Translations under genes and position numbers: made by a program
Shown: positions 1-64,000 of the stretch, one piece after another
Numbering within the stretch: position 1 is the stretch's first letter
How the letters are laid out: each line of letters begins with the position of its first letter
Origin: Branchiostoma floridae
Lineage: Eukaryota > Chordata > Leptocardii > Amphioxiformes > Branchiostomatidae
Direction of reading: 5' to 3'
NCBI RefSeq assembly: GCF_000003815.2
Contig: NC_049989.1
Location: 18,873,439-18,937,438 of the forward strand
Length of the DNA stretch: 64,000 bases
The notes under the pieces: model-generated
What the model was told of the DNA's origin: nothing
The model's database searches: none
What the model saw: only the letters and a program-made list of their open reading frames with translations

Positions 1-2730
1 GCACATGTTGGCTCGTTCTCATTTAAATGTCGAAATGCTGTCGCCTGACTTTACGCCTTGATATAGAGCAAATTATATACAACATCACTGGTTTCTTCAT
101 TTTTCCACAACCCATGTAATGTTTTACAAAAGATGCACCACAACATTCGTATTAATTGATGGCTTAAAAGATTATTATAGCCACGGGTGGGATTTCACAC
201 CCTAAAAAATGGCTGTCGCCTGAGAAGAAACGAAGAATTCTAATAGTAGCCAAAAATTTAACAATTCAGTTCCCAGAATGATTGTTCGGCAGGTGAAACC
301 AGCTACCCAGGCCCTCTGCCCGATCACGTCAGATCGCTCCTGTCACTGATCTTGGAGGCTGTGTGAGGTGGTTTATGCCTGTCGCCAGATTCTGTAACAA
401 ACGTTGCCACCACTAGTACGATGGTTGCCACGGTTATATTATGCACGTATAAGACTAGAAATGGCCGTTTTTGTGACGCTGTACAATTTTTCTGGTTTTC
501 TAAAGAAACAGGAAAGGGTTGTTGACTGTCATTTGTATCCCACCTTGCTTACAAAATGTTGTACAGAAATGACTGTAACAAACGTTACCATTGTTCGATG
601 CTGTCTAGGCTTTCTATTGGACCTGGTGTAAAAAAGCTGGCCACTTTTCAAATGTCCCTAGGGACATTCACTTATACCTAAATGATATAGTCAATAAGTC
701 CTTTCGAAGAAAATAGGGTTAAGTCTACTGTTGTAACGTTTGTTACCTGCCCTGTAATGCATTACCAATGGGACCGAAAATAATAAGTTGCCATTTTTGG
801 GCTATGGTTAAAAGAGGAATTTTCCCAAACAACCAAGTAGTTTTCAGTGAAAATAAAGCCGATTTATTTTTCGACCAAAAAAATGCCATTTTCGACATTT
901 CAATGAGAACGAGTGGTTATGCTTTTTCAATCATCATCATCATTCATCCTCTTGTGAGGTGGAGCCAGTGTACTTCTCACTATGGTGGAGCAGACGAAGT
1001 ATCAATAGTAGACATAGATAATTAGGTTTTGTATATTCGAAATCAATTTCATTCCCATATTACCCTTTTGCAGAGTGAACTTTATCCTTGAGACCAAAAG
1101 TTATCTTTTCTCTGTTGTTTATAGAGACACATATGGAAACGAATGGTCAGAATATAAACAAACCAAGCAAAATGAAGCCTATCATTCTTCAAACTGACAA
1201 TCGGACTGACATGTTTGAGGGAAAGCTCCGCAAGCTCAGTCATTCATTTGTTACCCGATTGCTGTCCTCAGACAACGAAATAATCTATCTGCTGGTCCGC
1301 TCGGATGGTTTCTGCCACAGTACCTTTTGGCGGCGCTATGTACATAATTCTTTCTCCATGTTGCTTTTAATCCTTGTACTGTGTTTGTTTTTATGGGCAT
1401 TGGACCTGATTCAAATAAATGATGATTCAAACACCTACATACATGCCACAAAACACAATACAACCAATGTGGCTTTCATTTCAAGAAGTCTTTATTCCAC
1501 ACAGTTCATTCAAGGATAAAATAAATTATGCGAGCCAGATCGTATTCCACTTTCCCAACACCAGATATGTACGAAGTTAGTCTTACTTATGATAACATAC
1601 AATGTAGCTGCCATGAAATGGATCTGAAAAAGGAATAGATCCTCATGCTTAAAACTAAAACAAAAGTTGCAACAATTTAAACTTTCTTCCAACTCACCGG
1701 AAAACCAACTTGTCACATTTTTGGCTCTCTCTACTCTCAAAGCAGAAGTTCGGCTCTGGATGTTTTTTAACGTGTTTGTAGGCATTTATACCGGGTTATC
1801 TATTTTGTATTAATTTCTTCATGTCCAATGGCATTAAGAAAACATTACAAAGTAGAGATCCTGATAAAAATGCCTAAATCCGTGTCAAAAACAGCCAGGG
1901 CCAAACTTCTGCTTGGAGAGTACACTCTCACTACATCCTTGCAAACAAACTGACCTACTACATGAACTTTGACCATGTGACCATTAAATGGGTCATTTTT
2001 CAACGGAGCTTTCATCTGATGAAATTTAAAGCTCCTTGGTTTTCCAAGGAAGATTTTACGGCTTAAATGAAATCTTCATCAATCTTCCAAAATCTATTTG
2101 TAATGAAGGAAGATAAACTGTCACAACGTTACTTATGAAGAAGTTTCCACACTAAAAAAGAAATCCAAAAAATAGTGGTTAGCACACACACATCTAATGA
2201 CAGACATCTTGGCACACAGTAGAAAATACTCTTAGTTCTAAAAATAGAGTTTGGAATGTAGTGGTGAAGTTCATATTCAGTCATATTCAGTTCATATTCT
2301 TTTACAACAACCATATGATCGCATGTTAACTTTACGTATTACTGGCCAGAGCACATTACTGGTATGTAAAATACTGGCTGCTGTGTATGTTACCTTTATA
2401 CACCTGTACTGTGTTTAAAGTTTATTGTTTACAATCAAGTGAGTTCAATGAATGAGAAGTTAACAAAATGAACATAATGTCTAAAGGAAAGAGATTGAAC
2501 ATTTCATGGCCTAAAACCTACTAAAAATAAGAAAAAGAGTTCGGAAGATTAACTATAGCTGCCTATACTCAGAAAACTATAAGTTAAACTTAAAACTTAA
2601 CAGTGAACTTAATACTTACTACAACATCAAGAAGCTATCACCCAGAAGTTGTAAAGTTATTACAGTAAAACATGATACTGGCTCTTCCTGCATTGCAGAC
2701 AACCCCAAAATTTAAAGACTTAAAGTCCAC
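1..2730. other. AT-rich spacer, no gene recognised
   Basis: This stretch lies downstream of the minus-strand GTPase gene. No conserved exon is recognisable. A motif of about 13 bases (GTAACAAACGTT-like) appears near 396 and 568 and inverted near 735, which may mark a decayed short element. An open frame at 1088-1519 has one hydrophobic stretch but no family resemblance, so it is not annotated as a gene. Confidence 0.5.
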
Positions 2731-2732
2731 AC

Positions 2733-3145
2733 AACTATCCTGTGATTGGCTGACTGAGGTAAGGTGCTTCGTTGTGATTGGCTGTGCCTACACAAAAATG
2801 TCCATTGACTGAGTGACTGGCCATTGTTGGGTGCTTCCATGTGATTGGCTGCACTTAAAAAAAATGTTCTGTGATTGGCTACTCTCTATAAACAATCATT
2901 CTGTGAAAGGTTGGCTGAAGTCATCAGCTTTTCTGTGATTGGTTAGTTGAAGTCACCAGCTGTTCTGTGATTGGTTGGCTGAAGTCGTCAGCTGCACTGT
3001 GGTTGGCTGAAGTCAACAGCTGTACTGTGATTTGCTACTCTCTAAACAATTGTTCTGTGACTGGCTGGCTGAAGTAATCAGCTGTTATGTGATTGGTTGG
3101 TTGAAGTTGCTGCTGTTCTGTGATTGGCTAGTTGATGTCAGCTGA
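2733..3145. repeat. Degenerate ~31-bp minisatellite overlapping the GTPase stop codon
   Basis: About 13 imperfect units carry the core CTGTGATTGGCT followed by GAAGTCATCAGCTG. They run from 2733 into the last coding codons of the GTPase gene. The final unit contains the reverse complement of the TAG stop at 3128-3130 and the codons just before it. Several units hold a CCAAT-box-like ATTGG, probably by sequence coincidence. The array appears to have grown from the exon's 3' end into the 3' UTR. Confidence 0.75.
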
Positions 3146-6100
3146 CCCAACGCTCTGCTGCAGGTACTCCAGGTACAGAGCCTCCTTCCTCCCCCTGACG
3201 GAATCTTGCACGTAGTCCCGGTTTTCCTGCAACACCCGCTTCTGTTTCCGTGACAACGTTGGTAGCAACCTGCGTGGGAAGGAGAATTCTCATATTAGAT
3301 GGAAGAATGTACCAATTCCTGCGGAATGCATACTTTAGTTACAAATGTACTCATTGCAAAAGAAATGTACGCTTTAAAGTCGAAGAATGTCCGCTCTTGT
3401 AGAGGGATGTCAAGATTTGATTAGTTGTGGTGATAGGTCTGGCCTGCGAGTACATTGTACTAGTAAATGATAGGTTTTGGGACACTTCAAAGTGAAGCAT
3501 TCTTGTTTTCAGGTGCAATGGTTTCTCAGATGTGTTCTGGGTGTAGTTATTCTCTGAATGTAAGAACACGTTATGCAGATTTTGTACAGGAAACTTACAT
3601 GATTTCATGGCCTGCCAACCTTGTTCAAAACATTGGGATGCAAAACCAGAGATTTTGCAAACAAGTAAACGCTGTAATCAACTTGTTTCAAAACCTAAAA
3701 GGCTACTTTTTTTTTACCTATTTCTAATAAAACGACTCTTAACAAAGAAGCAAACAGAAGCAGCTGACCTGGACGACCACTTGGCAAGGAACAGCAGCAC
3801 CAAGGTGATGAAGAACAGCGCTCCGAGGGTGTGCATGTGGTAGTCTGGTGGGATGGACTTCCAGAAACTTGCAACTGGGGCCTGTCGAAGGAAATGGAAG
3901 GCACATTTAGCATTAAAGCAAATGTCTGTAACAGTCTGTAACAGCTCTATGCTCAAAGTAACAAATACAAGCTTCATAAAGGAGACTGTACTTTGTTATC
4001 ACACTCCAGAGTATCCTACTATTGGGCAAACCAGTGGTTCTCATATCAAAACCCACCCGATTGTAACATTTAATAGATATTACAGGTTTACTTATGTAAG
4101 CCTTTATTGCTCGGAGAATGACTTGAATTTTCAAGATTTATTTGGATTTTCATTTCATAGTTTGTAGTTGACTGTAGAAAAGTCACGTCAATTAAACTTC
4201 TCTACTGTTCTAGACCTAAAACAAATTATGGGTCCTTGTAGTGGTGCGTACCTAAAGCCCGGACTTGGAATTGGACCTAAAAATGTTTAGATCCAAGTCC
4301 AAAAAAAACCCTAAATGTCTGGAGCCAAGTCCGGACTTGCAAAAAGCAATCTGTCACTTATATTCCCTTTTTTGTTCTAAACCATCTAAAACCTTCCATA
4401 GACAGTGAAATTTGCACTGCTGGGAAAAGACAAAAACATTCGTGTTTACACTGGCTGTATATTTTGCATGTATTTTTTACACATTGCATTTCAATTCATG
4501 CTAACATGCAATTTTATATGCACCATCCCCCCTCCCCCTCAAAAAAAAAAAATTCTAGCGCACATAATACGCAATGATGGGTTCAGGTCCGGACTTAAAG
4601 TCCGGACCTGAACCTGAACTGCTGGACCTGAATCCGGACCTGAACCTGAATATGAGTTTAGGTACGCACCACTAGGTCCTTGTCATCCTGAACTTAAGAA
4701 GGGAAAATCTAAGTGTAAGATGTGCAAAATCTCTTGTGAGCTCTGAGAGATACAGTACTTGGCTCATATCTCGACAAGAGACAGACTCACTTCAGGCTGC
4801 TCGGTTAAAGAACAGCACTCTAGATATGTCCTACTGTTTGAAACTACTGAATCAGGGCATGTAATTTGTGCAGTTAATGTGTTGTGGGTGTCATAGCATT
4901 TTTATTTTGTGCAAAATGTCGTAAGGAATCATATGCTATTATTGTCACATTGACACTGCTAAGGTGCGAAGCCTTTCACCAATTGTAAGAGACCACAATT
5001 CCCCCAGTTGTCCTTCAAGCGCTTTATTGAATGAATCATTTCTCTCTTTCTTGCTCTCTCTCTAACCGTTAAAACAAACATACACAAACCCTCACCATGT
5101 AGACCTGTAGAGCCTCTGCCCCTGCCTGCCACGTGAAGCTTTTTTTTTTCCAAATTTCAAAAACTTTCCAATCCTCAAGTCAGAGGAATCATTAATACCG
5201 TAAATGCAGAAATTTGCAGTGGTTTTATTTTTGCGGTTTTTGCATTGCAAATTTACCACCGCAAACATTTTTCCATAAAAGTAAGACTACAGTGCATAGT
5301 GCTACCGCGAACTTAAAACCACCGTGAACAGTCCTTTTCCCGCTACTGCGAAATTAAATCCCTGCGAACTTAAATGCATTTATAGTATTTGAAAAAGACG
5401 ACACAAAGCATCCCTCACCATGTAGACCTGCAGAGCCTCCGCCCCTGCCTTCCCGAGAAGGGACTTCAGCAGTTCCTGAGAAACACTGCTGGCCAGGAAG
5501 TTCACCAGGAGCACGATGGGAAGGATGAACCCAAGGAAGCCGAACAGCGCCCCCTTGCCTCTGGCTCGCAAATTGTAGGAGCTGGCAGTCCTAAAGGGAA
5601 AAAAAAAGTGAGAAACATTTATGGGTGCAACGACAAACCCCATGCTAAATCAGGCACACCCATACACACAAAAAGTCATAGGCAAGGCAAGACTTCACTC
5701 TGTTAATGGTGAAGGAATCAATTTACCCTACAGAAAATATCTACAAGAGCAAAACATACCTGTCCTCCTCCAGTTTCTTGTCGACAAGTTCGGAGATCTG
5801 TTCACAGTCCCGCTCCAGCGTGTTGAGCGTGTTCTGCACCGTCTGGTTGATCGTCTTCTCCACCTGCTTACAGATCTCATCGATCTGGTTCACACAACGA
5901 CTGCTCTGTGGGACCAAAAACAAGGAGATGTTATCAATAAATTATCAAATCCAATCTTTTATTTATAGCACAGTCTGGAAGCGCAGTGTGAAGACTAGCT
6001 CCATGTGTCAGGGATCCCAGCAAAAGTAAAATCAAATAATGGATTGGATGGATCTGCTTCATGTGAGGGCATCATCTTGGTTAAAGTGCTTCACATAGAA

Positions 6101-9100
6101 CCCACAAGTTTTTGTAGCACGACAGATTTTGAACCCAGGACCTCTAGTTTCTGGGCCCTACAGTTATGTCAGACGAGCCCACACTAAAAAATGTTGCTTC
6201 CTGATATACTTCTTCAAAATGTGAGAGAAGACTACTAACCCTAACGTTGAGCTGGGGCACATAGATAGTGGGCATGTCGAAGCCACACTTGTTCAGGCCT
6301 GGTCTCTTGCACAGTTCCTGGGTGATCTGCATCATCACCCTCTGTGGGAATACAGGCACAAAACATTGGTGAGAGACATCTACAAACAATTTGTACCAAG
6401 CATTAAAGAAAACCTGTACCCGTACCCTAACAAGTTAAAGCACTAGTGGATACAACTTTTTTCTAGACCAAAGGTAGTTTGATCCTGTCTCAAAAAATGA
6501 CAATTTCAATAATCTTGTGGTTGGAAATTGAAAAAAATATACTTGTTTAGAGATTCAAATGTAAAATTTTTTAATACGAAGTCTTAACATACAATTCATC
6601 ACTACTAGAAAAGACAGTTGGCTACAGTTACAACTTACAGGTCATCACCGATGCATTTTTGGTACAGGTACAGGAACACAGATGTTCAGGACTGGTCCTG
6701 ACCTATACCTTAACATTTCTACAGGTACAGGTAGCAGTAAACTTGATGTTCAGATCATGGCACAAGTACATGTACATGACTGTACAAAATGTATTAGGTT
6801 CACAACCCTACTGGGTATCCTGATGCAACACATCCACAGAAACATGGATTAGAGTTACATTTGACAAGCCTACCCACCTGTCTGTCGGTTTCGGACCCCG
6901 CCTCGTCGGCCTTGCTGAGGTAGAACTTGATTCTCTCCGAGTGCTTCTCGTTGAGCCTCTCCACGATGTTTAGTGTCCGCTTGCACAGCGCCTGACCCAT
7001 GGGGTCAAAGAACACGAAGATCAGGTCCGCCAAATCACCTGGGAAAGACAACATGTAAGGTTTAACTAAATAAGTTCCATTCATTAAAAATCTGGTCTTT
7101 CCTGAGAACATAACGATAGAAGCAATCTTTAAGTCCCACTACTAAAACTTACTGTAACTGTGAGCTCTTTGGTGGGACAAACTAGCAATTGGTCCTGACA
7201 CAAAACCAAAGTATGAGAAATCATATTTCCTTGCCAAACCTGAATAAGACCACACCAATTTAATTCTAAAGAATGAAATTTGAAAATCAACATTAAAAGA
7301 GAGTCTTAGGGGGAAATCTACATGTATGCCTTGCTATACACACAGTTTCTAGGGTTGAATACGGAGGGAAACAAGTTTTCATCTCAACATCTCATGTCCA
7401 AGAGCCAAGCGGATAAATTGGCCTTTGTAACACAAAAACTTTCCATTGCCTGCTTTATTGCAAGTCGTCAGAAATTTGGCCCCAACTTTGTCCAAACTTA
7501 CCTAGCCATAGGATTGCCTCGTCCACATCAAAGGGGTACTTCATGTCCCCGTCCACAAGCCCCGGTGTGTCGACAAACGTCACCAGGCTGAACTTAATTG
7601 TTTGGAGGTGGAGACTTCTGTGGCCAGGTACTCCATCACTCCTGTAGTACCACAAAGAAAACAAAGAGGGGGCAACTGAGACACGCTTTGTAAACAGGTA
7701 TGGCAAGTTTAGTTAGACTAAGTGTTAAGCTATCTTGATCCAAACTTAATTGTTTGGAGGTGGAGACTTCTGTGGCTAGGTACTCCATCACACCTGCAGT
7801 ACCACATAGAAAAAACAGAGGGGGCAACTGAGACACAGTTTGTGAACAGGTAAGGCAGTTTAAAATAAACGTTTTAGGTTAATCAAACTAAGTGTTAAGC
7901 TATCTTGATCCAAACTGAACTTTTTCTGTTTGGAGGTGGAGACTTCTGTTGCCAGGTACTCCATCAGTCCTGCAGTACCATGTAAGACCAATAGATGGGG
8001 CAACTGAGACACGCTTTCTTAACAGGTAAGGCAGGCCAAATGTAATGCACTATCTTGATATTGAGTAGAACTGCTTGTGTTTTTAGCCAAGTACACTGGG
8101 TCACCCCTACTCTTCTTGATCCTGATTTTTACATACAAAGGGTGTAATTCCTAAAGCTCACAAAATCTCTATATCTCCAATAGATCTGACTGATGATGTA
8201 AAATGTCTGTACATCTACAAATAAGGTCTGAAACACTAAGGAGTTAAATCAAGAACAGTTAAACATTATGTTAGAGACGTGATGGAATAAGCTGCACTGT
8301 GGTATTTTATGTCATACTGTACTGTACAATTCATATCTTTTCTTTAACCGGCTCTACTACAAAGTCTTTGTCTCACACATTAGACTTAAAGTTCCACGCT
8401 GAAAGATGCAGTATTCGAGGATAGTGCCCTGGAAGCACAGCTCTTCATCTGGCAGCTTTGATCAGGTAACCACAGAGCTACCGTTTGAAGAGCTACGCCT
8501 CTCAGGGTAGTCAGGCTTCCGTGCTGCGACGGTCAAGGAAATCTCGCTGCCGGATCACGGGGTTAAGGGTTTGAACCACATTCTGTCTATGGATGGTTTA
8601 CCTCCATTTAACAACTAACAAAAAATTGTCAATGTTCATTCAACACCACACTCGCCTAAGATACGTTGTTACAATTCATGTAGCGTACAACTACAAACGA
8701 CTGCCAACAAGCTTTTAATAAACCAATCTTGTACTACTTCTTATTTTCTGTAGTGCCTAGTGGAGACTTGAAATTACTCCCATCTGTATGTGTGAGCATG
8801 TGCAACATCCCCTTATTATACATGTATAGCCCAGCCACCAGGTTTGCAGGAATGCAGCAGCCTATTATAACCCGTCAAGCCACTTGTCCCACCTGGGGCT
8901 TGTATATATATATCTATATATAGCTATAGCACACTCCAACCAAGTCTGATGAACTCTTCAACACTAGGAAGAAAATGTTGTGTTTCCTGTTTCACTCCAT
9001 TCATTTTCTGAATATTTTCTTATCTATTCCAACATGCTAGAAACATTCCTTATATCAAATACATAATTTGTATCAGTTTCCAAACTGTTCCAATATACTT

Positions 9101-12100
9101 TAATTCACTTTGTATTTTCGGTACCAAACTATCATGGTCTGAGAACATTTAACTTGTTCCCGGAACTAAATGTTCACGGTGAATGAATTATTTGTTATCG
9201 TTACCAAGACAAATCATTTGTTATCCGTAATGATAAGTTCATGTTACACTTACAGTCGTCACCATGAAAACCGTGAACATAAAAAGTACATTGGAAAAAT
9301 CAGGAATTACAGTAGATTCATCATCTAGTTTGTAGCACTGAAGTTGATATGAAGTTTTTATGTTACCTTCCAGCTTCATGAGATCCTTGAAGTGTGGGTA
9401 CAGGTGAAGGGTGGCATTGCCCTACAGGGAAAAACACAATCAAGACATTTCTTCATTCATTTGTTTGTTTGATCCTATATTTGGGCACTCATAACTTGGG
9501 GTCATGGTCCCAGTACAGAAAATTCAGGTACAGGTCTTGTTGAGGTCCAGAAGGATCAGGTGCAGATCCAGAAACTTGAAAACTTGTGAATGATTGATAC
9601 TGAAAACAATGGTCCATTTTGCTAGATAGAGTATTCAACTCCCACTGGCATTTTGAAACCCTATTATCCATGTCAACAAGGACAACTGCCTCAGTAGTTT
9701 AAAGAGCAATTAACTACAGAAACTTGGTAGAAATACCCTCAACTCTTCTCTACTTTGCTCTTTTTATTTTCTTGGTCGGTGTTCAATTTCCAATAATTTT
9801 TTTAGGTCCAATTTTTTCGGACCAGTCCAATAAGAAAAAAAAAACGGTTTTGTACCAGTTCGATGTACTGGGCACCACGGCCACCACCCATTCTCATAGC
9901 AGAATACATGTATATAATTCTTATATGAACATTATCAATACACTTTTGTCCTTACCGTGAGAGATTCCCGCTTCTTGCCACTGGTGACGAAGGTGAACCC
10001 CTGGGTCTCAATGGCCACACCTGTTCTCTGTACATGTTCCTCAACATACCTGCAGGAAAACAGGAACAAACACGAAATCATACATCTACATCTATCATAA
10101 GTATTACTGGAAAAAACCCTTTCCTAAGCCATTCTTTGCTAAGCCATCACATCCATGGTTAAGTGTGGCCAGTGGTGGTGTTGAAAGTGTTGTCTGTATT
10201 GCAGAACCGGTAAACTGGCTCATGGCCTATCACAACAGGTTACTGTACTGCAGAGTACAAGTTGGATATCCAGATTTATGTCATACCTGTGATGCGAAAA
10301 CGTTCGATACGGGTGTTCCGGACCGGGGCGTACGCTTCCGTATCGCACAGGTTCGAAAGGCGTATCACACAGGCATTCTTCGAGTAAATCGAATCATTTC
10401 GAGCGGGCCGAATACGGCTCGGTTCGCAATTAGAATACCTGATTCGGACGTTGGAACATTGCTGTTGCAACACTTTTTGTTCGAGGGCACCAAATTTGTT
10501 CAACTTCTGGCGCATTTCGCATCAAAACATGGGTTTTCTCTAGTGGGTATGACATAAATAAAATACGGTCCCAGCCGAAGGCCTTCGGGCGATCCGACCC
10601 GCGGTCGGGCTGATACCTCGGGTGATACGGAATACACCATGTTGTATTCTATATTTATCTATTTGATCCACTCACACCAGAAGAACCCCTACTCTTATCC
10701 TTTGTGTAATGTACTTTTCGCAAGGGCATAACGTCATGGCACGTCAAGGGATTCAAACCCAGAACCTCTGGGTGAAACACCCTACCGTTCACACCACACA
10801 ACGCCACAAAAATTGAAGAGGTACATGGAAAAACAAAACAAACTTGAGTAGTTGGTTATTTACATTACATGGCCACACTTTTGACTCCATGTGACTCGCA
10901 CTAGTGAAGCCAAGTAGGTGAAAGTTTAACTCTAGTCTGGCCCCAGACTGGTAAGGTTTTTGTTAACGTTGTACATTCACATCTTGACTCCATTAGAATT
11001 GAGACAGTGTTGGCATCTGTAGTCTTGCCATATCTGAACACCAGGTGGCATACGATCATCAGGTCATCTTAATTCTTATGAAGGATAGGAGAGGGTAGGG
11101 CAATACTAATGGGTGAGTGATATGGGCAAAGAGGGATGCAAGAGAATTTTTCAAACACAACTTTAGCTTTAATCACCAGGTGTATTTTGCCAGCCAGTAG
11201 GTACCCAAATTATGAGTAATGAGGCTGATTAACGTGGTCGAGGCACCTCCTCGAGCACGGGACCCCCATTTTACGTCCCTCCCGGAAGACGATTTCGTGG
11301 AAAGCTTCGTGAGGCTACAGCAATCCGGACGTCCTTGGTTGGTCTCCCATCCAAGCACTGTCCGGACCGCGCGTTGCTTAACTTCCGAGATCGAGGGATC
11401 GGGTGTACCAACGCGCCACGCGGCCGTAGCTTACATCTTAAGATGTACTAGAATACTAGTGTGAGTGTGTATTTGTGTATGTATATTGTATATGTATGTA
11501 TGTAATATGTATTATGTATGTATGTATATATAATTATATATAATAAAAAACATATATAAATATATATTGATAATATACTAGTCAGGTGTTTACCAGTTGA
11601 TGAAGGTGCTCTTGCCAGCAGAGTGGTTGCCGATCAGGAGAACGGTGATCTTCTTCCTGGGAGCCAGCAACTTCAAGTGCAGGTTCTCGGCAATGTCCAC
11701 CAACCCTGGAGAAAACATAGAAGAAATGGTCAAAATACGTTCCCAGTATGGCAGTATATAAATACATACAGGATTCGTGAATTGTTGGCTTATAATATTG
11801 CATTGAATTTAGTCCTCTAAATGTAGGAAATTGTGAGGGTTATAAAATTTTTGTGGATGATACCCCCAGACCCTATTGCAATTCTTATGCCTGTGCCACG
11901 TGTAACACCGCTTTGCCGCGCCAAGATGCCCCCTACGCTGGGAATAGTGCTGGCAAGGATAAATCTTTTCCCTTGAAGGATTTTTTGCTGAAATGATTTT
12001 GTTCCAAATACTTTTCTCTTGAGTGATTTTTCTGGGGACCACATTGACCAGCTGCCTGTGCTAATGAAAATGATAATAATAATACATCATTCTGGTGTAC

Positions 12101-15100
12101 TATTATATGCAGCCTGTAGCCATAGGTACCCTATTTTTGAGTAGGCTGATTTACGTGCTCGAGGCATCTCCTTGAACACGGAACCCCGTTTTATGTCCCT
12201 TCTGAAAGACGAATTTGTGAAGTCTTGGTCAGGCTTCGATCTTCATGTCTACCTTGTCCCCCCAACGACCTGGAGGGCAAGGGACTAGGTAGGTAGGTAG
12301 GTAGGTCAGGCTACAGCATCCAGACTTCCTTATTGGTCCCCCATCTAAGTACTGTCCAGACTGAACGTTGCCTAACTTCCGGAGATCGAGGGGATTGGGC
12401 GCATCAACGCGCCACAAGGCCTGCGCTAATGAAAGATGAAAGCGACCCCCCACAATAAGGTCACTCCTCCACACTTTATAATGGTGAGTGACCCCTTTAA
12501 CAAGTTCCCTGACCCAGTTCATGATGGCAACACTTTAACCACCATCAATATCAATTCAGAGTCAGTAGAAAGAATCACAGCCAACGCTCTGTAAGACTAG
12601 TAAGAGTCTAATGCTTAAGATTCCAGGGACAGCAATTTTACTTTATCTCCAATAATTCGTCAGTTCCCTTTTTTTTTGAAGAAAATGATGATAGATCATT
12701 ATGAAAACAGAATCTGAAGGGAAATATTGGAACAAACGTAGAGGCTAGAATATAGTTTTCCTCCCAAACTTCTGTTTTCATGAAACATTGAAAGTTTTAC
12801 TGGATTTTTCCTTTAGAATGTTAACTCAAAGAGCAAAAAGAAATAAATTTCTTTTTTTCAAAATTACGCTACTATGCCAGTATCCTAAATAGTCTGTGAT
12901 AGTTTGTAAAACACACAAAACTAACGCCAATTTGGACATTTTCAACCTGAACTTGAAGAAATTTACATTATCCTGCAAAGCTGCAAACCTATTTACCTTT
13001 GCCAGAAGGTTATGTTTTGAGTATGTTTGTCTGTCTGCGTGTTAACAGCATTACTTTCAAGAGAAGTCTTGTTTTTATCAATTGAATGATTGCAGATGTT
13101 TTTTTTCGAACCCTGCTGACCAATTTTCCAAATGCCTTCTGCAGTCATCTCCCCCAATCCTGTCACAGTCATCTAACTGACGTGTCAACCAAAATATCAC
13201 TCTCAGTTGCCCTTTTCAAAACCTCTGATCCATTGTAATTTTGAAGACATCGCTCTAAAAATATCTCTTTCGCATTGAAGTAGAAATTCTGAAAAGGCCT
13301 TCTATACTATTCATGTATACAAATTTTCTGGAATGCAAGAATTGTGCTCAATGGAAAATGGATAAAAAGACTTGGATATTGATTTAAATCGTAAGAGGTC
13401 ATACTATCATTTCCTGGTAATATATTAGATGAAATTCAAATTACAATAATAGTATAACTTAAATACAGCTTTTTTTAATTGGCAAACACATAAATGTTTG
13501 TTAAATGGTTGTTTCCAAATAACATTTTTGCAAACTTATGGCTAGAGACTCTGGAAGTGTCAAGGTCTGGCTATTGCTATAGGCAAATATTGTCATTATG
13601 TAACGTTACTGGGTTTAGGGTAATGGCTTCATATTAAGATGTTGGACAATTCATCTACCACTGTATACGAAAAAGAAGTCAAATCCATTAATTAATTAGC
13701 TTAAGTAGAAGTACATAACTAATGTGTGAGTAGTACTATCCAGTCTTTGATTATACGCCTCTTTATTCATTATGGCTGGAGGATATGACATATTTCTCCC
13801 CCCTCCCCCCTGCATAATGGACTGTTCCACATAGCAACAGTGTGAGGACGGGTTTACGGAAAAGGCTGGGCTGTCTACCTGGGCTGTCTACCTGGGCTGT
13901 CTACCTTGGCTGGCTATCACGTCAGGCTACTTGGACCTACGAAAGCCCATTGGGACAAAAGCTGTTTTAGCAGTATGGGTTGTTTGTGCTCAATGAAGAA
14001 GCTGTGTGTGAAGGAACTGTATGTGAAGGAGCTGTGTTTGAAGGAGCGGTGTGTGAAGGGACTCTGTGTGAAGCAATTGTGTGTGTTACATAACCCAGAG
14101 GTTCTGGGTTCAAATCAGTTGATATGCCACTGTTAAGTATAGGCCGAGCAGCTAACTAGCTATTCACGGAGAGGACACAGTGAGCTCTCAACACGTTGGC
14201 TCACGCTCCAGAACTGACCACGGTGGGTCGGTCTCGTTTATTCGCGTAAGAGGATCTATAGTACAGACCAGATGGACCAGTGCGCCCCATGGTGACACCA
14301 CCGATCTTGCGCCCTTTGGAAGGGCTACTATCACGACTTATCGGGCTGATTGGATTAGTCTTAAGACTGCTGGCTAGTTGATCAAAGGCATCCGGGAGCC
14401 GTTCTTTAGTGGCTGTCAGGGTCCAGGCTTCTGCGCCATACATTAGGATCGACAATTGAATTGTGAAGAGCTTAAATAAGCGTTGCTAAATTGCAAGGTT
14501 CTGGAACAGCTGCCATTCGGTGCTAACTCGGGTGACCTCAGTACGACAGCAATTACCCCAGGTGTGGCCATATGACTTTAAGTTTTGAACCACTTACACA
14601 ATTGGAAGGAAGGACCCCTAGTCTTTTCCGTAAGTGTGGTGGGTTCTTTACCCTATCTGAGGGAGGGCCCTTACCGAAGCTAGGTTTCTCTACCCTAGTA
14701 AAGGGAGGAAAGTCGTGTTAAGAGCCCTTCCCAAGCGCACAAGATCGGTGGCATATCAATTTATTCCAACCCAGAACCCCTGGGTTTTGTAACATACACG
14801 GCTCCTTCAAACACAGCTCCTTCACGAACAGCTCCTCCACACACTGCCACTTCACACAGCTTATTCACATAATAACACACAGTTCCTTCACACACAGCTT
14901 CTTCATTGAGCACAAACAACCCATACTGCTAAAACAGCTTTTGTCCCAATGGGCTTTCGTAGGTCCAAGTAGCCTGACGTGATACCCAGCCCAGGTAGAC
15001 AGCCCAGGTAGACAGCCCAGGTAGACAGCCCAGCCTTTTCCGTAAACCCGTGTGAGGACTGCCCTGATTGCCCATGTGCATGTTAATTCAGTGATAAATC

Positions 15101-18100
15101 ATCCATGCCTCCCCCAACCCGTCATGTCATGCTGTCTGACACCCTCACATCCCTCTCAGGTGGATTCCATCAGAAACATGTTTTAACTTTAAGTGAGTTT
15201 ATCATTATGTATAGAAATATATTTGTAATGTATATAATTTTCGGTGTAATGTATCACACAATTCAAGGCTGCAAAGTTGAACAAATAAATCATTCTGAAA
15301 TTCAGGAAAAAAACCCAGAAACATTGGAAAATGAAATCTGCATCAAAATCATTATTTTTCTCTACCAACTATAAATTGACTATTGAGCTATTTTCAGGTT
15401 GTCATGATTATAATAAATGTTATATGTGTAACTTATAATCCCCCAAGACACTATTCATTTATCTACTAATTTAGATCTATCATCTCTTGTTGTCTGACAG
15501 TCACGCACCAATCTGAGGTTACATTCTACCAGACATCAAACCATTATTTGTTCCCTACAAGCTGTAAATTGAGCTGTTTTCTGGTGGTCATAATTATAAT
15601 AAACATTACGTGTAACTTATAATCCCCCAAGCCACCATTATGTCTTGTTGTCTGACAATTACCCATCAATCTGAGGTTATGTTCTATTAAAGGACAGACA
15701 CATAATAAAAAATATAAACCTGCAGCAGAGAAGTTTTCTTACATTAATTTAAAATTAAATGGAGGTTTATTTTTATCAATCTTTTACTTTCCAAGCAGTC
15801 ATGATCATTATATGTTAACTTGTAATCCATCCAGCCACCCTCTCTTGTCGAGTAATATATCATATATTATGACTGGGTAGATGCCATCAGACAAATTATA
15901 AAAAGAAAAAACCCTGCAGCAAAGTTACTCATTTTTCTATTGATTTTTTTCAACCAAATTTTCGGAAATCATTAGCAATTTACAATGTAGTGTGTACGTC
16001 ATAATCAGTTAAGCCACTATAATGTCTTGGAGACACCCATCCATCGATCTAAGACATAGAAGAAGAAAATGTTCAGCAAATTAGATTTTACCTTTCCGAC
16101 TTTTGCCCTGCACATAACCTACATCACAGATCAAACTTTCATGTTGTCATAAGTCAATGGTGAGTCACAAGTGCAGCTAAACTTTGTTTTGAAGTTTTCT
16201 CACAACTGCTTTAAGCATTGTCAAAGTTACGCCAAAAATAGTTACTCAAGCAACTGGATATGGTTTTGAAACGGTCAGACGTTTCGGAAAGAATCCACTT
16301 TCCTTCGTCAGTGACACTGAAGTGATCTGCAAGAAACAGGTCTTTTATACTCTAACTATGAATGAAGACAATTTCAGATGTCCAATAGGAAAGGTTGTAA
16401 GACAATTCAGACTGAAGACAATTAGGATTCCAAAGAAAACAAAGCTAAGCCAAAGTCAAGCTGAAGACAATTTGGATTTCAAAGGACATCAAGGCTAAGA
16501 CACAGTTAATGCAAATGAGTCAATTAGCTCCTGTTGTTTTAGTTACAGGAGCTAAAAGTTTTGTTGGCGGGGGGGGGGGGGGGAGTGCTATGTCCCAAGT
16601 GCCGGAAAGTTCCATACGTAGCCCCCCTTTTCTGTTGAGTGTGGGATTGTATATTCTCTCATATATGGCCTCTCTAACTCCCCGTTCAAACCAGCGGGCT
16701 TCGCGGTCTAGGATGTCGGTAGATTGGAGGTTGAAGGAATGTCCTTGGTTGTGTTGTAGGTGGTTGAAAATAGCAGAAGAGTTGCCGTTGGCCTTCGGTT
16801 TGCAATGTTCTTGGTATCTTGCTTTTAGTGGACGACTAGTCTCACCAATGTATGTGTTGTTACAGTTGGGTTCCTCGCATTTGAGTCTGTAGATTACATT
16901 GGCCTTAGTACCTTTCTGTGGTTTGTCTTTTGGATGTACCAGTTTGTGTCGGAGGGTTGAGTGAGGTTTGAAGTTAGTGGCGATGTTGAAGTTTTGGAAG
17001 ATCCGTCTGAGTTTTTCCGAAACTCCTTGGACATAGGGGATGGTAATGTTGGCTTTCTTTCTGTCGGTCAATGGTTTGCACTTGGCTGTTTTCTTTGAGT
17101 GGTCCGAGGGTTTGAGGGCTTTGTTGAAGGTCCAGTTTTGGTAGCCACATTTGTTCAATGCACTTCGGAGGTGTTTGTGTTCCTCTGTTTTGGCTTTGCC
17201 AGAGGAAACAATGCTGTCTGCCCGGTGATACAAGGTTTTAATCACTGCCAGTTTGTGTTCCAAAGGGTGGTGAGAGTCAAAGGCCAGATATTGGTCAGTG
17301 TGCGTCGGTTTCCTGTACACTAAACTTTTGTAACTAAAACAACAGGAGCTAATTGACTCATTTGCATTAACTGTGTCTTAGCCTTGATATCCTTTGAAAT
17401 CCAAATTGTCTTCAGCTTGACTTTGGCTTAGCTTTGTTTTCTTTGGAATCCAAATTGTCTTCAGTCTGAATTGTCTTACAACCTTTCCTATTGGACATCT
17501 GAAATTGTCTTCATTCATAGTTAGAGTATAAAAGACCTGTTTCTTGCAGATCACTTCAGTGTCACTGACGAAGGAAAGTGGATTCTTTCCGAAACGTCTG
17601 ACCGTTTCAAAACCATATCCAGTTGCTTGAGTAACTATTTTTGGCGTATCTTATTACCTGGATGTCTAACCTACATCGACGCCATTGTCAAAGTTTTTTT
17701 TAGCTGATCAACTTTTTTTCTGACTCTGTGAAAGTATTATACAATTACAAGCAGTTATAATACACAAACAAAGGCATGACATACAGTTTGTTTACTAATG
17801 TCTTAGAATATTCCAAGGTCAAAGAAGACATGAAAGAGCAAAAATGAAAAATCTATTGTTTGGTACGTTATGTTCTGTGCATTAAGTCATTTGTTAAGCC
17901 TTCCTGACTAACTTTTTTTGGTCAAACTTAATTTTATTTACACACTTGCATCAGTTTTTGGGTTCCAAGAGAACATCATCCATAAAATCAAATCAACATG
18001 GCCTTCTGGATCACATACAGCAAATGGGAATAATTTAGAACTCTACATGTAGTGGGAAAAATTGTTATGATGGGCTTTTATAACTGACCATCCACTGGAA

Positions 18101-21100
18101 CACCTGATGTCTTGTCACTTCTAGTAACAAGTGAAACCTTTCTTCATCGGAATAAAAGGAAATCAATTTCAAACCCATTTCCTTAAATGTGACTGTTCCT
18201 CACGTTACAGGTACCTAGTGATAATCATTTAGTGGAACGTGTCTATCAGTATCGTTTGTATGAAGATGACGTCCTGATTGAAAGAATATTAAGTATTACG
18301 ATTGCAAAATATTGCAAAACTTATCTGAATTGGTAGATAGGTCTGTCATTTTGAAAGAAAGTTGAACAGTGATTTCCAACACAAAATTTGGTCTTTCACA
18401 AATTTTCCAACATCCGATTCCAATTCCAGTCTTTGCCAAGATAACTCATCTACCACTAATGGATTCTGTGTTTTTATGCTGGAAGTTAGTGGAAGTTATA
18501 TTTCAACTTTGCTTCTGAATTAGGAAACTAGAGCATAATGAATCTAAAATTGACAAGGTTACAAGTTTTTTTTAAATTTAAATTAAAGTGCAATGTATGA
18601 ACTAGATGCTTGTACTAGACCCTAAAATAAAAGAATAGGAGATTTTCTATAATAGGTGATCTATATAGTATATGTACATGTATTTAATAATTTGTACTTA
18701 CAACATGTAGTTAGGCAGTGCAACATAATAAGTATGGTACCTGGTACAGTATCAAGGTTTCCTAGAAGTCAGATAAGTGTTTTGCGTATCGTTTTACCTC
18801 TGGTAGAAGATTATGAAGATTGATATCATTTTCACGTGGTCATTCCATACCTAATTTCCGCCACAAATCTATTGTACAACAAGAGATAACGATAACATGT
18901 CAACGTCACAATGCAAGGGAACCCAATACATAATCTTACACGTAATTAGTTGGCAAGGACGCCGCCCCCTTTTACCCCATATTGACGTCAATCTCACAAT
19001 CTCGAAATTCGTCCCAATACCTGGGTATTATTGCCCACTCACCCACCCACACACAAGGACAATGCATGATGTTCACACGTTTATCATTACATGATCTTGC
19101 TGGCTTGATTGCCTTGCTGAATATTCGGTCACGGTTAGGGCTGGGTATCGGTACAGCGTACCGGTACAAAACCGTTTTTTCTTGTTGGACCGGTCCAGAA
19201 AAACCGGACCTGAAAAAATTAGGTGGACCGGATGTTGGACCGATTAGAAAATTAACATATTGTTTGATCAGATATTCACACTTTTTGGCGCTTGCAGGTG
19301 GAAGAAAATAACAAGAGTGAAGTAGAGTAGAGTTTATAGTAATTTCTACCAAGTTTTACAGCCAAACGTGCATGTGCAGTTAGCGTTGTAGGATTTTAAA
19401 ACGCAAGTGTAAGTCTAATACTCCACCAAACAGATGTCTTTGTAGTGAAATGGACCATTGGTATAAGTCATACTGAATCAGGTCCAGGTTTAGGTCTGGA
19501 CCTGGACCTGATCCTCTGGACCTGAACCGGACCTGGACCTGAATTTTCTGTACCGGTACCCAGCCCTAGTCACGGTTGCTGCAATGGGCTAGCCTCTGTC
19601 TGTATGAGACAGGCGGAAAGTCTGATGAAGATGTAATGTATGCAGCACTTAAGAAGACATCAAAACTTATCTCCAAAAGTATCACAAAAACGATCATACT
19701 GTAAATGCAGAAATGTTCGTGGTAGTTTTATGTTCACCGTTTTCGTGGCGGCGACTTCACCGCAAATTTAAAACCACCGCGAACATTTTTTCCATGGCAG
19801 TAAGAGACTACAGTGCATGGTGCTAAGGTGAACTTAAAACCACCGCGAAAGTCCTTTTTCCCACTTCCAAGTATCAAAAAATTATTGGTAACGTTTTACC
19901 CATTAGTAGCTTTGGCATTGATTTCTTTTTTGCTTAGATATTTCCGTGACATTGGCAACATTGCATGACGAAATGACATCATCTCATAATTCTTGGAGAT
20001 TACACGTAATACCATGTAGACAGGAAGTCATTAAACTCCCCTGTATAAATCATATGTTTGATCTAATTAAGATTGGTCATTGTGCAATATCAGGGCTTGG
20101 TACAGTTTTTAGTATATATTATTATTATGTAAAATTCAATATTAACTTGCACCAGAAAAATTACTGTCCTCTCCTCCTCAAATACAGACAGAAGAAACTC
20201 AGGAGCTAGTACAATACGGCTGGATACCAGGCTAGCTTAGGGTTAGAAGCTGGTATATATCAACTTGATCAAGAAACACATGCGTAGCTCCAATTTTACA
20301 TGTATTTACTTGCAAATACAGGTGGCAACGTTATATTTGTATTACCAGCACTGCAGATTACATTGCAAGTAGGTCACAAAGGACTTTGTTTGCCTATGTA
20401 CAGTGGGGTGACCATTCTCTTACATAACTGCAACCATCTTAAACCCTCAGGAGGAAATCTTTTAATCTTTAAAAACTTTAAAGAAAAAAATTTGGACCAT
20501 CTTGTGAAATTCAATGATTTAGCTTTGTCAATCATATTCTTGGAACAGGTGCCGAATTCCTGCTAAAATTTTGGCCGAGTCTATCCAAGCCTGGTACTCG
20601 ACTTGTATGTCTGATCCTGCTATTTAACCATGCTGACCTACATTTTACTGATTACTCGTCGTGAAATCCTCGTGTCGGACTAATGAACATGAAGTATTGC
20701 CCTGATTAAGGACTAACAGCCATTCTATAGATACATGATATCAATCTCTACACGCAGGCAGCCATGCAGCTCCCGAAAATATTATTTTCATTACATGCAA
20801 AAGGGGAGGTTTGGGGGTGGACATTCACCGTCATATTATGAGATTGCGAACGTATCACCTTTGTATTGTAACCTTTCCAATCAGAGCTCTAGACCGTGTG
20901 ATATTGGTGAGGCAAAGCCATGCTATTTACTTAGTTCCCAGACCAAATCTTTTTAAAAGGCTTGGATGAAATCAGACAGAGGGCTTATAAGAAAACTTCA
21001 GTCTATATACACTCCGGAAAATTTGTGTAGATAAAGGAGGTAGAGACATCAAATGAATTTTTTTTATCTCTCTTTCAGATTCTGTCTTTCTGTTGACCTT

Positions 21101-24100
21101 CCAATTCGCTATCATTACTTTCAAATCCAAGAACAGAAACATTGAATTGGACTGGCCCCATATATTACCATGCTTCGATGAAAATATATGTATAGAGGTG
21201 ACCGAGAATATTCTGCCAGGTGTATAAATACTTTCCAGGGCTCGAAATTCAGGTGCACTGGTGCACCCAGGGATTAGTGGTGCACCCAGCTTAAAAAATT
21301 GGGTGCACCACTTAGATTTAAGTACAACCTAATGGCAAAACTTAGCTACAAGCTATTGAATTCTTTAACAAGTACCATGACAGAATTTTTTATCATCTTT
21401 CTAACACTTAGATGTCAATACTTTGATATCTTTACGTACATAAATCTAAGAATATATTTGTGAGCACCCTGTGCACCCACAGAAAATAACTGGGTGCACA
21501 GCTTCAATTTTGGGTGCACCTCACTGGGTGCACATGCACCCAGTATTTCGAGCCCTGCGTTCCCATGGAACTGCCCTAAACATACTTCCAAGAACAGAAA
21601 ACTTGAATTGGACTGGCCTCACATATTACCATGCTTCGATGATAATACATGCATAGGGGATGAACAAGGAGAATGGTCTACCAGGGGTGCAAATACTTTC
21701 CCGTAGATATACAAATGGAAAACGTGGCTCTAAACATACTTCCACTACCCCAAACGTTAATTTCAAACATACTGTATATAATACATACACAAGGTGTATG
21801 TTGAGGAAAAATGCTGATCATGTGAATGATTGAACACCAACTTTTTCACCAAGTTATTCTCATCAACAAAATAGCACTGCACTCATCTATTCTTAAGTAT
21901 AGTGCCGAAAATATGCATGAACATGTACGTTGCACAATGCACAAAGATGTAATTTGGGCGGGCGGATTGGGCCTCCAACATCCATGTAACAGCTTAAATC
22001 CTTAATCCATACACGTACGTCACACGGAAACCACAAGGGGTCCATCATTCAGGCTATGTGCAACGGTTTGATAAAAGGTTTATAATAGAGAGTCTCATGT
22101 TTTGATTGATAATTCTGATTGTGATTTTTCAATTTTGCTGCTGTTGTAAGTAAAGTTAAGTAAGTGTAAGATTTTGCCTGGGTTAAAAATTAGCATAAAC
22201 ATAATAATCAGTACAAAATTTAATGTGATTTGCACATATTCTATTACCCTCTCTACTAAATATTACTTGTGGTAAAACTCGTTTTAAAGAAATCAAAAAA
22301 GATAAGTAAGCAAATGGAGGTCTTTGAAATTATATTGATCCAGATTGATAACATTGATTGTATTATTTATCAATCACTAGTATGATCGATATAATCAATA
22401 CATAGAGTCTAGAATTTGAAATGATACCTTACATTATGCAGCTTATCATTGAACAGATTTTACCCCAGTAACAATGTCATGATTGTAACGTCTGAAGGAT
22501 TTTACAATTACTGGGGCAACAGCTGGACACAGGCCCTACTGTTGGAGGCAGCACCAAAGCTATTAGTTGTTTCTTGGTCTTGCTCACTGGAAAGTATACT
22601 AGTATCCAATGCCAAACCAAACCAAATCATGATAGTTAATTTACCATTCGTGTGTATTCGTCCTTGCTTGTAGACTCCATTATCAGCAATGCTGCCTGTG
22701 AGTCTGTGTAATTTATTTGTCACATCTCCGAATAAATAAACAGATAAACCATGATAGTTCAATGTGCATTTACAGAAGTGTCCTTCATCGTCAGTTCTTG
22801 ATTCTATTCATTACTTAATATTAAAGAGTACTATTCTGCTTAGACTCATATTGTCATTCCCAATATCGACAATCTGCTCTAACAGAAAGGCAATAATCAA
22901 GTGAATCATAATTTTTTTAAAGTAAAAATAAGTAAAACGAGCAATTCTATATGCCAGAGAATCTCTCATTTGCCCTTCAAGTCTTACTTCACAGCCTTTT
23001 TTTTTAAATTCTTCATTGTTCTTTACACTATTACTGCACTAAAACTTTTCTTCTTACAAAAATACAATTTTACACTATTAGTATTACACTATTACAGCAC
23101 TAAAAGTTTTCTTTCTTATAAAAATACCATTAAGAGTTTCAGAAAAACAACTAATCCGATCCAGACAGAGGAATTCCTAATGTCTAAACCTTCATAACTG
23201 GAACAATGGTGTGATTTGTGTCGGGGCCTGCACGCCAGCCTCGCAATCCTAATGTTATTATAGCCCCATGAATTGTCTGGACGAGAGGAAGTCGAATCGG
23301 GCAAATTCAATTTCATTGGTATCAACGTTGTGAGGAGACTACGCTGGCATTACTTTGGGATCGGGTTTTAACATGCAGCGAAAGTGCTGTTGGAAAAGAT
23401 ACCCAAAGTTGCCTGTAATTACGCAGCAATCAGACAGAAGGAATTCTCCCTGCATTATCTAATAAGTACACCCAAGCCGTGCAAGCCAAGCTTCCTAGAA
23501 TTTCTAGTGCCGGGATTGCGAGTTCTAAGCGCGGAGGTTTAAGTTAGCTGTCAGAGTGACCAGTTGCAGACGTGCGTTGGGTGTGGTCAAAATGACTGGA
23601 ATTTTGCAGCGCACACTCTTCAATAAAATAAAACATTCTAGACTTCGAAAGCCCTCCAAACGCTGCTCTTAGTTAATATTCATAAATGTTCCCTTTTTAG
23701 TGAAAACAATTTCTGGAATGAAATGTTTGTATTCCACCTTTTGTTAATGCTAAAAAAAACACCTAGTCACGTTGACCTGACTACTTCCTTAGTACAGTCT
23801 ATGGGAGGTAGGGATAGAATGACTATGCAAATTTTGTACTACTTCTTCTTTTGTTATACAATGACGGGTGATTGACAAGGGGCAATAAGGGATGAAAAGC
23901 GTCAGGATCTTATTACGTTCAAAAGTTTATATAAACTTCATTTGTAAGATCGTCAACATTGAGGTAAAAAACACAGGTAATTTGAGATTATATCTTGTCC
24001 TGTCACAGCACTTTTTAATATATTGTCTGAAACAGTTTTTCTGTTAGGTTTTCAGTTACCTAATACTAATAGTCATTATCATTACCCTTTAGACCTTAGA

Positions 24101-25842
24101 TCACCTGGACCTTAGATGAAATGATTTCTCAGCAGTTTGCTCTTTTTTGCATACAATGACTGATAGTATTCAAACAATTATAGTCAAACAGACAACTTCT
24201 TCATGCATATGTAGACATTGAAGATATTGCAAAGTGAGGAATAGATTTTCAAAGTTTGGAATATAACTATCACATAACAATTCTTCAATGTTTATTATGC
24301 AAGGGAATGCCTCAAATCTAAAGTTCTGAAGTTTGTTTTTATATAATTGGATAAATCCTGTATTTTTCTCATGACTACTTATCTACATAGGTCCATATAG
24401 TTTTAGTTTATCTTACACTTTGCCACAGTAAATACCTTGGGATATTTTCCCAGAGTTTGGACTCTTTCGTTAGTAAAAATTTAATACCTGATTGCCAAAT
24501 GTGTATTGTACAATGCCTCCTTAGCATAAACTGCAGAGGGTGCAAAACTGCACCACAATGCAAAGTTTTAACACTCCTGCATTAATTAGCATTAACAATA
24601 GGCAAACAAAGTTTCAAAGTTCACATGATGACATAACAGTGCACAAAATCACAATGCAATCTACCCACTGCTAACACAAGGAAAATGATCAGAGGTGCAC
24701 AACTGCCTGACAATATTATGCAACACTGACACACAAATCTTGCAGTTGGTGCAACAGTGCATCAGCTGACTCCCCTGCACCCTGCATATGCAAACTGTGA
24801 CGTCAGTGTTGCTATTGTCCTGCTGCAATCTGGCACCAGGCTGTGAAGGGAACTGCCCTCTAGGTCAGAGTATCAACTACACCCCGCAAACTGCGGAAAA
24901 ATCACTGACAATCGCACAAAAGCGGTACCACTATACCGGGTAGCTCTTTCGGTACATTAATTGCAATGCTGCCACATTTTGTGATATTATTTTACAACGA
25001 TTTTTGACGGGATGTGGTTGAGACTATAAGCGATCAGCAGCCGGTACGCAAATTTGAGCAGACTGGCCGTCTGACAGGTTTGCATACCATTGTCATGGAA
25101 GCAAGACGGCAGGCAGGGGAAATTTTCAATCCCTCGATCCGCCATGGTTCGGGGGAAAATTAACCCCCGTCCGAGACATTCGATGACGAAAATCGATCTG
25201 CAGATTTTCTCAATGCCTGCGCCACAGCTTTCTTTAACTATCACGTCATCCGCCCTAAAATTGGGTTAGCGCGCTTTCTCGGAAAGACGGAGGAAACTGA
25301 GGAAAGTAGCTGCAAGGGAAAATTTTTGAGGAGAAGTAGGAAAAAAATTCCGCCCAGTTGGGAGTAAAATCAGGGCAGGGGCTGTGGCGAGCCGACCGGG
25401 CTGTCAGCTGACAGCCGGCGGAATCCCATCCGCAACGGACGGACGTGGACAATTCCCATGGCACTGCGGGCAAAATTTACAGCCAAAACCCAACTTTACC
25501 ACAACCAAACGGCAGAAATGCTCAAAATGATCGCCAAATGGGTGATCCAGAAAAAAAATCTGAGCGGATTTGGGGAGGGAAGGGTCGCGCCGAGGGGAGG
25601 TATTTTACCGGGCGGGGTGCCGGCTACGTGGCAGAAAGGCATAAATTTGCAGACGATATTTGGGGTGACATAATTGCGGAACTTTTTTGCGGCTTGCGAA
25701 GAAGGGATGGACTCGGGCGTTCCCCACCTTTCTCGCCATCGGTGTAGAGGGAGTGACACTCCCGAAGGATGCGCTCGTTGACCGTGGTGGTGGCGGCATC
25801 GACGGGGTTTGCCGTAGCCCGCTGGCGCACCTTGCCTGACAT
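3128..25842 (-). CDS. Dynamin/EHD/sarcalumenin-like membrane GTPase (11 exons, ~450 aa)
   Basis: Coding exons in transcript order: 25728-25842, 11594-11705, 9956-10049, 9367-9421, 7502-7641, 6878-7038, 6240-6341, 5760-5905, 5419-5590, 3769-3881, 3128-3269. All have GT/AG borders. Phases agree throughout except exon 5, which is 140 nt where 141 is needed. The protein has a P-loop GNHSAGKS (G1), a DTPG box (G3) and an SKAD box (G4-like). Next come FVFFDPMG, resembling EHD and sarcalumenin proteins, and a charged helical stretch. Two hydrophobic segments lie near the C-terminus (GFLGFILPIVLLVNFLA and LGALFFITLVLLFLAKW), followed by a basic tail ending SADIN. It is likely a membrane-anchored, GTP-binding or membrane-remodelling protein. 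Family membership is from motifs and exact orthology is uncertain. Exon 1 was chosen because its GAGAAAG end joins exon 2 in phase to read EKGLVDIAENL. The gene diverges from RWDD4. Confidence 0.8.
4239..4674. mobile_element. hAT-type MITE
   Basis: Terminal inverted repeats TAGTGGTGCGTACCTAAA and its complement bound a 436-bp element. It is flanked by perfect 8-bp target duplications GGTCCTTG (4231-4238 and 4675-4682). The interior repeats the words 'TCCGGACCTGAACCTGAA' and 'CCGGACTT'. There is no transposase. The 8-bp duplication and TAGTG ends fit the hAT superfamily. It sits in intron 9 of the GTPase gene. Confidence 0.88.
5089..5131 (-). repeat. Displaced copy of GTPase exon 9 donor end
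   Basis: About 42 bases nearly match 5412-5452, which is the last ~33 coding bases of exon 9 plus its GTGAG donor. The copy lies some 320 bp downstream in intron 9 and keeps the donor site. A MITE (5195-5387) lies between the two copies, so this was probably a tandem duplication later separated by insertion. Confidence 0.75.
5195..5387. mobile_element. ~200-bp MITE with 'TACTGTAAATGCAGAAA' ends
   Basis: Imperfect terminal inverted repeats (TACCGTAAATGCAGAAA / AAATGCATTTATAGTA) enclose GCGGT and ACCGC stretches. Two further copies occur in the window at 19697-19868 (3' truncated) and 41292-41503. All share the interior phrase GACTACAGTGCATGGTGCTA with small changes. TA lies at the borders. 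Non-autonomous. Confidence 0.75.
7588..8060. repeat. Three tandem copies of the acceptor half of GTPase exon 5
   Basis: Copies at about 7588-7740, 7741-7912 and 7913-8060 each contain, in minus orientation, a pyrimidine/CAG acceptor and the codons for MEYLATEVSTSKQ. Only the copy nearest the rest of the exon (7588-7641) continues into FVDTPG. Copies 1 and 2 share a one-base-shorter junction than copy 3. The period is about 150-170 bp, so the intron-side sequence is duplicated along with the exon start. Confidence 0.85.
9515..9885. mobile_element. Decayed hAT MITE, same family as 19136-19568
   Basis: Reading inwards, the left part has CAGGTACAGG and CAGATCCAG words. The right part has TTTTTTCGGACCAGTCC and 'GTACTGGGCACC'. 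Both match the inverse of the element at 19136-19568, including the segment about growth from TAGAGAAGAGTTGAGGG-like sequence. Its ends are eroded. It lies in intron 3 of the GTPase gene. Confidence 0.6.
10280..10650. mobile_element. Fragment of a repeat shared with 51345-51540
   Basis: The phrases ATGACATAAATAAAA, GGTCCCAGCC, GGTCGGGCTG and GGTGATACGGAATACACC recur near 51460-51530, partly in the other orientation. The local composition (CGA and TTCG rich) differs from its neighbours. The open frame at 10165-10557 crosses this repeat and is not considered a gene. Element class unknown. Confidence 0.5.
11210..11428 (-). mobile_element. 5S-rRNA-derived SINE (SINE3-like), copy 1
   Basis: Read on the minus strand, it opens CTACGGCC and then has CCCGATC, ATCTCGGAAGTTAAGCA, GTGCTTGGATGGGAGACC and TGCTGTAG. 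These are the hallmark segments of 5S rRNA in the correct order, including A-box and C-box parts of the internal pol III promoter. The 5S-like head is followed by an unrelated tail (CCTCGAGCACGGGACCC on the plus strand). A real 5S gene would not carry this tail or the extra GTGGCGCGTTGG insert. Confidence 0.82.
11462..11580. repeat. TA/TATG microsatellite
   Basis: A run of TGTATG, TATATA and AATATATA words lies directly beside exon 2 of the GTPase gene. Low-complexity sequence with no coding content. Confidence 0.8.
12130..12425 (-). mobile_element. 5S-rRNA-derived SINE, copy 2 with internal insertion
   Basis: It has the same order of 5S-like blocks as 11210-11428 (CGATCTCCGGAAGTTAGGCA, GTACTTAGATGGGGGACC, TGCTGTAGCC) and the same tail. 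About 85 bp including a (AGGT)n run (12285-12306) is inserted near 12222-12308. It is more diverged than copy 1. Both copies lie in intron 1 of the GTPase gene, in the same orientation, about 0.9 kb apart. Confidence 0.78.
13850..15049. mobile_element. Mutator-like (MULE-type) non-autonomous element with LINE fragment inside
   Basis: A 1200-bp element begins GGGTTTACGGAAAAGGCTGG and ends with its reverse complement. Inverted repeats run for about 285 bp (13850-14133 and 14752-15049). It is flanked by a perfect 10-bp target duplication GTGTGAGGAC (13840-13849 and 15050-15059). Long inverted repeats with a 9-11-bp duplication are typical of Mutator-like elements. Each arm carries three CTGTCTACCTGGG units and a run of GTGAAGGA(A/G)CTGTGTG words. 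The middle (14200-14455, minus strand) encodes SILMYGAEAWTLT, the conserved tail of LINE reverse transcriptases. No transposase was seen. Confidence 0.8.
14370..14455 (-). pseudogene. LINE reverse-transcriptase C-terminal fragment
   Basis: The minus-strand frame reads SILMYGAEAWTLTATKERL. This matches the well-known '(L/M)YGAEtWtLt' segment that follows the reverse-transcriptase domain of many non-LTR retrotransposons. Only some 30-80 residues remain. It lies inside the Mutator-like element. Confidence 0.65.
15380..16050 (+). repeat. Degenerate ~200-bp tandem repeat, about four units
   Basis: The sequence GTCATGATTATAATAAA followed by AACTTATAATCCCCCAAG, a CAC/GCCAC block and TTGTTGTCTGACA recurs near 15395, 15588, 15798 and 15968 with growing divergence. 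There is no coding content. It lies in intron 1 of the GTPase gene. Confidence 0.65.
16274..16315 (-). ncRNA. Hammerhead-ribozyme-like motif in PLE left terminal repeat
   Basis: On the minus strand this is GTCA - CTGACGA - A - GGAAAG/CTTTCC hairpin - GAAA - CGTC - TGAC, identical to 17561-17602. GTCA pairs with TGAC as stem I and GGAAAG with CTTTCC as stem II. ACGT is self-complementary and could form stem III between two monomers. Predicted cleavage follows the GTC triplet. One extra A precedes stem II. Confidence 0.7.
17561..17602 (+). ncRNA. Hammerhead-ribozyme-like motif in PLE right terminal repeat
   Basis: The core CTGACGA is at 17565-17571. Stem II is 17573-17578 with 17585-17590 around the loop TGGATT. 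GAAA is 17591-17594. The palindromic ACGT at 17594-17597 is a candidate dimer stem III, followed by the cleavage base C17598. Stem I is GTCA 17561-17564 with TGAC 17599-17602. Hammerhead ribozymes are known in Penelope-like elements. The A at 17572 between core and stem II is non-canonical, so activity is not assured. Confidence 0.72.
19136..19568. mobile_element. hAT-type MITE
   Basis: Terminal inverted repeats TAGGGCTGGGTATCGGTACA and complement bound the element. It is flanked by perfect 8-bp target duplications GTCACGGT (19128-19135 and 19569-19576). The interior is rich in GGACCTGGACCTGA words like the 4239-4674 element, suggesting related families. No transposase. Confidence 0.88.
19697..19868. 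mobile_element. MITE copy ('TACTGTAAATGCAG' family), 3' truncated
   Basis: The left end TACTGTAAATGCAGAAA is intact, and the interior CCATGGCAGTAAGAGACTA and TGCATGGTGCTA match 41292-41503. The right inverted repeat is missing. GTPase intron 1. Confidence 0.7.
20160..20240. mobile_element. Fragment of 'GGCTGGATACCAGGCTA' hairpin MITE
   Basis: It ends with CGGCTGGATACCAGGCTAGC and carries CAGACAGAAGAAACTCAGGAGCT. Both words match the element at 29624-29794. Confidence 0.55.
21127..21715 (+). repeat. Tandem duplication with a MITE inside
   Basis: The segment beginning CCAAGAACAGAAA, with GAATTGGACTGGCC and TATTACCATGCTTCGATGA, occurs at 21127-21240 and again at 21590-21700. The MITE at 21238-21558 lies between the copies and so postdates or accompanied the duplication. 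Confidence 0.7.
21238..21558. mobile_element. MITE with CAGGGCTCGAAAT ends
   Basis: Perfect inverted termini CAGGGCTCGAAAT / ATTTCGAGCCCTG enclose several GGTGCACC(C/A) words in both orientations. No clear target duplication is visible. A similar architecture, with a different repeated inner word, is seen at 38817-39185 (TTGCAT...) and 43068-43392 (GGGCAAGT). hAT-like ends. Confidence 0.75.
22000..25700. other. GTPase intron 1, 5' part: nothing recognised
   Basis: AT-rich intron sequence between the last repeats and exon 1. No exon, transposon border or clear repeat was found by eye. Composition turns GC-rich from about 25000 toward the divergent promoter. Confidence 0.5.
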
Positions 25843-26534
25843 TGTAGAGACGGGAGGCTGAGAGGGAGTCCGCCCGGCGAGCCGGCTAAAGGTGACAACA
25901 TGGCGGATGTCTTACGCAATCGGAGGGCACTGCCGGGGGGTTTCCAGTATACCTGATGGAGAGAGAAGTGCGTCATACTCGTGGGCGTGGTGGTTACCAA
26001 GCAGACGTCGGGAGCGAAGATTATAACGGTCTCTATATTTCTCTGACACAGTTTTCTACGGTTTCCTGTTGATTTAAGCAAGCCAGCACGTCAGGAAAAG
26101 TTAAGAGAATGGTTGCACATTTCTTCCCCACATCTGCTTGCAGATTTGGGTGTGGCGATTTTGACGTGGCGCAGTGCGGTCTTGTGGTCAAATGCAACAT
26201 GCGTTACGACTCGCGCCTATGCAGTGTAAGTTTCAATGCAGTATTTTTGTGAATGATTTCCATTGAATAAAGAATATAGTACCTTTTTAGCCCATAATCA
26301 TTTATCGTAATATGGATTAACGAATCAGGGAACGCCCACTTTTCCAAAGAAAAAGTGCAAACTTTTTGAGGGGCAATAAACAAACAATCTTTGGCGACTT
26401 TTTTTCTTCCGGCTATTTTGGTATTTTCTTAACTTCACTTCTCAGTCACAACTCACAAGTCTTGAGCACAAAAACTTCAGTTCGGGAAAAAATCGTTTAA
26501 AAAACCTTTGCTAACAAGCAAAAACTTTGAGCCA
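25843..26534. promoter_or_regulatory. Divergent promoter region between GTPase gene and RWDD4
   Basis: The two start codons face away from each other with 692 bp between them. The region is CpG-richer than the introns around it, as expected of a shared promoter. No TATA box is convincing. This is inferred from gene arrangement only. Confidence 0.5.
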
Positions 26535-29500
26535 ATGGTTACTACGGAGGATGGTACCCAGGTACATTTCTTACTGCAATTGAAATATGTTAGAATGTTA
26601 ATTAGGTAAAATCCATCATACGTATAATTTTATATCTGCCCCGTACTTGTACTCACGTCATCATCATTCTCACAACGTATATATCCCTACACCATCATCA
26701 CATCATGTACTTTGCATTTGATATCTGATCATGAGCCATAGGCAATGATGCACCAATGTGCAATATGCAAATGAATGAATCAATCAATCAATCAATCAAG
26801 GAAACAGTCGATCAATTAATCAATAATCAAGGGACATAAAGTCAATTATCCAGCGATATTTTATCAAAAGATATTTACCAAATTATGTGCAAATGCAAGA
26901 TTTGTTTTGTAGTATGATCCAAGATTCAGCAATAACGACACAAGATACCACAACTGAGACCCCCTTTGATGTAACGTTACACGCAAGTCTATGTACGTGC
27001 GTATCAATTTCAACATGTGCGATGGATATATCTACTCATTCTTTTTACACTCTTCATAATTTTCTCTTTCAACATTTTATTGGAAGATCATCTTCAGTCG
27101 TGAAAAATTTGCAAAACTCACAATTTTCCGAAAACGGCGGGAACGTGAAATCCGATCCGGCTGCGCCATGGGTCACCTTCTGCGGAAACGTGACCCAGTT
27201 TTCATGATTGACGTGCGGTCAGATATACCCCTAACACACCCTCAGACAGTGTTGGTTGTTGGGTACGCTTTTCACATCGTTGAACATTTGCAATAATGAA
27301 AAATGACGGGCATATAAGCTATATATAGAATTGATATCACTTGAAAGAAACTATAAAAGTTATCATTTAACGCTAAAATGGCTAAATCTGACAGTTCACC
27401 TTTGACCCTAACAGCTGATCACACATGACCTGTAGTGACCCTATCCTCCAGACGGAAAGCGATTTCCACACACGCGACCAGATTATACTTCACCAAAAAA
27501 CGACAAGATTTCGTTCCGCTGAGAACCACGGCTTTTTGACAAGATGCCAAAGGAAGATCAAGAGGTGACCACACTGTGGTTTTGTTTCTGTAACGTTTCT
27601 GTGCCAAAAATGTTGTATTTTGATCCGACGAAGGGGGAGGGGGGCACTCGTACCATATGTCAGTGAACTTGAATGGAACCTAGACCAAGGCGGTTAAATA
27701 TTAATCGTTTAACCTTGATGGAAACAAAGAAGTAATGTTTGATATCTGTTTTAGGAGTGGTCGATACATGAGTTGAAGGAACTGTGTTGTCTTTTTGCTT
27801 GTGAATAGTTTGTGTGTACTGTGTGTGTTACAAAGTAACGTTAGCGATCGCAAGCTAGGTTAGTTCAGTTCAGTTCATTCGATCAGTTCACCTTTATCTA
27901 TAATATAAGTGAACTACAGCTTCCCACCGCTAGACCCGAACAATTACGTGTGTTGTAGCAAATATTTAACTTACATGTAGAACCTGCATAACATGTAGAA
28001 TAAGAAAATATCTGCCTTGGTTGAGTCATACCATTTAGGATCTAAAAGTAAAATATGTTTCATGAGTCATGTATTGGATGAACTCTGTTTTCCCCGCATT
28101 TTTAATTTATGTCTATGATATTATGTTATTACAGTTATGAAACTTATGACAGTCTTCTGCCATTCTGACAGTACATGGAAACTATGTACAAGTTCAAAAC
28201 GCGTTGAGATACATAGCGTAAAATTATTGGCAGCGCGTTGGGCTCAGGCCCAAGAGGTCACGAGTTCGAACCTTGCTGTGCCACCGATCTTGTGCCCTTA
28301 CTTTACACTTAACATGACTTTCCCCACTTCACTCAGGTGAAAATGAGTACCTAGCTTTTGGCTAGGGACGTCCCTCTGATAGGACGTTAAATAAAGACTG
28401 TGCCATATTGATCAACATAATGATTGTGCGCACTAAAGGAAGAAAGAAATACTAGTACATGTAATGGGTTGTGTCAGATGAGTGTTCATTATACTCCCAT
28501 CATTCTACTACTCTAAATCTGCTAAATGGTACCACTAATATGTATGAACATATTTGTCAAACATGTCATCAATTTAATGTTACTAGCTTTAGTTTCTTGG
28601 AAAGCAGTAGTGAGTCATGTTTTTATTTGAGCATGTCTTGGCACTAAAAGAACCATTCAATGGCCAGGGAACATAGCTTTATACATTTGTATTATAATGA
28701 CATATTTGGCCATTGTCCAGTAGTGTTACTCATGAGTCATACATGCATAGTAAGGCTTTGCGTATCTTGTCATGGATCAATATTTTATGCAAGAGGGTTG
28801 CAAAACTTCATTACTGTCTGGCTAGGAGTTGATGACTCCCCATTGTCTGCTAACGGAGACAGTGAGGTTGATTAATCTACTGTAATTAAAAACTGAAGAC
28901 TTGTACTGGTTGAAATGATCTTGCCATACACTGTATCCTCTACAGTTGTCATGCAATAAAGTTCTTCTATGTTTCCCGGTGGTCATTTTAAACACATCGT
29001 AAATGAAGATTGTCTGCGGTGTAGGACTAGTTTGAAGATTTGTCTGGGCCATAGAACAATGAGGGGTCATCATCTCTATATACATTGTAGAGTACCGTAA
29101 TATATTCTGTATGCTAGGCTAGTAAATAGTACAGTGCTCAGAATGCATGAAGTACCCCCTCCAATTGTAAGGAGGCATTGTAGCTGCATGTGCAGGGGTA
29201 AATAGTATTCTTCAAGCAGAGGTTGGGTCACAGAGATAGTAGCGGTCGGGATTTTTACTGGCTCATTTCCCTCAGAAGCCAGAAAACTTACCAGTAAAAT
29301 CCAGACCACTACCATCTCTGCGACCCTACCTCTGCTTGGACTCCAAGTTGGAGAATAGGTAAATATGACATCAGGGAAATTACGGAAATATCACAATCAC
29401 ACATTGGCTACCTAATTATATTGCTGTCTCTCCTTCAATTTGTAAGCAAAGCTCTGTATAGGAGAGATGTGAGTTTCTTATGTTTGAAACTGTTTTGTTG

Positions 29501-32500
29501 CCGTTCCTCAGGAGGAGCTGGAGGTCTTGCAGTCCATCTATGAGTCTGACGAGTGCTTCAAGGAGGTCAACAGCACAACATTTCAGTATAGAGTAAGATC
29601 AGGCCTGTCCTTTATCAGTGTAATAGCCTGGTATCCAGCCATATTATAGCTCCAGAGTCACTTCTGTTCTCTCTGCAAATACAACAGAAGAGACTCAGGT
29701 ACAAGTATAATGCGGCTGGATGCCAGGCTAGAATAGTCTTTGCGAAGATGACAGAAGAGACTTTGGAGCTATAATACGGCTGGATACCAGGCTATCAAAG
29801 TAATCCAATACAGATAAATATTTCATAAAATCTGATCATGAGATATTGGTGTGTAATGATCTAATCATTTCTTCGTTTTGCCAACACCTACATGTACATA
29901 GTACCTAAAATGCTAGGTGTTGGCAAAATGAAGAAATGATTAAACCGGCTTTTTAGTCTAAGGTACTGCAGTAGGACTTCTGGTTTTCATATCTCGTGTT
30001 TTGGACATGTTGTGGTCATGATTTTTTCATGGTGAATAGTTCTTGTCAGTGTCTCTGACGAAAGACTCCGTATGGCTGTCTGAAACGTTTGACCGTTTCC
30101 AAATCAAATGTAGTCTCGTGAGTAACTACTTTTTGGCATATCTTATTATCTGGATGTCTAACTTTCATCGTTGTACTAGTAGATATCTCTTGTTATGCAC
30201 TGTAACATTTTGTGCCCCTGTAGATAGGAGATGAGGGGGAGCAGATGTCGTTCCTGTTAGAAGTGTCCTGGGGTGAAGACTACCCTGAAGTCACCCCTGA
30301 TATCAGTCTGGATGCCTTCTACAACAATCATATGTAGGTTTAGATCTAGATATAACATAACCTAGGATCCAGGATGTCTTAATGATATGTCACTGACAAA
30401 AGATAGTGGATGCTTTCAGAAATGTCTGATTGTTTCCAAAACCATATCCAGTTTCTTGAGTAGCTCCTTTTTGGCATACAGTCAAACCTGTCTATAGCGG
30501 CCACTCAAGGGACCGGACAAATTTGGCCCCTATAGACAGGTGGCCTCTGTATAGAGGTGGTAACTTGTAGATAAAATACCCAAGGGACCGACAAAAAATG
30601 GCCACTATGGACAGGTGGCCCCTCTGTAGAGGTGGCCCCTAATACAGGTTTGACTGTACCTTATTACCTGGATGCTTAACCTCCATCAGTGTGAGATTAA
30701 TTGATATTGTTACTTCATTTGTACTTTTGTAGCATACATGTACCAAGGCATTGCAGGCTTAGATATTTCAAGTGATTAATGCTTAGTTCTATTTAATGTT
30801 ATACTTATGTCACTGATATTTGATTGTTTTCTTGAAACAGTGTTTCTTTTACAGACATAGGGAAATTAAAGATGACATTTTACAAAGACTAAAAAAACAG
30901 GTGAGGCAACTGCTTAAGTGTAAATGTTGTTTGTATGCAATTGTGTGAATGAATGAACGAACGAACGAATGAATGAAGGAGTGATTGAAATCTATACCAT
31001 CACATTTTTTACTGTAACATGACAAACATGCCCCCATATGGCAAAGTTAAACATAATTTAATAATTGCAATTAGATAGTGAACTGATGGTTTCCTAAAGC
31101 CTAAATTTGAGCATTTTTCAAATGTAGCAAACCTGTTTGAAACAATTTTCAGTAGATGTTCTTATTCCTTTAGAGTCATATCTTGACCAGGTTTCTAGTA
31201 GCAGTAGTAATACTAGTACACTAGTTCTGCTGCTGCAGTGGCTGTAATCAGCCTTTCTTCAACTCTCTCCACTTTGTCCTGTTCATCACCAGCTTCCTTA
31301 GCTCTCGTAGTTTATGACTTGTGTGAACTCCTGTACATGTTGCAGGCAGAAGAGAACCTGGGCCTTGCCATGACGTTTACGTTGATAGAGTGGGCCAAGG
31401 AGAACAGGGAGGACCTGATGGCCAAACAGCTGGAGATACTGGAGAATAAGGTAAGAATCAACTAAAGGGCAGTTAGTAGCGAGGGTACTGGAGAACTGTG
31501 AAGATTTATTGGCTCTCGACTTTGCTGCCTTCCTTTTTTCTGATTTAGAAAAAAAAGAATTTCTTGTTACAATTGTGTAAAATGCTTATTGTAATCAAAC
31601 CAGTATTGTTGGTACAACAGTTGATAGTTATCTCCATGAAAAATGGAGGCATTGCTTTGGGTCTGTTTGTCTGTGTGTTTGTCTGTGTGTTTGTATTTCT
31701 GAACATTTGTATCAGTATAACTCAAGAAAGTCAGAGGATTATCAATATTTGGTATGTTGGTATCAATTTGAAAGTTGATTATGGCCTCCTGGTTTGTGAC
31801 CTTCGTACTGCAGCAGAACTTCCAGTTTTTGTATCTTTTGTCCTAGACATTTCATGGTCTTGATTTTTTTGTGTTGGAAGAAGCCATGTAGGTTTGGCCT
31901 CACCAACAGCTTTCTAGTCATGTTTTGGAAATTTGATTTTTCACCAATTTGTCCTGAATCCTTTATAGTCTAATCTTTATGCTTAATGACCAAAAAGTGC
32001 TGTACTATGACAATTATATCCATTAATGACAGTCTGATTATACAAATTAGAAAGGTTACTGTCATATGGGCTCTAAACTTGGCTCCTCGATTTTGTAATC
32101 AAAGTCTGGAGGCCTGATCAGAGATGAGGCAGTTTACAGCAACCTAAATGAGAGACCTTTAGAAGATCAATAGACTACTGTGGATCCAATGTCTGGAACA
32201 ACCTACCACCAGACACACGTACGGCTGCAAATCTGCTCTAACTTGAAGTACATGTAAAAGAAACAGCCAAAACAAACGGACACAGAGTGACTATGAATTC
32301 TGAGCTTTTGCTCCAATGTTTTGTACCATGTAATATGTAATGTTAGTGATATACATCTTTGTATGTTGATAGATTTATTAGGAATCAATGTGATCTGTAT
32401 CTCTGTTATATTCTATCTGAACTTAACCTCTCTCATGACCTCAATGAAAAGCAGCCTGCTGGCTGATATGAGCTTTTCATGAATAAATCAAGATTCAAAC

Positions 32501-34952
32501 AAACAGTCTTCTTGTCTAGACTGGCAGGGATCAACTGGGGTCATACACTCTCTCACTGTCTAGTTTATCTTCTAACCTCATCATGCGGGGGTTAGATGAG
32601 TCTACTTAATTTGTTACAATGTATGTACATGTATTAGGTAATGTGGTTCTTAGGAATTATGTAAATATATCTATAAATATAATGAATCAGAAGAATGATA
32701 TGGCAAAATATCTGGTGGGAATCTGACTATCTTCATTCCATGAAATGATGCTGATTAAAATGCACTTTCGTTAGCTTAAGAGGACTGATTCAACAATAAA
32801 AATGAATTGAAAACAAGAATTGGGATGTAAAAAAAGTTAAAGCTGGAGACAAAACATTTCTTTTTTTATTTAATCATTTAAAAGATACCCAGTAAATAAA
32901 CCTGAAACTATGTGTGCCAATGTCCAGACATTAGCTTCTGCTTATAAGTATATCTCCAGTTCAGCTTCCTTTTTTTTCAAATTTGAGAAACAACAAATTG
33001 AATTACTACGCCTACATGTATCTAATTATCCCCTGGCTGCCATGATACCAGACAGCCAGATGACACAATCCCGTAAGCTTTCCTTTGAACTTGTAGATCA
33101 GACATTCAGATGATGTAGGAGAATGTCAGCAGACATGTTACAGCCTAATCTACATGTGTGATTGTTATGTTTGAAATTCTTCCCTGGGGCTATTTTTCTG
33201 ATTTTATCTGGGTGTGCATTTTTGTCAGTTGTTCAATAAATACGTTTCTTAATTGAGATCATTTAATTGATTGAAGCAAAGTGAATGCACATACAGAAAC
33301 CCCAAGAACATGCATTACTTCAAATCAAACAGCAAAATGGTAAAGTGACAGGAGAGAAAGAAGGAACAAATGGCACTTCACTCCACTAGTGCCACTACTT
33401 TTTCAACATAATACTATTTATATGTAGAAATAGAATGTTGACATATCTGTACTATGGTAGTGACCACTTCTTCATATGGCCCACTTTGCCATTAAACCAC
33501 TATAAATTTGGTGGTTCATATGAAAAACTTCCACATTGACATTACAAATGATGTCTATAGGGACCATCTGTAAACTGTAACCATTTTCTTGTAGTCACTC
33601 CTCTTTAATGTCTGTTCCAGAGAATAGAAGGAGAACAGAAGGCCCAGGAGAGCCCAGAGAGGCAGGTGGAACAGGTGACAGGCAATAAGAAAGAGAAGAA
33701 GGAGCAGCTCACCAAGGCACAGAAGAGGAGATTAGCTGACAGAACAGGTGAACATAACTTGGCTGAAACTGTTGGTAACATGGTTGTTAGTTTTTGGTAT
33801 TTGGTATTAGGTGGGCCAACTACTCTCTCTTGGCAGCAAGGGGCTGAATTGCTAGGAGCTTACAATAGACAGGGCTAAGCGTCTGGCATTCAGCGACACC
33901 CAGGTGACCTCAATGCAACAGTAAATGCCCCAGGTACGGCCATGGGGCTGTAGGTTTTGAACCACTCACACCAGCAAGGACCCCTACTCTTTTTGATAAG
34001 TGCGGTGGGTTCTTTTAAATGCTTGAAGTGTGGCTCTCCTCGAACACTGGACCTCCATATAACGTCCTTTCCGAGGGACAGCCAACCTCAAACTTGTGAT
34101 CAATTGTACAATTGTGCTTTGCATGTTGTGACCTAAGCTGACCCTTTGTTTGTCTCTCTCCCAGATTATAAAGGGGAGAGGCCGAGGGGCTGGGACTGGG
34201 TTGACGTGGTCAAACATGTAAGTCTGCAGAAAACATTTGTACTGATTTGTCAATGAAACGATCAGACATCCACAGCTAGAACTTTATACTGTGCAAAATG
34301 AATCAAGCAACTGTGTATCAATCATTCACTTTCTTTCGTCAGTGATGATTGAAAACAAGACTAGAGTATCCTGTACATATCCTGTCTCACTAATGACCTT
34401 TCATCTGATGAAAGCTCCTTGGTCTCACTAATTTGGTTCTGAAACATGTAAGTTATGAAACTGAAAACATTTGATTCTGTGGTGTTGCATACCATCCAGT
34501 AGTAGTCTGCTCCTATGTTTGCTTCTGCTACCCGTCTGGAGAACTGTACATTCAAACCTTTTGGTGGTGATGTCAGTTAATGAGCAAATTAAGGAATGGA
34601 TTCTAGAGCGCTCATTGGAAGACAACAGGCTCCCACAAGCGGACGGACGGCGTTTCAGGTGTTGGAATGCCTGTTTGAGGGAGCGCTTGAACTCATTCCT
34701 TAATTTGCTGATATGTTGCGTCCTTGTCAAAAATTGGGACAATTTGAGACGTTAGAGATGTCAAAGATCCCAGAAGGAATAGCAGAGAAGCGACTGTATA
34801 TACAAAATGTAGTGTATAATAGTGTATATTGGAGCAAACTACTATCTGGATGGTACCCAGGCTAGTTTGAGGCCACATAATGAGGAAGTAACGTGTGTTG
34901 TCTGTTTTCCCACCAGCTTAGCAAGACAGGAGGAGGCAAGCAGGATGGCTGA
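26535..34952 (+). CDS. RWDD4: RWD domain-containing protein 4 (8 exons, 194 aa)
   Basis: Exons: 26535-26561, 29512-29592, 30224-30333, 30855-30900, 31346-31450, 33621-33747, 34165-34217, 34917-34952. All have GT/AG borders and consistent phases, giving 585 coding bases. The N-terminal RWD domain starts EELEVLQSIYESDECF and contains SFLLEVSWGEDYPEVTP, the YPxxxP signature of RWD folds. The C-terminal part holds KKEQLTKAQKRRLADRT and RPRGWDWVDVVKHLSKTG, both diagnostic of RWDD4, whose human form is about 188 aa. Exon 1 supplies only MVTTEDGTQ. It was chosen because its CAG|GTACAT donor is in phase and lies by the CpG-rich promoter; it is the least certain part. RWD domains mediate protein interactions, and the precise role of RWDD4 is not settled. 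An AATAAA lies near 35538. Confidence 0.9.
26764..26830. repeat. (AATC)n / (AATG)n microsatellite
   Basis: Runs of AATGAATG and CAATCAATCAAT in RWDD4 intron 1. Similar short runs occur at 30948-30976 and 62527-62580. Confidence 0.8.
28210..28400 (+). mobile_element. tRNA-derived SINE
   Basis: A tRNA-like head contains TTGGCAGCGCGTTGGGCTC (A-box region) and GGTCACGAGTTCGAACCT (B box). A tail follows with GCCACCGATCTTGTGCCC, ACTCAGGTGAAAATGAGTACC and GGGACGTCCCTCTGATAGG. The tail word GCCACCGATCTTG also occurs in the Mutator-like element near 14740. It lies in RWDD4 intron 1. Confidence 0.78.
29213..29339. mobile_element. Long-hairpin MITE, 'CAAGCAGAGG' family
   Basis: Near-perfect inverted arms of about 55 bases run from CAAGCAGAGGTTGGGTC to GACCCTACCTCTGCTTG, enclosing AGCCAG words. 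The same end motif bounds 34977-35222. As RNA within RWDD4 intron 1 it would fold into one long hairpin. Confidence 0.7.
29624..29794. mobile_element. Hairpin MITE, 'AGCCTGGTATCCAGCC' ends
   Basis: The left end TAGCCTGGTATCCAGCC is matched by two inverted right ends (29714-29730 and 29778-29794), each preceded by AGAAGAGACT. This indicates a duplicated right arm. Related fragments lie at 20160-20240 and 55595-55655. Confidence 0.7.
29861..29942. repeat. Hairpin-forming inverted repeat
   Basis: Arms CTAATCATTTCTTCGTTTTG-CCAACACCTA and the near-perfect complement enclose about 22 bases. The stem is about 30 bp, in RWDD4 intron 2. Confidence 0.75.
30010..30180 (+). mobile_element. Diverged solo PLE terminal repeat with hammerhead relic
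   Basis: It matches the right end of the 17330-17682 terminal repeat: CTGACGA, GAAACGT, TTTTTGGC(A/G)TATCTTATTA and CTGGATGTCTAAC. The hammerhead-like part is 30051-30092. It keeps CTGACGA, GAAACGT and a shorter stem II (AGAC/GTCT), but has a GTT cleavage triplet and a mismatch in stem I. Confidence 0.7.
30380..30695 (+). mobile_element. PLE terminal-repeat relic split by a MITE
   Basis: The left half (30389-30478) contains GTCACTGACAAAAGATAG and ACCATATCCAGTTTCTTGAG. The right half (30657-30690) continues CTTATTACCTGGATG. The hammerhead core is broken (CTGACAA). The MITE at 30479-30656 interrupts TTTTTGGC(A)TATCTTATT. Confidence 0.75.
30479..30656. mobile_element. MITE with CAGTCAAACCTGT ends, TA target
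   Basis: Inverted ends CAGTCAAACCTGT / ACAGGTTTGACTG sit between TA dinucleotides (30477-30478, 30657-30658). The inner words are GGACAGGTGGCC and CCAAGGGACCG. Partly similar sequence lies near 52872-52950 and 55140-55270. A TA duplication fits Tc1/mariner-type mobility. Confidence 0.82.
33880..34090. mobile_element. SINE-type relic in RWDD4 intron 6
   Basis: It shares GGTGACCTCA, CCCCAGGT, GTTTTGAACCACT and AAGTGYGGTGGGTTCTTT blocks with 14525-14655. It shares the CTCGAACACTGGACC / AACGTCC tail with the 5S-SINE copies at 11240 and 12170. It is probably a mosaic SINE tail lacking a pol III head. Confidence 0.5.
34484..34866. mobile_element. MITE, 'TACCATCC...GGATGGTA' family, copy A
   Basis: The inner inverted segments GAGCAAATTAAGGAATG (34580-34596) and CATTCCTTAATTTGCTGA (34694-34711) resemble those of 56387-56610 in inverse order. 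The right end GGATGGTACCCAGGCTAG is complementary to the left end of the other copy. RWDD4 intron 7. Confidence 0.6.
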
Positions 34953-34976
34953 GGGACTGCACAGCACAACTCTTTT

Positions 34977-35222
34977 ACTCTCCAAGCATAGGTTCAGCTC
35001 CGGCTGATTTTCACATGTTTTCTTGTGCTATGATGCCCATTTCCTTCATGTCTGCCTGACAAACCTCTACTGGCAGACATGAAGATAGCAGTGTAAAATC
35101 GAAAGGCAGACAAAAATGCCCGCCCGACCTCTGCTTGGAGAGTGCCACTAGTACTGTTGTACATGGAGAAAGCCTGACAAAATAGGAAGCCTGACAAAAA
35201 CTCCGGACCTCTGCTTGGAGAG
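34977..35222. mobile_element. MITE with ACTCTCCAAGCA / TGCTTGGAGAGT ends
   Basis: The ends match the 29213-29339 family. The right part is duplicated (CTCTGCTTGGAGAGTG at 35127 and 35211), with CTGACAAA words between. It lies immediately after the RWDD4 stop, probably in the 3' UTR. Confidence 0.6.
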
Positions 35223-35592
35223 TGAAACTGTTGTACATGGAGAAAGCACATGCAGGAACTCTTCAACAGGTGGAAGGATCTCCTTGCTTCAAGAGTCTAA
35301 CTAAAGGTTTTATATGTTCAAGACAAAACTGTCCACTAAGTCTTTCATGCAACTACAAATAACATAAGGTTCTATAATTATTATGAGGCTTTTTTCTCAT
35401 GTTGTATGCAAGACTCGGTATCATATTTATTGTAACACCAGTAAATTGATTTTGCTTATGAGGCAATGAAATTACTTGAATAATCTTATAATATAGCATA
35501 TTTTAGATTTCTTTGTAGGAAAAGAAGTAGATTGGTAAATAAAATCTGTGCTTCCTGTAACATTCAGGGTACATGTATGTATTTAGACCACA

Positions 35593-35672
35593 ATTATAGT
35601 AATATTGGTATCAACTAAATTATAAAATCTTTTTTAAGATTTTACAATTAAGTTGGTACCAATATTACTATA
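35593..35672. repeat. AT-rich palindrome
   Basis: TAATATTGGTATCAACT...AGTTGGTACCAATATTA, with TTATAAAATCTT / AAGATTTTACAA as the inner stem. The whole forms an about 35-bp hairpin stem. It lies just downstream of RWDD4. Confidence 0.75.
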
Positions 35673-35782
35673 AATTATTACAATTTTGTTCTATGGACCT
35701 ATAATTCATTATGGACCTATAATTCTTGCATTAAAAGTTTCTACAACAGTACAGTGGTAGTTTCTGTGTCTATCACACTGAT

Positions 35783-35945
35783 GCCAGAACCAGTGAAATG
35801 GTCAAGTAGATAAAGTGTTTACCTTTCAGTTGGGAGGTAGTGGGTTTGATCCCCGGCTGAGTCATATCAATGACTATAAAAATGGTACATGCATGTACTG
35901 CTTTCTCTGCATTTAGGAGAAGGTATGGAATTCATGCAGTAAAAG
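35783..35945 (+). mobile_element. tRNA-derived SINE, second family, copy 1
   Basis: The head holds ATGGTCAAGTAGATAAAGTG and GGGTTTGATCCCCGGC (B box). The body has GAGTCATA, GACTATAAAAATGGTACATG and CTGCTTTCTCTGCA. Other copies lie at 37095-37275 and 62905-63062. A ~32-base direct repeat (TAAAAGTTTCTACAACAGTA and onward) lies on both sides at 35731-35762 and 35940-35971. Confidence 0.75.
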
Positions 35946-36334
35946 TTTCTACAACAGTACAGTGGTAGTTTTTTGCCTTGCCGCCAGGCAAGGCTTTACG
36001 CCAGCTTTTTTCCATGGATCAATGGACGGACCTTTTAACCCAGCCCGTTTTTAATGGGGGTATAACAAAATCAAAAAAGAAAGAAAACTAGACAAGAGAG
36101 ACAAGACGTTTTTTCACTGTTTTCATTTTTTTTTTACATCATTTCAAAGAACATACAAGAGAAGAAGGAAAGAAAAAGGGATGTGTCAAGCTACCCACAA
36201 CAGGTTACTTGTCCGCCGAGCTCCCACCAACCCACTCCTGCCAACTTGACACATCCAAATAAAAAAGACATACGAAACGTACAAGACAGACAGTTCATAC
36301 CAGACTAATACGACTACAGGGGGGAAGCAGGGGA

Positions 36335-36780
36335 TTAAAAGCGTAGTCGCAGTTTTCCCCCGTCGACCCTCGCCCACTGCACTGAGCACCACAGAGACAT
36401 AAACGTTGTTTCGTTCAGACGTACAAAGTCAAGCTTTATTCTTGAGCGGAGGCACTCCTTGATGTATGGGACCATCTCGACATGAGTCGAAAAGGTCTTG
36501 TCAAAGAGTGCTTCACAACGTGAGGACCATATGCGTTTCCTCGCGACGGCCAGGGTGTAGGTGATAGCATCTATCTTGCATTTTTTCCATGAGGGTGGCA
36601 GGATGCCATAGAGCCCTTCCAAAGGCCCTTCTTTCCTTGCCGAGTTTCATGGCTTNNNNNNNNNNNNNNNNNNNNNNNNNNNNNNNNNNNNNNNNNNNNN
36701 NNNNNNNNNNNNNNNNNNNNNNNNNNNNNNNNNNNNNNNNNNNNNNNNNNNNNNNAACGCTCTTCTAGACGCATGTTACT
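36335..36780 (-). pseudogene. LINE ORF2 C-terminal fragment interrupted by assembly gap
   Basis: The minus-strand frame at 36335-36622 reads YTLAVARKRIWSSRCEALFD and WCSVQWARVDGG. It resembles the post-RT segment of non-LTR retrotransposon ORF2 ('...A.ky.IW..R.e'). The upstream part runs into the N block. This is recognition by pattern only; an alternative is an unrelated exon. Confidence 0.45.
36656..36755. other. Assembly gap (100 N)
   Basis: Exactly 100 N, the conventional size for a gap of unknown length. Order and distance across it are not proven by this sequence. Confidence 0.99.
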
Positions 36781-37094
36781 GTATGTGGTCCAGCGTAATA
36801 AATCTACGCCTTTAACTCACCATGTTCATATAAATATATATCACAAATTGCATCAGAAGGAACTTAGTTTGTAATAAAAAATAATGCATATTCATTGTGG
36901 GTCAAAAAGTTTTACAAAACCTGTTTAATGTGCCAATAATTCATCTGACATAAATTATGATAATGAGGGGGAGGGGGGCGACATGTGGAACTCGGGATTT
37001 TTAAGCGTAGAATCTAGTCTAACTTACCAAAATAACATAAAATACGCGGCAAGGCACAGCTTTTTTAAAAAGATTTCTTGTTTAGCCTATCACA

Positions 37095-37275
37095 GGATGC
37101 CAGACACGGTGCAATGGTCAAGTGGAGGAAGTGTTTGCCTTTCAGTTGGGAGGTCGTGGGTTTGTTCCCCCGGCCAAGTCAAACTAAAGACTGCATACTG
37201 CCAGTGGTACATACTGCCTTCTCTGCTCTGCTGTCAGCGTCTGGGAGAGGGTACGGGAGTTCCGACGAACCTTGT
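37095..37275 (+). mobile_element. tRNA-derived SINE, second family, copy 2
   Basis: GCAATGGTCAAGTGGAGGAA, TCAGTTGGGAGGTCGTGGG (B-box area mutated to GTTTGTTCCCC) and CATACTGCCTTCTCTGC align with 35783-35945 and 62905-63062. Confidence 0.75.
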
Positions 37276-37389
37276 TCCAGTGCTGACGTCTCAAGTGAAA
37301 AAAAAATCAGGTGTCTACAACACTTGAGCCAGATAGTTGAAGAAAACTCAGAGATTCAGTCAAAAATTCTGGAGAATAAAATTTCCTGA

Positions 37390-38815
37390 GTGGGAGAACA
37401 GTTTATCTTTCTCATTAGATTTAAGAAAACGACGCTCATTCAGTGATCTCAGTGATTTATTTTACAGCAGCGTAACTTCAACATGACATGCGCAAAATAC
37501 CAGAGGAACAACTTTCAGAGATAGTGATACTAACACTACTTACACTGGAGTATTGTCACCTTATAGCAAATGTAACTGATGAAAATACAAGAGGTTTCCC
37601 ACAATATATACCACATTTCACTCTCCCTAAATGTGACCTGAACAAGCAGAATATTTCCTACCTTCTGATTATTTTGTTAAGCCCTCCGTACGATAACTGA
37701 ATTTCGGCAGATGAAACAAAAAAACATCGCATGTCTGCCAAAGAAATAAGTACACTCTGTCCCTGAATTTAGTAAATATTTTCTTTTTCTCAATTTGGTG
37801 CTTATATTGCATTTAGCTTGAGTGTTAAACCAAATGTTCTGTCTCAAAAGAAGCTGGGGCAAAAATCTGTTCCACTTGCCAGACATTTAGAACAGTTTTA
37901 TAGTTAATTCTGAGGTTTACACTAATATGTATACAATGGTACAGAACAATTTTGGGGTGATGAGTTTAAAACGTTATCTTTTCAGTTTACTCTCAGGTCT
38001 TCTCTTTAAACACATGCAGCAGAGAAGTTGGTGTAACCTTGGACTATTCTAAGAAAAAAACAATACTTTTCCTAGAATTTATGTATGAGTCTAGGGATTG
38101 ATTATTCCTAGAAAACAACAGCTTTTACCTGTAACAAGGCTTTTACAGAGAAGTGACTTACAAGGTTTCAGACCTAAACCTTAAGTGTATATATCTGTTG
38201 AGGGAAAGTCTAATAATCTCTTAGAACACACGCCAGATTTTTTAACAAGATTGGAAAGTGATAAACTTGAAGTGACACTTACATGTAGTAACTGAAAAAA
38301 CTGATTACTACACACTCCTTTTCTTTGTAGTGTACGAAAATTGCATAACATTAGAAAAGCATTAGAAAAGCCAAAGCTGTGTATTTTTCAGGCAAATTTT
38401 ATCAGAATTTCAGTGCTTTTGCCTCACTCATTGCCACTTCAATGAGGCACCCCAAAAGGAAAGCAGAAAGTAACTTAAGTATTTCCAAGACAATATTATA
38501 TAAGTAACAATTGGAAAATCCAGGGTTTTAACCAGATAACTTTTGGTTACTTGAAATTGTTTGCATATCTAACGACATGCCTGTAGAGGCTGGCAAAAAA
38601 TTTGAACATTAGAAATTATATTTTTGATTTACAAGTGCTGGAGTAGTCCCAAGAAGTTGACTGCAGGAGAATTTTAATGAAACAGTGGTCATTACTTTCC
38701 AGGCAACGTCCTTTTAAAAATTGGTAAGTGAACTTTCAGATCAGAGCTCTGTGTGCATGTCGTGTTCCTCATGCCATAAAGTCTTTAAAGACATTGTCAA
38801 AATGTTTGATTAGCA
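37390..38815. other. Spacer, nothing recognised
   Basis: AT-rich sequence between RWDD4 and UBE2L3. Short frames here lack family resemblance and codon bias. Confidence 0.5.
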
Positions 38816-38818
38816 GGG

Positions 38819-39182
38819 TTCGAAATACACATACTTAACTTGCAATTTGCACATAATTTTTGAGATTTGCATGTAAAATTATTCTGAACTTGCAATCTTG
38901 CATGTTGAAAATACCTGGCCTATTGGAAAAATACTGAGGAATTAGACCCCCTACTCTTAGACCAAAAGACAAATGGATGTGTGTCTTTATCCTTTCTTGT
39001 TTTTGCCAGTAACTTTCTCCGGTAACTTTACTAGATGTAAGCAAAATTCACCGATTCAAGCTAGCGATACTCGTCGCCATCGCCGCTTGGTTGTATTTTG
39101 CATGTAAATTTTTCAAATTGCACGTAAAATTTTTGCCAACTTGCAATTTTGCATGTAGCAAAAAAAAAGGATTTCGATCCCT
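38819..39182. mobile_element. MITE with CAGGGTTCGAAAT ends
   Basis: Ends CAGGGTTCGAAAT / GATTTCGATCCCTG are bordered by TGATTAG on both sides, a 7-8-bp target duplication depending on the exact end. The inner word TTGCA(T/A)GTAAAATT is repeated several times. It has the same layout as 21238-21558. Confidence 0.7.
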
Positions 39183-39189
39183 GATTAGG

Positions 39190-40560
39190 ATTACCCTTCG
39201 TATTTCAACTAGAAAGAAGTGGGTGTCTGACAACAAAGCAAGTTGACCTGCACACCTTAGGTAGCAGCCCAACTGTTCATGTTTTTTTCCTTCTCCCTCA
39301 TCTACCATTATTGGATGTCACCTGCAAATTTGAATTGTGCATCTTATTTCTTGGTAAGTCTAGGGACTTATTGATCACACTTCAAGTAGCAGCAGTATCT
39401 GGGTAAGACTCCGGATTGATCCATCTTGAACAACACTTGAGTACTCAGAAACTGAAGAAGAAACTTGAATACCATTAAGACAACCAGAACCTTTCTATTT
39501 TCCATGACAACCAGAGTGAACTTTTGCTAAAGTCTGTTCTGGACAAAGCACTACAAATTGCTAACATTGAAGTGAAACATACTTTCCATTCTGTGTACTG
39601 TATCATCGGATGTGCTGTCTTTGAGACCATACTTTTACAAAAACACATTAGCTACATCGAACATATATATAGATATTTCTTGTGTTAATTTTCAACTTGT
39701 TTGGAGTTTGATGTCCCACAATCCCAGTCTTAACAACTAATCACAAGTCCAGTACTAACTACTGTATCATTACATATTACATATTTTTTATGGAATAACT
39801 TTTATGATCCACCATTTTTACAACTTAACAATTCACCAGTTTCTGGTCTTCCAAGTGGCCAAAAAAAAAAAGCTACATAAACCTCATGCACTGTGCAACT
39901 GTATAACTGCCCTCAACAAAGTGATTTTAAACATATTTACTCAAAATTGTGTCAAAAAAGATTAACGAAAATGTTGTCTTCTTGCAGAAGTGTGTTGACA
40001 AACGAAGACATTCCTCTACAATTGTGAAGAAGACCATTCCCCTTGACTATCAGATAATTGAGATGACTAAGTATCATTACTTGTGTAAGTCTCTCCAATT
40101 GGAGGAAATTTTGGCCACACTACAAGGGGGGAGCCATTCAACATTTGACTATGTTGCCCTGAGTCCCTGTTACAGTGACTGGGCTATCTGAGCAAGAGTA
40201 AGATGACTGTGGAAAGTTGAAGTTTTTCTGTTTCTGCACAAAACAAGATTTGCCAAAATTTTCAACTGTCACTCAAGTCTCTCTTAGTGTATGACCTTTG
40301 ACACATGACCTAATGTCATGTGACTCCATTAATAACCATCAGGTCACATGACTACTGTATTTGGTCAGTACCCCTGAGGAAGACTTAAATTACAGTTAGA
40401 CGTTTGCACAAGTCCTGCTTTGCTTGAGAATGAGCAAAATCAACTTTCCACAATGTTTTCTACCAATACGGAGCAACTTTTCAGCAAAGATTAGGATGAC
40501 ATTGGTGATGCAGTCACATCAGAATAGCTTAAAGATTGACATCTACACCTCGGGAACAAT
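39190..40560. other. Spacer / 3' region of UBE2L3, no further gene
   Basis: Convergent with RWDD4. The part nearest 40600 should include the UBE2L3 3' UTR. No other exon or repeat recognised. Confidence 0.45.
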
Positions 40561-40599
40561 TTCAGCAACAGGAGAATAGCAGGGCGCGTCTGGAGCACG

Positions 40600-43500
40600 T
40601 CAAAGGTCTGCCGGCCGTTTCTCGGCGTGTTTTTTTGTGTACTCCTCCGCGCTCTTCAAGAACTTCTTCCTGTCTTTCGTGTACTCCTCGGCGAGGTCAC
40701 CCCGCAGCGGGTGCTCGGGCTCTGGGTCGTTCACCAGCGCCACCAGCGCGTTGATAACTGGGGAAACAAGCATGGCATGATGAACTGTTAGGGCTGTGTA
40801 CTTAACAAATATCTGTCAAATTCTTCAGTCTCAGATCTGGTTCTGAACATCGCCACCAGCGCGTTGATAACTGGGGAAACAAGCATGGCATGATGAACTG
40901 CTAGGGCTGTGTTGATAAAACAGGTAGGTTCTTTACTTGAATAAGGAACAGGCTCAATAAAAATGCTAACTGGAAATTATGCAAATCCACAAAAAAAGGC
41001 TAGAGTCAGCAGGTTTTTCTAGGGTAGGTCTGGAAACAGTTGAAACAACTCTCTTTTTTCTAGGCCGAATTTCAATTCAATACACATGCTGTCTTTGTTC
41101 AATCCTTGCAGAAAATTTTTTGATAATTTAACCCCCTAAGCTGGTCTATTAATCATATCTGTAAAAATTTACCTATTCTGTGCCGCTGCTTCGGATTTAC
41201 GACCCCATCAATGTGGTTTGCTGCGGTATGCCGCATTTAAGTCGAGAAATGCTCAAAACCCGTTAAGATACTGGACCCACATACAAGGCATTACTGTAAA
41301 TGCAGAAACTTTCGTGGTGGTTTAATGCTCGCGGTTTTCGCCGTGGCCCCTTTACCGCAAACTCTTAGCCACCGCAAACATTTTTCCATGGCAGTAAGAG
41401 ACTACAGTGCATGGTGCTACCGCGAACTTAAAACCGCCACTAAAAATCCTATTCCCAGCTACCGCGAAATTAAATCCCCATGAATTTAAATACATTTACA
41501 GTATATACGTGCATCAATGTATAAACGAGCTCAGCAAGACAAGGGTTTTAAGATGTTGTAAAGCATACCTTGGTCAGTCCTGGTGGCAGGTTTCCAGTTC
41601 TCGGGGCCGATGATGGGCAGGCACACCTGGCCCTTCTCGTCTATGTTGGGGTGGTAGATCTTCGTCTTGAAGGTGATCTTCGGCGGCTTGAAGGGGTACT
41701 CTGCTGGGAAGACTATCTCGATCTTGAACGCACCCTTGTTGTACGGTGGGCTGTCCTGAAGGGGTGAAAGGTCAACATCATTATCATTCAGCATTATCAG
41801 GGGTGCCTAAGCATTTGCATGAAATTCTTACGAATAGTATGTGATACGCACAAATCACTTTGCGAGAACGCACAAATCTTATGTTGTACCAGGAACCTTA
41901 TATGAGATTTGCACAAACCTTTAGGGAAACGGTGGCCAGCCACAACGTTGGGAAAAGGCATGATTTTGAGCATTTCTACCTATGATATTTATAAAGGCAT
42001 GGAACGGACATATACCGTCCTAAGACGTAATTGATACCCTGTGGGCTACTGTTTTGCTTCATTTTGGCGTGTTGCATCGTATATTTCCGTCACCGAAGAT
42101 AAAAGCCGTAATATTGAAAATCCTGCTCCATTTGTCACGTGACCGCAGCAGTTGTTGGCTGATTTTGCATAAGGTCCGTGCAAATCGCATAAGGTTCATG
42201 CGTGTAGTAATATCTAATCAATGATATGCCATTCAAAACTGAACAAAAAATCCTTCAAATTACATGTGACGTTAACAGAGAGCCAACTTTTAACTCTATA
42301 TTGTCAAAATCTCACTGTGGTCCGTGTGGAGGGGCCAAGACAACCCCTTCCACACCAATCTCCTGATTGGTAACTACACCAACATAAAACCCTGGCTAGA
42401 AGTAGAACCCTTGACTACTACATGTATTGTACTTACGGGCACAATAAGTCCCTGCCAGAAAAGCATGTTGGACTCATCCACTTGGATGTCTCGGAATGAC
42501 TTTAATCCATTGCCACGCATCTGCTCGAGTTCCTAATCATGGAGAACAAAAGAGAACAGGTTAACAGTGACAGACAACATTGCAAGCAACTTGAGCTGAG
42601 GATGTGACAAACACAAAATAATGTGATAAAGACACACAAAAATCAAGCCCAATGAAGTACAAAAAAAGGGGATTTAATAACTATATTTACAACAAATTTT
42701 TACAAATCAATGTCTGATAATGATTGTCAACAGAACAATCTCTGCTGTTTAAAACAACTCAAAAACATGTCAAACTACAGCAGCCAATACACAACTTGAA
42801 CTTGAATTAAAAAAATACAATTACAGAAAACTACATGTGTATTTACATATCAATGTCATGTTGACATTTACAGAAAACTATGTGTTTATCTACAGATCAA
42901 TTGAGTGTCATGTTGTCAATTGAATGTCATGTGTATGAAATTTGAAAAAAACAAACATCAATTTGGATTTATATTTCAAATATCTCTACTTAGAAACAAC
43001 CTAAAGTATTGAGTTTACTCAGATCCACAATTAGCTTATCATTAGCTTGGTATCCCTATCATATATCAGGGATAAACAAGTCCACTAGCCCTATTGTCCA
43101 GGGCAAGTGAAAGTGCTGTTCGGGCAAGTGCATGTCCTACCCCACTTGTCCGATCGGGCAAGTAAGATTTTTCCATTGATTTTAGTGCAATTTTGATATA
43201 CTTGTTACTTTTTACAGTCATGACATCAAGCAATGGTCAACAGAGAATTCCATTGCTGGAAGTGAAAATGCATATACTAGTAACAGTGACATTTGAATTT
43301 TGGGCAAGTGAAAAACTGGTTCGGGCAAGTACATTTTTTATGTGCTTGCCCGATAGGACAAGTGGATTTTAGAAAACTTGTTCAACCCTGTATATGTCTT
43401 TGTGTACACTGTAGAACTTTCTGGATGATTTGAATTGACTTGTCTGAGCCTTCAGGCTATTGAAGTTGACATGTATGAAGATGAAGAAGAACTTATACAT

Positions 43501-44255
43501 CATTCATAACAGCACACTTGATATCACATGCCTTGATCACACTGTCAGCTCTATAAAAGGTGACCAGAATTTTAGCAAATTATAAAACTTAAGGGACCAA
43601 AGTTTGAACTCATAACGTTACTAGTAGAGGTATAGCGCTCATTAAAAATCAAAGATAAAAAAAAAAAACTCATCATACAACATAAGCTAATTGAAAATTC
43701 ACATGAAATAAGCATAAAACCATGATTAGCTGATAACAAATTATGTCATTAACAATTTTTGCGTTGTCATTAGACACAATTATGATGCACCCCCCTCCCC
43801 ATGTACAGGGTGTCGGTGTTTCACTTTCGGGCACGTTACGCGCGAAACAAAAACGGCTGTATCTACGACCAACGCAAAACATCGCGGCCAAGAATGGCTT
43901 CAGGTCGCCAAGGGCCACTCCTTGTGGCATTATAAAGCACCCAATAACAGTTAAAGTTGTGGTGTTTTTACGGAAAACGGTTTAGAAGTTATCCGAATTC
44001 GGCATGCCGCGAATATATGAGGCTGCGACGTGCCTTGCCTCGAACAGAGGTTTCCAAGCCGGCATTTCCTGAAACATAAGCCGTCTCGTACGCGCCTCTG
44101 TCGCCATGTACGCCGTCAAACTTCACGGATTCTTACACCCTGAAGTCTTGTCTACCATACAAATCGACTTATTGTTGATTATGTGCCGTTGTTAAACGTT
44201 TTTAGAAACGTTTTTCGGCGAGACTTACCTTTGCCAACCTTCGAGTGGCGGCCAT
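40600..44255 (-). CDS. UBE2L3: Ubiquitin-conjugating enzyme E2 L3-type (UbcH7), 155 aa
   Basis: Exons in transcript order: 44229-44255, 42437-42532, 41569-41755, 40600-40757. GT/AG borders and phases are consistent, giving 468 coding bases including the TGA. The protein has the full E2 fold signature: [20 protein letters not shown], then HPNID and GQVCLP with the catalytic cysteine near residue 87. [11 protein letters not shown] and [16 protein letters not shown] follow, both near-identical to vertebrate UBE2L3 (154 aa). By family knowledge it transfers ubiquitin to HECT and RBR E3 ligases such as parkin in cytosol and nucleus. It starts [16 protein letters not shown]. The acceptor end of exon 4 is duplicated at 40851-40912. 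Confidence 0.96.
40738..40912. repeat. Two tandem copies of the UBE2L3 exon 4 acceptor junction
   Basis: 62 bases covering the first ~20 coding bases of exon 4 and the acceptor-side intron (40738-40799) recur at 40851-40912 with one visible mismatch. The second copy is an intronic decoy acceptor followed by a short stub of exon. Confidence 0.88.
41292..41503. mobile_element. MITE, 'TACTGTAAATGCAG' family, complete copy
   Basis: Ends TACTGTAAATGCAGAAA / AAATACATTTACAGTA. The interior is GCGGTTTTCG and CTACCGCGAACTTAAAACC. It lies in UBE2L3 intron 3, and is the best-preserved of three copies in the window. Confidence 0.82.
41800..42200. mobile_element. Possible decayed MITE
   Basis: A recurring word of the GATTTGCACAA / CGCACAAATC type in both orientations, with GGTTCATGCG and GGTGCCTAAGCATTTGCATG near the ends, recalls the word-repeat MITEs at 38819 and 43068. 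Ends are not clear. Confidence 0.4.
43068..43392. mobile_element. MITE built of GGGCAAGTG words
   Basis: Ends CAGGGATAAACAAGTCC / GGATTTTAGAAAACTTGTTC-AACCCTG. The interior has repeated GGGCAAGTG and CACTTGTCC in both orientations. UBE2L3 intron 1. Target duplication unclear. Confidence 0.68.
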
Positions 44256-44475
44256 GATGACAAGTTCCCAGAATGCAGTGCGACGGGTGGACCCTGTTAC
44301 ACTTCCGGATTATTGTTGGTTTTTGGCAACGCCTATAGAGTGTGCCTTTACTTGTGTTGGAAATCCAGTTTGTGGGGAACAAATGGTCGCGGGTTCGAAT
44401 CCCCGTTAAATGGCGACAATCTGAGCTCATATATGATTCGAAGCGGAAGGGGTGTGGTCATTTGAATGTGACGTG
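44083..44475. repeat. UBE2L3 5' region, duplicated at 47370-47640
   Basis: The segments GCCATGTACGCCGTCAAACT and CACTTCCGGATTATTGTTGG, and onward to GATGTGACGT, recur at 47400-47640 with few changes. About 110 bp in the middle of this copy, containing exon 1 of UBE2L3, has no counterpart in the other. A tRNA-arm-like CGGGTTCGAATCCCCG occurs in both. Confidence 0.85.
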
Positions 44476-45639
44476 AACCTGAAAGTACAATAGTCCATTG
44501 CACACAAATAACAAATTTATCAAATGTTGTCTATGTGTGAAGCCCCAAGGAAGTCCTGTCTGTCTTTACAATCAAAGGAATCTTAATTGGATACTCCCCA
44601 TGGGTTCCGATCAATCGTCTTGTCAAGTATGACAATGGACGTTTATCAAATGTTGTCCATGTTCAAGTTTTGTTTCGAGACTTCAGACGGAGCGAAACTA
44701 CTAGTGGTACATGTATTGGTTATCCAAAGACTAAAAACGTTTTCTGTCAGTGCATTGGAAATCTCATTAAGGTAGAATGTGCAAAACTCCATGTGTACCT
44801 CCATTGGGTACTCGTTTGGGTACATTAGCTTTGAAACCCCCGCAAATTTGTAACATGAACATTTGTAGAAAATGCTGAGGTCTTACCAGGTGTGTCCAGA
44901 ACTTTGCTTAAATTTTATTAAAAGACTAACACCTGTTACTCCCAATCCATCGGAAATGGGTCACGAAAGGTGAAAATAGTCATTGATATTAATTATAGCT
45001 GCTGTCACACGGTAACGCCCATGCCCTTTGGCAATACATTTTACAAGACAATACATGACTATTGTACCAAACATGTTTTTCTCTGCCCGGTGCACTGAAA
45101 AACATTTTTGGTGGTCATCTTTTTCCTTACCATAATTGTAACGATTGAGGTAAAATCAATCCAAACTGAATTGAGTTAATTGTGTGTCCAACGCGGTGTT
45201 AATTGGCGATCTCAAAGAAATGATAACGAAAATTCTTGATAACTGTAGGGAAGGCCACAGCAAGTAAATTTTATGGATGACATCCTATGCAGACTGCAAA
45301 AATAATGAGATATGGTGAACAAAAACAAGATGGGTAAAAAAAAATGGCTAAATTTTCCAAATGGACATCATAAACGTTGTAAAAAGAATTGAAGTGAGAA
45401 AACATCGTGGCGCTGACAACAAATCACCCATTCCTGTAAATTGAACAAGAAGTGAACTAAGTGTAGTAAAAGCGACACTAATGTGGTAGACTGGTGTCAC
45501 TTACCAGTATGTTGGCAACTACGCTCATGACTTCCAAAGTGTTGCCACTTTTGCAACAATCCATAGGCAACTAGTTTCATTTCTGCAACTACAGTCTTGG
45601 CTACCCCACTAGTGTCACTTCACTAGAATACAACACAGC

Positions 45640-47372
45640 ATAAATAAAGTGCTATGTCCCAAGTGCCGGAAAGTTCCATACGTAGCCCCCCTTTTCTGTT
45701 GAGGGTGGGATTATATATTCTCTCATATATGGCCTCTCTAACTCCCCGTTCAAACCAGCGGGCTTCACGGTCTAGGATGTCGGTAGATTGGAGGTTGAAG
45801 GAATGTCCTTGGTTGTGTTCTAGGTGGTTGAAAATAGCAGAAGAGTAGCCGTTAGCCTTCGGTTTGCAATGTTCTTGGTATCTTGCTTTTAGTGGACGGC
45901 TAGTCTCACCAATGTATGTGTTGTTACAGTTGGGTTCCTCGCATTTGAGTCTGTAGATTACATTGGCCTTAGTACCTTTCTGTGGTTTGTCTTTTGGATG
46001 TACCAGTTTGTGTCGGAGGGTTGAGTGAGGTTTGAAGTTAGTGGCGATGTTGAAGTTTTGGAAGATCCGTCTGAGTTTTTCCGAAACTCCTTGGACATAG
46101 GGCATGGTAATCACTGCCAGTTTGTGTTCCAAAGGGTGGTGAGAGTCAAAGGCCAGATATTGGTCAGTGTGCGTCGGTTTCCTGTACACTTCGAACTGAA
46201 GGCTGCCGTCCTTCTCTATGATAGTTTTGGTATCTAGGAAGGGGAGCATGTTGTCATGACTTGACTCCTGTGTGAACTTGATGTTCTTATCTACTTGGTT
46301 GATGTGGTCAAAGAACTCATCAGCTACTCTCTGTTTTAGCTTGCAATAAGTGTCATCTACGTAGCGGAACCAGTTGAGTGGGGGAGTGTCCTTGAAAGTA
46401 CTGATAGCCTTCACTTCAAACTTTTCCATGTAGAGGTTTACAACAATGGGCGACACTGGTGATCCCATAGCACAGTCGTGCAGTTGTTGGTAGAACTGTC
46501 CTTTGAAAGAGAAATACGTACACCCTAGGCAAAGGTCTAACAGTTTGCACAGTTGGTCTGGAGATAGCTTGGTTCTGTCTGTTAGTGTGTTGTCAGCCTC
46601 CAGGGCTTCCTTGACTACCGAGACTGCGTCCTTAGGAGGTATGCAAGTGAAAAGCGAACAGACATCGTAAGAAGTGATGATTTCATCTTCTTCTACCCGG
46701 AGATCTTTGATTTTGTCAACGAAGTCTGCACTATTCTGAACGTGATGTTGAGACTTCCCCACTAAAGGTCCCAGGATCTTAGCTAGAAATTTTGATAACT
46801 CGTACGTGACAGAACCTATGCTGGACACAATGGGGCGTAGGGGGACATCCTGTTTGTGGATTTTGGGAAGGCCGTAGAAGGTTGGGGGTTATTCCGAAGT
46901 GGGGTAGAGTTTTAGATAGGTGGCACGGTCAATCTTTTTTTCCTTGTCTTCCAATTCCTTGAGAGCCGTGATGATTTTCCCTTTAAATTGGGAGGTGGGG
47001 TCCTACTTTTAGCTCCTGTAGCTAGAACAACAGGAGCTAATTGACTCATTTGCATTAACTGTGTCTTAGCCTTGCTATCCTTTGAAATCCAAATTGTCTT
47101 CAGCTTGACTTTGGCTTAGCTTTGTTTTCTTTGGAATCCAAATTGTCTTCAGTCTGAATTGTCTTACAACCTTTCCTATTGGACATCTGAAATTGTCTTC
47201 ATTCATAGTTAGAGTATAAAAGACCTGTTTCTTCCAGATCTCTTCAGTGTCACTGACGAAGGATAGTGGATTCTATCCGAAACGTCTGACAATTTCGAAA
47301 CCATATCCAGTTGCTTGAGTAATAATTTTTGGCGTATCTTATTACCTGGATGTCTAACCTACATCGACGTAT
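45640..47372 (-). mobile_element. Penelope-like element, copy 2 (RT plus GIY-YIG, defective)
   Basis: The main ORF spans 45623-46828 with the frame extending upstream to about 47000. It carries FYGLPKIHK and PLRPIVSSIGS, TSYDVCSLFTCIP, CAMGSPVSPIVVNLYME and FRYVDDTYC (RT motifs including the YVDD catalytic pair). The thumb and a GIY-YIG endonuclease (CNNTYIGETSRPLKARYQEH) follow. Defects: a TAA just before PPTFYGLP, an in-frame loss of about 66 residues after HKLAVI relative to copy 1, and 5' truncation. A terminal repeat with a hammerhead-like motif lies at 47015-47372. As written it is not an intact element. Confidence 0.92.
47249..47290 (+). ncRNA. Hammerhead-ribozyme-like motif with compensatory stem II change
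   Basis: Same architecture as 17561-17602, but stem II is GGATAG/CTATCC instead of GGAAAG/CTTTCC. Both partners of one pair changed (A-U to U-A). The loop TGGATT, core CTGACGA, GAAA, ACGT, cleavage GTC and stem I GTCA/TGAC are unchanged. Confidence 0.75.
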
Positions 47373-47640
47373 AAACCGCCTCGTATGCGCTTCTCTCGCC
47401 ATGTACGCCGTCAAACTTCACGAATTCTTAGACCCTAAAGTCTTGCCTACCATACAAAACGACGAGTGGACCCTGTTACACTTCCGGATTATTGTTGGTT
47501 TTTGGCAACGCCTATAGAGTTGGAAATCCAGTTTGTGGGGAACAAATGGTCGCGGGTTCGAATCCCCGTTAAATGACGATAATCTAAGCTCATATATGAT
47601 TCGAAGCGGAAGGGATGTGGTCATTTCGATGTGACGTAAC
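47373..47640. repeat. Second copy of the UBE2L3 5' flanking sequence
   Basis: It begins right after the PLE terminal repeat and matches 44083-44475 without the exon-1 segment. The junction lies in CGACGAGTGGACCC versus CGAC...CGACGGGTGGACCC, so CGAC may be a deletion microhomology. Confidence 0.85.
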
Positions 47641-48261
47641 AACCTGAAAGTAGTTCTTTGAGGATAACGTTACCACGGCATTACAGAAACCTTAGCAAAG
47701 AAAAAATATACAGTGAATTTCTTGAAGTCTTTTTTCTACGACTACAAACAACAAAAAGTACATACAAATGAACTGATAAGGTATTGTTGAATCCATTTCA
47801 TGTAATGCGTCTAAATATGTCATTTTAGTTGTTTTGTTGGGTGAGGACACTCCAACTCAAGAGCCGGCTACTGTGGGAAAATGACCAGAAGGAGTGGTAC
47901 AGTAAACGTTGCACTGGGTCTTACAATTCAACACAAATTAATTTCCTATTCCTGTACGCGCAGTTGGATCAAACAAAGTTTACAATAATAGATTCAACGA
48001 AGCATTGTCTTCTTCTCTGTTTCTTTGATAACGTGAAGAAAAGAGTTTTCGTGACTTCCTCGACATCTTGTAAAGAAAAGAGTTTCCTTTACTCCCTCCC
48101 AATTATTACAAGTGAGTCCCCCCTGTAAGCGTTTGTCTATAATCATTTTAACGGCCATAGCTACAGGTCGTCTTTCAGTCTGAATCAATTACGTCTAAAT
48201 TTTATATTTTCATCAAAGCTTTATTGGCATAATGGTGAGATAACCAGTGCGTGTAGCAGTG

Positions 48262-48363
48262 ATGCTGGTCGTGGCTCTGAGCGGGACGCTACCGGAGGGA
48301 ACAGGGGCGCAGTGTCCGTCCGTCTGCACATGTGCCGATGGAACCGTGTCATGCGTGGAACAG
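48262..48363 (+). CDS. Possible orphan exon: signal peptide plus LRR N-terminal cap
   Basis: The frame starts MLVVALSGTLPEGTGA (short hydrophobic leader) and continues CPSVCTCADGTVSC. This fits the LRRNT cysteine pattern CxxxCxCxxxxxxC of secreted or membrane leucine-rich-repeat proteins. It ends CAG|GTCAGT, a good donor in phase 0. No following LRR exon is visible before the next gene, so the gene may be broken or continue with exons I cannot see. The start is uncertain: an upstream in-frame acceptor is possible. Confidence 0.45.
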
Positions 48364-49407
48364 GTCAGTACGAACCTGGTGACTATAGTCTAGTAGCCTA
48401 GTATTCCACGTGTCGGGATTTTGGAGGGGTTATAGTGTGTGTGTGTGTTTGAATGACACATCTAATAGTTCTGCTGCACTCGGTTTCTTGTGCCTAAAAC
48501 TTTAAGAAAAACATTAGAACAATAAAAGTACCCGAAAAAAAACGCCCGTCCACAAAGCCTGCTAAGACCTACGTCACATTTCAAAACCGGGACCCGATCG
48601 CGACCGAGTAGCTTTTCCGGGAACGAAAAGTATGGTATAAAAGACACCTACACAAGGCGTAAATAGAATAGCTGTGGATGTATATTTTTACGAATACATT
48701 TCTATTTTTCGTTTCCACAAACAGCCCGCCTGGGTTGGAAATGTAAGGTTAGCCTAAAACGGATAAGTCCATATTATGTGAACTTCACGGTGTGGAAGTG
48801 TAACCATCTTAGTGGAAGAAGAATACCTAAAAAGTTTCATTATATATACAATAGGTTATGACACACTGTGGTACACGACAAAGGAAATTGTTTCAATCAC
48901 ATCATTATCAGTGGTAACCGTTGAGTAATGGCCGCCTACACATCATGCAACCAATCATAACAACAGATGACAACCAAGCTCTTATTCTACTCTATTCTAT
49001 ACTGTTCAATTCTGTACTATTTAAGCTCTTATACTACTACTTACCGCTTACCGGTCCCTTCACCTAGTGTATCTGTATCCATATAGCCGGTATAACCACC
49101 GTTCTGCGTAACACACCAGCTTCGCAGGCACGCGGCGCGGCAGCAGCTGGTTATAATACACCGAAAGACCCATCACAACGTAACTAACAAGTGTGGTTGT
49201 GGGGGCGCTTTGCTGCTGAGCACACTGCCTCCCTCCATCTCTCCCTGTCGTGTGCCATCGCCTGGGTGCTGGCAAGGGGCAGGCCGGTCCCATTTTATTC
49301 TCTGTCTGTCTCTTCTTTTTTTTTTCTTTATTTACAGCTTAAAAAGAAGTCCAATGGAGACTAGAAGACCAGAAGGGATGGCAATTTGTCGTGTTTATGT
49401 TTGACAG
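48364..49407. other. Spacer, nothing firm
   Basis: It contains a (TG)n run near 48436-48450 and an acceptor-like T-rich stretch ending TTTACAG near 49337. No recognisable exon follows that stretch. Confidence 0.4.
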
Positions 49408-49963
49408 GTTTGCTGTGTTTGACTACGGTTTGGAGGAGAGCAGCGATCGGTACGGCGAGATCGTCTTCTTCAAAGAGGTAAGATAGGAAGGGTCGTGTCG
49501 GAATCTATGTTTGTGTTTCAGTGCATGCTTTATGGACAACATATTATTTACCGTATATTTGTCGCCGGGTCCCGAGGTAATTTTTAGTACGCGAAAAAGT
49601 CTGGGGTCCCGGCCGTGCCCAGAAATAGCACGGTGTCCGCAGGGATCACGGAGCCACGTCAGGGGCACGCCGGAAAGTGAAAAAAGCAACCCTTTAACTA
49701 CCCGGGGACCCGGAGGAGTCCCCCTTTTCTCATTCTGACCGAAGCATACACTAGCTTTAGGTTACATGTTAACACTTTAGTTTGGGAAAAAAACTTTCAA
49801 CGTAACAACTGGAAGGCTTTAAGAAAACGCGACGTGCTGCTATTGTTTGATGATTAAAGCCTCTGACGCCTTTCTTCGTCTCCGAAAGTAGATTGATTTA
49901 GGAGCTAGTTGCGGGGCTCCATTTGTTACAACTTGTTTCATTTTTGTTCCACAGACCGAGTAA
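49408..49963 (+). CDS. Putative 3'-terminal exons of an unknown gene
   Basis: The exon 49408-49477 (acceptor TTGACAG, donor GAG|GTAAGA) reads FAVFDYGLEESSDRYGEIVF followed by FKE. A second acceptor (TTCCACAG) at 49954 would add TE and a TAA. The peptide looks like real coding sequence (balanced composition, good splice sites), but I do not recognise it. The preceding exon was not found, and it would need to end in phase 2, which the 48262 exon does not. Confidence 0.4.
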
Positions 49964-50534
49964 ATGCCACGCACAGGATGACGTCACCAGGAAGTAGAGT
50001 GTAGAGGCATGCAGCAATGATCTTCACTTTTTCTTGATACGACATGGAAGTCATTCAATCCACATTCAGTTGTATAAATTGCTGTTATACCATATCGTAA
50101 TTTTTTATGTCGCTTGCTGATAAAGTTTAATCCGTAACTAATATCATACACTTCAGGGGATATGCTAGGATAGTGAGTGCCAACATTATACAGTATGAAA
50201 TGATCCGCCAAATGTTGCGTTTCATGACATCTTTAGACAGCGTAGAACAATCGTTTGTTGCCGTTGACTTTAACTTTATTCATCAACTTTATTCATTACA
50301 TCAAAACATGAAAATTCCGCAGTCAGATCTTCGGGCAGAAAAAAGACGATCATATTTACAAATGGGCTTATATCACTTGGCTGTCTTGTTAGAACAAAGA
50401 CACGATATTATATCAAACGGTTATATGACTATAAAGACGCAAAGATAAAGACGAAGGAATAAATGTCAAACGGAAGCAGTGCTGTTGTGGTGCATACGTC
50501 ATCGGTCTTCATGACGTCAGTCCACATCATCCTC

Positions 50535-53211
50535 CTAATACTCGGAAAGCTCGATTTCGTCATCATCGTCATCATCATCGAACTCGTCATCGTCCAATTC
50601 CTCCTCGAAATCGTCTTCTGCGAATGGGATAGATTTTTGAGGACCCAGAAGGCCCAGGGATGCAATGAGATCTCCTCCATCTATATCAACATTATCATCT
50701 AGATTGGCAATTTCCTGCGCCATGTGGTCTGCCTCCAGTTCCTCCAGGGCTTCCTGTGTCTCCTCATCGTTGAAGTCGATCCCTGCAATAGGTTTGGGCT
50801 CCTCAGCAATTATTTCTTCGGGCGCTTTTTGAGGGAAGAAGAAGGCAGGAGGAACGCCATCACCCGCTGACAGGAAGTAGTCGAGGAGTTCAGGATTTTC
50901 CAAGGCGTTTCCCACCAAGGCGTCTTTACTGATGCTTTTGACTGGTTTTGCAACTAGAAGGGACAAAACACGTGATTCAAATAAATTCACCATTATGCAT
51001 GACTATGGCATCTCTCCCATGGATTGTCTCTATATACGTATGTATGTCAGGGTAGAGATCAGAATCAGAGACTGTAGATTTAAACAAGATATTCCCTTAA
51101 AAAAGATTTTAAGGACAGGCAGAGCTTTTCAACATGTCATTTCATTAATCAATGCGTCTCTTTGAGCAGGAATTTAGTCACATGTAAATAAGAAACCACC
51201 GTAACACATTTCTGTACATTTGAGCGCGAAACTCTGTAGACATAAACCCCGAGCGGGGCCTCTATTATCATACCTAGGTTTACTTGTCACTGATTGAAAC
51301 ACTGATTTTATTGCCAATCTACTCATAAAAAGGACAAAATTCGACACATTGTCAGTTTCAACCCTGCGCCAACAACTTCAACTCGAGAAAAATCCGCGCC
51401 AACAACTGCAACTCGAGAAAAATCCTTTGTGTGATTTTTTCCGGCCTAGGGATGATGACATAAATAAAACACAACACGGTGTATTCCGTATCACCCTCGG
51501 TCCCAGCCCTCCCACGGGTCGGGCTGTACTGACCTGTCACGGGAGGTTCCTCTTTGTTGGCAGCAGCTTTAACTGGTCCAGCCTTCTTGTCGTCTTCATC
51601 AGCCTGGGGGAGAGATGCAAGACGAGTGGATGCGTTATGAGTGAATGGATGTGTGTGAGTGAGTTAGTGAGTGAGAGAGAGTAATTGATTGAACGAATGA
51701 ATGGGGGAAGGAGAAAATAGCAACTTAAAGGCTAATATCACATTTCAGTTCAGTTGATGTTTTCTTAATGTTATACTTGATTTTTGCGTATGTTTGACTT
51801 TTATTTGATTTTCTGTATTTTTGGATCATGGACTTCAGGAAGAATAGATTTTACTTGTCAAGTCTAATAGAGATCACAATGAACAAACAAGCAATAGGCT
51901 GAGTGGTTATGGTAAATAATATTCTCTACACGTTTCTTTATTCGCTTTCTTTATACCTTCAAGGTTCCGGTTCGGAATTTCAAGTGACCAGATATCGAAG
52001 TAGTCCCTAAAAATAAGACGCAAATTAGGGGTTGTCTCTATAGTTTTGGCTCTAGATTTTCCGGCTATCGCTTTAGCAATGTATAATCTTTTATACCTCT
52101 GCAAATGCTTGTTGTTCGTAGCGATTTATGGTGTCGGAGATTTGATCGTGCGGCGAACACTTCCTGGTATTAGTGCGCGCGATAGCGGTAAAGCGTTTCG
52201 TCGCCTGATTACCCAGATCGTGCGTTCTATATGCGTTTTGGGTGTTTTAGCGTCATCGGAGCTCACGGAAAACGTATCGGATAACTTTTTTTCCTTTTTA
52301 CTCAGTATACAGAAGAAGTCTTGACCTTCATTGCCATATTAGTCATTATCCCAGGAAAACTCATTTTTACCGTGTAGCGGCCTGTAAAAAATGGCCCTAA
52401 ATTAGCAGTTTTTGGGTGAAAAGCTTATATTTTTGATGGTTTTTACCAAAAACAACACTTCTACAGAAAATGTCAAATGAGTCTGTCGGTCAGCGACAAG
52501 GCACCCTTTTGTATCGGAAACATTGAATTATCCGAAAAACGATGTTTTGAGAAGCGCTAGTGCTTTTTTCAGAGACAGTCAAATCGGCCACGATTCGTAA
52601 AAAAAACTCCGAACCGGAACCTCAATACATACATCAATAATAACTGTCCCAACCTACCTTGTCTTTTTGTGGAGTGATGCGGACCTCGGTGGTCTTGACT
52701 GACAGACCATTCTTCAAGGTGTCGTCTGAATCCGTCTCGGCTGCGTCATCTGCAGCCCCCAGCGCCTTGTTCATCTTGTCCACGACCTTGGTGAAGTGAA
52801 TGGTGAAGATATTAGATATTAGATATTAGATAAAAACATAAAACGAAAACAGGATGAAAAAGTCAAATACAGTACAGTCAACCGTCAAAACTGCCCCATT
52901 AGATCATTCAGGGGACAAAGAAAATCTGTTCGACAGTTGATGACTATACACAGGATTCAGTCAATTGGGAAAAACTATATCGGTGGCCAACAGCAGTCAC
53001 TGATCAGATAGTCCTTCATGATGTAGAGGTGGTCACTTGCACGGGATTTACTATTATGCCGTACCTGGTCGACATTTTGCACAAGTTCGTCCGTGTCGTC
53101 CTCCAAGTCGGCGCGAGGGACTCTGTGTTTGGAAGCGGTACGGGTTGGGATAGCGGGTAGCCTAGGGATGACTAGAGCTAGCAGTAACAGCGCTACGGGT
53201 ACACGGAGCAT
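50535..53211 (-). CDS. Secreted acidic protein, unknown family (4 coding exons, 254 aa)
   Basis: Exons in transcript order: 53065-53211, 52658-52786, 51534-51603, 50535-50953. Phases close to give 765 coding bases. The start MLRVPVALLLLALVIPRLPA is a classic signal peptide. It lies just after a likely 5' UTR acceptor (TATTTCAG at about 53235), so the upstream in-frame ATG at 53274 is judged intronic. The mature protein has VVDKMNKALGAADD and a Lys/Glu linker, then IDFNDEETQEALEELEADHM. It ends in a strongly acidic tail with a run of Asp (EFDDDDDDDEIELSEY). No cysteine-rich or enzymatic domain is visible. The acidic tail could bind Ca2+ or basic proteins; this is inference. The gene diverges from APPBP2. 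Confidence 0.75.
51345..51533. repeat. Repeat fragment with local 24-bp duplication
   Basis: GCGCCAACAACT(T/G)CAACTCG followed by AGAAAAATCC occurs twice in tandem (51366-51390 and 51394-51419). Next comes a segment shared with 10550-10650 (ATGACATAAATAAAA, GTATTCCGTATCACCCTCGG). Lies between exons 3 and 4 of the acidic-protein gene. Confidence 0.55.
51961..52613. mobile_element. Non-autonomous DNA transposon with AGGTTCCGGTTCGGA ends
   Basis: Inverted ends AGGTTCCGGTTCGGAATTT / AAACTCCGAACCGGAACCT span about 653 bp in intron 2 of the acidic-protein gene. The interior is CG-richer than its surroundings and has no transposase. Target duplication not clear. Confidence 0.7.
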
Positions 53212-53239
53212 TTTGAGCTCTTGTAGAGAGACTGAAATA

Positions 53240-53794
53240 CGTGAAAAGCAACTCCAAAATGTGTGTTTATTCAAACCGTTGCACCGATGCGTTCGATGGA
53301 ATAAAAGAGTCGAACAATCGATTCACTGTTTCTAATCATACGGAGGGCTGGCTGCAAGGATAAGATGGAAATACAGTGCAGAGAAAAAGAGCTTTTGTGT
53401 TAGAAAGCATGGAAGAAGTGAAAATAATGCTTTATTTTTCATTGTGAACGTCATTTTCGGACGCCTTTTGTATAAAGCCACATCAGTTTATCTACACTTG
53501 AAGTGACTTTGAAAGTAATTTGTCATTTTCTAAAATTACATTCTGTTCTCCACTGTTAGTGTTGCTAACTTTGTCGTTTGGCATCGCGGGGATAAGTTAA
53601 TTGATTTTATCACGCTTGTTTACGTTCTTTTGTCGTTTACACGCTGAAGTCGACCGAAAGAACGTTCCAACTTTTGTTGACGTAACGCAACAACGCCACC
53701 GTGTGCCCGTTCCGATTATTGCATCACGCCGGCCGAAGGTTCCCGAAGATGACGTCACGATGCCGAAGTGTCGCCCAGATTCCCCCACACCAAG
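53240..53794. promoter_or_regulatory. Divergent promoter region, acidic-protein gene / APPBP2
   Basis: The two start codons are 584 bp apart in opposite directions. GACGTCA/GACGTAA (CRE-like) elements occur near 53681 and 53751, and CAAGATGGCGGC at the APPBP2 start resembles a YY1/Kozak context. Inference from position and motifs. Confidence 0.5.
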
Positions 53795-56700
53795 ATGGCG
53801 GCGGCGGAGCTGCAGTGGATGCCGGACTCCCTCTACAATTCCGCCATCACCGCCGTCGTCGACAACTATTCCCGCACCAGAAAGGACGTCAGGTCCCTAC
53901 CAGATAACATACAGTTCGATATTTATTACAAGGTGCGTATATTCCGTGCGCAAGGTCGTTTTTTGGCGGGAGATCGCTGTGGGAATTTTCCGACCCCCGG
54001 GTCTTTTCTGGATCGCTACAAAGTGTCAATAATATGGTTTCCGGCGGTCGTATTAAAACCTAGGCCGTTTCGTTAACTGCCACACCCCTACGATTCATTC
54101 CCAAATCTCCTGAAGTCTTCTTGTAAACCCTGTATTAATATGGTAATTAGGAGATCAACAGAATTTGGCAGGTTGAACTGAGGTGGGAGAAACTCTTCTA
54201 AAATTTGGTTGATGTGACAGCTCGGAAAATTACGTGACAAAAAATGTACCAGACTTGGAAAGTATCACTGAAAACGGGAACAAATCTTAGACTGCACACA
54301 CAAACCAACAAGATTATAATACATGAAATTGTTGACAATGTTTTGAAAATTAGTATAGCTGACTAGACTCTTACGTCACTGTTGTCATCATCATAATATA
54401 CAAGACATTCCACCAAAATGTCTGGCTCGATCGAAAATTCAATTTGTTACTCCCCTCCCTCCCATTCCTTCACTGTAAGCTCAACAAGTGTCAAAATATC
54501 GTGAGCATATTTGAACAGTTGTATGAAATAAATTGCACTGAATTTACAATTGATTTTTTTGGGGAACTTTCTGAAATTATGTACAAAATTCTTAGCACAT
54601 TGATTTCTGTCGTGTATTGTTTTAAGTTACTACGTGATAACAGGCTTGAAGACCAGAATTCTACATTGTAATGCATTATTACAATACACAATAAAACTAC
54701 ATAAAAGTTTGATACGGTACCTTGATTAAAAATAATTACCTCCTGTGGTCAATGTAACCATGGGTGGTGCCCTAGAAAAGTAAGGCACGATCTAGACACG
54801 GTTTTTCCCGATATCGCCGCATCGGCGAGCAGACGATCTCTCGCCGACAGCTTTTTTTCAGCATCTTGATGGAACTGCAATATCGCCATAAAGATATCGG
54901 CAGAATTTCTCCCGAAAGGTCCGGAGCATTCGCCCGATAGCTTAGCTGGGGTTCCTGATAGCTTAGCAGGGGTCCCAGACAGCTTCCGTGCACGTGTAGA
55001 TGTGTCCCGACTTCGGGAGGGCACATTAGCATACAACGTGGGCTCATTAGGTTATATAGCTATTTATGACTACAAGCGCCACGGGTGTCCCGCAGCCAAC
55101 ATTCCAGATCCCTCCCGACACATCCACAGATATCGGCAAAAACTGTGTATAGATTGGGCCTTAGAAGCATCACCACATGTGGCACCAATCCTGTCTATAG
55201 TGACCACCTGTCTACATAGACCAGATTTCATTGGTCCCCTGTCAGTGGTCTTGGGCAGTTTGGTTTTACATAAAGAGCACGTAAAACAGCCTCATTCCTA
55301 AAACAATGGGTACTTACTGGCTGCAAATGATACACCAGATCAAGGAGCTTATATTCTCAGAGCTTATATTCTCAATATAAGCTCCTTGACCAGATATATT
55401 ATAGTTCAGCCTCTGCAGGGATCTCCCCAGATATGCTCTGACTGCAAGGTATTTTCTGAATAAAGTTTCAAAGTTTCTTGTCTTCGCTGCTGCACAGGAT
55501 GCAGAGTTTAATAGCAAATGCATGTGAAGGATGTGATTGTCACGACAGGAAAAACTGGCAGATCTAGGTCAGGGGTCAACCAAGATGATCTAGCTGGAGT
55601 CCAGCCTTGGGAGGGGACTAAAGGGACCAAGGCTGGATTCCAGGCTAAGATGGTCCTCAGTGCCGGAACAGTAGCCTAACTAACTAGTTCTGCTACTCTC
55701 CAAGCAGATGTTGGAATGGAAGAATGTGTTATGTTTTCTTACAGCCCAACATCCTAACACATGAATACTCACCCAACCGCAGTGTGGCAGATCTGTCAGA
55801 GAAACCTGTCATATTGTTATATTACTTACAGTCTTCTGCCTTAATACATGAGTATTAAAAAAGATGCTTAATACATGAAAAGGCAGTTCAGAAGTAAACT
55901 TATTAGTCAAATGGTCCACATTACCAGTCAGATCTGAGATTGGAAAAACAGAACACTAGTATTAGTAACTGCCTAGTAAACAGATACTTACATGACATAC
56001 ATACATACATAACCTTTATTTTGACTTGGATGTTAGGTTAGTTGGCCTCAAAGAAGCTGTATTGGACTACCTTTACATTTCTTATTTTACTCACTGTACA
56101 TAATTGTGTGTTCCAGTCAATCAGGTTTAGCCTGGGTACCATCTGATTTCTACCAGGGGTCCTTCCAGAATTTTTAAGGGTAGTGAGTGTAAGGAGCCCC
56201 TGTAGAAATTGGATGGTACCCAGGCTAAATCAGGTTGTGTCTGTTTCTCTCTCAGCTGTACCAGCAGGGCAGACTATGTCAGCTGGGGTCGGAGTTCTGT
56301 GAGCTGGCCGTCTTCTCCAAGGTTGTACGGGCCAATGATAAACGGTCAGTGGTTTTACAGTAACATGAGTATCTGTAGTTCAAGTAGCCTGGGTACCATC
56401 CGGATAGTTGTCTGCTCCGACGTTATTACACACTCAGGACCAAATATTGGACGAGGGCACTGATTGGTTCCTATGCATGAGCGAATTAAGGAATGAGTAC
56501 AAACGCTCATTTGAACAGGCATTCCTGAACACTTGAAACGCCTTCCGTGTGCTTGTGGGAAGCCTTTTGTCATTGAACGAGTGCTCTAGAACCCATTCCT
56601 TACATCTGCTGCACTATATTTCCGCTTTTATGTCATTATTACATATTTTGAGCAATTGAAAATTGCACTAAAACAAGCCGCATCATTTCTGGCTGGATCA

Positions 56701-59700
56701 AGGCCTAATTTTTTTTTTTTTTTTTTTTGCGGCTTGTTTCTGTGCTGTTTTCAATCGCTCAAAATATTGAATAATGACTTAAATGTGGAAATATAGTGCA
56801 GTAGATCATACAGATTGCCTCATGCAGAACATTTCCACTTTCAACGCACTGATATTGCTTAGGTTGCCTTTAAAAAGCATTTTTATTTTCTTTTTTGTTT
56901 GGATTTTTGGGACGGATGGGCTGAAATTTTTTCCCGTCCAAACAAGCAAATTTCCGTCTCAGGACGGAAGTACGGGCCCTTGAGATAGCCCTTAGTCTGT
57001 TAATATTCTTTCTATAATTCTAATTTTAATTATAATTTCAATTTTAATGTTTCTCCAGCCACCTGCTACACCACTGTTTCCAGGCCCTGATGGACCACGG
57101 AGTGAAGGTGTCCACCTGTCTGTCTGATACCTTCAGCCGCCAGTGTTCCTACATACAGGAGTCAGAGGTGTCCGTCAGAGACAAGGCCTTAACACTAGGA
57201 CTGGCACTAGGTAAGGTGTCCCTGTCCTCTTCTGTTATAAACACTATACAACACCTCATGGTGTAAGGTCTGACAGTGTTCCTACATACAGGACTCTGAG
57301 GTGTCCGTCAGAGACAAGGCCTTAACACTAGGACTGGCACTAGGTAAGGTGTCCCTGTCCTCTTCTGTTATATCTGTATCACATCACCTCATGGTGTAAG
57401 GTCTGACAGTGTTCCTACATCAGGAGTTGGAGGTGTCAGTCAGAGACAAGGCCTTAACACTAGGACTGGCACTAGGTAAGGTGTCCCTGTCCTCTTCTGT
57501 TATAAACACTATACAACACCTCATGGTGTAAGGTCTGACAGTGTTCCTACATACAGGAGTCAGAGGTGTCCGTCAGAGACAAGGCCTTAACACTAGGACT
57601 GGCACTAGGTAAGGTGTCCCTGTCCTCTTCTGTTATAAACACTATACACCACCTCATGGTGTAAGGTCTGACAGTGTTCCTACATACAGGAGTCAGGTGT
57701 CTGTCAGAGACAAGGCCTTAACACTAGGACTGGCACTAGGTAAGGTGTCCCTGTCCTCTTCTGTTATAAACCAACACACCACCTCATGGTGTAAGGTCTG
57801 ACAGTGTTCCTACATCAGGAGTCAGAGGTGTCTGTCAGAGACAAGGCCTTAACACTAGGACTGGCACTAGGTAAGGTGTCCCTGTCCTCTTCTGTTATAA
57901 ACACTATACACCACCTCATGGTGTAAGGTCTGACAGTGTTCCTACATCAGGAGTTGGAGGTGTCAGTCAGAGACAAGGCCTTAACACTAGGACTGGCACT
58001 AGGTAAGGTGTCCCTGTTCTCTTCTGTTATAAACACTATACACCACCTCATGGTGTAAGGTCTGACAGTGTTCCTACATACAGGAGTCAGGTGTCAGTCA
58101 GAGACAAGGCCTTAACACTAGGACTGGCACTAGGTAAGGTGTCCCTGTCCTCTTCTGTTATAAACACTATACACCACCTCATGGTGTAAGGTCTGACAGT
58201 GTTCCTACATACAGGAGTCGAAGGTGTCTGTCAGAGACAAGGCCTTAACACTAGGACTGGCACTAGGTAAGGTGTCCCTGTCCTCTTCTGTTATAAACAC
58301 TATACAACACCTCATGGTGTAAGGTCTGACAGTGTTCCTACATCAGGAGTCAGAGGTGTCTGTCAGAGACAAGGCCTTAACACTAGGACTGGCACTAGGT
58401 AAGGTGTCCCTGTCCTCTTCTGTTATAAACACTATACACCACCTCATGGTGTAAGGTCTGACAGTGTTCCTACATACAGGAGTCAGGTGTCTGTCAGAGA
58501 CAAGGCCTTAACACTAGGACTGGCACTAGGTAAGGTGTCCCTGTCCTCTTCTGTTATAAACCAACACACCACCTCATGGTGTAAGGTCTGACAGTGTTCC
58601 TACATACAGGAGTCAGGTGTCCGTCAGAGACAAGGCCTTAACGCTAGGACTGGCACTAGGTAAGGTGTCCCTGTCCTCTTCTGTTATATCTGTATCACAT
58701 CACCTCATGGTGTAAGGTCTAACAGTGTTCCTACATACAGGACTCTGAGGTGTCCGTCAGAGACAAGGCCTTAACACTAGGACTGGCACTAGGTAAGGTG
58801 TCCCTGTCCTCTTCTGTTATAAACACTATATACCACCTCATGGTGTAAGGTCTGACAGTGTTCCTACATACAGGAGTCAGAGGTGTCCGTCAGAGACAAG
58901 GCCTTAACACTAGGACTGGCACTAGGTAAGGTGTCCCTGTCTTCTGTTATATCTGTATCACATCACCTCATGGTGTAAGGTCTAACAGTGTTCCTACATA
59001 CAGGACTCTGAGGTGTCCGTCAGAGACAAGGCCTTAACACTAGGACTGGCACTAGGTAAGGTGTCCCTGTCCTCTTCTGTTATAAACACTATATACCACC
59101 TCATGGTGTAAGGTCTGACAGTGTTCCTACATACAGGAGTCAGAGGTGTCCGTCAGAGACAAGGCCTTAACACTAGGACTGGCACTAGGTAAGGTGTCCC
59201 TGTCTTCTGTTATCTGTATCACATCACCTCATGGTGTAAGGTCTGACAGTGTTCCTACATACAGGACTCTGAGGTGTCTGTCAGAGACAAGGCCTTAACA
59301 CTAGGACTGGCACTAGGTAAGGTGTCCCTGTCCTCTTCTGTTATAAACACTATACATCACCTCATGGTGTAAGGTCTGACAGTGTTCCTACACACAGGAG
59401 TCAGAGGTGTCCGTCAGAGACAAGGCCTTAACACTAGGACTGGCACTAGGTAAGGTGTCCCTGTTCTCTTCTGTTATAAACCAACACACCACCTCATGGT
59501 GTAAGGTCTGACAGTGTTCCTACATCAGGAGTCGGAGGTGTCCGTCAGAGACAAGGCCTTAACACTAGGACTGGCACTAGGTAAGGTGTCCCTGTCCTCT
59601 TCTGTTATAAACCAATACACTACCTCATGGCACAACAGCAGACAGTTTTCAAATATCCAGAGACGACGCCTTACAGATAGAACAGCCTAACTGTACCTTG

Positions 59701-62700
59701 GTTTGTTATGTTTGCCTTCACTGAAGGGAAATATATTGTTTTTGCTCAGTTTCCTCTAGCAGGACAACGCTTGAGGGGCTGGTCACCTTATAATCTGAAA
59801 TATGTTTGAGTAAACAGTGGTTTGTTATGCTAGACCATGTGAAGGAAAAATTATGTTTGCTTGCAAATGCTCCCTTGTAATTTTTATCTTTATTGTTTAG
59901 AACCTTCTGTCAGTTGGTAACTTATAGCATATTGAACGACCATTCGAACCTAACCTTTGCACATCTAGCTCTACTTACTGTGTAAAGCTATCTTGATGGT
60001 ACCTAGATGACAGTCTTACCTTTGTTTGTTTGTTTGTTGTGTAGGATCGTTTATGTCGGAGGCAGGATGGTATGCAGAAGGAGAGAAGATTTTCCTGGCC
60101 TGTCTGGAGCTGTGTGAACTGGTGGAGGACGTGTCCCACTGGCTCAGGGGCCTGGAGTTCTGTACAAGGTGGGTAGGGGGCATTGTGACACTGGCTCAGG
60201 GGCCTGGAGTTCTGTACAAGGTGGGTAGGGGGCATTGTGACACTGGCTCAGGGGCCTGGAGTTCTGTTCAAGGTGGGTAGGGGGCGTCGTCCCACTGGCT
60301 CACAGGGCTGGAGTTCTGTACAAGGTGGGTAGGGGGCGTTGTGACACTGCCACAGGAGGCTGGAGTTCTGTACAAGGTGGGTAGGGGGTGTTGTCCCACT
60401 GGCTCAGGGGGCTGGAGTTCTGTACAAGGTGGGTAGGGGGCATTGTGACACTGGCTCAGGGGCCTGGAGTTCTGTACAAGGTGGGTAGGGGGCGTTGTGA
60501 CACTGGCGCAGGGGGCTGGAGTTCTGTACAAGGTGGGTAGGGGGCATTGTGACACTGGCTCAGGGGCCTGGAGTTCTATACAAGGTGGGTAGGGGACATA
60601 GTGACATTGTCGGGGAGCTGGAGTTCTGTACAAGATGGGTAGGTGGCGTTGTGATACTGGCTAGGGGCTGGAGTTCTGTACAAGGTGGGTAGGGGGCGTT
60701 GTGACACTGGCTCAGGGGGCTGGAGTTCTTTACAAGTTAGGATCATGGATGGGATACTAGTACTTGATGACAAGAAGCCAAACTTGACCAGTGTTTCATG
60801 AATATATACATATGGCCTCCTTCCGTCAATGCTGACCATGGTAAAATCCTAATTGATATCAGCCCTACAGCGTTGACTGTGGCTAAGCAGTCCTATACAA
60901 CAATGACTGAGTTCTTTACACAGGATCCGCTTTTCTTCTGCCATGCGCATCAGTCTGGTTTCTCCTGATTTTAGCTACATGAATAAACTGTGTTTTAACC
61001 AGTTATATGTTTCTACCCCCCCAGATTGTTACACGTGCGAAATGCCAACTGTAAATACAACCTTGGGGAGGACACCTACCAGAAAGCGCTCAGCTACGTG
61101 ACCAAGCTGCAGCGGCTGGGACACAGCGTGAACTTCGCCCTGCTGTATAGCGAGTACAGCGCTCTGATGTTCGCCAAGAGTCAGTACGACGAGGCCTACA
61201 GGTGGAGCGTGAAGGCACTACAGGAGATCCGACAAAACTTACCCATGAAGGTATTTTTCATTCGTTTTTCTTCTAAATGAGGTTGCAAAATGCAAGATGT
61301 AGAGGCCACTCCTGGGCACCTACGCTAGCACTCAGGACTGTAAGTTACAGTGTAACAGCATCTCTTTTTCCTGCGTCGGAAACATCATGACCGAGACAGG
61401 GTCATCGTGTTTATATAATGTATTAACAACTTTTCTATGTGTTTGTCACCAAAGTTCATCTGTGTTACTTTGTTTGTTTGAGTCTTAATTTATTTGTTTA
61501 TGAAAAACTCAAATTGGCTTGCTGGCTGCTGCCATAACAAAGGACGTACAGGACCGACAAAATACAGCAAAGACACAGAATGTGATGTACAAATGACGAA
61601 CATATATGGGCTTCATATCAACGTATATTTGGTACATTACACAGCATAGAGATGGATTTAACCTTAATAAATTTAGAGTTGACTCTTCAAACGTTTTTCT
61701 TTGTCTTTTTTTGTGTTAGAACAAAGTTGAACACTTCTCTTTAAGCGTAGATTTCAATGTTTGTGTCTGTCACAGAGTTTAATTTTCTCTTGTAAAACTG
61801 TTACCTCAACTCATTTTTCCAGTTTTTCCCACTATTTCCTCCCTTAATGGTGCTCTTGTTTCTGTTCCCAGGTTGTTGTGGATGTCATCAGACAAGCCTC
61901 AAAGGTGAGTGGTTGTGATACTGATGATCATTTTAGAGTTAGGCAAATTGTCAGTTGGTCTAGTAGTTAGGCATTTTGTACTGTTGCATGCTATTACCCT
62001 TGCTGAAAAATATTATGTAGCTTGTGTTTGTATGTGTTCTGTTTGCGGTTGGACAGCATAACTTGAAAAAAACTACGGATCGCCTGTCATGATATTTGGT
62101 CTGTGAGAACGTCTTGACCACTTAATTGTACACTATTAGAGACTAGAAGATGTTCTATGGCTGTTCGGAAACAGATTCTCACTCTGACCTGTTGTTTTCA
62201 GGCGTGTGTTGTAAAGAGAAAGTTCCACCAGGCAGAGTTGCTGGTGAAGCATGCTGTATATGTGGCCAGGTCAGTACATACTTTCTAAGTCATACATTTT
62301 GTATTAATCTAAGTTCTGTAGAAAAATTCATATTCATAATGCAACTAGACAAACAATCGATCATAAAACATATCTGCTCTTTTATCTCCACTATAACAGA
62401 AAAGCGAGGGGAAGTTGAATTTATCCAGCAATAGTCTCATTTTGTATCTGTAAACTGTATCTTTTCAGCATGTCTTGTTGTGACCTGTACTTAGTCCGGT
62501 GTGGCAAAAATGTGCAATAAAGGTCTTCATTCATTCATTCATTAATTTACCTAATATCAGCAATAACATTCATTCATTCATTTAAAGCTAAAAGCAAAAA
62601 GCACATTTATTTGTATATTGATTTCATCATAGAAACAAACACAATCATAGTCTGCCAACTCATTTTGAAGGGAGACTTGTGCCACCAACACAACTACATA

Positions 62701-63321
62701 AATGATGGTAGCAGGCATAGAAACATTAAGAAAACGGAGTGTTTTTTAGTCACTAATGACTTACTGTAACCATATTCTACTGATATAACTAAAGAGGTCC
62801 TCTGTAGTATGGAAAATTAGGTACTTGCCCATTTCAGCAATTTACCATGAAGATCAGGATCTATTCTGCGATTCTGTTTTTTTTGTTGGTATTATCCACT
62901 TTGATAGCTAAGTGCAATGGCTGAGAGGGTTCGCCTTGCTTTTGGTAGGTCGTGAGTTCGATCCCTGACCGAGTCATACTAAAGACTCTAAAAAATGGTA
63001 CATGCTGCTTTCTCTGCTTAGCACTCAGCACTAATGAGGAAGAGTATGGAAGTTAAACACACATCACTATCAGCGTACTAGCCCCTTGCTGTAGTGGCTT
63101 GCACAAATATGTTGCCCAAGGGCTACAGAAATGTTACAGATGTATGGGCACCTTTAACTTTTAACTTTGAAAGCATTTTAAATAATTGCTGTGTGTTTCT
63201 CTCTCCATTGCACAGGGAGCACTTTGGACCCAAACACCCCAAGTACTCCGACACACTGCTGGACTATGGCTTCTACCTTCTCAATGTGGACAACATCTGT
63301 CAGTCAGTCCATGTGTACCAG
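53795..63321 (+). CDS. APPBP2: APPBP2 (amyloid protein-binding protein 2), N-terminal 312 aa, runs off window
   Basis: Exons seen: 53795-53932, 56256-56344, 57059-57210, 60045-60168, 61025-61250, 61872-61904, 62202-62269, 63216-63321. All have GT/AG borders and phases agree. The start is MAAAELQWMPDSLYN. Segments such as RSLPDNIQFDIYYKLYQQGR, HLLHHCFQALMDHGVKV, LLHVRNANCKYNLGEDTY and HPKYSDTLLDYGFYLLNVDN match the vertebrate protein closely (about 585 aa), so roughly the C-terminal half is missing beyond 64000. The family is a TPR-type adaptor that acts as a CUL2 substrate receptor (C-degron recognition) and was first described binding APP's tail near microtubules. Exons 3 and 4 each have their donor end embedded in a minisatellite. 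Confidence 0.95.
54770..55270. mobile_element. Unclassified repeat cluster in APPBP2 intron 1
   Basis: Local repeats (GATAGCTTAGCTGGGGTTCC / GATAGCTTAGCAGGGGTCCC), CGATATCGCCGCATCGGCGA, and a segment with ACCACCTGTCTACATAGACC related to the 30479-30656 MITE. Ends not resolved. Confidence 0.45.
56131..56224. mobile_element. Small hairpin MITE, AGCCTGGGTACCATC ends
   Basis: AGCCTGGGTACCATCTGATT ... GATGGTACCCAGGCT form inverted ends around about 60 bases. The same ends are seen at 56387 and 34866. It lies just before APPBP2 exon 2. Confidence 0.65.
56387..56610. mobile_element. MITE, 'TACCATCC' family, copy B
   Basis: GTAGCCTGGGTACCATCCGG starts it. GAGCGAATTAAGGAATGAGT and AACCCATTCCTTACAT are the inner arms. 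Related to 34484-34866. APPBP2 intron 2. Confidence 0.6.
56607..56804. repeat. Long hairpin around a poly-T tract
   Basis: Arms CTGCTGCACTATATTTCCGC and complement (ending at 56804) pair over about 80 bases, with AAGCCGCA / TGCGGCTT inside and about 19 T at the loop side (56709-56728). Confidence 0.7.
57141..59630 (+). repeat. ~131-bp minisatellite: 19 copies of APPBP2 exon 3 donor end
   Basis: Counting the unit core GGCACTAGGTAAGGTG gives 19 occurrences from 57203 to about 59570, a mean spacing near 131 bp. Each unit has CAGTGTTCCTACATACAG (acceptor-like), 49-52 bases of exon 3 coding sequence, the genuine donor G|GTAAGG and an intronic spacer. Unit 1 is the true exon end. Spacers come in at least three types (AAACACTATACACC, ATCTGTATCACATC, AAACCAACACACC). 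Divergence between units is only a few percent, so the array is young or homogenised. Confidence 0.95.
60139..60737 (+). repeat. ~52-bp minisatellite: 12 copies of APPBP2 exon 4 donor end
   Basis: The unit is GGCTCAGGGGCCTGGAGTTC + TGTACAAG|GTGGGTAGGGG + CATTGTGACACT. Unit 1 is the real end of exon 4 (donor after 60168). The remaining 11 lie in intron 4 with scattered changes, the last ones decayed (CAAGATGG, CAAGTTAG). The long reverse-strand frames here (rich in Pro/Thr/Ser/Leu) are an artefact of the repeat. Confidence 0.93.
62905..63062 (+). mobile_element. tRNA-derived SINE, second family, copy 3
   Basis: CAATGGCTGAGAGGGTTCG (A-box area), TCGTGAGTTCGATCCCTGAC (B box), GAGTCATACTAAAGACT and AAAATGGTACATGCTGCTTT match the copies at 35783 and 37095. 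APPBP2 intron 7. Confidence 0.78.
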
Positions 63322-64000
63322 GTAGGGCATGTCTTAAAAACTCAAGGAACTTTGTGTAGCGTCTTCAAGTTCAAGCTTGATATGGAACATTTCTTTGTAT
63401 GTACACATTGTTTACCTTGAATCTGAAATTCCATGGCTAAGTTAAAACAAGTAAGGTAAGAAACTTTAAGTTTTTTTTGTAACATGATGTCAAGAACGTG
63501 CTTCATGTTATGGACAGCTCCAATTTTCGGAGTTACACTAGTGTCGTATCGAACATGAAATGATATGTTAGCTGACGTAGTTCATATGACAGATTGATCT
63601 AGTTGTGACACAATGTTGGATGGCTTGTGTCCAAACCTGGACAGATTAATATAGATATGATTTATGAGATGTCATGTCTGAAGTAAATTAGTGAGATGAT
63701 TTATAGATCATTTGTAAGATGGAGTGATGCAGTTTTGACAAATATTGGATGGTTACAAGTGGAAACCAAATACAGGGACACAGAGTTTCCTGGACTCCTT
63801 GTAGTTTCGACTGACTTTTTTTTATTTTTTTTTTATTTTCATAATTTTTTTTTTATTCATCTTTGAAACTATTTTTGTAGATTGCAACTGTTTTGGAAGG
63901 GAAGCAGATGAAATAGATGAAAAAATGTGTTTTCATAAGCTTAAGATGACAGATTTAACAACTAAATTGAACATGTGGGCAAATGCTGCTGCCGGCAAAA
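63322..64000. other. APPBP2 intron 8 (partial)
   Basis: AT-rich intron sequence with T-runs near 63815-63860. No exon seen before the window ends. Confidence 0.5.

Follow-up and report, generated by a model that had tools for sequence, protein, structure and literature searches.

The end of exon 3 in the APPBP2 gene of Branchiostoma floridae, together with its genuine donor splice site and the start of intron 3, is present in 19 near-identical tandem units. We regard this array (array 3) as a mirage minisatellite, an example, both large and multiple, of a phenomenon already described in amphioxus and not a new kind of system. Our preferred reading, to which we give a probability of roughly 85%, is that splicing takes place at the first donor (donor 1), as predicted, and that the array is tolerated intron DNA. 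The window, meaning the whole stretch of DNA analysed, covers 64,000 nucleotides (G000:C11:18873439-18937438); Table 1 lists the features in it and at other loci.

Table 1. Exons, duplicated borders and candidate repeats, numbered within the window unless a locus or contig handle is given.
Feature	Position	Strand	Details
APPBP2 exon 1	53795..53932	+	Start codon; exon model, protein alignment
APPBP2 exon 2	56256..56344	+	Exon model, protein alignment
APPBP2 exon 3	57059..57210	+	152 nt, end phase 1, donor 1 TAG/GTAAGG; exon model, protein alignment
APPBP2 exon 4	60045..60168	+	124 nt, donor 1 AAG/GTGGGT at end; exon model, protein alignment
APPBP2 exon 5	61025..61250	+	Exon model, protein alignment
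APPBP2 exon 6	61872..61904	+	Exon model, protein alignment
APPBP2 exon 7	62202..62269	+	Exon model, protein alignment
APPBP2 exon 8	63216..63321	+	Gene runs on past window; exon model, protein alignment
Exon 3 donor-side mirage (array 3)	57141..59630	+	19 units; unit 1 is exon 3 end and intron 3 start
Exon 4 donor-side mirage (array 4)	60137..60736	+	TRF; 12 units of 50-52 bp, last partial (32 bp)
Acceptor-side mirage, APPBP2 exon encoding LILEEIAIDCHNKELE	L012:4111-4604		Downstream of window; 4 acceptor copies (1 real, 3 decoys)
Acceptor-side mirage, last APPBP2 exon	L012:7138-7445		Downstream of window; 153-bp duplication, 2 copies
Acceptor-side mirage (VTFVDTPGLVDGDMKYPFDVDEAILWL), exon 7502-7641 of GTPase-like gene	7502..8034	-	Three acceptor copies
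Donor-side array, TBC-domain gene	L074:426-1654		12 units of ~104 bp; GT in 12/12
Helicase_C pair	G000:C17:15003978-15004424		Same strand, ~315 bp apart
Helicase_C pair	G000:C8:10981213-10982399		Same strand, 1010 bp apart

Structure of the array at the exon 3 border

The eight exons in the window join in frame into a product of 312 amino acids, which aligns without a gap with residues 1-312 of human APPBP2 (PDB 8jaq chain A, Amyloid protein-binding protein 2; E 1e-151), in agreement with the gene name given in the initial annotation. This alignment was obtained with donor 1 at both exons 3 and 4; it establishes that exon 3 has its conserved end at donor 1 and excludes an extra exon from the conserved protein; compared with the human protein, the window exons show no gain of residues in the conserved part. 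Exon 3 is flanked by introns of 714 and 2834 nt and exon 4 by introns of 2834 and 856 nt, and subtraction of the extra units would leave introns 3 and 4 with 477 and 308 nt, respectively.

Tandem Repeats Finder (TRF) describes array 3 with a period of 133, 18.9 copies and a score of 4328, and cutting it at CAGTGTTCC yields 19 head-to-tail units, 18 of them 128-133 bp long and the last 119 bp, so the roughly 19 units first proposed are borne out by both routes. Each unit holds 68-70 exon-derived bases, ending in TAG/GTAAGG (the slash marks the exon end), and 58-63 (about 62) intron-derived bases. The initial annotation had counted 49-52 coding bases per unit, a figure that needs correcting because the 50-52 bases it reflects are only those past an internal CAG. 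Its view that the array expands the genuine donor border of exon 3, with unit 1 belonging to the true exon, agrees with our model: exon 3 has its true end in unit 1, copies 2-19 lie entirely inside intron 3, at 86-99% identity to unit 1 (alignment columns 1-121), and the donor is intact in 19/19 units. When unit 1 was searched against its own assembly (513.4 Mb), with very common words passed over, there were 19 matches, all within array 3.

The existence of array 3 is hardly in doubt, but its true copy number could be smaller, with the array being in part a product of the assembler. Sanger reads are too short to span 2.5 kb. If the assembly is the B. floridae assembly of PMC7269912, which is described there as built from Sanger shotgun reads and chromatin contacts with two divergent haplotypes merged, the number of units is uncertain, and one amphioxus mirage is recorded in PMC3087553 as aberrantly assembled. 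On the other hand, 16 of the 19 units are distinct in sequence, ~500 bp further on there is a second array that differs in sequence, and similar arrays occur at other loci; we consider such inflation unlikely, though worth reckoning with.

Predicted consequences of using decoy splice sites

The initial annotation held that the cell has to pass over 18 decoys, and here we agree: their donors are all intact, and use of any of donors 2-19 is computed to give a stop at residue 144 (18/18), with exon 3 growing to 285 nt at donor 2 and to 2522 nt at donor 19. It also held that each unit looks like a complete micro-exon, and that inclusion of one extra copy of 52 nt would shift the frame and reach a TGA in exon 4 after 25 codons. 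Computed for micro-exons included singly, the frameshift and stop are found in 18/18 cases, but the putative length is 52 nt in 14/18 and 50 nt in 4/18, and the stop falls at 70 nt of exon 4 (about 23 codons) in 10/18, almost at once in 4/18 and after ~10 codons in the four 50-nt cases.

The micro-exon reading is weak on the acceptor side. The putative acceptor is copied coding sequence, and in unit 1 its CAG sits inside exon 3. In units 2-19 a CTGAC or CTAAC motif, which we take to be branch-like from the general consensus, lies upstream of the acceptor-like CAG. With acceptor strength judged by pyrimidine fraction at -20..-4, the decoy acceptors of units 2-19 reach 0.53-0.59 (18/18), as against 0.71-0.82 for the real acceptors of the APPBP2 exons in the window (7/7).

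Poison exons are exons that trigger nonsense-mediated decay, and the likeness to array 3 is that inclusion of a micro-exon would bring a premature stop. One might accordingly imagine, as the initial annotation did, an off-switch in which units or later donors are used in some tissues, yielding frameshifted and degraded transcripts and less APPBP2. The stops produced by every single micro-exon and every later donor would fit such a switch, as would the intact donors and the branch-like motifs. But the 3' splice site of the decoys is poor in pyrimidine content throughout, four of the 18 putative micro-exons differ in length from the rest, and their inclusion is, unlike that of known poison exons, hypothetical. 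The mirages treated in PMC3087553 and PMC3902484 are moreover reported there not to disturb the mRNA. Together with the divergence of decoys described below, these points leave the switch without support here, and we think it very unlikely.

Tolerance of the array, our preferred reading, would come about as follows. It began with a tandem duplication, itself directly visible, of a segment running from the last part of exon 3 into intron 3. Because exon 3 lies between long introns, it would be recognised across itself, and under such exon definition the donor nearest to the exon's own acceptor is favoured, which is why we predict the choice of donor 1. The micro-exons would be expected to fail for want of a good pyrimidine tract at the would-be acceptor, and from these two predictions it follows that the array would be tolerated intron DNA. 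Each added unit would then merely lengthen the intron, and donor 1 would need no special device.

Published experiments bear on this prediction. According to PMC9225289, exon definition gives the advantage to whichever splice site is nearest on the other side of the exon, and five minigenes tested in human cells, each with a pair of identical strong donors and introns of 365 nt, used the upstream donor exclusively. In the genome-wide set of the same source, the upstream donor had the advantage in only about 60% of pairs of near-equal strength, and without matching for strength the downstream donors were ahead. Larger exons were skipped when donors were weakened. For acceptors under exon definition, it describes the upstream preference as merely reduced, so that acceptor arrays fit our reading less well than donor arrays and provide the better test. 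That the proximity experiments were done in human cells counts against their transfer to amphioxus APPBP2.

Unit turnover and sequence variation

The units of array 3 combine 11 types of exon-side variant with 11 types of intron-side variant in mixed, mosaic fashion, and three pairs of units are exactly identical (u5 and u11, u6 and u10, u13 and u15). From the mosaics and identical units we infer exchange between units, and the array would have grown through unequal exchange and conversion; the units are thus homogenised, as in concerted evolution. The exclusion of boundary units from homogenisation, a reported but not defining trait of the BflGb6 mirage, is not seen in array 3: u1 and u19 differ from the other units by 6.4 and 8.1 on average, and the mean over all units is 8.7. 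Both outer ends of the array carry CAGT, with CGC/CAGTGTT on the exon side and GA/CAGTTTT in the intron past the last unit, and the founding duplication may therefore have used short homology.

If decoy units were under selection for splicing, one might expect their exon-derived parts to be the more conserved. When two decoys from each of four other arrays were aligned locally, 19/231 sites differed in exon-derived and 25/258 in intron-derived sequence, which indicates that these decoys diverge like intron and argues against the poison-exon switch. Array 3 is left as an exception: its per-site variability is 0.028 in the exon part and 0.080 in the intron part, compared with 0.148 and 0.117 in array 4 and 0.015 and 0.018 in the TBC array. 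The quieter exon part of array 3 would suit a switch and counts against tolerance, but array 4 and the TBC array lack it.

Two apparent signs of function were set aside. A pooled count over six arrays gave 54/397 variable columns in exon parts and 119/371 in intron parts (P ~1e-9), as if decoy exon parts were under selection, but the difference disappeared on local realignment; the pooled count misleads because fixed-length cutting of the acceptor units had misaligned their outer intron edges. Conservation centred on the donor was the other: in arrays 3 and 4 the donor sits in a quiet stretch, but a share of 0.015 to 0.36 of all circular windows in these arrays is just as quiet, and array 3 has no unusually long quiet gap (P 0.70 for its longest). 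Variation in the TBC array, read from the alignment, falls directly at the donor.

Other duplicated borders in APPBP2

Array 4, missed by the initial annotation, retains the donor GT in 10/12 units, two having lost it, and its sequence is other than that of array 3. At its 11 later donor positions, 9 of which are still GT, use would bring stops at residues 194-227 in 11/11. Two further mirages lie downstream of the window on the acceptor side. The exon encoding LILEEIAIDCHNKELE has acceptor copies with first exon bases at L012:4111, 4266, 4418 and 4549, all of which retain AG (4/4), and either of the two nearest decoys would give a stop; TRF made no report on this array, whose copies have diverged. 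At the last APPBP2 exon the decoy acceptor reads CTG, not CAG, and so has lost its AG. The former mirage is old and diverged, the latter young.

In all, a border is duplicated in 4 of the 13 APPBP2 exons examined, two on the donor and two on the acceptor side; among these 13, one acceptor side reads N and two downstream exons have approximate edges. Part of the gene is N, and the examination covered the remainder. One rule, that the exon-proximal copy wins, would fit all four arrays, the rest being tolerated minisatellite turnover.

APPBP2 thus provides, in one gene, natural arrays of 19 near-identical donors and up to four acceptors, which makes exon definition directly testable, as it predicts use of the exon-proximal copy at donors and acceptors alike, even where 18 matching copies compete with it.

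Relation to known amphioxus mirages and intron gain

The original paper on amphioxus Adh mirages reportedly appeared in Nucleic Acids Research in 2002. Our literature search on mirages, minisatellites, amphioxus and Branchiostoma showed no title on APPBP2, and for APPBP2 together with amphioxus a single paper was listed, which concerns eel tbx4. The known mirages of Adh3, the globins and troponin C resemble array 3 in that near-identical tandem units span an exon-intron border; they share with the APPBP2 arrays the retention of splice signals in most units, occurrence on the donor or acceptor side, and concerted evolution. Two globin genes, BflGb6 and BflGb9, carry mirages according to PMC3087553, the former with units of 150-160 bp that number 6 in one haplotype and 3 in another; the paper cites Adh3, states that either exon boundary can carry a mirage and takes RT-PCR to suggest that splicing is regular. 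Troponin C is added in PMC3902484, where PGBD5 is compared to mirages. With 19 units array 3 is larger than the two BflGb6 haplotypes of PMC3087553, and APPBP2 is unlike the published mirages in carrying them at four borders of one gene, on donor and acceptor sides.

It has also been proposed for amphioxus globins that such repeats accompany intron gain, a presumed gained intron there containing degenerate repeats (PMC3087553), and by analogy an APPBP2 unit could be on its way to becoming an exon, or a stretch of the array could turn into an intron. Intron gain by tandem duplication with splice signals is known elsewhere, in ATP2A1 and a potato RdRp gene according to PMC4974935, and the likeness to APPBP2 lies in just that. 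But the APPBP2 unit spans an existing border, the protein shows no new intron or exon and gains no residue in its conserved part within the window, single micro-exons are out of frame, and their acceptors are weak; we think this reading very unlikely.

Mirage borders elsewhere in the genome

Self-alignment found duplicated borders in 2 of 60 sampled exons (95% interval 0.4-11.5%) from loci of two family searches, with 30 of the 142 rows for myosin and 30 of the 134 for kinesin, a sample that includes clustered paralogues and genes with a whole domain in a single exon. Both are kinesin exons, one duplicated on the donor side (L064) and one on the acceptor side (L070). This suggests that mirage borders are not rare in the B. 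floridae genome, and they are a warning to gene annotators and assemblers alike.

APPBP2 may be a mirage hotspot, but the evidence is only suggestive: its 4/13 exceeds the sampled 2/60 (Fisher P 0.008; 0.03 without the index array) in a post hoc comparison of non-independent exons. We speculate, as a decided long shot, that the arrays of such a hotspot could be leaky, with some transcripts taking decoy donors or micro-exons and being destroyed, so that the dose of APPBP2 would be set by array length. Such an array, variable in length between alleles and perhaps between cells, would act through splicing as a length-coded tuner of expression.

Family searches judged by eye added further cases. 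For the TBC family (41 rows) a single cluster of 11 rows stood out and was confirmed as the donor-side array in Table 1; the array is followed at L074 by an open frame that looks reverse-transcriptase-like by eye. The UCH family (62 rows) showed no tandem partial matches, and Helicase_C (112 rows) showed two same-strand pairs of near-equal partial matches, possibly duplicated exon pieces.

Within the window, the acceptor-side mirage at 7502-8034 belongs to a gene that we take to be GTPase-like from its G-domain motifs, for which Pfam, NCBIfam and PDB gave no match. Its acceptor copies have first exon bases at 7641, 7793 and 7969, and the putative coding status of the exon is based on its own and the neighbouring open frame. 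Other repeats and open frames were noted in passing. A long minus-strand open frame at 45623-46888 appears, by eye, reverse transcriptase-like with a GIY-YIG-like end, and 49-bp repeats near 16398, 17370 and 47058 may, again judged by eye, be a mobile-element family. Inverted pairs of short arrays of 13-bp and 15-bp units are mirrored ~1 kb apart at 13866-15098, and a 32-bp array of 7.4 units at 2899-3127 adjoins a possible minus-strand exon, with no overlap seen between the two.
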